From IMG/VR virus record IMGVR_UViG_3300044712_000257, positions 1-42,129 of that record: a stretch of 42,129 nt of DNA; one strand, written 5' to 3'. This DNA is from a virus. The position numbers were made by a program, and so were the translations under genes. Of this stretch, positions 1 through 42,129 are shown piece after piece; position 1 is the stretch's first letter; each line of letters opens with the position of its first letter. Under the pieces are notes generated by a model. That model saw only the letters and a program-made list of their open reading frames with translations. It was not told the origin of the DNA and did not search any database.

Positions 1-127
1 ACATACTATTTTTTAAATAATTTATTATTACTTCATTTTTAGTTGGTCCTGTTATTAAAATGTCACTATTGTAATCTTTGAATTTTAAATTATATTTATC
101 TAATAAATTTTGCTTCATCTCTATTGT
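1..127. repeat. Terminal direct repeat, left copy
   Basis: These bases are identical to 42003-42129. The repeat lies inside a glycosyltransferase gene that reads through the junction in frame when the ends are merged, which indicates a circular or circularly permuted molecule. A repeat of exactly 127 bp equals a common maximum assembler k-mer, so it is more likely assembly overlap than a physical terminal repeat. Confidence 0.95.
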
Positions 128-757
128 CTTTCCTAATCCGTGAAGTTCAAATTTTAAATAATCTTTTAAATATTCATATAGATTTAACATATATTGAGGG
201 TTTTTAAACGTAGCATATCGTCCAATATATGTTATCTTTTTTTCCTTTTTAGTAATACTATTATCGTTGAATGTGTATGGAAGACTAAAGGAACTTAAAT
301 TATCTTTTTTATAATTTAAGTATTCTTTTATAATAGACGCATATGTTCCATCACAATTAAACACATATATGTTATTTACTACATTTATAGCATTAAATAT
401 TTTAGGTATTTTATTTAAATATGCTACAGTGTTAAAATGTAAAAATAATAATAATATTTTTCCTCTTTTCTTTAATTCATATAACATTTGATAAAACCAA
501 TCTATTTGTTCTAGCGTGTATTTATTACTTGGAAGACTGTTAATAATAATAATTTGTGTGTTATTAAAATCATTTAAAAAATTATTAGTATATATGCTAT
601 TTGTTTTGAAATTTCTACTATTTACAAATTTAATATTATCATATGAATAATTAATTATTTTATAATTCTTATTTTTAGACAACTCTAATATGAATTTAGT
701 ACTACCTAGTCCATCTAACGATTGTCCATTTAACCAATAAATAGTATCATTATGCAT
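1..757 (-). CDS. DNA alpha-glucosyltransferase-like protein, N-terminal part (gene continues at 42002-41506)
   Basis: This is the first 60% of a 417-residue GT-B glycosyltransferase that continues across the contig junction and ends at 41506. ATG at 755-757 follows AAAAGG by 8 nt and lies 3 bases after the stop of the hydroxymethylase gene. From memory, it matches T4 alpha-glucosyltransferase (400 aa) in several places. The N-terminal G-x-G-S-T-K-F-x-L-E resembles T4 G-x-G-V-T-K-F-S-L-E. INSLP (residues 72-76) matches INSVP. A His at 107 sits where T4 has its QHDH segment, and IGR-x-A-T-F-K (178-185) matches IGR-T-T-T-W-K. The known role in T4 is to glucosylate 5-hydroxymethylcytosine in DNA from UDP-glucose. 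The linked hydroxymethylase supports the same role here. Sugar and linkage are not determined by sequence. Confidence 0.8.
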   Translation of the reverse strand, partial: MHNDTIYWLNGQSLDGLGSTKFILELSKNKNYKIINYSYDNIKFVNSRNFKTNSIYTNNFLNDFNNTQIIIINSLPSNKYTLEQIDWFYQMLYELKKRGKILLLFLHFNTVAYLNKIPKIFNAINVVNNIYVFNCDGTYASIIKEYLNYKKDNLSSFSLPYTFNDNSITKKEKKITYIGRYATFKNPQYMLNLYEYLKDYLKFELHGLGKTIEMKQNLLDKYNLKFKDYNSDILITGPTKNEVIINYLKNSM

Positions 758-760
758 ATA

Positions 761-1576
761 TTATGCCTTTTTTTGATATATCCAGTTCATCAGGTCACTC
801 TTGGAATCATTGTTCATGACATCTTGATAGAACATATGGTCCGTTTTTGGAAGTGAATATAAAGACCAATTCTTCCAATTAGAGTTGATTATTTCTTTTA
901 TCATATTGAAATGTCTTTCATAAACATGAATAGAAGATGGAATATGAATATATTCTCCTAATGTTAATGTTTTATACTTCTCTTTTAACTTTAAATATAA
1001 TAATTGTTGAAGTATAGTAAAAAATGGAACATCATAACAAAATCCCCAAATTAAATCATTAGAACGCATGTAATTTATAGATATTAATTTATTATTTCTA
1101 ATTAAATATTGAACATCTAATGTACATACAAAGTCATGGGTCCCTTCTATTTTATGTTTAATTTGATTAAAATTAATTACAGCTTGACGCGAATGTTTAT
1201 CTTCTAATAATCTTTCTAAACACCAATCAAATTGTGTTTTATTATTTTTAATTTTTTGTTTTAATGCAATATATCCATATGTTGAATTTATTTTACCATC
1301 TAAACGAATTATATCATTCCACGTTTTAGCATATTTTCTAATAAATTCACCGTTTTTATGTTTTCTAAAATAAAATATTAATTCATGTTTTAAGTATTCT
1401 AAATTTAATTTACGTTCTGGAATTGTGATTATATTATTTAATGGATTTGTAAGAATAATTTTAGGGCAAATTAATTCTTTTGTTTTTATTCCTTTAACGT
1501 TAGTTATACATTGTTTGTTTATTTCATAACAAAGTTTAAATAATAAAACATCAATTGAGTTGCTTTCTATTTTCAT
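761..1576 (-). CDS. Deoxycytidylate (dCMP) 5-hydroxymethylase, thymidylate synthase family
   Basis: This 271-residue protein of the thymidylate synthase superfamily fits the T4 gp42 branch better than true thymidylate synthase. Visible features are GKINSTYG (95-101), the catalytic-Cys segment DFVCT-x-x-VQYLIR with Cys151, MRSND (170-174), Asp182 in GFCYD, and S-x-HVYERHF (215-223). In thymidylate synthase the residue at Asp182 is an Asn that recognises dUMP. Asp there is the dCMP-specific state of T4 gp42 (Cys148/Asp179, the same 31-residue spacing). The enzyme should convert dCMP to 5-hydroxymethyl-dCMP with methylene-tetrahydrofolate. The ATG follows GGAGATAG. It overlaps the kinase gene by 26 bp and precedes the glucosyltransferase. 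A dCMP methylase is the main alternative. Confidence 0.85.
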   Translation of the reverse strand: MKIESNSIDVLLFKLCYEINKQCITNVKGIKTKELICPKIILTNPLNNIITIPERKLNLEYLKHELIFYFRKHKNGEFIRKYAKTWNDIIRLDGKINSTYGYIALKQKIKNNKTQFDWCLERLLEDKHSRQAVINFNQIKHKIEGTHDFVCTLDVQYLIRNNKLISINYMRSNDLIWGFCYDVPFFTILQQLLYLKLKEKYKTLTLGEYIHIPSSIHVYERHFNMIKEIINSNWKNWSLYSLPKTDHMFYQDVMNNDSKSDLMNWIYQKKA

Positions 1577-2096
1577 ATTTTTCTATCTCCTTTTCTATGT
1601 AAAATTCTATTTTTTGCATAGACATTGTTTCATCATTAAACAATTTGAATTTTTTATTGATATTACAATGTTCATACTGTAATAAAAATTCATTTTGTAC
1701 AGGTTTAATTAAATCTTTAGTTATAAATACATCATCAAACCATTTATATATAGTTTCTAATGGTGCTGTTATTAAAATTAATACATTATTATCATTTATA
1801 TTTTTTTCTAAATCTCTTAAATAATTAGGACTATATCCTCTAATTAATAAACCATATACAAATTCCCCTAACCAACCTCTATCATATATGTTACCTACAT
1901 TGTTATTCAATTTATTTATTAATTCTTTATATTGTTTTTTACCATCATTTAAATCTTTAGGAGCTGATAAATGATTATATTTTAATCCATATTTATTACA
2001 CAAATGTTTTGCTATTTTTGTTTTCCCTACACAATCACAACCTTCAAATATTAAATTGTATTTAGATAGTGATTGCTTCAATAAGTTGTTTTTCAT
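1551..2096 (-). CDS. Deoxynucleoside monophosphate kinase (thymidylate-kinase-like)
   Basis: This is a P-loop nucleotide kinase of 181 residues. The Walker A motif is G19-C-D-C-V-G-K-T26, preceded by a hydrophobic strand. A D-R-G-W motif near residue 73 corresponds to the DRxxxS nucleotide-binding motif of thymidylate and deoxynucleoside kinases. I chose the ATG at 2096 because GGAAAGGAAG sits just upstream; a TTG at 2117 is in frame but has no such site. It lies between the uracil-DNA-glycosylase-like gene and the hydroxymethylase. In T4 the kinase gp1 phosphorylates 5-hydroxymethyl-dCMP. By position this protein probably does the same here, but the substrate is inferred. Length is slightly below the 200-220 usual for thymidylate kinases. 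Confidence 0.75.
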   Translation of the reverse strand: MKNNLLKQSLSKYNLIFEGCDCVGKTKIAKHLCNKYGLKYNHLSAPKDLNDGKKQYKELINKLNNNVGNIYDRGWLGEFVYGLLIRGYSPNYLRDLEKNINDNNVLILITAPLETIYKWFDDVFITKDLIKPVQNEFLLQYEHCNINKKFKLFNDETMSMQKIEFYIEKEIEKYENRKQLN

Positions 2097-2514
2097 AATC
2101 TTCCTTTCCAATATCAAATTTTATTACATATGATGGATGTCTTAAAGAAATATAATCTTTTATATTTAATTTTTTTATACTATCTCTCGCAATTGCTCCT
2201 AAAGTAATTATTTTTATAGGTTTTATTTCTTTTATTAATTTATCTAATTCTTCTATTCCTTTGTTTTTTAACTCTTCTGTTATCTTTTCTTTATCTAAAG
2301 AATAATTTATTGCATTAGTAAGAATTATATTTTTTGTTTGTTTAATAACTCTATTAACAAATAATGCTGTTTTATTCTTACTTTCTGAATCAAATGCAAT
2401 ATAATTACCGCTCCTGGGACAATATTTTTTTACTGTCCCAGGGCGTTCACCAACAATAAGAATTATTTTGTTTTTATCTTCAACATTTATTTCATTATTG
2501 TAGTGTTTAATCAT
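2062..2514 (-). CDS. Uracil-DNA glycosylase superfamily protein
   Basis: This 150-residue protein has the layout of family 4/5-type uracil-DNA glycosylases. It shows a GERPG loop (22-26) after a hydrophobic strand, LTN (65-67), a second strand ending LGA (105-107), and RHPS (125-128), the HPS/HPA motif that packs against the DNA minor groove. The iron-sulfur cysteines of family 4 are not seen. The ATG at 2514 lies one base after the stop of the preceding 49-aa gene, so it is probably translationally coupled; an upstream TTG at 2526 is less likely. It sits among nucleotide-metabolism genes and overlaps the kinase. It could remove uracil from phage DNA, degrade host DNA, or recognise another base. 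The true substrate is open. Confidence 0.6.
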   Translation of the reverse strand: MIKHYNNEINVEDKNKIILIVGERPGTVKKYCPRSGNYIAFDSESKNKTALFVNRVIKQTKNIILTNAINYSLDKEKITEELKNKGIEELDKLIKEIKPIKIITLGAIARDSIKKLNIKDYISLRHPSYVIKFDIGKEDYEKQLIEAITI

Positions 2515-2515
2515 A

Positions 2516-2665
2516 TTATTCTTCAATCTGATTTGTTAATGTTCTATAAACTATAGAAATTATTTTTCTTCTTTCTTTTGTGTTCCATTCTGGAAATTTC
2601 TCCTGAAGTTGTTTAACTACGTCTGCAGCTGCTGCTTTACAATCATCATAGTTATACTTGGACAT
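2516..2665 (-). CDS. Small hypothetical protein, 49 aa
   Basis: A 49-residue reading frame begins at ATG 2665 behind an excellent ribosome binding site, AAAGGAGGTGAT. It starts right after the dUTPase-like stop codon, and its own stop (TAA at 2516-2518) nearly touches the glycosylase start. The product is charged and helical-looking, with an Ala-rich stretch, a Phe-Pro-Glu-Trp-Asn motif near residue 29 and basic clusters. I recognise no family. Its placement inside the modification cluster suggests an accessory or regulatory role, but this is only position-based. Confidence 0.7.
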   Translation of the reverse strand: MSKYNYDDCKAAAADVVKQLQEKFPEWNTKERRKIISIVYRTLTNQIEE

Positions 2666-2680
2666 ATTATCACCTCCTTT

Positions 2681-3001
2681 TTAATATTTTTGTTGTTGAC
2701 GTTTGTGATTTATTTCATTCTTTTTACAATATTCATTATACAATTTACTAGGGGTTATATCTAATAATAGTGCTAAATTAATTATAAAATGAATTATATC
2801 AATATATTCTTCTATTAATTTATTTTTATCTATTTCTTTTATTGTTTTCCAAGGTCTCCAATTTGTTTCTTGTAATAATTCAGTTAATTCAACTTTTGCT
2901 GCTAATACATTAATACTAATATTTTCTTGCCATTTTAATTCATATTTCATCTTAGTTTGTAATTGTTTTTGTTTCTTGAAAATTAAATCTAATTTGTCCA
3001 T
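2681..3001 (-). CDS. All-alpha NTP pyrophosphatase (dimeric dUTPase / T4 dCTPase-like)
   Basis: This 106-residue all-helical protein belongs to the dimeric dUTPase/MazG superfamily. The metal-binding pattern is visible: E38-x-x-E41, then N-W-R-P-W-K (47-52), then E65-x-x-D68 in EEYIDIIHF, and a C-terminal K-K-N-E-x-N segment. T4 gp56, which hydrolyses both dUTP and dCTP, belongs to this superfamily and ends similarly (from memory). Next to a dCMP hydroxymethylase, an enzyme that turns dCTP into dCMP would both supply substrate and keep plain cytosine out of phage DNA. Ordinary dUTPase activity is equally possible from the sequence alone. ATG 3001 follows AAAAAGGAGATAAATC. It overlaps the helicase loader gene by 50 bp. 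Confidence 0.75.
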   Translation of the reverse strand: MDKLDLIFKKQKQLQTKMKYELKWQENISINVLAAKVELTELLQETNWRPWKTIKEIDKNKLIEEYIDIIHFIINLALLLDITPSKLYNEYCKKNEINHKRQQQKY

Positions 3002-3419
3002 GATTTATCTCCTTTTTATTTTCTTTTACTAAATCATTATACATTGTAAAAAACTGTCCTCTTAAATAATCAATATTAGTTGAATGACCTACTGCATAAA
3101 CACCTCCTATAAGCTTTAATACTTTCTCCACGTTTTTATCTTTTATCGGTGTGTTGTTATTTACTTTATCTAAAACTATAGCCCAAGCTGATGTTGCTGA
3201 AACACTATTTAATTCATTCACTTGCTTTCTAATAAGTGCAACTAAATTACTATTAGGATATAATTCAGTTACATTATTAATTATACTATGGATAGCAAAT
3301 TCAAACTGTTCATCAGTCAAATCTTTTAATAACTCATAATATATTTTAGCTTCTATATGAATATTATTAAAAACTGATGTTATTAAACTTATACCTTTTT
3401 TAAATATATCTTTGTTCAT
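2952..3419 (-). CDS. Putative replicative helicase loader (G39P/DnaI-like)
   Basis: This 155-residue protein has an N-terminal helical region, L-L-K-D-L-T-D-E-Q-F followed by a short spacer and L-Y-P-N-S-N-L-V-A-L-I-R. That pattern is familiar from the N-terminal domain of phage SPP1 G39P-type helicase loaders. The C-terminal part is polar and likely flexible, as in that family. Its start overlaps the stop of the initiator gene as ATGA (3416-3419). The order initiator then helicase loader is the usual phage arrangement. It should recruit the host DnaB helicase to the origin. No ATPase P-loop is present, so this is not a DnaC/IstB-type loader. Confidence 0.6.
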   Translation of the reverse strand: MNKDIFKKGISLITSVFNNIHIEAKIYYELLKDLTDEQFEFAIHSIINNVTELYPNSNLVALIRKQVNELNSVSATSAWAIVLDKVNNNTPIKDKNVEKVLKLIGGVYAVGHSTNIDYLRGQFFTMYNDLVKENKKEINHGQIRFNFQETKTITN

Positions 3420-4096
3420 AAATTGTTTAATCCTTGTAATGTTGATAACTGTTTAGGAGTGTATTTTGGCTTAATAGGTTCTACTCTATCAATCCAATCG
3501 TGCCAGTTATTGAACCAAGTGGAAGCATTCTTAATAAATCCATTGGCTACTCGTTCACTTGAAAGATAATTACTTAATGCTTTTTTACACAACTTGTAAT
3601 CATCTTCATTAGTAACTGTTTTCTTGAAGCTTCTAATAGCTAATTTCTTCCCATCTTTGTTAGGGTATAGTTGTATTAATTCTTCAAACCAAGATTCTAC
3701 TCGTTTTTCTTCTTTACCTATAGATTTAGGCATCATTAGTTTCTTTAAATCAATCCAATCTGCCATCTCATCAGGAACTTCTAACATAGCTCTTTCTATT
3801 CCTACTTGAACATATGGCGATTTTAGATTCTGATGTTTTATAAAATTCTTAATAGCTATCCAACCATTTCTATAAATCATTTTCCCATCTGCTTCAAATT
3901 TAGTAAGTATCTGTTCTAAATTACTTTCAGATATATTCAAGTCATGCGATATTTGGCATAATGGGATTTCATATATTCCGCATATAGAAGAAAGGTGATT
4001 TGTTAAAAGATATAAGTATGTTAGCTTTTCTAATGAGTTTAACTTGATTATATATCCATCAAACCAAAATTTAGTATTTATCATACGATTCCCCAT
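3416..4096 (-). CDS. Phage replication initiation protein / replisome organizer
   Basis: This 226-residue protein has an N-terminal winged-helix-like domain (about 1-90). After an early K-F-W-F-D-G segment come K-L-T-Y-L-Y-L-L-T-N and a G-I-Y-E-I wing start. The C-terminal domain has the A-x-W-F-N-N-W-x-D-W-I pattern near residue 190 that is common in phage O-like and DnaD-like initiators. The ATG at 4096 follows AAGGATTCAAT. It is directly coupled to the helicase loader. It should bind a phage origin and start replication by the host machinery. The origin is not certain; the control region 7897-8410 is the best candidate. No primase or polymerase is encoded nearby. Confidence 0.7.
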   Translation of the reverse strand: MGNRMINTKFWFDGYIIKLNSLEKLTYLYLLTNHLSSICGIYEIPLCQISHDLNISESNLEQILTKFEADGKMIYRNGWIAIKNFIKHQNLKSPYVQVGIERAMLEVPDEMADWIDLKKLMMPKSIGKEEKRVESWFEELIQLYPNKDGKKLAIRSFKKTVTNEDDYKLCKKALSNYLSSERVANGFIKNASTWFNNWHDWIDRVEPIKPKYTPKQLSTLQGLNNL

Positions 4097-4105
4097 ATTG
4101 AATCC

Positions 4106-5050
4106 TTATTTTAAATCAAGTTTTGTTATGTTAGTTTTCCAATATTTAGATTTTTCTACATATTTATTCTTAATTTCTGCTGGAACTTTATAACTAGCTT
4201 TTTCTATAAACTTTCCAGTTATAAAATACTCGCCACAAATTAAATCTGTTTTCTCTTTTACCATTTCTTTTATCTGTTCATCTATTTCATCATAATCTTC
4301 TGCGTGCTGTTTTAGCATTTCTCTTTTCTTTAACAGGTCTAGCAACTCATCATTATCTATTACTTCTGCACCTTTACCAAAATCTCTATCTGGCATACAG
4401 ATATGTTTAAATGAACATTCAGCACATACTGTATTATCTGTTATTCGTTCTGGTTCTATCTTATTATCTACTGCACTATTAACTGCTGCAGCTTTCTTTA
4501 ATAAAGTGTCAGCAAAAGAATAATCTAAATCCATCCAAATAACTTTTGGCTGAAAATTAACTTTATTCTTTAAGTAAAATAAACCTTTATCTCTGTTGCT
4601 TAAAAGCATATAGATTTGTAATTGAGCAGGATAATTTCTGATATACCATTTCTTATGGTTCTTCATATCGTCTAGTGTATTAATCTTTTCCCAGATGAAT
4701 GGCGACATTGATTTTACTTCTATTGGATAATCAACACCATCAATTTCAATATCAGCGTCTTTATGACCTGTTATTTTAAATTCTCTATACTCAAAATCTC
4801 TACCTTGGTTTTTAATAGTATATCCTGCATTTTCTAGTTCTCTAAAACACGCTTTCTCAATTACATTACCTGCTTCATATATATACTGCAAGCTAACTTC
4901 TGGGAGTGTTTGTTTTTCCCAGGCAGTTCTACAGTAATATAAATATCTATTACAAGGATGTCCTAAAGAACTAGCTCTATTAGTGTTGCAAGGAGAGTGC
5001 CTACGCTTATCACTATAATATTTATTTACGATTTGTATTATATCTAACAT
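4106..5050 (-). CDS. Cas4/RecB-like PD-(D/E)XK exonuclease with Fe-S cysteines
   Basis: This 314-residue nuclease has the complete PD-(D/E)XK core: GHKDAD with Asp98, IEVKS with Glu111 and Lys113, and Q-L-Q-I-Y (143-147). Cys33 and Cys40 near the N terminus and Cys209, Cys212 and Cys218 form the usual iron-sulfur cluster set of Cas4 and AddB-type nucleases. The start codon overlaps the stop of the annealing protein as TAATG, behind AAGGAGGT. With that neighbour it resembles phage exonuclease-plus-annealing recombination modules, resecting DNA ends so that the annealing protein can load. There are no CRISPR genes in the window, so a CRISPR role is not suggested. Confidence 0.85.
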   Translation of the reverse strand: MLDIIQIVNKYYSDKRRHSPCNTNRASSLGHPCNRYLYYCRTAWEKQTLPEVSLQYIYEAGNVIEKACFRELENAGYTIKNQGRDFEYREFKITGHKDADIEIDGVDYPIEVKSMSPFIWEKINTLDDMKNHKKWYIRNYPAQLQIYMLLSNRDKGLFYLKNKVNFQPKVIWMDLDYSFADTLLKKAAAVNSAVDNKIEPERITDNTVCAECSFKHICMPDRDFGKGAEVIDNDELLDLLKKREMLKQHAEDYDEIDEQIKEMVKEKTDLICGEYFITGKFIEKASYKVPAEIKNKYVEKSKYWKTNITKLDLK

Positions 5051-5856
5051 TATTTACCTCCTTCTTGTTCTTTTTTCTTTAAATCTTTTGCTTTATGTAA
5101 TGCTATTTCTAATCTTTTACCAGTTAATTTTAAGCAACTATCTACTCCAGAAACTTCTTTACCATCTTTAGTAGTAAATTTAGTTAAATCTACTAATAGA
5201 GTTCTAGCTATATCTTTATTATCTAAAGCTAATTCCATTAATATTTTACCCAATTCTTCTTGTAGCTTTCTATCATCACCACTAATGCCACCTTGACCAC
5301 CTTTGTTATATTCTACTTTTGCTACTTTATTACTATCTATTCCTGACTGGTTTATTTCTTCCCATGTCATATTTCTAATACCCAGCAATCTAGTAATAGC
5401 ATTAGTCATAAAGTTAGAATATGCAGCTTTCATTATATTGGTTTCATCTATTTCTGAAAGCAATTTATATTCGCCTCTTGCTTTTGCAAAGAAAGCATCT
5501 TTGCTTGAGCAAGTTCCAACTGCTTCCATACTATCTATTCCGCCATGTAGTGATGCAACTCCAGTTACTAGATAATAATAAAACTTACCTTTCTCGTCAT
5601 CAGACCATATCTTTTCAGATTTGACATTGCTTATTTTAACTCCAAATAATCTAGCGACTTTCTCTGCACCACTACTTGTAAGATATGGTTTGCCTTGCAT
5701 ATCGCACCAATCACTTTCATTAGTGCTTTTCATTGCTACCATTTTAAGCTTTTGTATTTTCTCTAATCGTCTTTCTGCTAATGCTATTAAATCATCTGCT
5801 GTTTCTACTATATTATTTTCACTTGTTACTACTATTTCATTTTTTAAATTTTCCAT
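5050..5856 (-). CDS. Putative single-strand annealing recombinase
   Basis: This 268-residue protein contains a central conserved-looking core: a Gly-Lys-Pro-Tyr-Leu-Thr segment near residue 55, a G-T-C-S-S-K-D-x-F-F motif (about 114-124), and an IDE-x-N-I-x-K-x-A-Y-S-N block followed by N-A-I-T-R-L-L-G (about 137-160). The last of these is typical of phage Rad52/Erf-like annealing proteins. A charged C-terminal tail follows a Gly-rich linker. It starts behind CGGAGGTTT, and its gene overlaps the exonuclease start. The pairing with a Cas4-like exonuclease is the main support for the function; no direct family match could be computed. It would coat and anneal single-stranded phage DNA during recombination or concatemer formation. 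Confidence 0.6.
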   Translation of the reverse strand: MENLKNEIVVTSENNIVETADDLIALAERRLEKIQKLKMVAMKSTNESDWCDMQGKPYLTSSGAEKVARLFGVKISNVKSEKIWSDDEKGKFYYYLVTGVASLHGGIDSMEAVGTCSSKDAFFAKARGEYKLLSEIDETNIMKAAYSNFMTNAITRLLGIRNMTWEEINQSGIDSNKVAKVEYNKGGQGGISGDDRKLQEELGKILMELALDNKDIARTLLVDLTKFTTKDGKEVSGVDSCLKLTGKRLEIALHKAKDLKKKEQEGGK

Positions 5857-5868
5857 ATAAACCTCCGT

Positions 5869-6126
5869 TTAGTTTGTTTCAAATACATATGGGTTAGATG
5901 TTGTTCCTGGTTTCATAAAACTTGAATCTCCAAATGTTGCATACTTTGGCTTTATAGTACCAACTTCACTTCCATTGCTTGTTGATACTACATATGGGTT
6001 GTTATAACTACCAGCTTTCATAAAGCTACTATTACCAAATGTCTGGTATCTTGCTTTCACCTCATATGTTTCTGCTAGACAACTACTACTGACCAACACT
6101 AATACCATTACTATTAACTTCTTCAT
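5869..6126 (-). CDS. Secreted small protein with two 25-residue repeats
   Basis: This 85-residue protein has a clear signal peptide (Lys2-3, a hydrophobic core, then S-C-L-A with cleavage predicted before Glu19). The mature part is two tandem repeats, residues 24-48 and 59-83. They share K-x-x-Y-x-T-F-G-x-S-S-F-M-K-x-G-x-x-x-N-P-Y-V, 15 of 25 positions identical. The ATG follows AAAAGGAGGTAACAA. Cys16 lies in the signal peptide, but the surrounding S-S-S-C is a poor lipobox. It should act in the periplasm or at the cell surface. Superinfection exclusion or early cell-envelope takeover would fit an early exported protein; this is inference. I do not recognise the repeat family. Confidence 0.8.
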   Translation of the reverse strand: MKKLIVMVLVLVSSSCLAETYEVKARYQTFGNSSFMKAGSYNNPYVVSTSNGSEVGTIKPKYATFGDSSFMKPGTTSNPYVFETN

Positions 6127-6304
6127 TTGTTACCTCCTTTTCGTATTGTATCTGTTTAATTAATCCAATAATAATTCCTTGTAAAAAACTTAACTCACAT
6201 CTTAAATCTGTATTTTCTGCTAAAGGAGAATAATAAGTGCTTTCAGCTTTTAACTTATTATCTATTCTTGCTTCAATTTCTTTTAATTGTTTTTCTATAT
6301 TCAT
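6086..6304 (-). CDS. Hypothetical protein, 72 aa
   Basis: This 72-residue helical protein has a charged coiled-coil-like N terminus (residues 3-22, rich in Glu and Lys) and a short hydrophobic stretch near 44-51 (G-I-I-I-G-L-I). It overlaps the start of the secreted repeat protein by 41 bp and its own start overlaps the preceding stop as ATGA. I recognise no family. The tightly overlapping arrangement with both neighbours supports that it is translated as part of the early leftward operon. Confidence 0.6.
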   Translation of the reverse strand: MNIEKQLKEIEARIDNKLKAESTYYSPLAENTDLRCELSFLQGIIIGLIKQIQYEKEVTNEEVNSNGISVGQ

Positions 6305-6465
6305 ATTCTTGCTCCTCTACTACTTATGATATATTGACTTTGCCCTTTATCCCTTAAATCCATATAGTAGAATATCATTTCGTGTAGTTTTGGATAATCA
6401 GTTTTATTTTTAAAATTATTTAAAAACTTTCTAGCTTCCATTACTGGTATTTTTTCTATACTCAT
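6301..6465 (-). CDS. Small hypothetical protein, 54 aa
   Basis: A 54-residue frame from ATG 6465, behind AAAGGAGCC in the end of the upstream gene, to TGA at 6301, which overlaps the next start as ATGA. It is basic and helical-looking, with K-I-P-V-M-E-A-R-K at the N terminus. No family is recognised. Gap-free overlaps on both sides are the main support. Confidence 0.6.
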   Translation of the reverse strand: MSIEKIPVMEARKFLNNFKNKTDYPKLHEMIFYYMDLRDKGQSQYIISSRGARI

Positions 6466-6635
6466 TTTGGCTCCTTTGATAAGCAGTTAATTAAATCAAT
6501 TACCTCTTGCTTATCTTTTTTATCTAAACTATCCCACCATTTACAACCTTCGTAAACATATATACTCATAGTATATAGTTTAATTACTGCTACTGCTAAA
6601 ACAACACCAATCACAAATCCTTTAATTTTATTCAC
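6462..6635 (-). CDS. Small membrane protein, 57 aa (GTG start)
   Basis: A 57-residue frame starts at GTG 6635, five bases after GGAGG, and overlaps the upstream stop as GTGA. An N-terminal membrane span (about residues 7-24, G-F-V-I-G-V-V-L-A-V-A-V-I) is preceded by lysines and followed by a polar domain with two cysteines (near 31 and 51). This fits an inner-membrane anchor with a small outside domain. No family is recognised. A role in host-envelope modification or superinfection exclusion is possible but not shown. Confidence 0.6.
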   Translation of the reverse strand: MNKIKGFVIGVVLAVAVIKLYTMSIYVYEGCKWWDSLDKKDKQEVIDLINCLSKEPK

Positions 6636-6856
6636 GATTTCCTCCTTTTGTCTTTAGTTGCTCTGTTCAATAATTCTAAATTGAGTTGTATTAAAAAATC
6701 TTCCCAATACTTTTCAGCTTGAGCAAAACTTATATGATGATGTTCTTTAAAACCTTCTTCATCATTATCATTATAAAAGCTATCTAGTGCCTGTAATGCG
6801 TAAGTTGGTTTACATAGATTAAATATGAATAATAATTGTTTAGTATTTAATTTCAT
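6632..6856 (-). CDS. Hypothetical protein, 74 aa
   Basis: This small protein starts at ATG 6856 behind AGGAG; an in-frame start at 6895 would overlap the upstream gene further and lacks a good site. The N-terminal half is hydrophobic and helical (L-L-F-I-F-N-L-C). It is followed by an acidic stretch with three consecutive histidines near residue 39 and a basic C terminus. It is not recognised. It is part of the tightly packed early operon. Confidence 0.6.
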   Translation of the reverse strand: MKLNTKQLLFIFNLCKPTYALQALDSFYNDNDEEGFKEHHHISFAQAEKYWEDFLIQLNLELLNRATKDKRRKS

Positions 6857-6857
6857 A

Positions 6858-7148
6858 TTAATCTCCTGTATATTCACCAGAACCTTTATTTGCATAGTAA
6901 TCTGCAGTTATGCTTGCTGGTGGGTTAGGGTTAAAAGGTTTTGGCGCGGCTACTGTTATATATTTTTTAACAAAATCAATAGCATATTGAACTGAACAAC
7001 TTGGAAGTTCTGGAATTGCTATTACAATAGCGGCTAGATACCCTGTTCGTTCTGGTAAATTCATATTTGTTTCATTTAATAACATTCTATTACATTCTAC
7101 TAATCTTTTTTCTATTTCCCTAATTTTGTTCAACGATAAATCTTTCAT
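6858..7148 (-). CDS. Hypothetical protein, 96 aa
   Basis: This 96-residue protein starts behind AAATAAGGAGGATAT, a strong site. The N-terminal 25 residues are a charged helix, the middle is more hydrophobic, and the C-terminal third is Pro/Asn/Gly-rich and likely disordered. It overlaps neither neighbour strongly but sits in the same leftward operon between a zinc-ribbon gene and a small acidic gene. No family is recognised. Confidence 0.65.
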   Translation of the reverse strand: MKDLSLNKIREIEKRLVECNRMLLNETNMNLPERTGYLAAIVIAIPELPSCSVQYAIDFVKKYITVAAPKPFNPNPPASITADYYANKGSGEYTGD

Positions 7149-7161
7149 ATATCCTCCTTAT

Positions 7162-7344
7162 TTACGATTTACTATTAATTACTGGACTATAATCTCCTTC
7201 GCACTCACTACATATATATCTGCCTTTATTGTTATGTAAAACTATATTAAATTCCTTTTGGCAAATATAACACTTCTTATTATCTGTTTCACACCATTCA
7301 CAAAACTCTGACTCTGTTACACCGCCACATTCTTTGCATGTCAT
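7162..7344 (-). CDS. Small zinc-ribbon protein
   Basis: This 60-residue protein has four CxxC knuckles: C-K-E-C, C-E-W-C, C-Y-I-C and C-S-E-C. They are arranged as two zinc-binding pairs, consistent with a double zinc ribbon. I chose ATG 7344, which follows GGAGATAATT; an in-frame ATG at 7356 overlaps the previous gene. Small zinc ribbons of this kind in phages often bind nucleic acid or host transcription and translation proteins. The target here is unknown. It is early in the leftward operon, which fits a host-takeover or regulatory factor. Confidence 0.7.
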   Translation of the reverse strand: MTCKECGGVTESEFCEWCETDNKKCYICQKEFNIVLHNNKGRYICSECEGDYSPVINSKS

Positions 7345-7346
7345 AA

Positions 7347-7736
7347 TTATCTCCATGGGTTAGTATTGTTGTTTATCCTATTTACACCTAAAGAAAATTC
7401 AAACTGATTTTCATTTATAGTATAGTATCCTAAAGCTATTTTCCATTCATTTTCTTGCCAGCCTCTATTTTTAGCAACTATTGGGTCTGTTGGAGGATAC
7501 ATCTTTAATTCATTCTGAATATATGCTCTAATTCTTTTAGGAGAATCAAGTGGAGGTAAATCATATATAGTATCTAATTTAATATAATTATCTCCATTAA
7601 TATTATCTATTAGCTCTGGATAAAATAACTTAACCCATTCTATTGTAAGTTCCTTATCACTATTTCTAGTAGCAGGATAGAATTTTAAAATATATTCTAT
7701 TCTTTCTTTCTGTTTTTTAATATCACTTATATTCAT
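7347..7736 (-). CDS. Hypothetical protein, 129 aa
   Basis: This 129-residue protein starts at ATG 7736 behind AAGAGGTAT. A longer version from ATG 7766 would run back into the preceding small gene and lacks a site. It has a basic helical N terminus, repeated Tyr-Pro and Phe-Tyr-Pro segments, and a Trp-containing middle. No family is recognised. It overlaps the zinc-ribbon ribosome binding site, so translation is probably coupled. Confidence 0.6.
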   Translation of the reverse strand: MNISDIKKQKERIEYILKFYPATRNSDKELTIEWVKLFYPELIDNINGDNYIKLDTIYDLPPLDSPKRIRAYIQNELKMYPPTDPIVAKNRGWQENEWKIALGYYTINENQFEFSLGVNRINNNTNPWR

Positions 7737-7746
7737 TTTATACCTC

Positions 7747-7896
7747 TTAAAAAATAAAGGAGCCATATGAGGGTTCGTAATCTAGAAGGTTACTAGACGG
7801 AGTTTTTAAGCTCGCACCCATTGGCTCATTGTTGTTATTAAAGTTTTTGGACACAAAAAAAACCTTATGTGTATTTACGATTTCCTTTTGCTTCAT
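7747..7896 (-). CDS. First gene of the leftward operon, 49-aa hypothetical protein
   Basis: A 49-residue frame starts at ATG 7896 behind a strong AAAAAGGAGGG site and ends at TAA 7747-7749. It is the first gene downstream of the predicted leftward promoter at 7950-7978. The protein is polar, with a short hydrophobic V-F-F-V patch and a Pro/Ser/Tyr-rich C-terminal half. Its coding DNA also contains nested inverted repeats (7760-7827) ending in a T-rich run on the minus strand (7750-7759), so the message may fold. No family is recognised. Confidence 0.6.
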   Translation of the reverse strand: MKQKEIVNTHKVFFVSKNFNNNNEPMGASLKTPSSNLLDYEPSYGSFIF

Positions 7897-7949
7897 TCTG
7901 CCCTCCTTTTTGTATCTACGAGTTTACTGTTTTTTATTTTACAAGTACC

Positions 7950-7978
7950 ATTATATTACAATACTGTTTTATTGTACA
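7950..7978 (-). promoter_or_regulatory. Predicted leftward sigma-70-type promoter
   Basis: On the minus strand a perfect TATAAT (-10) at 7950-7955 lies 17 bp from a TGTACA (-35, four of six matches) at 7973-7978. It points toward the first leftward gene, 54 bp away. Spacing is ideal. Use of a host housekeeping sigma factor is inferred. Confidence 0.55.
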
Positions 7979-8108
7979 TAAAAAAATGTAAATTTTTAAA
8001 TTTATTTTTTTGTAATAATTTTTTATAAAATTTAATATATCATACTATTTTCAATAAATACACATATTTTATCATAAAAAGCATAACTGTGACATAATGA
8101 CTCAAAAG

Positions 8109-8139
8109 TTATGAACAACTTATTAACAGGTTATTAGTT
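8109..8139. repeat. Three 11-bp-phased TTAT units
   Basis: TTATGAACA (8109), TTATTAACA (8120) and TTATTAGTT (8131) start exactly 11 bp apart, one helical turn. The first two resemble DnaA boxes (TTATCCACA) at seven of nine positions. They could be degenerate initiator sites or operators. In DNA this AT-rich the evidence is modest. Confidence 0.35.
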
Positions 8140-8188
8140 TTTATTTATTTTCATAAGTAATTAGTAATCAAACCTAGTGTTATACCCT

Positions 8189-8216
8189 GTATATAGCCTA
8201 TATATAGGTAGTATAC
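8189..8216. repeat. 28-bp inverted repeat, candidate operator
   Basis: GTATA (8189-8193) and TATAC (8212-8216) flank a perfect 12-bp palindrome CCTATATATAGG (8197-8208) with symmetric 3-bp gaps. The two-fold symmetry and the site in the divergent control region suggest a dimeric regulator site. The window encodes candidate HTH proteins (39299-39430 and 41205-41522) that could bind it. Confidence 0.45.
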
Positions 8217-8231
8217 ACATATATTTAGTTA

Positions 8232-8260
8232 AGTAGTATATCTAGTAGTATATTTAGTAG
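8232..8260. repeat. 12-bp tandem repeat
   Basis: AGTAGTATATCT (8232-8243) and AGTAGTATATTT (8244-8255) are adjacent copies with one difference, followed by a partial copy AGTAG. They lie 16 bp after the inverted repeat. They could be iterons for the initiator or part of a promoter-control site. Confidence 0.5.
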
Positions 8261-8410
8261 CTTCTAATTAATACTGTTTTTATATAATTATCATTTAAAT
8301 GAATTATATTAAAAGTATATAGATTTCTATATATTCATTAATTTGAGTGAACCTGGGTGAATCTGGTGCATAAGATGTAATTTTTGCGGTATATAGTAAA
8401 GGAACTTAAT

Positions 8411-8785
8411 ATGTATTCAAAACGATACAAAATAATAAATAAGATTTTAAAGAACTATAAAGAAGGCATGGGAATATATAAATCCTGTCAAGTTACTGGT
8501 ATTTGTTATGGAACTTTTATGTATTGGTTGAGGCAAGAAAAAAGATTGCATAATGTTTTTGAAAGAATGAAACAGGATAAAACAGAATTGGTTGAGGATA
8601 GTTTATTTACTCAAGCAATTAAAGGTGATGTGCCTGCAATTAAATTTTACTTAACAAATAGAGGAACTAACTGGAAAGAAAAACCAGAAGTATCTGTAGA
8701 AAATCATACGCACTATGTCGTCGTGAGAAACCAAAAAGAGTTTGAGGAAAGCCAAAATGCCGAAAGAGAAGCAAGTAAAACTTAA
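8411..8785 (+). CDS. Terminase small subunit
   Basis: This 124-residue protein has an N-terminal helix-turn-helix region (about 10-45, with C-Q-V-T-G-I-C-Y-G-T-F). The pattern L-V-E-D-S-L-F-x-Q-A-I-K-G-D-x-P-A-I-K-F follows, ending in Y-L-T-N-R-G-T-N-W-K. It is typical of phage terminase small subunits that bind the packaging site. I chose ATG 8411, preceded by AAAGGAAC; a TTG at 8384 is in frame but lacks a site. The gene overlaps the large subunit by 29 bp. It is the first gene of the late operon. Confidence 0.85.
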   Translation: MYSKRYKIINKILKNYKEGMGIYKSCQVTGICYGTFMYWLRQEKRLHNVFERMKQDKTELVEDSLFTQAIKGDVPAIKFYLTNRGTNWKEKPEVSVENHTHYVVVRNQKEFEESQNAEREASKT

Positions 8786-10058
8786 TTACCCACAAAGCAA
8801 ATTTATATTTTCTAATGACTTAAATGTCTGTATTAAGGGAACTTGGGGATGTGGGAAAAGTTTAGCAGGTCTAATAGCTGCAAATATAGAGTGTGAGAAC
8901 ATACCTAATAATTTATATTTAATTATTCGTAAAGAATACTGCGATTTGCGTGACAGCACTATGAAAGACTGGGATGCAGAGTTTGGAGATAGACATCCTA
9001 TAGTTGGAAACGATGTTAGATATCCAAATGGTTCTGTATTAATGTTCAGGCATGGTGATGATATAAACGCTTTAAAGAATGCAAACCTTGGTGGTGCGTT
9101 AATGATACAAGCAGAAGAAATGTGTGAAGAAGATTTTTATTTCTTGCGTGGTAGATTAAGACGCAAAGAAGGAACTAGACAGTTAAGACTAGAATGTAAC
9201 TATGATGGGCATAACTGGATATACAAGTTATTCAACGAGATGAAGATAGGAGAACTTATAACTACAAATACTTTTGACAATGAAATGAATTTGCCAGCAG
9301 ATTATATTGAATCACTAAAGAAGTTACCAGATAGGATGCAGAGAATACATCTATACGGAAGTGATGAAGAATCAACAGGTTTAGTATTTGATGAGTTTAG
9401 AGCGCATAAACACCTAATAGCCCCATATAAACTGCCAACAGAGTTTGAGCGAGTATTCGCCCTTGACCATGGATTGACTAATCCAACTGCAGTATTATGG
9501 GGTGCAATTGATTATGACGGAAAGATATATATATTTGATGAGCATTATGAAGCAGGTAAACTAATATCATATCACTCTGCACAAATAAAACTACGAGGTA
9601 ATGCTTCAACTAGGTTCATTGACCCTTCTTGTTTTAATAAGATAGCTTCACAGAATAGAATATACTCAATAGCAGAAGAATACGCAGATAATGGAATACA
9701 GTTCCAACCGGCTAACAATGAAGTTCTAGCAGGGATAAACAGAGTAAATGAATACTTTAAATCTGATATGTTGTTTATATTTAAAAACTGCACAAATACT
9801 ATTAGAGAAATAGAAAGCTATAAGTGGAAAGAGTTAAAGCCAGGAAGTGAACATAATAGACCAGAAGAACCAGTTAAGCGAAATGACCATGCAATGGACG
9901 CATTAAGATATTTAGTGATGTCAAGACCACAAGCTACTGCTAAACCACCAGCATCTGAATATAAAACTCACGATGAACGCATATTTGATAATATACAGAA
10001 ACAAATTAAAAGACAACAGGAAGAAGAAAGACAACAGGAATCGGAGATGTATATATGA
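8757..10058 (+). CDS. Terminase large subunit
   Basis: This 433-residue packaging motor has a Walker A motif G28-T-W-G-C-G-K-S35 and a Walker B segment A-L-M-I-Q-A-E with Glu120-121. The C-terminal nuclease domain shows F-A-L-D-H-G-x-T-N-P-T near 233, R-F-I-D-P-S, and N-D-H-A-M-D-A-L-R-Y near 380. ATG 8757 follows GAGGA; the in-frame TTG at 8742 is less likely. It overlaps the small subunit gene, and its stop overlaps the next start as ATGA. It drives ATP-dependent packaging and cuts the concatemer, together with the portal downstream. Confidence 0.95.
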   Translation: MPKEKQVKLNYPQSKFIFSNDLNVCIKGTWGCGKSLAGLIAANIECENIPNNLYLIIRKEYCDLRDSTMKDWDAEFGDRHPIVGNDVRYPNGSVLMFRHGDDINALKNANLGGALMIQAEEMCEEDFYFLRGRLRRKEGTRQLRLECNYDGHNWIYKLFNEMKIGELITTNTFDNEMNLPADYIESLKKLPDRMQRIHLYGSDEESTGLVFDEFRAHKHLIAPYKLPTEFERVFALDHGLTNPTAVLWGAIDYDGKIYIFDEHYEAGKLISYHSAQIKLRGNASTRFIDPSCFNKIASQNRIYSIAEEYADNGIQFQPANNEVLAGINRVNEYFKSDMLFIFKNCTNTIREIESYKWKELKPGSEHNRPEEPVKRNDHAMDALRYLVMSRPQATAKPPASEYKTHDERIFDNIQKQIKRQQEEERQQESEMYI

Positions 10059-10321
10059 TTATAACTTTAAGTGCAATAGCTATAGTTGAATGTGGTATGT
10101 TGATTGCTTTTGTTATTCATTCTACTAAAGAACGCAAGTATTTAATTGAAAAACTATTGCAGAAAGAAAACCTAATAAAGCCAATAGATACATCAACTCC
10201 AGTTCCGATTAAAGATAAATATATTAACTATGAGCAAGCAGATGCAATATTAAGACGAGAATTAGGTGATGAACAATACGAACAGTTAGTTAGTGAACAG
10301 GAATACGGACATATAGGATAA
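10055..10321 (+). CDS. Small membrane protein, 88 aa
   Basis: This 88-residue protein has an N-terminal membrane span (about residues 2-22) followed by a basic K-E-R-K segment and a soluble C-terminal region with L-R-R-E-L-G-D-E. It overlaps the terminase stop as ATGA and precedes the portal gene. Small genes in this position are frequent in podovirus-like genomes, but I recognise no function. Confidence 0.7.
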   Translation: MIITLSAIAIVECGMLIAFVIHSTKERKYLIEKLLQKENLIKPIDTSTPVPIKDKYINYEQADAILRRELGDEQYEQLVSEQEYGHIG

Positions 10322-10325
10322 AAAT

Positions 10326-12377
10326 ATGCTTATAAATCAAAATCCAAATGAACCAGAAACAGTAGAAGATAAGCCGATAAGTCAACCGCCAGAGTTAAGT
10401 AAAGTAGGTAGCGAAATTGAAAGCTATTACAAGACTTGGCTATTAGAACGACAGAAGAATGAAAGACAATGGTATATGAATATGGCTTTCTTTTTGGGTT
10501 ATCAAAGACCAGTATGGAACACTATAACACAGCAGTTTAAACTATCTACATTAGACCCTGACCATAGACGCAGAGTAACTGTTAATAAAATACAACCATC
10601 TATTATGAAAGAAGTTGGTCGTATGGCAAGAAGCAAACCTAAATACTTTGTAGTGCCAGAAGATGATAGTGAAGATTGTAAAGCTATAGCAAAAGTTGGT
10701 GAGGAGATATTAGACTTTTTAGAGCAAGAGTTAAAGCTACAGATATTAAACACAAATTTAAGAACATTGCTTTGTATATATGGGACTGCATTTAAAGATA
10801 TATTCTGGGATAAATATGCAGGAGGAACAATAACAGATGAGATGACAGGTGAAGAAGTTCCAACAGGTGAAGTTGGGCAAGAAATATTAGGACCATTTAA
10901 TATTGTATTAGAACCAGGTGTTTGTGAAATGAAAGACGCCCAGCGGGCTATCATTGTTAAAGCCAGGTCAATTGAATGGGTTAAACAAACATACCCTGAC
11001 TGGGCACATTTAGTTAAGCCAGAAGCAGATAGAGCTACAAGTGCAGTTGAGAAGCAGTTAAATATTCTAATGAATGGTGCAAATCAATCAGTTGTAAGAA
11101 GTGCAAGCGAAGAAAAGAACAATAGTGGATTCGTTAATGTTATTGAGTATAGAGAATTGCCTTGCGAGAAATATCCTAATGGCAGAATAGTAGTAGTAGC
11201 AAACAAAGTTACATTGGCTTCTGGTGATTTACCAATGCAATGGATGATAAAAGATAAGAATTTAGGGTTGCTTAAATATGGGTATATTAAAGTTCCAGGT
11301 ATGCCTTATGATAAAAGTTATATTGAAGCGTGTATTCCAAGTCAGCGTGGATATAACGATGTTATGTCTATACTGTTTGAATATATTAAGACAATTAAAG
11401 GTAAAGTATTAGAAGCAAGAGGACAGAATGTTAGTCAAATAGATAACGAAGTTGGGCAAATAGTTAAATATGATATTGTAGCTGGTGCTGGTAAGCCAGA
11501 GTTTATGAGTCCACCACCATTACCCGCTTATATAGAAAATATGCTAGATAGATGCACTAGGGATATAAGTGATATTACTAGTCAACACGAAATATCTAAA
11601 GCACAGACCCCTCCTGGAATTACAGCAGGTGTTGCTATACAAACACTAGCAGAATTAGATGATACTCAATACTCTAGTGTTCATATGAGATTTGAAGACA
11701 CAGAATTACAGGCAGCAATGATGATGATTAAAACAGTTAAAGAAAAATATACAGAAACTAGAAAGATGGCATTAGTAAATAAAGAGGGTGATTTAAGTGT
11801 AAAGTATTTTGATAAAGCAACTATAGAACAGTTACCTACTAAAATAATAGTCCAAAGAGGTAGTTCGTTACCACAGTTAAAATCTGCTAAACAAGCTCAA
11901 GTTATAGATTTAGTTAAAATAGGATTATATAACCCAGAGAAAGATAAGACTAAAATATTAAAAATGTTAGAGTTTGGAAACATATCAGAAGAAATAGACG
12001 AAGCAACAGCAGATGAGAAACGAGCAAAGTTAGAAAATACTAGAATTGTAACAGAATTACCAATAATGGTTGAAGTATTTGACGAACATAGCATTCATAT
12101 TCAGTATCATAATGATTATCGTAAGACGGCAGATTATGAAAAGCTTACACCAGAGCAGAAAGAGAAAATAGATAGTCATGTGTATATCCATGGTGGTGCT
12201 TTAAGTGGTGAATTGGTTAATGAAGGTGGGCAGTGGGTAAATAAAGCAGAGATACAAGCTAATATGGACCAGCAAGTTCAATCACAAGAGCAACAAGCAC
12301 AGCAATTATTATCACAAGCAGAACAAGAAGTTGGTGGACAAACAGCAGACCAAGCATTACCACAAGGCAGTCTGTAG
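10326..12377 (+). CDS. Portal protein (P22-like)
   Basis: This 683-residue protein has the familiar start of P22-type portals. A Y-K-T-W-L-L-E-R-Q-K-N-E-R-x-W segment is followed by F-F-L-G-Y-Q and a T-V-N-K-I-Q-P motif near residue 86. Later come Y-G-T-A-F-K-D-I near 160 and an A-Q-T-P-P-G-I-T-A-G-V-A-I-Q segment near 430. The last 70 residues are Gln-rich, as in portal barrels. Length agrees with the roughly 700 residues of P22 gp1. It forms the dodecameric DNA channel at the capsid vertex. Its last codons form the first copy of a repeat that continues into the scaffold gene. Confidence 0.9.
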   Translation: MLINQNPNEPETVEDKPISQPPELSKVGSEIESYYKTWLLERQKNERQWYMNMAFFLGYQRPVWNTITQQFKLSTLDPDHRRRVTVNKIQPSIMKEVGRMARSKPKYFVVPEDDSEDCKAIAKVGEEILDFLEQELKLQILNTNLRTLLCIYGTAFKDIFWDKYAGGTITDEMTGEEVPTGEVGQEILGPFNIVLEPGVCEMKDAQRAIIVKARSIEWVKQTYPDWAHLVKPEADRATSAVEKQLNILMNGANQSVVRSASEEKNNSGFVNVIEYRELPCEKYPNGRIVVVANKVTLASGDLPMQWMIKDKNLGLLKYGYIKVPGMPYDKSYIEACIPSQRGYNDVMSILFEYIKTIKGKVLEARGQNVSQIDNEVGQIVKYDIVAGAGKPEFMSPPPLPAYIENMLDRCTRDISDITSQHEISKAQTPPGITAGVAIQTLAELDDTQYSSVHMRFEDTELQAAMMMIKTVKEKYTETRKMALVNKEGDLSVKYFDKATIEQLPTKIIVQRGSSLPQLKSAKQAQVIDLVKIGLYNPEKDKTKILKMLEFGNISEEIDEATADEKRAKLENTRIVTELPIMVEVFDEHSIHIQYHNDYRKTADYEKLTPEQKEKIDSHVYIHGGALSGELVNEGGQWVNKAEIQANMDQQVQSQEQQAQQLLSQAEQEVGGQTADQALPQGSL

Positions 12378-12565
12378 ATTATAGATTATGACCAAGCGAG
12401 CTTCGCAGTCAGTTACATTTCGTAATTGACCAAGCAGAAGAAAGGCAGTCAAAGATGGAGGTAGTTATGGAAGATACATCAGTATTGGATAACCAAGCAA
12501 TTGACAATGGACAAGGGCAGTCTGAAGTTACAGACCAAGCAGTGGACAATAGTCAAGGGGCAGTT
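12348..12565 (+). repeat. Five degenerate GACCAAGCA...GGCAGTC repeats
   Basis: Units at 12348-12372, 12390-12410, 12428-12450, 12491-12522 and 12533-12565 each begin with GACCAAGCA (one base different in two copies) and end with GGCAGTC or a near match, with 6-16 bases between. The array crosses the end of the portal gene, the 89-bp gap and the start of the scaffold gene. It may be the remains of an expanded Gln-rich coding repeat. Confidence 0.7.
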
Positions 12566-13246
12566 AGCCAACAGGCAGAGGAACGTATTAAGTTTGGAGA
12601 TGGGGAATATTCTAAAAGCGAAATTGAAGCTTGGAAAAAATCCCACGATAATTACAGTAAATGGCAAGGTGAATTAACACAACGCAGTCAGCATGTATCT
12701 AGGATGGAGGAGATAGTAAAGGATTTAAAAGACCCTAGTATAAGCAATGATGCAAAAATGAAATGGCTTAAAGATAACTTTCTTACTAAAGAGGAAGCTA
12801 AAGCCGCAACTGACCAGATGAATAGAACTGGAACAATGACTCCAGAACTTAAAGCTCTAATGAGTGAGCTAAACGAAATGAAAGAGTGGAGAAAAAAACA
12901 GGAATTTCAGCAAAGTCAGCAAGCTGCATTAGCAGAACGAGAACAAGCTAGAACTCTTTATAAAGACAGATGGACACCAAAGATTGAAAGGCACGTAACT
13001 GGCATATGGGTGAATGAAGGTGGGAAATATGCAGATGTTGCTAAACAATATTTGGCGGATTTAGACGAAGCCATTGCTAATCATCAGAAAAATTATATTA
13101 ACGGAAAGAAAGCTGATATTAAAAATCCTGCATTAACTCCAAAAGGTGGATATGTGCCGACATCAACAGATAAAAAACTATCTCTTGGTGATGGAAGTGC
13201 TAAAGCGTCAATGCTTGAGCGCTTAAACACAAGAGTAGCTGAATAA
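12467..13246 (+). CDS. Capsid scaffolding protein
   Basis: This 259-residue protein is highly charged and helical with no hydrophobic core stretches. It has an Asn/Gln/Asp-rich disordered N terminus (residues 8-38), a central coiled-coil-like region (about 110-165, M-S-E-L-N-E-M-K-E-W-R-K-K-Q), and a C-terminal segment ending E-R-L-N-T-R-V-A-E. Its place between portal and major capsid protein is the classic scaffold position. ATG 12467 has GGAGGT five bases upstream, so I prefer it to ATG 12455. Scaffolds guide capsid assembly and leave the particle. Confidence 0.8.
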   Translation: MEDTSVLDNQAIDNGQGQSEVTDQAVDNSQGAVSQQAEERIKFGDGEYSKSEIEAWKKSHDNYSKWQGELTQRSQHVSRMEEIVKDLKDPSISNDAKMKWLKDNFLTKEEAKAATDQMNRTGTMTPELKALMSELNEMKEWRKKQEFQQSQQAALAEREQARTLYKDRWTPKIERHVTGIWVNEGGKYADVAKQYLADLDEAIANHQKNYINGKKADIKNPALTPKGGYVPTSTDKKLSLGDGSAKASMLERLNTRVAE

Positions 13247-13257
13247 CGGAGGATTTT

Positions 13258-14595
13258 ATGGCTGGGCAAACACTTACACTATTAGCGGATGCATTGAAGA
13301 TAGACTATAAAGGACCAATTAACGATAGTTTATATAATATGACTCCGTTTGTAGCAATGTTAGAAACAGAAACATCAGAAGTAAAAGTAAATGGTAGAAA
13401 TTTAGAAGCAGTTGTTCCAATTAAACTTGGTAGAAACACAAGAGTTGGAGCAAGGTCAGTAGGAGCAGCACTTCCAACAGCTGGATATGTAAAGATTAAA
13501 GATTTTACAATTCCTCTTGCATATTTGTATGGACCAATCAGATTTGATGGTCAGTCAATTAAAGCATCTGAAAAGAGTGCATTAGCGTTTGCCAATGTTA
13601 TTGACCTAGAAGTCAATGGCATGGTAGAAGCGATGAAACTTGATGTTAACAGACAGATGTGTAATGGAACAACAACTGGTATGCTTTGTCAGACAAATGG
13701 TGCTGGTGGTGGTGCAACATCAACAGTAACAGTTGATAATCCAGGAACTGCGTTTTTAGAAGAAGGTATGCCAATATATTCACTAAATGCAGAAACATCA
13801 GGAACAGCGGCAGCAGATGAAGATATATCAGAAGGTCTAACAGAAAGCACTTGCTATACTGTATTTAATATTATCAACGAAACACAGTTCACGCTTGGTA
13901 ATGCAGATTGCACAGCAGCAGTTGATACAGAAAAATGGCATGATAACCATTTCATTTTTAGGTATGGCAATGCTGATAAAGAAATGATGGGATTAAGGGG
14001 TATTGTTGATAATGAAGCAGTAAAAGCTTCTTCTTCTTGGTGGGGTTTTGGAACAGCAGTAACAACTTTCCAGGGATTAAGCAGAGCAACATATCCTAGA
14101 CTAGATGCAGTTATAAGTCATGCTTCTGGAGTAAACAGAGCATTGAGTGAGGAAATAATTGGTTCACACTTTGATTCTATTGAAAAGAAAGCAGGACAGA
14201 CAGCAAATAAGTCTAGTTATGTTATATTTTCTGACCACAAAATAAGACAGAAATTCTTTGCTTTACTTTATGGCGATAGAAGATATACACCAAACACACT
14301 TGACCTTAAGGGTGGATGGAAGACACTAGCTTATCAGTATGGAAACAGTGAAATACCATGGTTAGTAGATAAACAGATTATACCTAACGCAGTATTCACT
14401 TTGGATACAAAGACACTTTCTATAATTCAATCTGGTAAATATGAATGGATGCAGGAAGATGGCAATATGTTCCAGAGAGTTATTGATGGAAATGGTAGAT
14501 ATGATGCATACGAAGCGATGTTATTTAACTATATGTCGCTAATGTGCAAAAACCCTATCAGGAATGGTGCAATTAGGGATATAAGCGAAGCATAA
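13258..14595 (+). CDS. Major capsid protein
   Basis: This 445-residue protein begins A-G-Q-T-L-T-L-L-A-D-A-L-K and has the helix D-L-E-V-N-G-M-V-E-A-M-K-L-D-V-N-R-Q-M followed by G-T-G-M-L near residue 140. This is typical of HK97-fold major capsid proteins in short-tailed phages. It starts behind CGGAGGATTTT, the strongest ribosome binding site in the late region, in line with high expression. Residues about 150-240 look like an inserted beta-rich domain. A stable hairpin follows the stop codon. Confidence 0.9.
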   Translation: MAGQTLTLLADALKIDYKGPINDSLYNMTPFVAMLETETSEVKVNGRNLEAVVPIKLGRNTRVGARSVGAALPTAGYVKIKDFTIPLAYLYGPIRFDGQSIKASEKSALAFANVIDLEVNGMVEAMKLDVNRQMCNGTTTGMLCQTNGAGGGATSTVTVDNPGTAFLEEGMPIYSLNAETSGTAAADEDISEGLTESTCYTVFNIINETQFTLGNADCTAAVDTEKWHDNHFIFRYGNADKEMMGLRGIVDNEAVKASSSWWGFGTAVTTFQGLSRATYPRLDAVISHASGVNRALSEEIIGSHFDSIEKKAGQTANKSSYVIFSDHKIRQKFFALLYGDRRYTPNTLDLKGGWKTLAYQYGNSEIPWLVDKQIIPNAVFTLDTKTLSIIQSGKYEWMQEDGNMFQRVIDGNGRYDAYEAMLFNYMSLMCKNPIRNGAIRDISEA

Positions 14596-14608
14596 ACTTA
14601 ACGCAAAC

Positions 14609-14637
14609 CCCAGTGGGAGATAAAAACTCTCACTGGG
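14609..14637 (+). terminator. Hairpin after the capsid gene, probable attenuator
   Basis: CCCAGTGGGAG (14609-14619) and CTCTCACTGGG (14627-14637) pair over 11 bp with one G-U, around a 7-base loop. No T run follows, so it is not a full intrinsic terminator. It may lower read-through or protect the capsid mRNA 3' end. Confidence 0.6.
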
Positions 14638-14656
14638 TAATATGACGGAGGGGAAA

Positions 14657-15733
14657 ATGAGTAAAATAAATAAAGTCATTGCGTTAATATCTGTTGGTAT
14701 TTTTTTAGTATCAGCAAACGCATATGCTTTGATTAAAGACCAGAATGTTGACCCGAATGCAGCTATTCAGTCAACAAAAGTAGATTTCTCTAAAGGAGTT
14801 ACAGCAACAGCAGGTGCTACTATATCAGGTGCAGCAATAAACCTTAATAAAGATAGCAACTATGCAGTTAATGTTGGAACTGGAACTTGTAATGCAGCAG
14901 TTTCTATTGGAGGAGGAAGTAATACAGTTGCGATTAACTCAAGTGATTGGGATATTGGGACAACTGGTATTATGACTGGAATTGGTGCAATTACATCTGA
15001 TGGATTGCTTACAGCAACATTAGGTGCATTAATTTCAGGAGCAACAATCAGTTTGAATAACGATTCCAATTTCAATGTTAATCTTTGCACGGGAACATCA
15101 ACAGGGACAGTATCAGTTGGTGGAGCAAGTGCATTGGTTACAGTTGGTGGTGTGATTCAAGGCACAAGTCCTTTAGTATTTGAAGGAACTACAGCAAATA
15201 ACTTTGAAACAACTTTAGCTTTAACAGACCCAACAGCTGACAATACTATTACTTTACCTAACTATACAGGAACAGTATTGCTTTCATCTACGGCTAATGA
15301 ACCAGATACAGCAAATGCTTTCTGGGTAAATACTGGGGATTTAAAGTTTGAAGGTTCTATAGCTAACGCTTTTGAGACTACAGTTACAGTAACTGACCCA
15401 ACAGTAGCAAGGACAATTACAATTCCTGATGCTACAGGAACAGTTGATGTATTAGCGACAGCTTCACATGATTATGCTGGAGCAGCAGTAGCATGGGCAA
15501 TGAATGTTAATGAAGCCAGAGCTAGTTATGTTGTAGTAACGAATGCAAATGGTGCAGTTGATGCAGTATTACCAGCAGCAATACCAGGTAAAATCTATTT
15601 AGTTCTAAATACTTCAGGCCAGACACTTACTTTTAAAGTAACTGGTCAGACAGGTGGAACAATAGCATCTACCAAATTTGCTGTTTATATGGCAAACGCA
15701 ACAGATGTTGTAGAAATAATGGAACAGAGTTAA
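14657..15733 (+). CDS. Exported fibre-like protein with signal peptide
   Basis: This 359-residue protein starts at ATG 14657, four bases after GGAGGGG; ATG 14642 is in frame but lacks a site. It has a textbook signal peptide, with a hydrophobic core and S-A-N-A-Y-A before the predicted cut at about residue 24. The mature part is Thr/Ala/Gly-rich beta structure with repeated T-I-S-G-A and E-G-(T/S)-x-A-N-x-F-E-T-T segments. The C-terminal domain (L-P-A-A-I-P-G-K-I-Y-L-V-L-N-T-S-G-Q-T) recurs in the protein at 25013-26503. It is probably a virion fibre or head-decorating protein, though the signal peptide is unexpected. Confidence 0.7.
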   Translation: MSKINKVIALISVGIFLVSANAYALIKDQNVDPNAAIQSTKVDFSKGVTATAGATISGAAINLNKDSNYAVNVGTGTCNAAVSIGGGSNTVAINSSDWDIGTTGIMTGIGAITSDGLLTATLGALISGATISLNNDSNFNVNLCTGTSTGTVSVGGASALVTVGGVIQGTSPLVFEGTTANNFETTLALTDPTADNTITLPNYTGTVLLSSTANEPDTANAFWVNTGDLKFEGSIANAFETTVTVTDPTVARTITIPDATGTVDVLATASHDYAGAAVAWAMNVNEARASYVVVTNANGAVDAVLPAAIPGKIYLVLNTSGQTLTFKVTGQTGGTIASTKFAVYMANATDVVEIMEQS

Positions 15734-15738
15734 TAAAC

Positions 15739-16080
15739 ATGGCTTTGGGTGGTGTGCCAACATTAAAACATCACCCACCTAATATGAAGAAAATAAATAA
15801 GATAATAAAGATAGACAAGAAAGAAGAATTACTAATTTTAAAACCATGCCAGCAATGTGGAAGATGTTGCACAAATATGGTAAGTGTAAAAATAGAAGGT
15901 ATGAAATTTTTACCTTTTAATTCTAAAACAGAAGCATATCCATTCATTTGTGAGAACTTTGATATGAGTAATAATAAGTGTAAAATACATGACTCTAAAG
16001 ATAGACCAGAAAAGTGTGCTAAATTCTTTTGTAATGGAAGCCCTCACTATATGAATCTACCAATAGAAGGTGTTAAATGA
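15739..16080 (+). CDS. YkgJ-like cysteine-cluster protein
   Basis: This 113-residue protein shows the cysteine pattern of the YkgJ/Fe-Zn chelating family. C-x-x-C-G-R-C-C (37-44) is followed by a Tyr-Pro-Phe-x-C motif, a C-K-I-H-D segment, R-P-E-K-C and F-F-C-N. The metal is not known for most members. No good ribosome binding site precedes ATG 15739; ATG 15784 is a possible shorter start. It is an unusual passenger in a capsid and tail gene block. A role in modifying or metallating virion proteins is speculative. Confidence 0.75.
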   Translation: MALGGVPTLKHHPPNMKKINKIIKIDKKEELLILKPCQQCGRCCTNMVSVKIEGMKFLPFNSKTEAYPFICENFDMSNNKCKIHDSKDRPEKCAKFFCNGSPHYMNLPIEGVK

Positions 16081-16454
16081 CAGGTAAAGATGCAGATAAA
16101 TTAGTTAAGTTATACGACAGAAACTTATATGTCCATTGGAATGACCATTTATGTAGATGGCAGATTTCAAACATATCAGATAATGGCGATTATTATAGAT
16201 TGTTAATTATACAAACAGAAGATGGTAAATATAGAGAAGTTCACGAATGTGATGTAGCGAAGATAGCTCAAATGGATAAAGTAAGACAAGAAAAATGTAA
16301 AAATATATTAAAGTATATTGAAGATAAAAATGATGAATTAGAAGAAAGTAGAAAGAAAAAATTAACAGAAGAAATTAGACAAATATCAAAAGACAGATGG
16401 AGAAGCATATTCGGAGTTCCTTATGTGCGAACAGGCTGTCCATGGAAAAAATAG
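16077..16454 (+). CDS. Hypothetical protein, 125 aa
   Basis: This 125-residue protein overlaps the cysteine-cluster gene as ATGA. The first half looks beta-rich with several Trp and Tyr (L-Y-V-H-W-N-D-H-L), and the second half is a long charged helix (about 80-110). Its C terminus holds G-V-P-Y-V-R-T-G-C-P. I recognise no function; the overlap suggests it works with, or is regulated with, the cysteine-cluster protein. Confidence 0.7.
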   Translation: MTGKDADKLVKLYDRNLYVHWNDHLCRWQISNISDNGDYYRLLIIQTEDGKYREVHECDVAKIAQMDKVRQEKCKNILKYIEDKNDELEESRKKKLTEEIRQISKDRWRSIFGVPYVRTGCPWKK

Positions 16455-16463
16455 GAGGAATAT

Positions 16464-16868
16464 ATGTTAAGGTCACCACAACAAGAAGCTTTTAAGGCGG
16501 GAACAGTATTAACAATAGCAGGAGGAGCAACTCCAAGTGTAACTGGTCAATGGTTAAATTGTGGAGCAAGTGATGGAAATGTTAGTTTATTTTTAGTCAA
16601 TGCTGGAACTTCAACTAGTGTAGCAATAACTTATGAGTTTGGTTATATTAAAACAAGCAATCAAGCAACGCAAACAATTACAAATATTACTCCAGAAGGC
16701 GGTGGAACAATAACAAATTTAGCATCAACAAATATACCTGGTTCTCATAAACACGAAGCAATATCTGTAGACCAAACTAAATGGATAAGATTTAATGCAG
16801 CAAATCTTGATGCGGTGGCAGGACATACTGCTATATTAGATTTATATGTAGTATTCCAGGAGATTTAA
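16464..16868 (+). CDS. Beta-rich putative virion protein, 134 aa
   Basis: This 134-residue protein starts behind AGGAGGAAT. It is rich in Thr, Ala, Gly and Val with alternating polar and hydrophobic residues, consistent with a small beta-sandwich. It lacks a signal peptide, unlike several neighbours. The composition and setting fit a decoration or fibre-base protein. No named family is recognised. Confidence 0.6.
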   Translation: MLRSPQQEAFKAGTVLTIAGGATPSVTGQWLNCGASDGNVSLFLVNAGTSTSVAITYEFGYIKTSNQATQTITNITPEGGGTITNLASTNIPGSHKHEAISVDQTKWIRFNAANLDAVAGHTAILDLYVVFQEI

Positions 16869-16869
16869 T

Positions 16870-17727
16870 ATGAGAGAAAGAAAAAATAAGAAAAATAATC
16901 CAATAGTTTTAGATAAATCTATTTTAGTTTCTAAACAGAGATTGAATAACATTATAGATGATATAAATTTAAAACAAAATGAGTTAAATGTAATACAAAT
17001 AAATTGTGATGCAGCTCATAATCAAGTTATTCATAAGATGAAAGAATTAGAAACTATTAGACAGTCTGTTTTTGAACAACAGAAAAAATTTGATAGTGAT
17101 AAAATCAGACTAGAAGAAGAATTAAAGCAGATGAAGTTATCTTGCGAGAATGATATTCTTAAAAGGTTGGATTATGTTAAAGAAAAAGAAGTTAAATTTG
17201 CTACATATAAAGCAGATACTGAAAGCATATTAAATGATTTAGAGAAAAGTCTTTCTAAAAGAATATCTGCTGTAAAAGAAACTGAAAAAGATATTATTTT
17301 AAGAAAAGAAAAAATAGAAGCACAAGAAACTATGTTGAATAATTTAAAAAATAGTATAGTTTCTGAACAATTTCAGTTAAAAGAATTAAAATCAGAGATA
17401 GAGCAAGATAAAGAAGTTCTTTCTGAAAGAGAAGGACATTTGCTTGGTAAAACAGCTGAGTGTGAAGTATTAAAATCTGAATATAAAATAAAACTTGAAA
17501 AACTTGAAAAAGATATATTATTAACAGAAAAAGAAAGGCAGAATTACTTAAAACTTCAAAATGATTTAGAAGAATCAAAGCGTATGATTGAAATGAAAAC
17601 AAACAATCTTACTGCAAGAGAAAATAATATCATAATCAAAGAAAGAGCAAATGAAATTGATAGGCAGGAATTGTTAAAACTAGATGCAAACCTTAAAAAA
17701 ATACAAAGGGCGGTTTTAAATGTATAG
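16870..17727 (+). CDS. Long coiled-coil protein
   Basis: This 285-residue protein is almost entirely coiled coil from about residue 20 to the C terminus, with heptad-spaced Leu/Ile and dense Lys and Glu. It has a basic N terminus (R-E-R-K-N-K-K-N-N). It starts behind AGGAGATTTAAT. It lies in the fibre block and overlaps the next gene. It could be a rod-like fibre stalk or a scaffold for fibre assembly. There is no recognisable catalytic domain. Confidence 0.7.
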   Translation: MRERKNKKNNPIVLDKSILVSKQRLNNIIDDINLKQNELNVIQINCDAAHNQVIHKMKELETIRQSVFEQQKKFDSDKIRLEEELKQMKLSCENDILKRLDYVKEKEVKFATYKADTESILNDLEKSLSKRISAVKETEKDIILRKEKIEAQETMLNNLKNSIVSEQFQLKELKSEIEQDKEVLSEREGHLLGKTAECEVLKSEYKIKLEKLEKDILLTEKERQNYLKLQNDLEESKRMIEMKTNNLTARENNIIIKERANEIDRQELLKLDANLKKIQRAVLNV

Positions 17728-18076
17728 AAAGATACAGCAGTTAAAAAATGTAGCAGAAATAACTATCAATCCAGCGACAGAAACAACATTACAATATTTG
17801 GTTGATGCAAACACTACTTTAAGCCCAGTTACATTTGCTCCAATAGCTACTTCTGATGTTAGAACTTCTTATACTGTAACAGTTGGAAACAATCTAGTAT
17901 TAACTAATGGTGGAAATAAAATTGTAGCGTGGGGTGGCCCAACAGTTACATATGCTACTGGTCAAAAGTTAGTTCCTACACAAGAAAGAGAATGGCTAGG
18001 AGTAGAAACTGGTTTTAAAATATATCTTGTTAATAATACAGGTGAGACAAGCACCATATTACCATGCGAACAATAA
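17720..18076 (+). CDS. Beta-rich putative virion protein, 118 aa
   Basis: This 118-residue protein overlaps the coiled-coil gene by 8 bp and the giant fibre gene by 13 bp. It is Thr/Val-rich with alternating hydrophobic pattern (V-T-V-G-N-N-L-V-L-T-N-G-G) and ends in a G-F-K-I-Y-L-V-N-N-T-G segment reminiscent of small fibre-tip domains. The tight overlaps suggest fixed stoichiometry with the giant fibre. No family is recognised. Confidence 0.6.
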   Translation: MYRKIQQLKNVAEITINPATETTLQYLVDANTTLSPVTFAPIATSDVRTSYTVTVGNNLVLTNGGNKIVAWGGPTVTYATGQKLVPTQEREWLGVETGFKIYLVNNTGETSTILPCEQ

Positions 18077-21000
18077 AATTATTAACTTTTTTTATATTAT
18101 TAATAACTTGTGGTTTTGTTTATGCAGGAAATGTAGATAAACCATTAAATGTTACATCAGAAGATGGAGCTGTAAGCACATATCCATATAAGTTAAAAGT
18201 ATCTAATGGGGCTTTAACTGATAATGGAGATGGAACTACATCTCTTGCTATAGGTGGTGCAGGACTTGAAACTGACCCAGTATATACTACTGATGCACCT
18301 ACTAGATATTTAAAACTTGACCAAACTGCACCACAGACAATAAATAATGGTGCTCCTTTATTTGATGATGGCTTAAACTCAAACGGAAGAATTATACTAG
18401 GGACAGATATTGCTTGGGGTTACCAACCTGGATTATTTATCAATATGCCAGTTGGAGGATTTGGTGGAACAGGAAATAAGAACGCTGCTATTTTTGCAAG
18501 TCCAGCTAGTAGCACAATAGATTTATTTAACAATGCAAATATTGGATTAGTGCAACAGACTAATACTAATAATAATTATTCTTTCTTTAATTTCTATAAT
18601 GCTAATTATTATGACACAGCCACTTTTGGTGTTAAGTATTTGAATCACGATATTGCAGCTCCTTCTGGTAATTTCTTTATAGCAACAGCAAACGGAGCAT
18701 TGCCTACAGTTAAATTAACAGTAGAAAATGATGGGGATGTAGTTTTATCAAAATATACCACAGATGGATTTGTTAAATTTACAGGCTCAACTGGAACATT
18801 GGGAGTAGATACCTCAACCTATCTTGATACAACTACAGCAGGAACAACATATCTTAAATTAGATTGTTCTAATGACCCTTTAACTGGAAGTTTAGATGTT
18901 AATGGGAACGATATTACAAAAATAGATGAAGCAGACTTAAAGAAACTAAAATGGATTCCAATAGATAATCCTATTCCACCAACAGCGGCACAAGTAACAA
19001 CTAATACTGGCAATCTAGATGATGGAACATATTATTATTCTGTAACATATTATAATGCTGACGGAGAAACAAGTCAAAGCACAGCTAGTAATTTAATCAC
19101 AGTTGATGCTACTCACAAACAAGTAACTGTAACTATACCTGTTAGTGCTGAAAGCGTAACTGGAAGAAGGATATACAGAACAAAGAAAAATCCTTCAAGC
19201 ACTGCTTCGCCTTTTTACTTTCTTGCAACAGTAGCAAACAATGCTGATTTGACATATACAGACAATATTGCAGATGCTAGTTTGCCAGCAGGTGATTATA
19301 GAATACGAGGTAATACTACAGCAGGAAGAATGTATTGGAACGCTACTTCAATAGGCAAACTTTCTAATATGAATATAATATTAGGCTATAACGCTGGAAG
19401 TAGCTTGACTGGTGGTGGACTTAATACATTTATAGGAACTAACGCAGGTCAAGATGCTACTTTTGCTTCATATAACCTATGCACAGGAGAGAACGCAGGA
19501 CAGCATTTATCTACAGGCACGCACAACTCATTTATAGGTTCTTATGCTGGATATAATACCACAACTGGTAGTCATAACGCAGGTATAGGTTCTTTTGCTC
19601 TAGCAAATAACTATGGTGGTAATTACTCTACTGGATATGGAACAAGTGCAGGTAGATATTCAACTGGTGATTACAATATTTATTTTGGATATGCTTCTGG
19701 CTATACACCTAATGGAGATATAGCAAATGCAAGCACAACTGGAACAAACAATGTTTTTATTGGAGGGCAAACAGGTCAAGCTACACCAACTCCAGTAAAT
19801 AAGTCAGTTGCTATAGGTAATAACGCAATAGTAACTGGAGATAATCAGTGTGCTATAGGTGGAACTGGAACTGATGCTTTAAATGTTGGTATAAATAATA
19901 ATAATCCACAATATGATTTAGATGTGAATGGTGATGGAAACTTTACAGGTAGAGTAAATGCAGAGAAAGTTTATATGGATACTACTCCATCTGGATATTC
20001 AAATACAGAAGGGCAACTTTGTTATGACGATACATTTCATACTTTGGGAGTTGATTTACTAGAAGGTAGTAGATTGCAGGTAGGACAAGAAACAATGTGT
20101 TATGTATATAACGCTACTGGGTCAAATATAACGCAAGGGCAAGTAGTTTATATAACAGGTGCAAATAGTGGAATTCCAACAGTAGATTTAGCAGATGCTA
20201 CTGATGTTAATAAATCGTTTGTTTTAGGTGTTGTAACTACAGCAATAATAGAACCAACTACTTATGGATATGTTACTATCAGAGGTCATGTTAATACACT
20301 AGATACAAGTGCTTGGACAGTTGGAACAAGTCTTTATTTAAGTGCTACAACTCCAGGTGCATTAACTTCTACTGCACCAAGTGCAGGTAGTTATGATGTA
20401 AGAGTTGGTAGGGTAATGATACAAGATGCAAGTAATGGAAGGGTATATATAAATGTCAGACCAATGGCACAGCTCACTGATTTAGGAGATGTAACTATAA
20501 CCACACCATCAGTTGACCAAGTGCTAGGTTATAACGGAACAGAATGGGTTAATAGAAGCCCAAGTGCAATAAGTGCTGGTCCTGGTATTGAATTCTTTAA
20601 CTGCACTCCAGTAGTTAATTCAAGAACAAGTCCTGCTGGATTATCTGCTGATGGAACATCTGGTAATGGAATACAAATAAATTCATTAAGTAAAACTCCA
20701 GTTACTACAGCAGAACAAACAATAACTGGTTCATCTTCTAGTGATACTAGAGCTTATGTTGCATGGTTATATGATACTGCTTTAGGCAGAACAACAATAG
20801 ATGCTGGTGTATGGGATTTTACTACTTATGCAGCAGTTAATAGCGTATTAGGTGGTCGTGTAACTACAAATACTAGGCAGATATACCAAGTAGTGCCTGT
20901 ATCAAGTGGAACTGTTACTACTACTGATTTAGGTGCTAATACTAAAACAGCTACTATTACATCAGGACAGTTTGCAGGAACATACTTCGCTGCTTCTGCA

Positions 21001-24000
21001 ACAAATACTACTGCTAGTTATTTACAAACACCAAGTGGTATATATCAGATTAGTGCAATAGCAAGTGCAAATTCTGCGACAATAATAGTTCCAACTGGGT
21101 ATTCAAACGAAAATGCAGTTACTTTTAATGTATGGAATAAACTATTTGGTTCTACATCAGGAACTATAACATCAACTGGAACTAACTATGCACAATATGA
21201 CCAATCAGTATCGCAACCTGCTTTTACAATAGCTGCAACAGATAAACTTGGTCAGATGGGATTTGTAACAAGCAATAACACAACTACATTAACAGTTGCT
21301 TATAATGGAACTGCACATTCAACTCATTTTCAAACACCATTAGTAACATTGCATAATAATTTAGCTGGACTGCAGGGTGGTGCTGCTAATGATTATTATC
21401 ATTTAACTGGTGCAACTGTAACTGATTTAACTGACGGAAACGAAACTACATTACATAAACATGGTTCAGCAACTATAACAGAAGCTGACCCATTAGCTAT
21501 TAAGAAAGATGGAGTTGCTGGTGGACAGACATTATATGGTGGAACTGCTGCTAATGATGATTTAACTATACATGGAACAAGTGATGGAACAAGGACTACA
21601 AGTTATTTATTATTGCAACCAACAGCAGGTAAGGTTGGAGTAGGGACTTCAACTATTAATGCTGGAGTAATGGAAATAGGAGCAAGTGGAAATTTTGGTG
21701 CAAGTAACGCTGCTTTGAATATAGTTGATAATTCAGCAAATGCAACTGTTAATTTTCAGAATGTTAAAGCAGGTAATGACGGATATGCAGCTTTTGATTT
21801 CTTTAGTAGCACAGGAAGTAAAAAATTATCTTTTGCATTAAGTAATGCAAGTTCTGGGTATCATGCAGGACAGGCATGGTGCGAAACAAGAGATAATGTT
21901 ACTGATTTTTTAATAGGAACAAATACAACTCCAAGAATATTTATAGATTCTTTAGGTTCGATTGGAATAGGAACATCTAATACGAGTGCTGCCGTTACTT
22001 GCTCTGTTTATGATGCAACAGCAACTACTGGCTCAACTCAACTTTTAGTTCAGGGTGGAGCAACTGCTAATGATGCTTTAACTAATAAATTGTTTAGAAT
22101 AAATAAAGGTGGAGGAACAACAGAAATATTTTCTGTTCAAGGAAATGGAAATGTTGAATTAGGTTCTGCTACTTCAAAGAATAGACTTCAATTAGATGGT
22201 TCAACTACAAATGTAGGTCTTACTTTTGATGTTTCTAATAGTTCTAGTATAGGTCATAACATATATTACAATTCAGGGTGGAAATATCTTTATACTGACC
22301 CACAAGTATCTTTTATTAATCTAGGAGATGGTGGTTCGCCTAATGCAGATATATCATTTTATCAGGCAGCAGCAGGCACAGCAGACAATGCAATAACATT
22401 TACAACTCCTACAATGTATATGAAGAATAGCAATAAGTGTGTAGGTATTGGACTAACTGCTCCTACATCTTCACTTCATGTTGCTTCTACTATAGCTGAT
22501 GGTGCAAGTGCAGTGGCTACTACGATTGATACCACAAGTGCATGGAGCAACGCTGGAGCAAAACTATTATCTCTTAAAAATAATACTTCTGAAAAAGCAT
22601 ATATAGATTATCTTGGAGGAGTTCAGAGTGGTGCAGCAGGACAGGATGGAGAGTTTAGACTGTATAGCGAAGAAGGTGCAACAGACCAATTAGTGACTAT
22701 TAAACCTAACGCTGATATGACTCAAGATACTGTATATACATTACCCCCCAATGATGGTGATGCAAGTTATTTCTTACAGACAGATGGAAGTGGAAATTTA
22801 AGTTGGGCGTTTGCTGCTACTGGAACTTTATCTCACGCTGCTCAACACGCTGTAGGTGTAGCAGATACAGTATATCCTGCCGACCCAAATGCAGATAAGT
22901 TTTTAATGTGGGATGACGCTGGAAGTCATTTAGAATGGGCTACCCCAGTAGGTTCAGGTGATATAACAAGCGTTGGTGATGTTGCAACAGGCGCTGCGTT
23001 TGACGGAACACAAGGAACTACGCTTACATTTTATAATGCAGGTGGTAATGCAACACTTGCTTATGATGGAACAGACTTTGATTTAAGCAAAACAATCACA
23101 ACAGCAGAAGATATAGTTGTTACAGGTTCAGATGTGACAATAGGAGTAGCAGGAGTTAAATTAACAGGTGATGGAGATGGTGCATTAACCTTTTTAGGAT
23201 TAGGTAATGGATATGATGAAGATTTAAAATATAACTTTGATGATGTAGAAAACACAGTTGGTGTTACTTCAAGCACAGGTGTAACTAAAGTTGATTATGA
23301 TGATACTATTGCACTTGAAGGCAAATCTTTCACATCTACAGTAGCAACTGGCACTGCTCCATACGCAGCAACTTCTACAACGCTAAATTCTAACCTTAAT
23401 GCAGACTTACTAGACGGAGAACATATAACTGCGTTTAGTGGGATAGGTAAGAATAAGATAATAAATGGTGCAATGGATATAGCACAGAGAGGAACAAGTT
23501 TTGCTGCGATTGCTAGTGGATATTCATTAGATAGATGGGGATATGTTAATAGTTCTGCGGCTGTGCATACAGTTTCTCAAGACAGTGATACCCCCACTCT
23601 TGCTGAATCTGGTTGTAAATTTAATTATTCACTAAAAGCAGATGTAACTACAGCTGATGCTTCTATTGCGGCTACTGATGTATGTATATTAACTCAAAAG
23701 ATAGAAGGTTATAACATTAGAGATTTAATGGGGAAGTCTATTACTCTCTCGTTTTGGGTTAAAGGAGCAAAAACTGGAATACATTGTGTATCTTTTAGAA
23801 GTTCAGGAGCAGATTTAAGTTATATTGCAGAATATACAATTAATTCTGCTAATACTTGGGAGAAGAAAACAGTGACATTAACAATGTCAAATGGAAGTAG
23901 TGGAACTTGGGGATATACAAACGGAATAGGTGTTTATGTGGATTTTGCATTAAATGCAGGTGCTAATTATCAAACTGCTGCTGGTTCTTGGACTGCTGGA

Positions 24001-24426
24001 AATTATTTAGCAAGTGCTAATCAGGTAAATGAAACCGACAACACAGCAAACAACTTCTGGCTAACAGGTATTCAACTAGAACTAGGGTCAACTGCTACTA
24101 ATTTTGAAGTAAGGAATATTGCTGTAGAGGGTAAATTGTGTCAAAGATACTATGAAACATTAGGTCTTGTATCAAATACGATTCAATTTAGAGGATATGC
24201 CGTAAATGGCGAATACATAATGATTCCAATATTCTTTAGAGAAAATAAAAGAGATGTTCCTACTGTAACTAAATTTGGGACATGGACAACCACAGCAGGA
24301 CAACCAGTTGTAGATTCTCCTTCTGGAAGCAGTTGTAGGATGTATGTTACTGCAGACGCTAATGAGATGACAGGTGCTGCGTCAGTAGATACGACAACTT
24401 ATATAGAAGTTAAATCGGAGTTATAA
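18064..24426 (+). CDS. Giant tail-fibre protein with signal peptide
   Basis: This 2,120-residue protein is the largest in the genome. It has a signal peptide (hydrophobic core, then F-V-Y-A before residue 22). A fibronectin-like domain lies at about 300-420 and contains G-T-Y-Y-Y-S-V-T-Y-Y-N. Residues about 440-610 form a YadA-like head of short repeats with the pattern (N/S)-x-x-I-G-x-x-A-G. A long Thr/Gly/Ala beta region follows. The C-terminal module (about 1796-2070) is frequent in phage tail fibres: N-K-I-I-N-G-A-M-D-I-A-Q-R-G-T, then S-F-W-V-K-G and a C-Q-R-Y-Y-E motif, probably a carbohydrate-binding jelly roll. No intramolecular chaperone motif is seen. It should mediate host recognition. 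The signal peptide is odd for a virion protein. Confidence 0.85.
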   Translation: MRTIKLLTFFILLITCGFVYAGNVDKPLNVTSEDGAVSTYPYKLKVSNGALTDNGDGTTSLAIGGAGLETDPVYTTDAPTRYLKLDQTAPQTINNGAPLFDDGLNSNGRIILGTDIAWGYQPGLFINMPVGGFGGTGNKNAAIFASPASSTIDLFNNANIGLVQQTNTNNNYSFFNFYNANYYDTATFGVKYLNHDIAAPSGNFFIATANGALPTVKLTVENDGDVVLSKYTTDGFVKFTGSTGTLGVDTSTYLDTTTAGTTYLKLDCSNDPLTGSLDVNGNDITKIDEADLKKLKWIPIDNPIPPTAAQVTTNTGNLDDGTYYYSVTYYNADGETSQSTASNLITVDATHKQVTVTIPVSAESVTGRRIYRTKKNPSSTASPFYFLATVANNADLTYTDNIADASLPAGDYRIRGNTTAGRMYWNATSIGKLSNMNIILGYNAGSSLTGGGLNTFIGTNAGQDATFASYNLCTGENAGQHLSTGTHNSFIGSYAGYNTTTGSHNAGIGSFALANNYGGNYSTGYGTSAGRYSTGDYNIYFGYASGYTPNGDIANASTTGTNNVFIGGQTGQATPTPVNKSVAIGNNAIVTGDNQCAIGGTGTDALNVGINNNNPQYDLDVNGDGNFTGRVNAEKVYMDTTPSGYSNTEGQLCYDDTFHTLGVDLLEGSRLQVGQETMCYVYNATGSNITQGQVVYITGANSGIPTVDLADATDVNKSFVLGVVTTAIIEPTTYGYVTIRGHVNTLDTSAWTVGTSLYLSATTPGALTSTAPSAGSYDVRVGRVMIQDASNGRVYINVRPMAQLTDLGDVTITTPSVDQVLGYNGTEWVNRSPSAISAGPGIEFFNCTPVVNSRTSPAGLSADGTSGNGIQINSLSKTPVTTAEQTITGSSSSDTRAYVAWLYDTALGRTTIDAGVWDFTTYAAVNSVLGGRVTTNTRQIYQVVPVSSGTVTTTDLGANTKTATITSGQFAGTYFAASATNTTASYLQTPSGIYQISAIASANSATIIVPTGYSNENAVTFNVWNKLFGSTSGTITSTGTNYAQYDQSVSQPAFTIAATDKLGQMGFVTSNNTTTLTVAYNGTAHSTHFQTPLVTLHNNLAGLQGGAANDYYHLTGATVTDLTDGNETTLHKHGSATITEADPLAIKKDGVAGGQTLYGGTAANDDLTIHGTSDGTRTTSYLLLQPTAGKVGVGTSTINAGVMEIGASGNFGASNAALNIVDNSANATVNFQNVKAGNDGYAAFDFFSSTGSKKLSFALSNASSGYHAGQAWCETRDNVTDFLIGTNTTPRIFIDSLGSIGIGTSNTSAAVTCSVYDATATTGSTQLLVQGGATANDALTNKLFRINKGGGTTEIFSVQGNGNVELGSATSKNRLQLDGSTTNVGLTFDVSNSSSIGHNIYYNSGWKYLYTDPQVSFINLGDGGSPNADISFYQAAAGTADNAITFTTPTMYMKNSNKCVGIGLTAPTSSLHVASTIADGASAVATTIDTTSAWSNAGAKLLSLKNNTSEKAYIDYLGGVQSGAAGQDGEFRLYSEEGATDQLVTIKPNADMTQDTVYTLPPNDGDASYFLQTDGSGNLSWAFAATGTLSHAAQHAVGVADTVYPADPNADKFLMWDDAGSHLEWATPVGSGDITSVGDVATGAAFDGTQGTTLTFYNAGGNATLAYDGTDFDLSKTITTAEDIVVTGSDVTIGVAGVKLTGDGDGALTFLGLGNGYDEDLKYNFDDVENTVGVTSSTGVTKVDYDDTIALEGKSFTSTVATGTAPYAATSTTLNSNLNADLLDGEHITAFSGIGKNKIINGAMDIAQRGTSFAAIASGYSLDRWGYVNSSAAVHTVSQDSDTPTLAESGCKFNYSLKADVTTADASIAATDVCILTQKIEGYNIRDLMGKSITLSFWVKGAKTGIHCVSFRSSGADLSYIAEYTINSANTWEKKTVTLTMSNGSSGTWGYTNGIGVYVDFALNAGANYQTAAGSWTAGNYLASANQVNETDNTANNFWLTGIQLELGSTATNFEVRNIAVEGKLCQRYYETLGLVSNTIQFRGYAVNGEYIMIPIFFRENKRDVPTVTKFGTWTTTAGQPVVDSPSGSSCRMYVTADANEMTGAASVDTTTYIEVKSEL

Positions 24427-24429
24427 ACT

Positions 24430-24774
24430 ATGAAAAAACTAATTGTATTATTTATGTTACTAACAACACCATTGCTAGCAGTTGATTATAAATTGCAACA
24501 GGGTGGTGTAAGAGAAATAGAATCAGGTGCTTTTATCCCAAATTGTGCTGGTAATACGGATTGGCAAGAATACCAGAAATGGTTATCTAAAGGTAACACA
24601 CCAAAGCCAGAGTTTAGCCAAGCAGAACTTGATGCAAAAGCAGTTCAAGCACAGAAACAGGCAGACAAAGCACAGGCTGTTACTGATTTAAAGAAAGTCA
24701 ATGTAGATGAGTTAAAGGATATTGAAGAAGTTAAGGCAGTATTGAAACTTATACTTAAACAGATGGATATGTAG
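24430..24774 (+). CDS. Fibre-associated protein with signal peptide (IP-x-N-x-DW-x-x-Y-x-x-W family)
   Basis: This 114-residue protein has a signal peptide (K-K-L-I-V-L-F-M, cut predicted after P-L-L-A at residue 17). A motif common in small phage fibre-associated proteins follows: I-P-N-C-A-G-N-T-D-W-Q-E-Y-Q-K-W-L-S-K-G-N. The C-terminal half is a charged Ala/Gln/Lys helix. In other phages this motif usually lies in cytoplasmic proteins without signals, so the added signal peptide agrees with its exported neighbours. It follows the giant fibre by 3 bp. Confidence 0.7.
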   Translation: MKKLIVLFMLLTTPLLAVDYKLQQGGVREIESGAFIPNCAGNTDWQEYQKWLSKGNTPKPEFSQAELDAKAVQAQKQADKAQAVTDLKKVNVDELKDIEEVKAVLKLILKQMDM

Positions 24775-24782
24775 GAGGATTT

Positions 24783-25016
24783 ATGGCAGACGAAGCGAAG
24801 GTTATTACTACAGATGATGCAAAAGAAATGTTAGAGATTGTTGTTACGAAGCAACTATCAAAAGAGTATGTGCAAGACCAGCTGAATAGTTATACCGCAA
24901 GGGAAGCTAATGTGTTGGTTGAGTTAGAGAAGGTCAGGGCAGAGAAAGATTATTGGCAGGCACAGTTAGCGAAGTTTAAGAAAGTAGATGTAATAGTGGA
25001 GGAAAAACCTATATGA
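24783..25016 (+). CDS. Small coiled-coil protein, 77 aa
   Basis: This 77-residue helical, charged protein has a coiled-coil-like C-terminal half (about 35-70). It starts behind TAGGAGGATTT, and its end overlaps the next start as ATGA. It has no signal peptide, although both neighbours do. It could be a chaperone for fibre assembly; this is a guess from size and position. Confidence 0.65.
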   Translation: MADEAKVITTDDAKEMLEIVVTKQLSKEYVQDQLNSYTAREANVLVELEKVRAEKDYWQAQLAKFKKVDVIVEEKPI

Positions 25017-26503
25017 AGAAGATAATTATTATTGGATTATGTTTATTAACAGCAACATCAGCTTATGCAACTAGAGGTGGTAGTTGGAATGAGTTTAGCA
25101 GAGCATTAGCAGATGCGTTTACTGCTGGAATAACAGGACTTACTACTATATCCATGAGTGGACAGCTTACTAATACAGTAGCAGATGGAACTCCTCCTAT
25201 GGTTATTACATCAGGAACTAAAGTAACAAACTTAAATGCAGATAAAACAGACGGAGTAAATATTGCTTCTTTAACAGATACAAGAATGCTTCGTTATAAC
25301 TCAACAGGAACAACTATAGAGAATTCTTCAATAATAGAGGCATCTGGAGCATTGTCTGGAATAACCACGCTATCTGCTTCAGGAGATATTACTAACAATG
25401 GAGATATTAATACTACTAATGTAAGAGTTAATGAAATATTAGGAGCAGATATATTAATAGATGGTGGACTAGAAGCTTGGGATGATGCAGATACTTTGAC
25501 TAACTGGAATGATGGAGATGGTGGTGGTCCAGGTGGAAGTATTGCTAGAGAAGATACAATTATTCATGGTGGAAGTTATTCTTGTAAAATGATTTCAGCA
25601 GTTGGTGGTTCAAGATATATAGCACAAATAAAAACTGGTTTAACAGTAGGAGATACTTATAAAACAAAAGCATGGTTAAGAGATTCCGACAACACTGCAA
25701 GTTTTCAACTTATACTAATGAATGGAGTTATAAGTGTTGATGCTACTCAAATATATAATTTTACTACAGATGTTTGGGTAGATGGAACTGGAGTTGGTGG
25801 TGCAGTTAATCCAGCAGTTGATATAGGTCCTGATAACATGTCTGATACTGGAAATGTTACAACAAGTTTTGTTCAGTATACTTTTGAAAATTTCACAATT
25901 CCAGTAAGTGGAAAAATTGTTCCAGTATTTGCATTAGCTGATGATAGTAAAACTGCGTATATAGATGATATTACAATGCAAAAAGTAACAGCACCTACAT
26001 ACGCTGAATTATTCAACCTTGAAAGTTCACAAGACCCAGCAAGTTATGATGTTAATGATGTTATATTCAAAATAAGGAATACAGGTGGAGCAGGACAGAC
26101 TTGGTTCACATTATATGGTGATGCAACTATAACAACACAAGGTAATCTTGAAGTAGGTGGAGATTTAGTTGTAGCCGATAATCTATCAATGAACTCTGGA
26201 TTTATACAAGGAAGTTGCACAACAGGAATAACTGCTTCTACTACACAAACACAAGGAAATGGAGAGTTATCAAATGAGATAAATGTAATAGCAACTTGTG
26301 CTAACCCTAATGACACAGTTACTTTACCAGCAGCAGTTGCAGGCAGGAGAGTAGTTGTTATTAATAATGGAGCACAGACCGCAAAGATATTCCCTGCAAG
26401 TGGAGATAATTTAGGTGCAGGTGCTGATACGGCAACTACATTAGGAGCTACAAATAATGTTGTATTTCAAGCGTATGATGCAACTAATTGGGAAGTTATA
26501 TAA
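25013..26503 (+). CDS. Second exported fibre protein with carbohydrate-binding-like domain
   Basis: This 496-residue protein has a signal peptide ending T-S-A-Y-A (about residue 19). Residues about 60-130 are fibre-like repeats. Residues about 145-325 look like a CBM4/9-type jelly roll: D-G-G-L-E-A-W with W-N near the start, a G-G-S-Y-S-C-K-M-I strand, and A-Y-I-D-D-I at the end. The C-terminal domain (about 405-496) with L-P-A-A-V-A-G-R-R-V-V-V-I-N-N is shared with the protein at 14657-15733. It is probably a receptor-binding or head-fibre protein. Confidence 0.75.
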   Translation: MKKIIIIGLCLLTATSAYATRGGSWNEFSRALADAFTAGITGLTTISMSGQLTNTVADGTPPMVITSGTKVTNLNADKTDGVNIASLTDTRMLRYNSTGTTIENSSIIEASGALSGITTLSASGDITNNGDINTTNVRVNEILGADILIDGGLEAWDDADTLTNWNDGDGGGPGGSIAREDTIIHGGSYSCKMISAVGGSRYIAQIKTGLTVGDTYKTKAWLRDSDNTASFQLILMNGVISVDATQIYNFTTDVWVDGTGVGGAVNPAVDIGPDNMSDTGNVTTSFVQYTFENFTIPVSGKIVPVFALADDSKTAYIDDITMQKVTAPTYAELFNLESSQDPASYDVNDVIFKIRNTGGAGQTWFTLYGDATITTQGNLEVGGDLVVADNLSMNSGFIQGSCTTGITASTTQTQGNGELSNEINVIATCANPNDTVTLPAAVAGRRVVVINNGAQTAKIFPASGDNLGAGADTATTLGATNNVVFQAYDATNWEVI

Positions 26504-26512
26504 GGAGTAATT

Positions 26513-27430
26513 ATGAATTACGATTTAATATATGGAGTAAATGAAGCTAAAGCATTAGTTGAAAGTCCAGTAATTAATCCTTCTACATATATAGTAGATA
26601 CTGATTTAAGTCTGCCTATAATTAGATGGGTTAGATGGATGAATGCTTCACAGCAATATATTCAGAATCAGATGATTAAAGCTAATGAAGATTATCTTGG
26701 TAAAATGCAGACAATCAATATAGTTAGTGGAACAGATACTTATGCAATAAATGCTGATTCTATTAAGTTAAGATTGATTGAAAGAACAGATACTACTCCA
26801 TACACTAAATTATTACCATTAGGAATAGTTAATCGTAGTCTTATGAATACAGTTCAACCATACAACTATACTAACTGGTTCACTTTCTGGGGAAATAATT
26901 TAATTATAACACCAACACCAACTACTTCTAATACTTTATATGTATGGTATATAAAGAAGATGTGCGACTTGCATTTAGCAGAAGCTAGTAGTGTTGGGGC
27001 AACTAGTATTGTATTTCCTTCTACAACAACTTGGGGTGATATAAGAATACAGAATGACTATTATAATGGTGCTAGATTGCTTGTAGTTAGTGCTACAACT
27101 GGGGCAGGACAGATAGTAGAGATAACAGATTATGATGGTGTTACACGAACTGCTACAGTAGCTTGGGATAGTGCTTATGGTCAGCCAACTGGAACAGTTG
27201 TATATTGTATCTTATCTGAAATACCAGAACAACACGCACAAGTGTTATGGGTTAGAACAGCTATTACATCACAGATAAAAGATAAAGATACTGAATCAAA
27301 TAATTCTTTATTACCATTTTACAATGAAATTGAAAAAGATATGAAGTCATCTTTAGAAGAAAGACAAACTCAAGAAAGCGTTTATGTTAAGACTGTTTAT
27401 AACATAGATGATAATGTTTATTTAATTTAA
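26513..27430 (+). CDS. Head-tail adaptor protein
   Basis: This 305-residue protein has the usual start of phage adaptor or tail-tube proteins. S-L-P-I-I-R-W-V-R-W-M-N precedes an I-V-S-G-T-D-T-Y-A-I-N segment (about 80-91), and a small beta domain is inserted in the middle (about 150-235). The C terminus is helical, as expected for a ring that docks under the portal. It starts behind AAGGAGTAATT. Normally such a gene follows the capsid gene directly; here a 12-kb fibre block intervenes. Confidence 0.75.
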   Translation: MNYDLIYGVNEAKALVESPVINPSTYIVDTDLSLPIIRWVRWMNASQQYIQNQMIKANEDYLGKMQTINIVSGTDTYAINADSIKLRLIERTDTTPYTKLLPLGIVNRSLMNTVQPYNYTNWFTFWGNNLIITPTPTTSNTLYVWYIKKMCDLHLAEASSVGATSIVFPSTTTWGDIRIQNDYYNGARLLVVSATTGAGQIVEITDYDGVTRTATVAWDSAYGQPTGTVVYCILSEIPEQHAQVLWVRTAITSQIKDKDTESNNSLLPFYNEIEKDMKSSLEERQTQESVYVKTVYNIDDNVYLI

Positions 27431-27439
27431 GGAGGAAGT

Positions 27440-27808
27440 ATGTTTATACCATCATTATTTGGAGACCCTAAAAGCGATACAAATACAGATGTTTCAACAG
27501 TAGGAAATACATATGAAACAGTAACTAACGTTTCAGGTAAAGGAATATTTAGTTTAGTAACTGCAACAGCATCAAGTTTAACTCATTTAGTTAAATGCTG
27601 GATTAAGATAACAGTAGATGGTGGAACTGCTTTAGAAATAGATTGTGGGGCATCTGGTGTTCCTAATGTTACAGTTACTAATGGGGTGGCAGATAGTGGA
27701 CTTGCATTAAATTTTATAATATTTTATAGCACATCATTGAAAGTAGAAGCAAAAAATGATACAGATACTAATGCAATATCAGTATCAACTTTTTATACTT
27801 TAGCATAG
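27440..27808 (+). CDS. Short beta-sandwich virion protein, paralogue 1
   Basis: This 122-residue protein begins M-F-I-P-S-L-F-G-D and ends with the pattern T-S-L-K-V-E-A-K-N-D-T-D-T. Its first 43 and last 65 residues match the next protein closely, including D-V-S-T-V-x-x-T-Y-E-T-(V/I)-T-N-V and S-L-K-V-E-A-K-N. It therefore represents the ancestral form without the inserted lectin domain. It starts behind AAGGAGGAAGT. It is probably a tail or capsid decoration subunit. Confidence 0.7.
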   Translation: MFIPSLFGDPKSDTNTDVSTVGNTYETVTNVSGKGIFSLVTATASSLTHLVKCWIKITVDGGTALEIDCGASGVPNVTVTNGVADSGLALNFIIFYSTSLKVEAKNDTDTNAISVSTFYTLA

Positions 27809-27817
27809 GAGATTCAA

Positions 27818-28828
27818 ATGTATATTCCTTTAATGTTTGGAAATGCAAAGAAAGATATAAATTCAGATGTATCAACAGTAACAGATACATATGAAACCAT
27901 TACTAATGTAACTGGTAAAGGATTTTTAAGCAATATAAGTTATGAAACAGCTAATCCAACTACTAAATTATTAGCCCATTTTGATGGAGCTGATGCAGAT
28001 AATTATTGCTATAGTGAGATACCAAATAGACAAATTGCTTCATTTTTTGGAACTGCACAGATTGATACTGCACAGTATAAGTTTGGAACTTCTTCATTAT
28101 TATTAGATGGTAATAGTGATTATATAACTTTTTCTGATAGCGATAATTATAGTTTTGGGGCAGGAGATTTTACTATTGATATGTGGGTAAGGCTAGCAGT
28201 AGAAATACCTGCGGAAAGTAGTTATTCTTTATATTATCAATCAACAGGTAGTCCTACTAATACAGTTTGGCTTCGCTTACAAAGAATAACAGATGGAACA
28301 TATTGGTTATCTTTTAGTGTATATAGTGCAGGAAGTAGTATTTTAAGTATGAGTCCTGTAACTTCCGCTTTTGCTATAAATACATGGTATCACATAGCTG
28401 TAGTTAGAAGTGGAAGTAATGTTACTTTATACAGGGATGGAAATATAGTTGAAACAAAATCTGGGGGCGGTATATTCCCTAATATCGCAAGCACTTTAAA
28501 AATAGGTGCTGCTAGTGGAAATTATTTCAATGGCTGGATAGATGAATTACGAGTAGTTAAAGGAGAAGCAATGTGGGCTACTACATTCACTCCTCCTGTA
28601 GCTGCATATAACTATACAAAAAACTGTATTTTTAAAATAACAGTTGATAGTGGCACTCCAATAGAAATACAGAGTAACACTAATAATATTCCATTAGTAT
28701 ATATGACAAATGGAGCATATGGTAGCGATATATCAACTTTTATACCATTTAAAACATCGCTAAAAGTAGAAGCTAAAAACAATACTGATACAACTCCAGT
28801 ATCAGTAACAACAACTTACACTTTATAA
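27818..28828 (+). CDS. Paralogue 2 with inserted LamG-like lectin domain
   Basis: This 336-residue protein has the same flanks as its neighbour but carries an insertion from about residue 40 to 268. The insert reads as a LamG/concanavalin-A-like jelly roll: L-L-A-H-F-D-G at its start, F-G-x-S-S-L-L-L-D-G, F-T-I-D-M-W-V-R near 122, W-Y-H-I-A-V-V-R-S-G, and G-W-I-D-E-L-R-V at its end. These are hallmark segments of that fold in secreted and phage proteins. It should bind a carbohydrate on the host or in the environment. It follows AGGAGATTCAA. Confidence 0.8.
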   Translation: MYIPLMFGNAKKDINSDVSTVTDTYETITNVTGKGFLSNISYETANPTTKLLAHFDGADADNYCYSEIPNRQIASFFGTAQIDTAQYKFGTSSLLLDGNSDYITFSDSDNYSFGAGDFTIDMWVRLAVEIPAESSYSLYYQSTGSPTNTVWLRLQRITDGTYWLSFSVYSAGSSILSMSPVTSAFAINTWYHIAVVRSGSNVTLYRDGNIVETKSGGGIFPNIASTLKIGAASGNYFNGWIDELRVVKGEAMWATTFTPPVAAYNYTKNCIFKITVDSGTPIEIQSNTNNIPLVYMTNGAYGSDISTFIPFKTSLKVEAKNNTDTTPVSVTTTYTL

Positions 28829-28832
28829 AATT

Positions 28833-30083
28833 ATGACTAAAGTAAATTTGATATTAAAAGAGTTTTTTGGATTACACACAAATAAAGATGTGTTAGATAT
28901 TGAATCTACTAGAACACCAGATTGTGCAAATGTGGCAGTAGAAGAAGATTCAAGTATTAATACTAGACCTGGATTCTCAAGAAAGAACAAAACTGCATAT
29001 GCAGGTGCAATAGTAGGATTATACGATTTAATAAGTATAGAACCAAGCGCTATACAAACTACAAATGGATATAGCAGATATTTGTATAGCAATATAGTTA
29101 ATGGATATTTATATTTTGTTAATCCAACAACTTCTTATAAATTAAATGTGGGTAGGTCTTTAGTTAATCAATTATTACCTACTTGGAGATTATATCCAGC
29201 AGACGATAGAAATGTAAGCTATAGAAGCCCAGTAATAGCAGGAACAACATATACTTCTGTAGTAACGAACACTTCAACTCCAGATGTTAACACTATTAGA
29301 TACAATATAGCTGATATGACTACTAATGCACTAACGCAGAGAGCAACACCAGCTATTGTTTATTCTCCATCAAGTATATTTAATATGCCAGCAGGAACAG
29401 ATTTATATATAGCGTATATGGGAATGGATTTAGGTATGACTACAGCTACTCTGTATATAGATACTATGAACGCTGCACATGGAGCTTATGCTAATGTAAA
29501 AACACAAGCACATGCCACTACTTGTCTATTCAGTTTTTTAAATGTATTGCCTTATGACGCTACGCATATGTATATTACTTATTTTTCAGATACATCTACA
29601 TTACAAATAGGCAATATGACAACAGCAGGAGTAGTATCATTTACTACATATACTGGTGCAAGCTATACAAATATAAACTCAATGGCATTTGCTTTTGTAA
29701 CTCCAAACTTTGCAGGATTTTATTTAAAAACAACAGATTATATATCACATGATTTATATTTCTGTAGTGCTGCAGCTAATGGAACATCACTATCATTAGG
29801 AGCTACTATATTAGATAGTGATATATCATTTGACCCATTAGATGAACAGTTAAATGTAGTATTGCATGGAACTACTCTTTATGTTGCATATTGCACAAAT
29901 AGTGGAGAGTTAAGACTGGGGAGTTGTACTACTACAGGAACTGGATTTAGCTATGAAGTAATTGCTTCAGACAACTGTCATTCTGCACAAACATTTGTAG
30001 TAGGAGATAACTTATATATTACTTATTCCAGTCAAGATATGTCTGGATATAATGTAAATATCTATAGCGAGGAATTAATATGA
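28833..30083 (+). CDS. Tail hub / stopper protein, beta-propeller-like
   Basis: This 416-residue protein starts with F-F-G-L-H-T-N-K-D followed by C-A-N-V-x-V and I-N-T-R-P-G-F. That is the start pattern of podovirus tail tubular B/nozzle proteins (list of N-terminal pins then a propeller). The rest is Thr/Tyr-rich beta strands with repeated blade-like segments such as L-Y-I-A-Y, M-Y-I-T-Y and L-Y-V-A-Y. No good ribosome binding site precedes its ATG. It overlaps the next gene as ATGA, and the pair may represent one ancestral nozzle gene split in two. Confidence 0.7.
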   Translation: MTKVNLILKEFFGLHTNKDVLDIESTRTPDCANVAVEEDSSINTRPGFSRKNKTAYAGAIVGLYDLISIEPSAIQTTNGYSRYLYSNIVNGYLYFVNPTTSYKLNVGRSLVNQLLPTWRLYPADDRNVSYRSPVIAGTTYTSVVTNTSTPDVNTIRYNIADMTTNALTQRATPAIVYSPSSIFNMPAGTDLYIAYMGMDLGMTTATLYIDTMNAAHGAYANVKTQAHATTCLFSFLNVLPYDATHMYITYFSDTSTLQIGNMTTAGVVSFTTYTGASYTNINSMAFAFVTPNFAGFYLKTTDYISHDLYFCSAAANGTSLSLGATILDSDISFDPLDEQLNVVLHGTTLYVAYCTNSGELRLGSCTTTGTGFSYEVIASDNCHSAQTFVVGDNLYITYSSQDMSGYNVNIYSEELI

Positions 30084-32128
30084 CATTAAGATATAAATAT
30101 TCTACCACAAAAGATTTATATTATACATTCACCCAATTGCTTGGTTGGCTATATGAGGTTAATGGCTATGATAGAAATATAGCATATAATGGAAGCACTA
30201 CAAGAAATATGGGTATAAGAATGAATGGAACTGCTCCAACATTCAATGCTAATGTTAATGGTTCATTAACCCCTGGAACTTATTATTATTTTTACACATA
30301 CTATAATTCAGATAGCAATGTAGAAAGTGAACCTTCTGCTACAAGTGCAGCTATGACTGCGGCAGCAAATCCCAATGATGGTATAACTATAAATATACCA
30401 GCTAATGCTTCGGTAGATACTCAAGTAACTAGTGTTTTAGTTTATAGAACAGTATCTGGTGGAAGTTTATTATATTACGAAGATGAAGTTCCATATGACG
30501 GAACTGCTACAACATATAATTCAATTAATGCAGACTCCACATTAGTTACACCTTTTGGGGAGGTTGATTCTACAGGAACAACACAGTTATATACTAATGG
30601 ATTACCTATAACTAGACCATATATCTATACTTGGAATAATAGAGTATGGACTTGGGGAGTGAAAACATACACCACAGGAACAGCTACTGTAACCAATGCT
30701 AATGCTACTGTAACTGGAGTAGGAACTGCTTGGACAGATGGTATGGCAGGAATGCAATTCAGGTCATCTGCTGACGCTAAAGTATATTATGTATTAAGCG
30801 TAAATGTTGCTGCACAAACATTAGTATTAGATTCTGTTTATGAAGGGATTACTGGAACTAAAATCTATGCAATCTATCCAGAAAAAGGATATGTTGAGTT
30901 TTCATATATTGATAGTAGAACTAACTTTATATATCCAGAACAGTTTCCATATTATTATTATCTTCCAGTTGACCCTGATGATGGGAATACAGAAACTGGT
31001 CTTGGTTCTGTAATGAATAAATTGTTACTATGCAAAGATGGTTCTTTATATACAGTATCTGGTGATACTCCTGCTAACTTTGGTGTATTTAAAATAAATT
31101 CTCCAACAGGGTGTGTAGCAGGGAGAACAATAGCCAATGATTCATTAGGCAGAGCTATATTCTTGTCAGATAGAGGTATCTGGATGACAGATGGAGTTAC
31201 TGCTTGGAGCATTAGCAAAGATATAGAAAATATATTTACTCACGAAGGTCAAGCTCCATATTTTATAAATACAAATAAGCTTATTGATTGTCATGCAGTA
31301 TTTGATTCTTCTAAAAATAAGTATTTCTTTTGGCATGCAAGTAGTAATAGTTCTGTATGTAATAAAGTATTAATGGGAGATTTCAATATGCTAGATGGTC
31401 AAGGAAATCCTCAATGGTTCATATTTGATATAGATGCTAATGCAAGTGCTATTGGGTCTGATGCTGATGGCAAAACTTATGTTTATTTTGGTGATGAAGA
31501 TGGATATATTTATAAAATAGATACATCTACCAATGATGGTGCTGGAAGTAGTGTTGCTACTACTCGCAGAGGAACAGTAACAAGTTCAACAGCTAATAGT
31601 TTAACTGATTCTACTGCTACTTTTAATACAGCAGGAGATGGATATAAAAGTTTATATGTATCTATTGTAGCTGGAACTGGTGTTGGGCAAAGAAAGAAAA
31701 TACTTTCTAATACAGCAACAGCTATAACCATTACTACTAATTGGGATACTTCGCTAGATACTACAAGTGTTTATGCAGTAGGTGCAATTAATTCTTATTG
31801 GAGAACTAAATTCTTCACTTTTGATAGTTATAAATATAAGTTAATTAGATATATAAAACTTATATTCAAAAGAGTAACTACAAGTTATGGAATAAGTATA
31901 AATAGATGTGGTGATTACTGTTTAGAAGATAGAGCAGAAACAGATGCAATATATGGTGGGAATGAAACTGTAACTGTAGATATGTATGTTCCACCAGCGT
32001 ATAGGAAAGTATTCTTTTCACCAAATAAGGCTATTGTTCATCAATTAACATTTAGTTTAAATGATGTTGATAGACCATTTAGTATAAAAGAACTTGAAAT
32101 TACTTTGGTTGATAGAGGTAGAGAATGA
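30080..32128 (+). CDS. Tail nozzle protein
   Basis: This 682-residue protein is coupled to the previous gene. It has a fibronectin-like domain at about 58-165 with T-P-G-T-Y-Y-Y-F-Y-T-Y-Y-N. The long propeller-type region contains G-L-G-S-V-M-N-K-L-L-L-C-K-D-G-S-L-Y-T-V, F-L-S-D-R-G-I-W and C-H-A-V-F-D-S-S-K-N-K-Y-F-F. The C-terminal segment is beta-rich, with W-R-T-K-F-F-T-F near 575. The same layout is found in many metagenomic podovirus nozzle proteins. It should form the distal tail tube through which DNA leaves the particle. Confidence 0.7.
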   Translation: MTLRYKYSTTKDLYYTFTQLLGWLYEVNGYDRNIAYNGSTTRNMGIRMNGTAPTFNANVNGSLTPGTYYYFYTYYNSDSNVESEPSATSAAMTAAANPNDGITINIPANASVDTQVTSVLVYRTVSGGSLLYYEDEVPYDGTATTYNSINADSTLVTPFGEVDSTGTTQLYTNGLPITRPYIYTWNNRVWTWGVKTYTTGTATVTNANATVTGVGTAWTDGMAGMQFRSSADAKVYYVLSVNVAAQTLVLDSVYEGITGTKIYAIYPEKGYVEFSYIDSRTNFIYPEQFPYYYYLPVDPDDGNTETGLGSVMNKLLLCKDGSLYTVSGDTPANFGVFKINSPTGCVAGRTIANDSLGRAIFLSDRGIWMTDGVTAWSISKDIENIFTHEGQAPYFINTNKLIDCHAVFDSSKNKYFFWHASSNSSVCNKVLMGDFNMLDGQGNPQWFIFDIDANASAIGSDADGKTYVYFGDEDGYIYKIDTSTNDGAGSSVATTRRGTVTSSTANSLTDSTATFNTAGDGYKSLYVSIVAGTGVGQRKKILSNTATAITITTNWDTSLDTTSVYAVGAINSYWRTKFFTFDSYKYKLIRYIKLIFKRVTTSYGISINRCGDYCLEDRAETDAIYGGNETVTVDMYVPPAYRKVFFSPNKAIVHQLTFSLNDVDRPFSIKELEITLVDRGRE

Positions 32129-32685
32129 AAATAAGTTATCCAGCAGGATTAACTGTAGAACAGCAATTAGAAAGAATTATTAAGTGTTTAAATAATATTA
32201 GCACTGAAAATATTGCTGATGGGTTTGGGCTGTTGCCAGTAGGTGCGATTATAAAATGGAATAATACTATTACTCCAATTCCACCAGGATTTCATTTATG
32301 TAATGGTGAAACAATAAATGGGTTTGTTACTGATGATTTGAGAGATAAATTCGTTATAGGAGCAGGTTCAACTTATGTATGTGCTGCAACTGGTGGTGCT
32401 GCAACTGTTACATTAGATGCAAACACAATACCTGCACATGACCATGGAGCTTCTGGGAGTCATTATCATCAAGTTTATTCAAGGGCAGTTGGTGGTGGAA
32501 TAACACTAGAAAACATTAATTACATAGGACCATATAATAATTCTGCATTAGCTCAAGGAGTATTAGCTAATGCTATTACTGATACAGCAGCAAATCATAC
32601 ACATTCATCTATCGGTGGAGGTCAGCCACATAACAATTTACCACCATATTATGCATTATGTTTTATACAATTTGTAGGTTACTAA
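32125..32685 (+). CDS. Short tail fibre with collar domain
   Basis: This 186-residue protein is a phage tail-collar domain protein. It has P-V-G-A-I-I-K-W near residue 37, I-P-P-G-F-H-L-C-N-G-E at about 52-62 and D-L-R-D-K-F-V-I-G-A-G at about 70-80. The His-rich I-P-A-H-D-H-G and N-H-T-H-S segments (metal-binding pattern of T4 gp12-like fibres) follow. It ends N-N-L-P-P-Y-Y-A-L-C-F-I. A short N-terminal helix probably anchors it to the nozzle. It overlaps the nozzle stop as ATGA. Confidence 0.9.
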   Translation: MKISYPAGLTVEQQLERIIKCLNNISTENIADGFGLLPVGAIIKWNNTITPIPPGFHLCNGETINGFVTDDLRDKFVIGAGSTYVCAATGGAATVTLDANTIPAHDHGASGSHYHQVYSRAVGGGITLENINYIGPYNNSALAQGVLANAITDTAANHTHSSIGGGQPHNNLPPYYALCFIQFVGY

Positions 32686-32701
32686 ACAATAGGAGGATTT
32701 T

Positions 32702-33760
32702 ATGGCTATAACTCAACCTTATGGTTGGACAGACCCAAACACAGGAGAATATATACCATCAGGCAGTGGACACGCACAAGTAGTTGGAGCAATACCAGAC
32801 TGGACTGGTAAAAATATGCCTAATGTAAATGTATCAGTTCCTGGCAAGACTACAGTTAAATATCCAGGAACAGAAGCAGGAAACTTGCAGTATGAGTATC
32901 TTAAAGGCGATATAGCTGCAGCTGGAGAAACAGAACGCAGAGCTTTGGCTAATCAGCAGAAGCAAGTAGATACTGCTAATGCATTAAAGAATGATACTGT
33001 AAATAGCACAGGTTATACTATGTGGAACAATAGGTTAGCTAACTTACAGCCAACATATACACCAGAACTTAAAACGGCTATTAAAGGTCAAGCTAGAGAT
33101 GTATTTGCTGGGCAAGAAGCACAACAGCGTAGAGATATGGTAGCAGGTCAGAATAGAGGTGGTGCAGTTCCTAGCGGCTATCAGCGTATGCAATTAGACG
33201 CTAACCAAAGAGCTAGTGCAGCTGGATTAAATAGAGCATTAACTGAACAAGATGTAACATTTGCTAAACAAGATTATCAAGACCAGATAGATGCACTTAA
33301 ACTTGCAGCAGAAAGAGCAACATTTGATTATGGTTTAAATAGTGCAGTAGCACAGATGTTATGGAATACATATAATGATACTATAGCTAAAACACCAGAG
33401 TATGATATGAATGCAATTAAAGGTATTGGCGAAAGAATGGCTTTACCTCAAGAATACACTATTGATGTAGAGGGTGGTGGCTCTGGTGGAGAAGTCGGTG
33501 GTGGAGAAGGTGGCGGGGAAGGTGGTGGTGGAGGTGGTTCTGGTGGAGGTGGTTCTGGTGGCAGTTCAGGTGGAGGGAATGGTAGTTCTTCAGGATTCAA
33601 TAATCCAACACCTTATATATTAGGAAAGCAAGGATTAAGTAACGCAATCACTTCTTCTGCTCAAGGAACAGGTGTTTCGGCTATAAACAAAGCAGTAAAA
33701 AATATGAATACACAAGGTATGACTTCAGCTCAAATCAAAGCAGCAATAATGGGTAAATAG
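32702..33760 (+). CDS. Probable ejection protein with Gly-rich linker
   Basis: This 352-residue protein has a proline-rich N terminus and a helical Gln/Ala/Arg-rich middle (about 70-245). A Gly/Ser/Glu linker of about 40 residues (about 257-299) and a helical C-terminal domain rich in Ala, Asn and Lys follow. It starts behind AGGAGGATTTT. The position between tail and lysis genes, and the composition, fit internal virion proteins ejected with the DNA. The linker is encoded by the only markedly G-rich DNA in the window. Confidence 0.6.
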   Translation: MAITQPYGWTDPNTGEYIPSGSGHAQVVGAIPDWTGKNMPNVNVSVPGKTTVKYPGTEAGNLQYEYLKGDIAAAGETERRALANQQKQVDTANALKNDTVNSTGYTMWNNRLANLQPTYTPELKTAIKGQARDVFAGQEAQQRRDMVAGQNRGGAVPSGYQRMQLDANQRASAAGLNRALTEQDVTFAKQDYQDQIDALKLAAERATFDYGLNSAVAQMLWNTYNDTIAKTPEYDMNAIKGIGERMALPQEYTIDVEGGGSGGEVGGGEGGGEGGGGGGSGGGGSGGSSGGGNGSSSGFNNPTPYILGKQGLSNAITSSAQGTGVSAINKAVKNMNTQGMTSAQIKAAIMGK

Positions 33761-33769
33761 GAGGTAATT

Positions 33770-34213
33770 ATGGCAATACAAACAGTTCCAGCTTTTAACT
33801 TTAGTCAAGGTTCAAATCCACAGAATGTCTTTAATGCTTATGATAAACAACTAGATAGAGGATTTGAAGGGAATCAGAACTATAGAAAAGATTTATTAGA
33901 AACAGATAAATGGAATGTAGCTAAAGCAGAAGGCAATATGAGGTGGCAGAAAGAGTTTGATGAAGGTGTTAGACAATTTAACGAAGAATTAAAACAAAAA
34001 ATAGCAGAAGCAAAAAGTAAAGAAGAAAGAGATTTTTGGAGTAGTATATTTGAAGTAGCAAGTGGTGCTATTGTTGGTGGCATAACTGGTGGTCCAGTAG
34101 GTGCAGTTGTTGGAGCATTTGGTGGTGGTATTGGCAATAGTGGATGGAACAGTAAACCAAAAGCAGGTAGTTATAATGGAAATACAGCAATTCCTCAACC
34201 AGGAACTTATTAA
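33770..34213 (+). CDS. Probable ejection protein with glycine zipper
   Basis: This 147-residue protein has a charged helical middle (about 40-88) and then a glycine-zipper-like hydrophobic segment, G-A-I-V-G-G-I-T-G-G-P-V-G-A-V-V-G-A (about 98-115). The tail after it is short and polar. Such segments insert in membranes; in podoviruses, ejected internal proteins form a channel across the cell envelope. It starts behind AGGAGGTAATT. Confidence 0.6.
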   Translation: MAIQTVPAFNFSQGSNPQNVFNAYDKQLDRGFEGNQNYRKDLLETDKWNVAKAEGNMRWQKEFDEGVRQFNEELKQKIAEAKSKEERDFWSSIFEVASGAIVGGITGGPVGAVVGAFGGGIGNSGWNSKPKAGSYNGNTAIPQPGTY

Positions 34214-34228
34214 TACTAGGAGGTAGTT

Positions 34229-35230
34229 ATGGGTTGGATGGGTAATGTAGCAAGCGCAATAGAAGGAGTGCGAAAAACTGGGGATGAATATAAAAAGAAT
34301 AAAGAATCTAAACAGTTGATGAGGGCTTTAGGTATAAGTGAAGAAGAATTAGCAAAATATCCTGATTTAACTCCAGAAGAAGTTGTAGAAGTAATAAAAT
34401 ATAAGCAAGAAGCTGATAATGTTCTAGCAAGAAAAGGGAAATTAAGTCTTGAAACACAAGAACTTCAAAATAAAATAGATATGCAAGGTCAACAGAAAGA
34501 AGATATTGCTAGTGGAAAATTAAAAATAAAGTCATATGGAGCAAATGGACCTATTTATGAATCTGCAGTATCTATACCTAAATTAGATAAAGGTGAAATT
34601 TGGAATCCAGAAACAGAAACTGTAGAGTTCGCCCCAGGTTCAAAAGCATATTTAACTCAAAAAGCTAAATATATTGATGATACTAATATTAAAAACACTT
34701 TAAATACAAAAACTGATTTAGCAGTAAATAAATTTAAAGAAATATTAGACCCTAAAAACAGGTCTGGTTTTGAAATGAATTTTGGAGGATATAATGCATT
34801 ATTAAGCAAATGGATGCCTTGGGGCGGAGCTAGAGATGCAAGAAATAAAATAGAAAGTGCAAAATCTTCATTAATGGGAATGGGAAAAGAATTAATGCAA
34901 GCAGGATTAAGCAAGGGTGGTGCTATAGGGCAAATAACAGAAAGAGAGTGGCCTATATTACAAGCACAAATATCAAATCTTAATTCTACAATGAGTGAAG
35001 AAATGGCGGAGGCTGAAATAAACAATATTTTAAATACTTATAAAAAAATGTCAGAGAATATAGAATCTACTTATGAAGAAGAATGGGCAAATTCACAATT
35101 TGCAAAAGAAAAAGAAAATAGAAAAAATTTGATTAATCCTAATACTACAGAAACTGTTGACCCAATTCAAAAAGCAAAAGAAGCTGGATATACAGACGAA
35201 GAAATTCAAGCATATTTAAGTGGGAGATAA
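34229..35230 (+). CDS. Probable internal virion protein, 333 aa
   Basis: This 333-residue, largely helical and charged protein has a Gly-Trp-Met-Gly start and ends A-K-E-A-G-Y-T-D-E-E-I-Q-A-Y-L. Residues about 150-290 contain regular helices with K-W-M-P-W-G-G in the middle. It starts behind AGGAGGTAGTT. The position among ejection proteins is the main basis for the call. No lytic transglycosylase motif was found here or in its neighbours. Confidence 0.55.
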   Translation: MGWMGNVASAIEGVRKTGDEYKKNKESKQLMRALGISEEELAKYPDLTPEEVVEVIKYKQEADNVLARKGKLSLETQELQNKIDMQGQQKEDIASGKLKIKSYGANGPIYESAVSIPKLDKGEIWNPETETVEFAPGSKAYLTQKAKYIDDTNIKNTLNTKTDLAVNKFKEILDPKNRSGFEMNFGGYNALLSKWMPWGGARDARNKIESAKSSLMGMGKELMQAGLSKGGAIGQITEREWPILQAQISNLNSTMSEEMAEAEINNILNTYKKMSENIESTYEEEWANSQFAKEKENRKNLINPNTTETVDPIQKAKEAGYTDEEIQAYLSGR

Positions 35231-35232
35231 TT

Positions 35233-36765
35233 ATGGCAAACAGACCTAGTTTAGACGAAATATTTGGTAATAAATCAAAAGATACTACTTCTATTCCAAC
35301 TTCTATAATTACTAAAGAAAGACCATCATTAGATGAAATATTTGGGAATAGAACAAGACAAGTTACTAAAGAAGATTTACTTAATATGCCAGAAGATAAA
35401 GCTATTAGAATGATAGGCAAATTACAAGGCATGGATAAATCTTCAATGGAACCTATATCTTTAAAAGATAGTGCTATAAATAAAGCAGGATTAATAGGTA
35501 AATATGGCATGAAAGGGTTAACTTTTGATTTAATGCCAGATAAAGTTGGTGCAAAAATAATGGATATGTCTGAAAAAGATTATGAAAACTTTCAACCATT
35601 ATCTAATATTGAAAAAGGTATAGCTACTGGGTCTGAATTGGCAGGTAATGTTGCTAGTGGAGAAGTAGCAGGAAAGGTGGCTGGATATATAGGTGGTAAA
35701 GTAGTTAAAGGGGTAAAAAGTGGAGTTAAATCTATAAGAGATTATATGGCAAATGCTCCCAAAAGAGCGACTATTAAAGCAGAAAAAGTTACTTCAGAAA
35801 TAGTAAAACCAACTCCTAGTGAAACAGCATTATATAAAGCAAAAGGCGAAACAAATCCAGCAATTAGAGAAGCAACTAAAATTATAGATGAATCAAAAAC
35901 CTATGATGAGCTTATTTCAAAAACAGGAAATAAAGTAAATGAAAATATGACTAAAAGAAATAAAATAATTGAAAATAATAATTTTAAAGTCAAAGGCAAT
36001 GATTATTTACAAGAGGTATACGATTTAAAAAATAAATTGAAATCAGGTGGTCAGATTACAGAAACAGAATTAGGGCAAATTGATGATGCAATAAGAGAAG
36101 AATTACAATGGCTAAAAGATAATCCTAATCCAACTAGAATGATTGCACAAAAAAGAAAAGAGTATTTAGAAGATTTAACTCGTAGTTTATTAGAATCAAA
36201 TGAAAGCACAATAACACAACCTGCTAGACAACAAGCACTAGATGCTATTAGGAGAGGGTTGCGCAGAGTAGTAAATAACAATAATCCTATACTCACTGCT
36301 CTTAATGATACATATGGAGGGTTAAGACAAGCACAATATTATTTAGCAAAGCAAGGTGCTTCTTTATCTAATAAACCAACTAAATTATTAAGACAAAAAA
36401 TAGCGGATTTAATAAAACACCCAATAGACACCACTACTGATATTTTAATAAAACCAGAATCAGTATTGCCTGCTAAAACTAAATATATTAAAAAAATGTC
36501 TACTAAAGCAGGACAAAGAGTAGAAGTTCCAACTCCATTAGTAACAGAACCACCAAAAGTATTGAGTTTACCTGCTCCTAAAGGCAATATAGGAGAAAGT
36601 TTTATTGGTAGTGGAAAAATCCCTAAACTTCCAAATACAATAGAAGAAGATTTAATTGAAATGAGTAATGTTAAAATAAATGCACCAGAAATATATAAGC
36701 AAATGGGTGGAGATAAAGAATACAGAAGATTACAGATGCTGTTAGAAGAAATAAAAGGCAAATAA
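35233..36765 (+). CDS. Probable internal virion protein with duplicated RPSLDEIFGN motif
   Basis: This 510-residue protein begins with R-P-S-L-D-E-I-F-G-N twice (residues 4-13 and 30-39). Amphipathic Gly/Lys segments follow (about 135-175, with A-G-K-V-A-G-Y-I-G-G-K-V-V-K-G), then a long charged helical region, and a Pro-rich stretch near 430-475. A short peptide repeated at the N terminus suggests docking to another protein. It starts behind GGGAGATAATT. It is the last of the four probable ejection proteins. Confidence 0.55.
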   Translation: MANRPSLDEIFGNKSKDTTSIPTSIITKERPSLDEIFGNRTRQVTKEDLLNMPEDKAIRMIGKLQGMDKSSMEPISLKDSAINKAGLIGKYGMKGLTFDLMPDKVGAKIMDMSEKDYENFQPLSNIEKGIATGSELAGNVASGEVAGKVAGYIGGKVVKGVKSGVKSIRDYMANAPKRATIKAEKVTSEIVKPTPSETALYKAKGETNPAIREATKIIDESKTYDELISKTGNKVNENMTKRNKIIENNNFKVKGNDYLQEVYDLKNKLKSGGQITETELGQIDDAIREELQWLKDNPNPTRMIAQKRKEYLEDLTRSLLESNESTITQPARQQALDAIRRGLRRVVNNNNPILTALNDTYGGLRQAQYYLAKQGASLSNKPTKLLRQKIADLIKHPIDTTTDILIKPESVLPAKTKYIKKMSTKAGQRVEVPTPLVTEPPKVLSLPAPKGNIGESFIGSGKIPKLPNTIEEDLIEMSNVKINAPEIYKQMGGDKEYRRLQMLLEEIKGK

Positions 36766-37071
36766 ATGAACGATTCCGACTTGCAGAATGTTAAAGATTT
36801 ATTTAAGTTATATCAAACTCACTCTGATGGATGGCGTAAAGAAAAAGACGAAGCAGATATAAGATTCAGAAATGAGCTTAAAGAAAGTCTTGACGAAATA
36901 ACAAAACGCTTTGAAGCATTACCTTGTAGGGAAAGAGCTGTTCAAACAATAGTTCACGAAAAAGAACACGATAGATTATGGGATTGGGGCATCAAACTAT
37001 TATGGAGTTTTGGCATAATTCCAATATGGGGAGCTATCGTATATATAATAGATAAGCTTCATAGAAAATGA
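36766..37071 (+). CDS. Tail-anchored membrane protein, possible holin or holin partner
   Basis: This 101-residue protein has a charged helical N-terminal domain (1-70) and one C-terminal membrane span (about 74-96, L-W-S-F-G-I-I-P-I-W-G-A-I-V-Y-I-I). It ends with a basic tail (H-R-K). The layout resembles XhlA-type holin partners. It is the first gene of the lysis region and overlaps the next as ATGA. Confidence 0.6.
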   Translation: MNDSDLQNVKDLFKLYQTHSDGWRKEKDEADIRFRNELKESLDEITKRFEALPCRERAVQTIVHEKEHDRLWDWGIKLLWSFGIIPIWGAIVYIIDKLHRK

Positions 37072-37301
37072 AATTAAATATTAACAAAGATATTGCACAT
37101 GACCTACGCAATATTGCACAGAGGTTATGTATGATAAAAGAAGATATAAATGAATTAAGTAAATGTATGACAAAGTTGTTTCTTGATGTGGAGAATAGTT
37201 ATGAAGAAAGAGATAACACAGAAAGAATTAATAGAAGTATTGCATCTGGACCCATTAGTGCAGACACAGCCGAAGGAAAATGTGAGGGAAAGGATTGCTA
37301 A
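37068..37301 (+). CDS. Hypothetical protein, 77 aa
   Basis: This 77-residue protein starts by ATGA overlap with the previous gene. The first 44 residues are a regular amphipathic helix (L-R-N-I-A-Q-R-L-C-M-I-K-E-D-I); the rest is polar and disordered-looking. Its last 101 bases overlap the next small gene in another frame. It may be a helical lysis accessory protein; no family is recognised. Confidence 0.5.
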   Translation: MKLNINKDIAHDLRNIAQRLCMIKEDINELSKCMTKLFLDVENSYEERDNTERINRSIASGPISADTAEGKCEGKDC

Positions 37302-37341
37302 TTTGTTGTTACGAATATTGAAGATATATTGGAAGGAATAA
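37201..37341 (+). CDS. Small overlapping gene, 46 aa
   Basis: A 46-residue frame starts at ATG 37201, seven bases after GTGGAG, and ends at TAA 37339-37341. It overlaps the preceding gene by 101 bp in a different frame. The product is helical and charged with a hydrophobic C terminus (N-L-L-L-R-I-L-K-I-Y-W). It lacks a signal or lipobox, so it does not look like an Rz1-type spanin. An alternative view is that only one of the two overlapping frames is used. Confidence 0.45.
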   Translation: MKKEITQKELIEVLHLDPLVQTQPKENVRERIANLLLRILKIYWKE

Positions 37342-37345
37342 AGGA

Positions 37346-37502
37346 AATACAGGGAGGGAAGCTTAACTAAAATATTAAAACTGCACTTATGTGTGGTAAA
37401 AGGAACGATTCAATTAAGGTAGATGTATAGGGTAGCTATATATTGTGCAACCTTAAGAATACGATAACCTTATTGTTAAACTGAACTTCCTTTCCCTGTA
37501 TT
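37346..37502 (+). ncRNA. Candidate structured RNA before the glycoside hydrolase gene
   Basis: This 157-nt gap has no good reading frame and folds well by hand. The ends close with 10 perfect pairs (37346-37355 with 37493-37502) and, after a small internal loop, 5 more (37357-37361 with 37486-37490). Inside are hairpin A (37380-37386 with 37391-37397, loop UUAU) and a long hairpin B: 37406-37411 plus 37414-37420 pair with 37450-37463 with small bulges, and 37424-37430 with 37436-37442 at the tip. TTAAC (37363-37367) can pair with GTTAA (37475-37479). The start codon of the hydrolase lies 10 nt after the element and has no ribosome binding site. It could be a regulatory leader or an independent RNA. 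No known family is recognised. Confidence 0.5.
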
Positions 37503-37512
37503 GTTAAATTAT

Positions 37513-38277
37513 ATGTGTTTTAATTGGTTCAAACCGAAACCACCAGAAAGTAATATCAAATCAGAGAAGGGAATAGTATGCTTCCCTTGGGATGATGAAT
37601 TAAGCCGTATTAGAGAAGATTTAGCACCTCAATGGGTTAGATTAGGCATAGACCAGGGAGTTAATTTTAGCTCTGCTATAGACCTTATATATAAGTTCAG
37701 AAATCAAGGGATAGTAGTAGTTTTGTGTATTATAGATAAGTCAAATGTGTTTAATACAGTCAATCTATGTAGTAACTATGCTAGGGAGTTAAGAGATAAT
37801 GTATGGTATGAAGTGTTAAACGAACAAAATAGCCCAGTAGACACATTTGTTCCAGTAAAGACATATGTAGATATATATAACGCCTGTAAGACTGCCATAA
37901 AGACGTATAACTCTAATAGTAAGGTTATAATCGGTGGTCTTAATAACGAGATTAAGAAGAACAAATCAAATGAGATTAAAGCAAATGAATATTTAACTAG
38001 CTTCATTAATTATGGGTGTAAGACAGATGCTTGGAACTGGCACAACTATTCATTAGATAATAAGTTTGATACAATGGTAAGTACTTGTAGGAAACTAGAC
38101 CCTAAAATACCTATAATGTTAAGTGAATTTCCAGGTAGAACTATAAAAGAATATAATACATATATGACTAAATTCAGTAAGAATTGGGTTAATATAGCTA
38201 TAGTATATAGTTGGCAAGGACCAGATTGGGGAATAAAGGATAAACCAGAAGTATTAAATTATATTAAAAACTACTAA
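37513..38277 (+). CDS. Glycoside hydrolase, clan GH-A type (putative endolysin or depolymerase)
   Basis: This 254-residue TIM-barrel-like protein has the acid/base motif W-Y-E-V-L-N-E at 98-104 (Asn103-Glu104) and a likely nucleophile in M-L-S-E-F (Glu205). W-N-W-H-N at 174-178 and a late Y-S-W-Q-G near 232-236 follow. These match the strand 4, 6, 7 and 8 layout of clan GH-A hydrolases (GH5/GH39-like). There is no signal peptide, so release would need the neighbouring membrane proteins. Its place between membrane genes in the lysis region suggests an endolysin that cuts peptidoglycan glycan strands, but a capsule depolymerase is possible. It has no ribosome binding site and follows a structured segment. 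Confidence 0.75.
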   Translation: MCFNWFKPKPPESNIKSEKGIVCFPWDDELSRIREDLAPQWVRLGIDQGVNFSSAIDLIYKFRNQGIVVVLCIIDKSNVFNTVNLCSNYARELRDNVWYEVLNEQNSPVDTFVPVKTYVDIYNACKTAIKTYNSNSKVIIGGLNNEIKKNKSNEIKANEYLTSFINYGCKTDAWNWHNYSLDNKFDTMVSTCRKLDPKIPIMLSEFPGRTIKEYNTYMTKFSKNWVNIAIVYSWQGPDWGIKDKPEVLNYIKNY

Positions 38278-38504
38278 TGAAAAATATATTAGCAATTATG
38301 ATTGAAGGAATAACATTATTATCTTTTATAATAGTATTTATGTGTTGGATAGGCCCAAAAGAAGTATTGCGTTCATTAGCAAATTATATTCAAGAGCAAT
38401 ACGAGGCAAAGAAAGCAAGTGTGGAACAAGAAAAAAAATCTCCCAAAACAATTAAAAAAGTTTTGGATAAAACAAATAAAGTTGCTAGAAAAAGAAAGAT
38501 TTGA
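38277..38504 (+). CDS. Membrane protein, 75 aa, holin or spanin candidate
   Basis: This 75-residue protein starts in the stop codon of the hydrolase gene (TAATG). It has one N-terminal membrane span (about 5-26, I-M-I-E-G-I-T-L-L-S-F-I-I-V-F) and a long, strongly basic helical tail. One span plus a soluble coiled tail resembles an inner-membrane spanin (Rz-like) or a holin with one span. The neighbouring hydrolase supports a lysis role. Confidence 0.6.
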   Translation: MKNILAIMIEGITLLSFIIVFMCWIGPKEVLRSLANYIQEQYEAKKASVEQEKKSPKTIKKVLDKTNKVARKRKI

Positions 38505-38563
38505 TGTAAGAAAAACCAAGAAAGAAGTGTATGAAGATATAGAATACACTTAAAGGAGGATTT

Positions 38564-38731
38564 ATGTTTGACTGGATATTGAATAATTGGGTAACCATAC
38601 TAGCTGTATGGGGCGGTATATGTGTTATAGTTGATGCTATTGTTGGGTGGACTTCAACACCTAAAGATGATGCAATATGGGAAAAGATTAAATCAGCAAT
38701 CGCTTATATTGTATCACTTAAAAAAAAATAG
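38564..38731 (+). CDS. Small membrane protein, 55 aa, holin candidate; possible -1 extension to 38892
   Basis: A 55-residue frame starts behind a perfect AAAGGAGGATTT. It has one or two short hydrophobic spans (about 5-31, W-V-T-I-L-A-V-W-G-G-I-C-V-I-V) and a C-terminal amphipathic helix with K-D-D-A-I-W-E-K-I. It ends at nine consecutive A residues and TAG. A -1 shift on this A run would add 54 residues up to TGA 38890-38892, ending in W-K-W-W-I-K-F-T-R-K-W, a protein-like sequence. However, a strong terminator (38820-38851) lies inside that extension. Confidence 0.7.
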   Translation: MFDWILNNWVTILAVWGGICVIVDAIVGWTSTPKDDAIWEKIKSAIAYIVSLKKK

Positions 38732-38808
38732 TAGTTGTAAATGAACTCACTAAATGGAGAGTAAGTGTTACTCCTAGAAATGATATGGGTTCATTTGAGA
38801 TGGAAGAT

Positions 38809-38973
38809 TTAAAAGAAACGGGGTGGACTCAAGGTCAGTCTGCCCCTTTTTCTCACTGGAAGTGGTGGATTAAGTTCACTAGAAAGTGGTGATTTCTTTT
38901 TCCAATCTATTAGTGAATAGTTATCGTTATATTCTTTTGTTTGTGGACGCTGTTTATAATCAAATTCTTTCAT
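38809..38973 (-). CDS. Small hypothetical protein, 54 aa, last leftward gene
   Basis: A 54-residue basic frame starts at ATG 38973, one base after the previous stop (TAATATG), so it may be read by re-initiation. The N-terminal half (E-F-D-Y-K-Q-R-P-Q-T-K-E-Y) looks protein-like. The C-terminal half, Pro/Arg-rich, is encoded across the bidirectional terminator and opposite the possible extension of the plus-strand gene. Real coding of the second half is doubtful. Confidence 0.4.
   Translation of the reverse strand: MKEFDYKQRPQTKEYNDNYSLIDWKKKSPLSSELNPPLPVRKRGRLTLSPPRFF
38820..38851. terminator. Bidirectional intrinsic terminator
   Basis: GGGGTGGACT (38820-38829) pairs with AGTCTGCCCC (38837-38846) as a 10-bp stem with two G-U pairs and a 7-base loop. 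A run of five T residues follows on the plus strand. On the minus strand the same stem is followed by GTTTCTTTT. It sits exactly where the late rightward and early leftward units converge. Confidence 0.85.
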
Positions 38974-38974
38974 A

Positions 38975-39073
38975 TTAGTATTTTAATGCTCTTAACAAGC
39001 CCTCCAACCATGTTGGAATACACAAAGCTATTATAAAATATATAAATAACATTAACCAAAAATCATTATCCAT
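38975..39073 (-). CDS. Mini membrane protein, 32 aa
   Basis: A 32-residue frame starts at ATG 39073 behind AGGAGTG. Almost the whole product is one membrane span (F-W-L-M-L-F-I-Y-F-I-I-A-L-C-I) followed by a short amphipathic tail. It is too small for family assignment. It belongs to a run of similar mini membrane genes. Confidence 0.55.
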   Translation of the reverse strand: MDNDFWLMLFIYFIIALCIPTWLEGLLRALKY

Positions 39074-39082
39074 ATAACACTC

Positions 39083-39166
39083 CTATCTTTTACCATTTTT
39101 TAAAGTTAAAATAACAAAGAATAAAGCAATAATTATAACTGTTAAACATATTTCAAGTTCGCTCAT
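39083..39166 (-). CDS. Mini membrane protein, 27 aa
   Basis: A 27-residue frame starts at ATG 39166 behind AAAAGGAGAAATAAT. It is one membrane span (I-C-L-T-V-I-I-I-A-L-F-F-V-I-L) with an acidic N terminus and a basic C terminus (K-N-G-K-R), predicting N-out/C-in topology. The clean ribosome binding site supports translation. Confidence 0.55.
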   Translation of the reverse strand: MSELEICLTVIIIALFFVILTLKNGKR

Positions 39167-39167
39167 A

Positions 39168-39302
39168 TTATTTCTCCTTTTTATTATATAGAAGTTTATT
39201 TACTTTTCTAGTCAATTCCCAAGTTTGTTTTCTTAAATCATTAATTATTATTGATAAAAATATAATTGAAATACAAATTAAACATATTGAAACAGTAATC
39301 AT
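39168..39302 (-). CDS. Small membrane protein, 44 aa
   Basis: A 44-residue frame starts at ATG 39302 behind AAAGGAGGGAGT and overlaps the preceding stop as ATGA. An N-terminal membrane span (I-C-L-I-C-I-S-I-I-F-L-S-I-I-I) is followed by a basic helix with R-K-Q-T-W-E-L-T-R-K. Its last codons contain the ribosome binding site of the 27-aa gene. Confidence 0.6.
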   Translation of the reverse strand: MITVSICLICISIIFLSIIINDLRKQTWELTRKVNKLLYNKKEK

Positions 39303-39430
39303 ACTCCCTCCTTTTTGTTTATCTCTTTTATCAGTTGCACTTCACTTATCCCAAACATCTTTGCAACTTCCGTTACAGTATAGTTTTTACGAAACAATAG
39401 CAGTGCTGTTTCTTTCTCTTGCTTGGTCAT
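39299..39430 (-). CDS. Small helix-turn-helix protein, 43 aa
   Basis: A 43-residue frame starts at ATG 39430 behind GCGGAGGGATTATAAA. It is essentially one HTH: Y-T-V-T-E-V-A-K-M-F-G-I-S-E-V-Q-L-I-K-E-I. This matches the second and third helices of small phage DNA-binding proteins. It is a candidate repressor or regulator of the control region at 7897-8410. Its stop overlaps the next start. Confidence 0.7.
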   Translation of the reverse strand: MTKQEKETALLLFRKNYTVTEVAKMFGISEVQLIKEINKKEGV

Positions 39431-39431
39431 T

Positions 39432-39815
39432 TTATAATCCCTCCGCAATTAGTTCGTCTAAACTCCTAACCAAAATATACTTGTGTCCTCTTGCCTCCAC
39501 ATCCTGCTGGAACTGTTTCTGGAAGTCTGACTGCTTGCCTGTAATTGTTTTGCACTCTATCCAGTAGTGCATAAACCATCCTTGTTCCAGAATATGAGTA
39601 AATGGTTTAATACATAATATATCAGCCATACCTTTAACACCCTGCTTGAAGTAACTGCCACTCTTTGTTTCTACGATACCAGTGTTACACCTCATTACGA
39701 AATACTGCTTAGCTTGTAAGTATTTAATACAGGATTTTACAATATCAGACTCTTTAGTTCTTACTTTAAATTCTGCAATTCCATAAGCATATTTATTGTA
39801 TTTTTTAATTTTCAT
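39432..39815 (-). CDS. VRR-NUC domain nuclease
   Basis: This 127-residue PD-(D/E)XK enzyme has the VRR-NUC layout. An E-S-D-I-V-K-S-C-I-K-Y-L helix is followed by V-M-R-C-N-T-G, then G-V-K-G-M-A-D-I-L with the catalytic Asp. W-I-E-C-K with Glu and Lys comes next, then G-K-Q-S-D-F-Q-K-Q-F with the Gln, and V-E-A-R-G-H-K-Y-I-L-V at the end. Phage members resolve branched DNA before packaging or cut flaps. It is preceded by GAGGAGATAG in the end of the upstream gene. Confidence 0.85.
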   Translation of the reverse strand: MKIKKYNKYAYGIAEFKVRTKESDIVKSCIKYLQAKQYFVMRCNTGIVETKSGSYFKQGVKGMADILCIKPFTHILEQGWFMHYWIECKTITGKQSDFQKQFQQDVEARGHKYILVRSLDELIAEGL

Positions 39816-39988
39816 TTTTCTATCTCCTCAATAGTAACTTTCACTTTAACCATAGGATTTTTATTTAATACTTCATCTGACATTATTAAATAAAACCTAT
39901 TATCAACTACTAATGGTATATCTATACCATGCTTATCTGCCTCTTCCCAACCTTTAGTAGCCCATCCCACAAACTGTTTAATTTTCAT
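39812..39988 (-). CDS. Small hypothetical protein, 58 aa (paralogue of the gene at 40476-40655)
   Basis: A 58-residue frame starts behind AAGGAGAAA and overlaps the nuclease start as ATGA. It shares an N-terminal F-(V/I)-G-W-x-x-K motif and a C-terminal K-V-K-(V/I)-T-I-E-E end with another small gene 500 bp away. The last codons (GAGGAGATAG) also serve as the ribosome binding site for the nuclease. The function is unknown. Confidence 0.6.
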   Translation of the reverse strand: MKIKQFVGWATKGWEEADKHGIDIPLVVDNRFYLIMSDEVLNKNPMVKVKVTIEEIEK

Positions 39989-40128
39989 TTTTCTCCTTGT
40001 AAGTGTGCTATTATTAATAAAAAAGTTCCAAAATTAAATACTGCAATACCATACGAATGAGTGTAAACATTATAACTAGCAGCACCTAAATTTAAGATTG
40101 CAAATAAAAATAATATAGAAAACTTCAT
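39985..40128 (-). CDS. Small membrane protein, 47 aa
   Basis: A 47-residue frame starts at ATG 40128 behind AAGGAGGGAAA, overlapping the previous stop as ATGA. It is hydrophobic throughout, with two possible spans (about 3-17 and 27-42). The first could also act as a signal peptide with cleavage near L-G-A-A-S. No family is recognised. Confidence 0.6.
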   Translation of the reverse strand: MKFSILFLFAILNLGAASYNVYTHSYGIAVFNFGTFLLIIAHLQGEK

Positions 40129-40358
40129 TTTCCCTCCTTACATAATGGATATTCAGATTTTAGTAGTCTAATCAATTCATCTCTTTTCTTTCCAGTAATT
40201 TTAGCTTGGTCTATATAAATTATAACTCCATCAACTATCTCTCTATACGCTTTTAATAATTTATTTGCGTTTATAAAATATCTCCTAGAACTCCAAGGTA
40301 ATCTTTCATCTCCAAATCTTTTACATAATACTTGCATAATGTATTGTTGTTGTTTCAT
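40125..40358 (-). CDS. Hypothetical protein, 77 aa
   Basis: This 77-residue basic, helical protein starts behind AAAGGAGGAGAAAG. It has a Leu-Pro-Trp-Ser-Ser-Arg-Arg segment near 20-26 and a helical C-terminal half with K-K-R-D-E-L-I-R-L-L. It may bind nucleic acid, judging by charge alone. No family is recognised. Confidence 0.6.
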   Translation of the reverse strand: MKQQQYIMQVLCKRFGDERLPWSSRRYFINANKLLKAYREIVDGVIIYIDQAKITGKKRDELIRLLKSEYPLCKEGK

Positions 40359-40371
40359 TCTTTCTCCTCCT

Positions 40372-40479
40372 TTAAAAAAATAAGTATTTTATACAAGCAC
40401 TTGAAACTAATATTAAAACCATAGGCATTAATGCTCCAGAAATAAGCACACACCAATCTACAATATCCATTATATTCAT
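40372..40479 (-). CDS. Mini membrane protein, 35 aa
   Basis: A 35-residue frame starts at ATG 40479 behind GGAGGACAG. One membrane span (V-L-I-S-G-A-L-M-P-M-V-L-I-L-V) makes up most of it. It starts within the stop codon of the upstream gene (ATGA). It belongs to the same class of single-span peptides as 38975-39302. Confidence 0.55.
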   Translation of the reverse strand: MNIMDIVDWCVLISGALMPMVLILVSSACIKYLFF

Positions 40480-40655
40480 CTGTCCTCCTTCATCTCTTCA
40501 ATGGTAATTTTTACTTTTCTCATTTTTTGTTTTGGCATATATTTAGTCCATATATATTTTTTCCAAATAATAGGCATAAATAATTCACCAAATCTATCCC
40601 ATTCTGGTTCTGGTTTTTTATATGTCCATCCTATAAAACTTCTACTATTTTTCAT
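40476..40655 (-). CDS. Small hypothetical protein, 59 aa (paralogue of the gene at 39812-39988)
   Basis: A 59-residue basic protein rich in Trp, Lys and Pro starts by ATGA overlap with the upstream gene. Its F-I-G-W-x-x-K start and K-V-K-I-T-I-E-E end match the 58-aa paralogue. The codons for its C terminus (GAAGGAGGAC) are the ribosome binding site of the next gene. The function is unknown. Confidence 0.6.
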   Translation of the reverse strand: MKNSRSFIGWTYKKPEPEWDRFGELFMPIIWKKYIWTKYMPKQKMRKVKITIEEMKEDR

Positions 40656-40897
40656 TTTGTAATCTCCAAAATACTTTTTCGTATTTCGTCAATAATATCT
40701 ATTGTATCGTGTGAGTCTAGTTGACATCTTTCGTGTATAAATGTTATTAGTTTTACTGTTATTATATTTTCAAGTAGAAAATCTTTTAACCAGTGTTTGG
40801 TTTTACCTAAATCATCTTCTAAAAAATCACATGTTGACCTAAAATTTATTAAAATATTTTCAAGTTTTGTGTTTTCTGTTATATCCTCATTTGTCAT
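40652..40897 (-). CDS. Hypothetical protein, 81 aa
   Basis: This 81-residue acidic helical protein starts at ATG 40897 behind AAGGAGGAGCG. It has two cysteines and a C-terminal I-D-I-I-D-E-I-R helix. The upstream stop overlaps its start. No family is recognised. Confidence 0.65.
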   Translation of the reverse strand: MTNEDITENTKLENILINFRSTCDFLEDDLGKTKHWLKDFLLENIITVKLITFIHERCQLDSHDTIDIIDEIRKSILEITK

Positions 40898-41208
40898 CGC
40901 TCCTCCTTCATCTCTTTGATTACATCGATGAGTTGGTTCGTTTTATCTACAAGAGTTTTAATTGCGTCAGCAGTGCAAGAATGTATATTATCAACTGGAA
41001 TCATATCTATCTTCTCTGGAATTTCTGCTTTCTTTGGTTCTTGTGGGAAGTGTGCGACAACTCTACCATTAATAGCAATATCAAGAGTAGAATAAGGATG
41101 TGATACTTCAACCCAAACTTTATCTCCATTTTTTATTTTATTCATATCAACAGGGTCTAGATATACCTCTCCATCTTCTCCACATATGCACTTTCCTTTA
41201 ACTTTCAT
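40894..41208 (-). CDS. Hypothetical protein, 104 aa
   Basis: This 104-residue protein starts behind AAAGGAGGTTTT. The N terminus has a C-x-C-G-E-D-G motif (7-13), half of a zinc site. The N-terminal 60 residues look like a small beta barrel (K-N-G-D-K-V-W-V-E-V, R-V-V-A-H-F). The C terminus is a coiled-coil-like helix. An OB-like nucleic-acid-binding fold is possible but unproven. Confidence 0.6.
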   Translation of the reverse strand: MKVKGKCICGEDGEVYLDPVDMNKIKNGDKVWVEVSHPYSTLDIAINGRVVAHFPQEPKKAEIPEKIDMIPVDNIHSCTADAIKTLVDKTNQLIDVIKEMKEER

Positions 41209-41522
41209 AAAACCTCCTTTATCCTATCCAGTTCAAATAAAAAATACTTAAACTTCTTGATGATTCTTTGTCTTATTCTACAAACTTCTGATTCACAAAT
41301 ATTCAATTTTATACATATTAATTTATATTCTTTATATTTTAATAAATATTTGTATATTTTATATTGTTTTTTACTCAATATTTTAGGTGCTAATTTATTT
41401 AAATAGTCAAGTTGTCTCCACAACAATTCTCTATTTTCAAAAGTTTTAGTTGGCAATAATTCAAAATATTTAGGGTCTTTTATCGCAAAAAAATAATTAT
41501 ATTTATTAGAATTTAAATTCAT
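41205..41522 (-). CDS. Sigma-70 region 4-like HTH protein
   Basis: This 105-residue protein is very basic and ends with an HTH like sigma-70 region 4: L-S-K-K-Q-Y-K-I-Y-K-Y-L-L, then L-I-C-I-K-L-N-I-C-E-S-E-V-C-R-I-R-Q-R-I. I prefer ATG 41522, 11 bases after AAAAGGATGA; ATG 41537 is in frame but directly abuts that site. It follows the glucosyltransferase gene with a short overlap. It could direct late transcription or act as a DNA-binding regulator. Only region 4 is visible, so a complete sigma factor is ruled out. Confidence 0.65.
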   Translation of the reverse strand: MNLNSNKYNYFFAIKDPKYFELLPTKTFENRELLWRQLDYLNKLAPKILSKKQYKIYKYLLKYKEYKLICIKLNICESEVCRIRQRIIKKFKYFLFELDRIKEVL

Positions 41523-42129
41523 ATTGTGATGTATCATCCTTTTCTTTTTTTCTTAATTTTTTGTCATAATAATATATTCTATTTTTTGATAACTTTAAAT
41601 CACTTAAATCATAGCAAATATCATTGGCCTTATCATATTTTTCTTTTAATAAATGCCTTTTTAAATCATTAATTGATTTATAATTGTTTAAATAATTTAT
41701 TTGATTGTATATTTTATCAAATATAACAGATTGATTGCAATGTTTCATAGCTTCTTCTTTTTGTGCATATATTATTTCATTTCTAGCAGATTCATTATTA
41801 ATTAAATAAATAATTTTTTTACTTAATTCTTCAAAATTATCATTTTCTATTGTTAAAAATTTACGATAATTAAATCCGGCGTTTTCTAAACAATGCTTAG
41901 TAAATATACAAATACAATTGTTGTCTATCATTTCATACATTGCGTATTCTATTCTATTACCATAATCGTTTTTGTTTTTTAAAGTAAATCCTGAAAAAGC
42001 AAACATACTATTTTTTAAATAATTTATTATTACTTCATTTTTAGTTGGTCCTGTTATTAAAATGTCACTATTGTAATCTTTGAATTTTAAATTATATTTA
42101 TCTAATAAATTTTGCTTCATCTCTATTGT
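41506..42129 (-). CDS. DNA alpha-glucosyltransferase-like protein, C-terminal part (gene begins at 757)
   Basis: This is the C-terminal part of the 417-residue glycosyltransferase that starts at 757; bases 42003-42129 repeat 1-127. The part unique to this end begins in the second Rossmann-like domain. G-P-T-K-N-E-V-I-I-N-Y and N-S-M-F-A-F-S-G are followed by N-R-I-E-Y-A-M-Y-E-M with Glu271 and Glu276. The E-x4-E spacing equals that in the matching T4 alpha-glucosyltransferase segment, L-E-Y-T-H-L-E-L (from memory), a region that contacts the sugar nucleotide in GT-B enzymes. The last 60 residues are a charged extension not found in T4. The stop is at 41506-41508. Confidence 0.8.
   Translation of the reverse strand, partial: TIEMKQNLLDKYNLKFKDYNSDILITGPTKNEVIINYLKNSMFAFSGFTLKNKNDYGNRIEYAMYEMIDNNCICIFTKHCLENAGFNYRKFLTIENDNFEELSKKIIYLINNESARNEIIYAQKEEAMKHCNQSVIFDKIYNQINYLNNYKSINDLKRHLLKEKYDKANDICYDLSDLKLSKNRIYYYDKKLRKKEKDDTSQYEFKF
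42003..42129. repeat. Terminal direct repeat, right copy
   Basis: This copy is identical to 1-127 and should be counted once when the contig is closed. Confidence 0.95.

Follow-up and report, generated by a model that had tools for sequence, protein, structure and literature searches.

To our knowledge, nearly all work on T4-style cytosine replacement has concerned large tailed phages that possess replisomes of their own. In T4 the pathway genes are scattered, whereas here they form a contiguous operon; the two have in common the homologous dCTPase-dUTPase, dCMP hydroxymethylase and alpha-glucosyltransferase families, to which T4 adds a beta-glucosyltransferase and its own polymerase. The kinase of T4, gp1, is unrelated to the kinase of the operon, and T4 has no UDG-family match whereas the operon carries a UDG-superfamily gene. 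The closest known cluster is gp306/gp313 - gp315 - gp319 of Bacillus phage G, whose genome is 498 kb as against 42 kb here. It comprises, within ~11 kb, two alpha-glucosyltransferases (gp306 and gp313, homologous to the enzyme described here at 25% identity), a protein in which homologues of the kinase (7e-22) and of the UDG domain (9e-9) are fused (gp315), and gp319, a D-type enzyme resembling dCMP hydroxymethylase that is annotated, probably wrongly, as a thymidylate synthase. Phage G additionally has a putative CMP/dCMP deaminase (gp317) and a DnaE-like polymerase nearby, and its match to the pyrophosphatase is encoded away from the cluster. The human faecal phage contig MT837767 has dUTPase_2, thymidylate kinase and D-type hydroxymethylase genes in one cluster, as here, with HAD/PNKP-like and cytidylyltransferase-like genes between kinase and hydroxymethylase; no glycosyltransferase of the alpha-glucosyltransferase family was found on it.

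The window (the whole stretch of DNA analysed, 42,129 nucleotides) is a circular contig of an environmental phage, with an exact 127-bp repeat at both ends (42003-42129 is a copy of 1-127) and thus a genome of 42,002 bp. On the minus strand it carries a six-gene operon of ~3.5 kb, transcribed in the order pyrophosphatase, small ORF, UDG-like protein, kinase, hydroxymethylase and glycosyltransferase. The four enzyme genes listed in the initial annotation are all present where it had placed them, with matches far beyond chance, and chance motif resemblance was rejected. Its statement that they stand in pathway order does not hold, as the kinase precedes the hydroxymethylase in transcription. Two ORFs between the named genes, at 2516-2665 and 2062-2514, were absent from it; the latter encodes the UDG-superfamily protein, and the former (2516..2665, minus strand; 46-49 aa) has a strong Shine-Dalgarno sequence, AAAGGAGGTG, and no match in a Pfam search.

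The 271-aa product of 761..1576 (minus strand) is, judged from its residues and its ranked matches, near-certainly a dCMP-type hydroxymethylase and not a thymidylate synthase. Pfam and NCBIfam label the gene only as thymidylate synthase (Pfam superfamily match, 4.8e-18), and its score is far under every NCBIfam thymidylate synthase cut-off. Among PDB entries the best match is T4 gp42 (4.2e-22), followed by the CMP hydroxymethylase MilA (5e-17), with the best thymidylate synthase at 4.3e-8. The published hydroxylation signature consists of S-x-Y and, three positions ahead of the catalytic Cys, an Asp, and gp42 D179 is the cytosine determinant (PMC6400193). Every signature residue is kept: S98, Y100 and D148 correspond to Ser94-x-Tyr96 and Asp145 of gp42, C151 to Cys148, and D182 to Asp179. 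At this last position, the dCMP/dUMP determinant, the SPO1 dUMP hydroxymethylase and ordinary thymidylate synthases have Asn. The enzyme also has R130 and S172, the deoxyribose-type Arg/Ser pair, where MilA has Lys/Ala (PMC5175136).

Only 3 bp separate the hydroxymethylase from the glycosyltransferase gene, which spans the contig ends. Its N-terminal 252 aa are encoded at 1..757 (minus strand, continuing at 42002) and its C-terminal part at 41506..42129 (minus strand), joined via the 127-bp repeat; read as 757-1 plus 42002-41506, the halves form a single uninterrupted ORF of 417 aa. A false gene made by the terminal repeat was rejected since the reading frame continues through the junction. 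Sequence profiles support membership of the T4 DNA alpha-glucosyltransferase family, GT-B fold. The protein matches PHROG 2888 (alpha-glucosyltransferase) at 3.1e-17, and a family profile built with T4 left out finds T4 AGT at 4e-31 among ORFs and, in the PDB, T4 alpha-GT (1y6f, 7.8e-30) as the sole family matched. By direct comparison the T4 enzyme is matched only weakly (blastp 7e-4 against a tiny database), AGT was not matched in a phmmer search of the PDB, and the joined protein did not match Pfam AGT (PF11440) at E 0.1, nor did a six-frame search; the phage G homologues do match PF11440. The glycosyltransferase of the window lies on a long branch. R180, K185, E271 and E276 correspond to T4 R204, K209, E306 and E311 and are invariant across all aligned homologues. 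On the acceptor side T4 H114 is kept, while T4 D115, which we take to be an acceptor-side residue, aligns with Phe108; some relatives have Glu or Thr there, and most hydroxymethylase-linked relatives have Glu. Because of this Phe, the acceptor and sugar of the enzyme are less certain than hydroxymethylcytosine (hmC) itself. The best matches that the initial annotation had named as telling against it, thymidylate synthase and non-DNA glycosyltransferases, were not encountered: T4 gp42 is the best match of the one enzyme, and PHROG alpha-glucosyltransferase and T4 AGT are those of the other.

The operon begins with an all-alpha NTP pyrophosphatase of dCTPase/dUTPase type (2681..3001, minus strand; 106 aa), which matches Pfam dUTPase_2 (1.3e-19) and a PHROG of NTP pyrophosphohydrolases (6.5e-15). 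It is a homologue of T4 gp56, which blastp matches at 1.6e-6 and with which it shares the motifs EEYIDIIHF and KNEINHKRQ, and is predicted to act on dCTP as well as dUTP; the family takes in plain dUTPases too. The P-loop (deoxy)nucleoside monophosphate kinase (1551..2096, minus strand; 181 aa) is of the YorR/thymidylate-kinase type. It matches PHROG 761 (thymidylate kinase) at 4.8e-9, and SPbeta YorR (2axp/3kb2) is its closest solved relative both by family profile (2.6e-16) and by Foldseek search with the predicted structure (pLDDT 88.9). YorR is called "uncharacterized" in its PDB title, and its complex holds a GDP-type nucleotide. Sequence comparison revealed no detectable relation to T4 gp1, and homology with gp1 was rejected in favor of the SPbeta YorR/thymidylate kinase group. 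The proposal that homologues of all four T4 steps are present therefore stands for the pyrophosphatase, hydroxymethylase and glycosyltransferase and fails for the kinase.

The UDG-superfamily protein (2062..2514, minus strand; 150 aa) is family-4-like, and its gene overlaps the start of the kinase gene. It matches Pfam UDG above cut-off (1.6e-7), its profile matches the family-4 UDG 4zbx (2.9e-12), and the best Foldseek match of its model, which is of moderate confidence (pLDDT 67.5), is 4zby. The GE-x-PG, TN and HP motifs are present, and so, in that model, is the UDG fold. No 4Fe-4S cysteines of the family-4 kind can be seen among its 150 aa, which contain a single Cys, and the protein is therefore classed with the superfamily and not with family 4. 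Brig1 is likewise reported to have 4zby as its best structural match, and to have Glu147 where the protein here keeps the TN-motif Asn (PMC11078745). Unlike family-4 UDGs and the defence glycosylases Brig1 and Brig3, it is encoded by a phage within a modification operon. An alignment scan for relatives found phage G alone, and the iterated profile stayed at four members. Of 45 modification-gene records, 6 have a Pfam UDG match, 4 of these above cut-off, so the protein is not regarded as a core part of the pathway.

Scans of viral_contigs with the glycosyltransferase or the kinase as single proteins returned no relatives; the glycosyltransferase family profile returned 57 loci. A D-type hydroxymethylase is present in 19 of the 31 other records bearing the glycosyltransferase, set beside any thymidylate-synthase-family match in 805 of 50,697 phage records (1.6%), a count that differs in sensitivity from the first. 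Relatives of the kinase directly adjoin D-type hydroxymethylases at four loci (L022 and L038-L040).

The phage is probably short-tailed, as had been proposed, judging by gene content: its TerL is closest to that of the Paenibacillus podophage API480, its capsid and portal are closest to those of Arthrobacter phage Jasmine, an internal virion protein (PHROG 511) is present, and the PHROG search gave no tape-measure or sheath match. No DNA polymerase is recognisable in the 42-kb genome. A Shine-Dalgarno pattern at 30 of 47 starts and a DnaD-like loader encoded by the phage point to a putative host in the Firmicutes; a search of genome_contigs with a capsid profile gave one weak MAG contig. No account of a T4-type pathway in a podovirus was found in a literature search that covered few subscription papers.

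The operon is best read, with a probability of roughly 0.78, as a divergent minimal variant of the T4/phage G cytosine hypermodification pathway, and the phage DNA is predicted to be modified. The sequences themselves establish the families and active-site residues of hydroxymethylase, glycosyltransferase and pyrophosphatase, the fold of the kinase and the gene linkage seen in relatives, and the enzymatic steps are predicted from them. The pyrophosphatase would convert dCTP (and dUTP) to the monophosphate, clearing unmodified cytosine from the pool and supplying dCMP, which the hydroxymethylase would convert with methylene-THF to 5-hydroxymethyl-dCMP. The YorR/TMK-type kinase would phosphorylate hm-dCMP, host NDP kinase would yield hm-dCTP, and the host replicase, proposed because no phage polymerase was found, would incorporate it into phage DNA to an extent that is itself a prediction. 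The glycosyltransferase would then flip the base and add a hexose to the hydroxymethyl group, most likely alpha-glucose from UDP-glucose, with glucosylated hmC as the predicted final product; the sugar would shield the DNA against restriction and CRISPR nucleases. Base quality control, the removal of uracil or of hydroxymethyluracil (hmU) from deaminated hmC, is the most likely role of the UDG protein. More speculatively, and probably not the case, it may form one functional unit with the kinase, split here and fused in phage G, that guards base identity while cytosine is being replaced, for instance by removing unmodified or deaminated bases that were incorporated in error, and lets a phage dependent on the host replicase reach near-complete replacement.

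The most serious alternative, though an unlikely one, is that hmC is made and incorporated while the glycosyltransferase uses another sugar or acceptor or is inactive, leaving plain hmC or a different glycosyl-hmC. The Phe at the T4 D115 position, the long branch and the known arabinosyl relative of hmC glycosylation in RB69 (PMC6024577) would fit this; the intact 417-aa ORF and the retention of all the retaining GT-B donor-site residues together with H114 speak against it. It is improbable that the genes serve to make dTTP and exclude uracil from DNA, with an unrelated glycosyltransferase beside them, even though adjoining dUTPase_2, UDG, thymidylate-kinase-like and thymidylate-synthase-superfamily genes would make a coherent set for that purpose and Pfam and NCBIfam name no other function for the synthase-like enzyme. 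That enzyme is nearest to T4 gp42, falls far short of the thymidylate synthase cut-offs, and has D148 and D182, which are absent from thymidylate synthase (PMC6400193), so an ordinary thymidylate synthase was rejected; its gene, moreover, lies next to one of a DNA glucosyltransferase family, and linkage to D-type hydroxymethylases is seen among the relatives of that neighbour. Hydroxymethylation of dUMP, giving SPO1-like hmU DNA that is then glycosylated, is more improbable still and was likewise rejected. SPO1 gp29 belongs to the same enzyme family (blastp 5e-10) and the SPO1 polymerase gp31 bears a UDG domain, but T4 gp42 is much closer (1e-26), the cytosine/uracil determinant is Asp and not Asn, and the pyrophosphatase resembles the dCTPase gp56.

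As a minimal cytosine hypermodification pathway, the operon is a short, clonable version with which to ask what suffices, and Bacillus phage G provides a testable cultured relative. The tie between a UDG-superfamily domain and a modification kinase bears on Brig1, Brig3 and other glycosylases that target hmC. The presence of all six genes within ~3.5 kb of a 42-kb phage with no recognisable polymerase suggests that the pathway may be a portable module able to use the host replicase.

The window is a virus record with an exact 127-bp repeat common to both ends, giving a circular assembly of 42,002 bp with a G+C content of 32%. Assemblers commonly use a k-mer length of 127, so the repeat probably reflects assembly overlap rather than a biological terminal repeat. 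The predicted cytosine-modification genes lie on the minus strand. First in reading order is the pyrophosphatase gene (3001-2681), then come a small ORF (2665-2516) and the gene for a UDG-superfamily protein (2514-2062), which overlaps the kinase gene (2096-1551); the latter in turn overlaps the hydroxymethylase gene (1576-761). Last is the gene for an alpha-glucosyltransferase-family protein (GT; 757 to 41506 across the record ends), which crosses the junction as a single 417-aa frame. Spacing is operon-like, with overlaps or gaps of 1 to 15 bases. Neither the small ORF nor the UDG-like gene was noted in the initial annotation, and the "pathway order" it described is wrong because the kinase gene stands before the hydroxymethylase gene.

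Pfam and NCBIfam name the hydroxymethylase merely "thymidylate synthase", with NCBIfam scores far under every thymidylate synthase (TS) cut-off. A PDB search placed T4 dCMP hydroxymethylase first (4.2e-22), as had been proposed, followed by the CMP hydroxymethylase MilA (4.7e-17), with thymidylate synthases at 4e-8 or worse. Published dCMP hydroxymethylase markers are Asp179, which selects cytosine over uracil, Asp145, three residues ahead of the catalytic Cys148, and Ser94-x-Tyr96 (PMC6400193); D182, D148, C151, S98, and Y100 align at these places in the window enzyme. In MilA, which prefers CMP, Lys and Ala stand in place of the Arg and Ser shared by the window enzyme and T4 (PMC5175136). 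SPO1 dUMP hydroxymethylase and ordinary synthases differ from the window enzyme in having Asn at the 179 place, which is Asp (D-type) in all GT-linked homologues collected except one record, L100, whose sole match is an Asn-type synthase. Judged by sequence, the window enzyme is almost certainly a dCMP hydroxymethylase.

The joined GT matches PHROG 2888 (alpha-glucosyltransferase; 3.1e-17, 345 residues covered); Pfam searches gave a sub-threshold match to Glycos_transf_1 and no match to AGT. Among phage proteins it is closest to gp306 and gp313 of Bacillus phage G and to a protein of Geobacillus phage GR1. A profile of these and the window GT (n=4, T4 left out) finds T4 AGT at 4e-31 among collected ORFs and, across the whole PDB at E <0.01, T4 AGT only (7.8e-30), bearing out the suggested DNA alpha-glucosyltransferase relationship, with no non-DNA glycosyltransferase matched. 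Equivalents of T4 R204, K209, E306, and E311 are invariant across all aligned homologues, and the window GT keeps His at the T4 H114 place; directly after it, T4 has Asp, the window GT Phe, the GR1 group Thr, and most hydroxymethylase-linked relatives Glu. A tree puts the window GT on a long basal branch, apart from the GR1 group, in which hydroxymethylases are lacking. GR1-type GTs with the motif HTSF form a clade in records L020, L050, L065, L048, L060, and L064, where a search found no D-type hydroxymethylase. Support is good for placing the window GT in the T4 alpha-glucosyltransferase family; both its sugar and its acceptor are predicted.

The compact pyrophosphatase belongs to dUTPase_2 (Pfam, 1.3e-19) and directly resembles T4 gp56 (1.6e-6). 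A T4-type dNMP kinase had also been claimed, but sequence comparisons found no relation between the window kinase and T4 gp1; by profile and fold (model pLDDT 88.9) it groups with SPbeta YorR and thymidylate kinases. For the UDG-superfamily protein, the Pfam UDG match exceeds the cut-off, and both profile (2.9e-12) and fold (model pLDDT only 67.5) match family-4 UDGs; the Fe-S cysteines of that family are missing. It may be active, because motifs GE-x-PG, TN, and HP are all present, and its favoured role is excising uracil, or hmU from deaminated hmC. Activity on glucosyl-hmC like that of the defence glycosylase Brig1 is disfavoured: such an activity would be self-destructive, and the residue for base recognition, equated with Brig1's by motif, is an Asn of the ordinary type (PMC11078745).

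Phage G encodes two GTs, gp315, and the D-type enzyme gp319, whereas the window has a single GT. Gp315 (L031:654-1646) fuses relatives of the window kinase (7e-22) and UDG protein (9e-9), which are separate adjoining genes in the window. Gp319 (L094:11449-12492; L104), annotated as thymidylate synthase, has Gly at the Ser94 place and is probably a dCMP hydroxymethylase because Asp stands at the dCMP determinant and ahead of the catalytic Cys. A 2026 study names alpha-GT homologues in phage G (PMC13216743).

D-type hydroxymethylases occur in 19 of 31 further records that encode a GT of this family (some near-duplicates), versus 1.6% of 50,697 phage records for any TS-family protein matched by the window hydroxymethylase, a rough control as the searches are unequal in sensitivity. 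Kinase relatives directly adjoin hydroxymethylases in L022 and L038-L040, UDG, GT, and kinase occur together in L061, and an ORF with a weak UDG match lies between hydroxymethylase and GT in L044 and L045. In SPO1, a phage with hmU DNA, the N-terminus of DNA polymerase gp31 (L026:17203-19068) is a UDG-superfamily domain (Pfam, 1.7e-24). Two further cassettes were observed. Marine Autographiviridae AP013540 (L103:8672-10693) encodes an NTP-pyrophosphatase, thymidylate kinase, TS-like enzyme, and dCMP deaminase; the TS-like enzyme, with Asp at the dCMP determinant but no acid ahead of Cys, could be a dCMP methylase. In human faecal phage contig MT837767 (L021:3352-7552), one cluster encodes dUTPase_2, thymidylate kinase, HAD/PNKP-like, cytidylyltransferase-like, and D-type hydroxymethylase proteins, possibly for another hmC decoration.

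The terminase is closest to that of Paenibacillus podophage API480, and capsid and portal to those of Arthrobacter phage Jasmine and the sister contig L087 (capsid 52% identity). The 33-kb L087 record has no hydroxymethylase match and an early region unrelated to that of the window; the modification module is therefore accessory. "Short-tailed" is plausible for this phage, not proven. The sole match for a 2120-aa late protein (18064-24426) is to a tail-fibre PHROG, at its C-terminus (residues 1794-2088). No DNA polymerase was found in family scans of nearly all window ORFs of at least 85 aa, and therefore the host replicase probably uses hm-dCTP.

The T4 scheme is the best-supported reading of the cluster, each step drawn from homology: dCTP would be hydrolysed, dCMP hydroxymethylated, hm-dCMP phosphorylated, the modified nucleotide incorporated into DNA, and the incorporated hmC glycosylated. 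For every step, the chemistry is backed by published T4 work. The strongest competing account of the core, a thymidylate/uracil-exclusion cassette, fails against both the hydroxymethylase specificity residues and the GT. The pathway kind is already known from T4, with a looser relative in phage G; new are its arrangement as a compact, contiguous cluster within a 42-kb genome where no own polymerase was found, a kinase unlike that of T4, and the linked UDG-superfamily gene.
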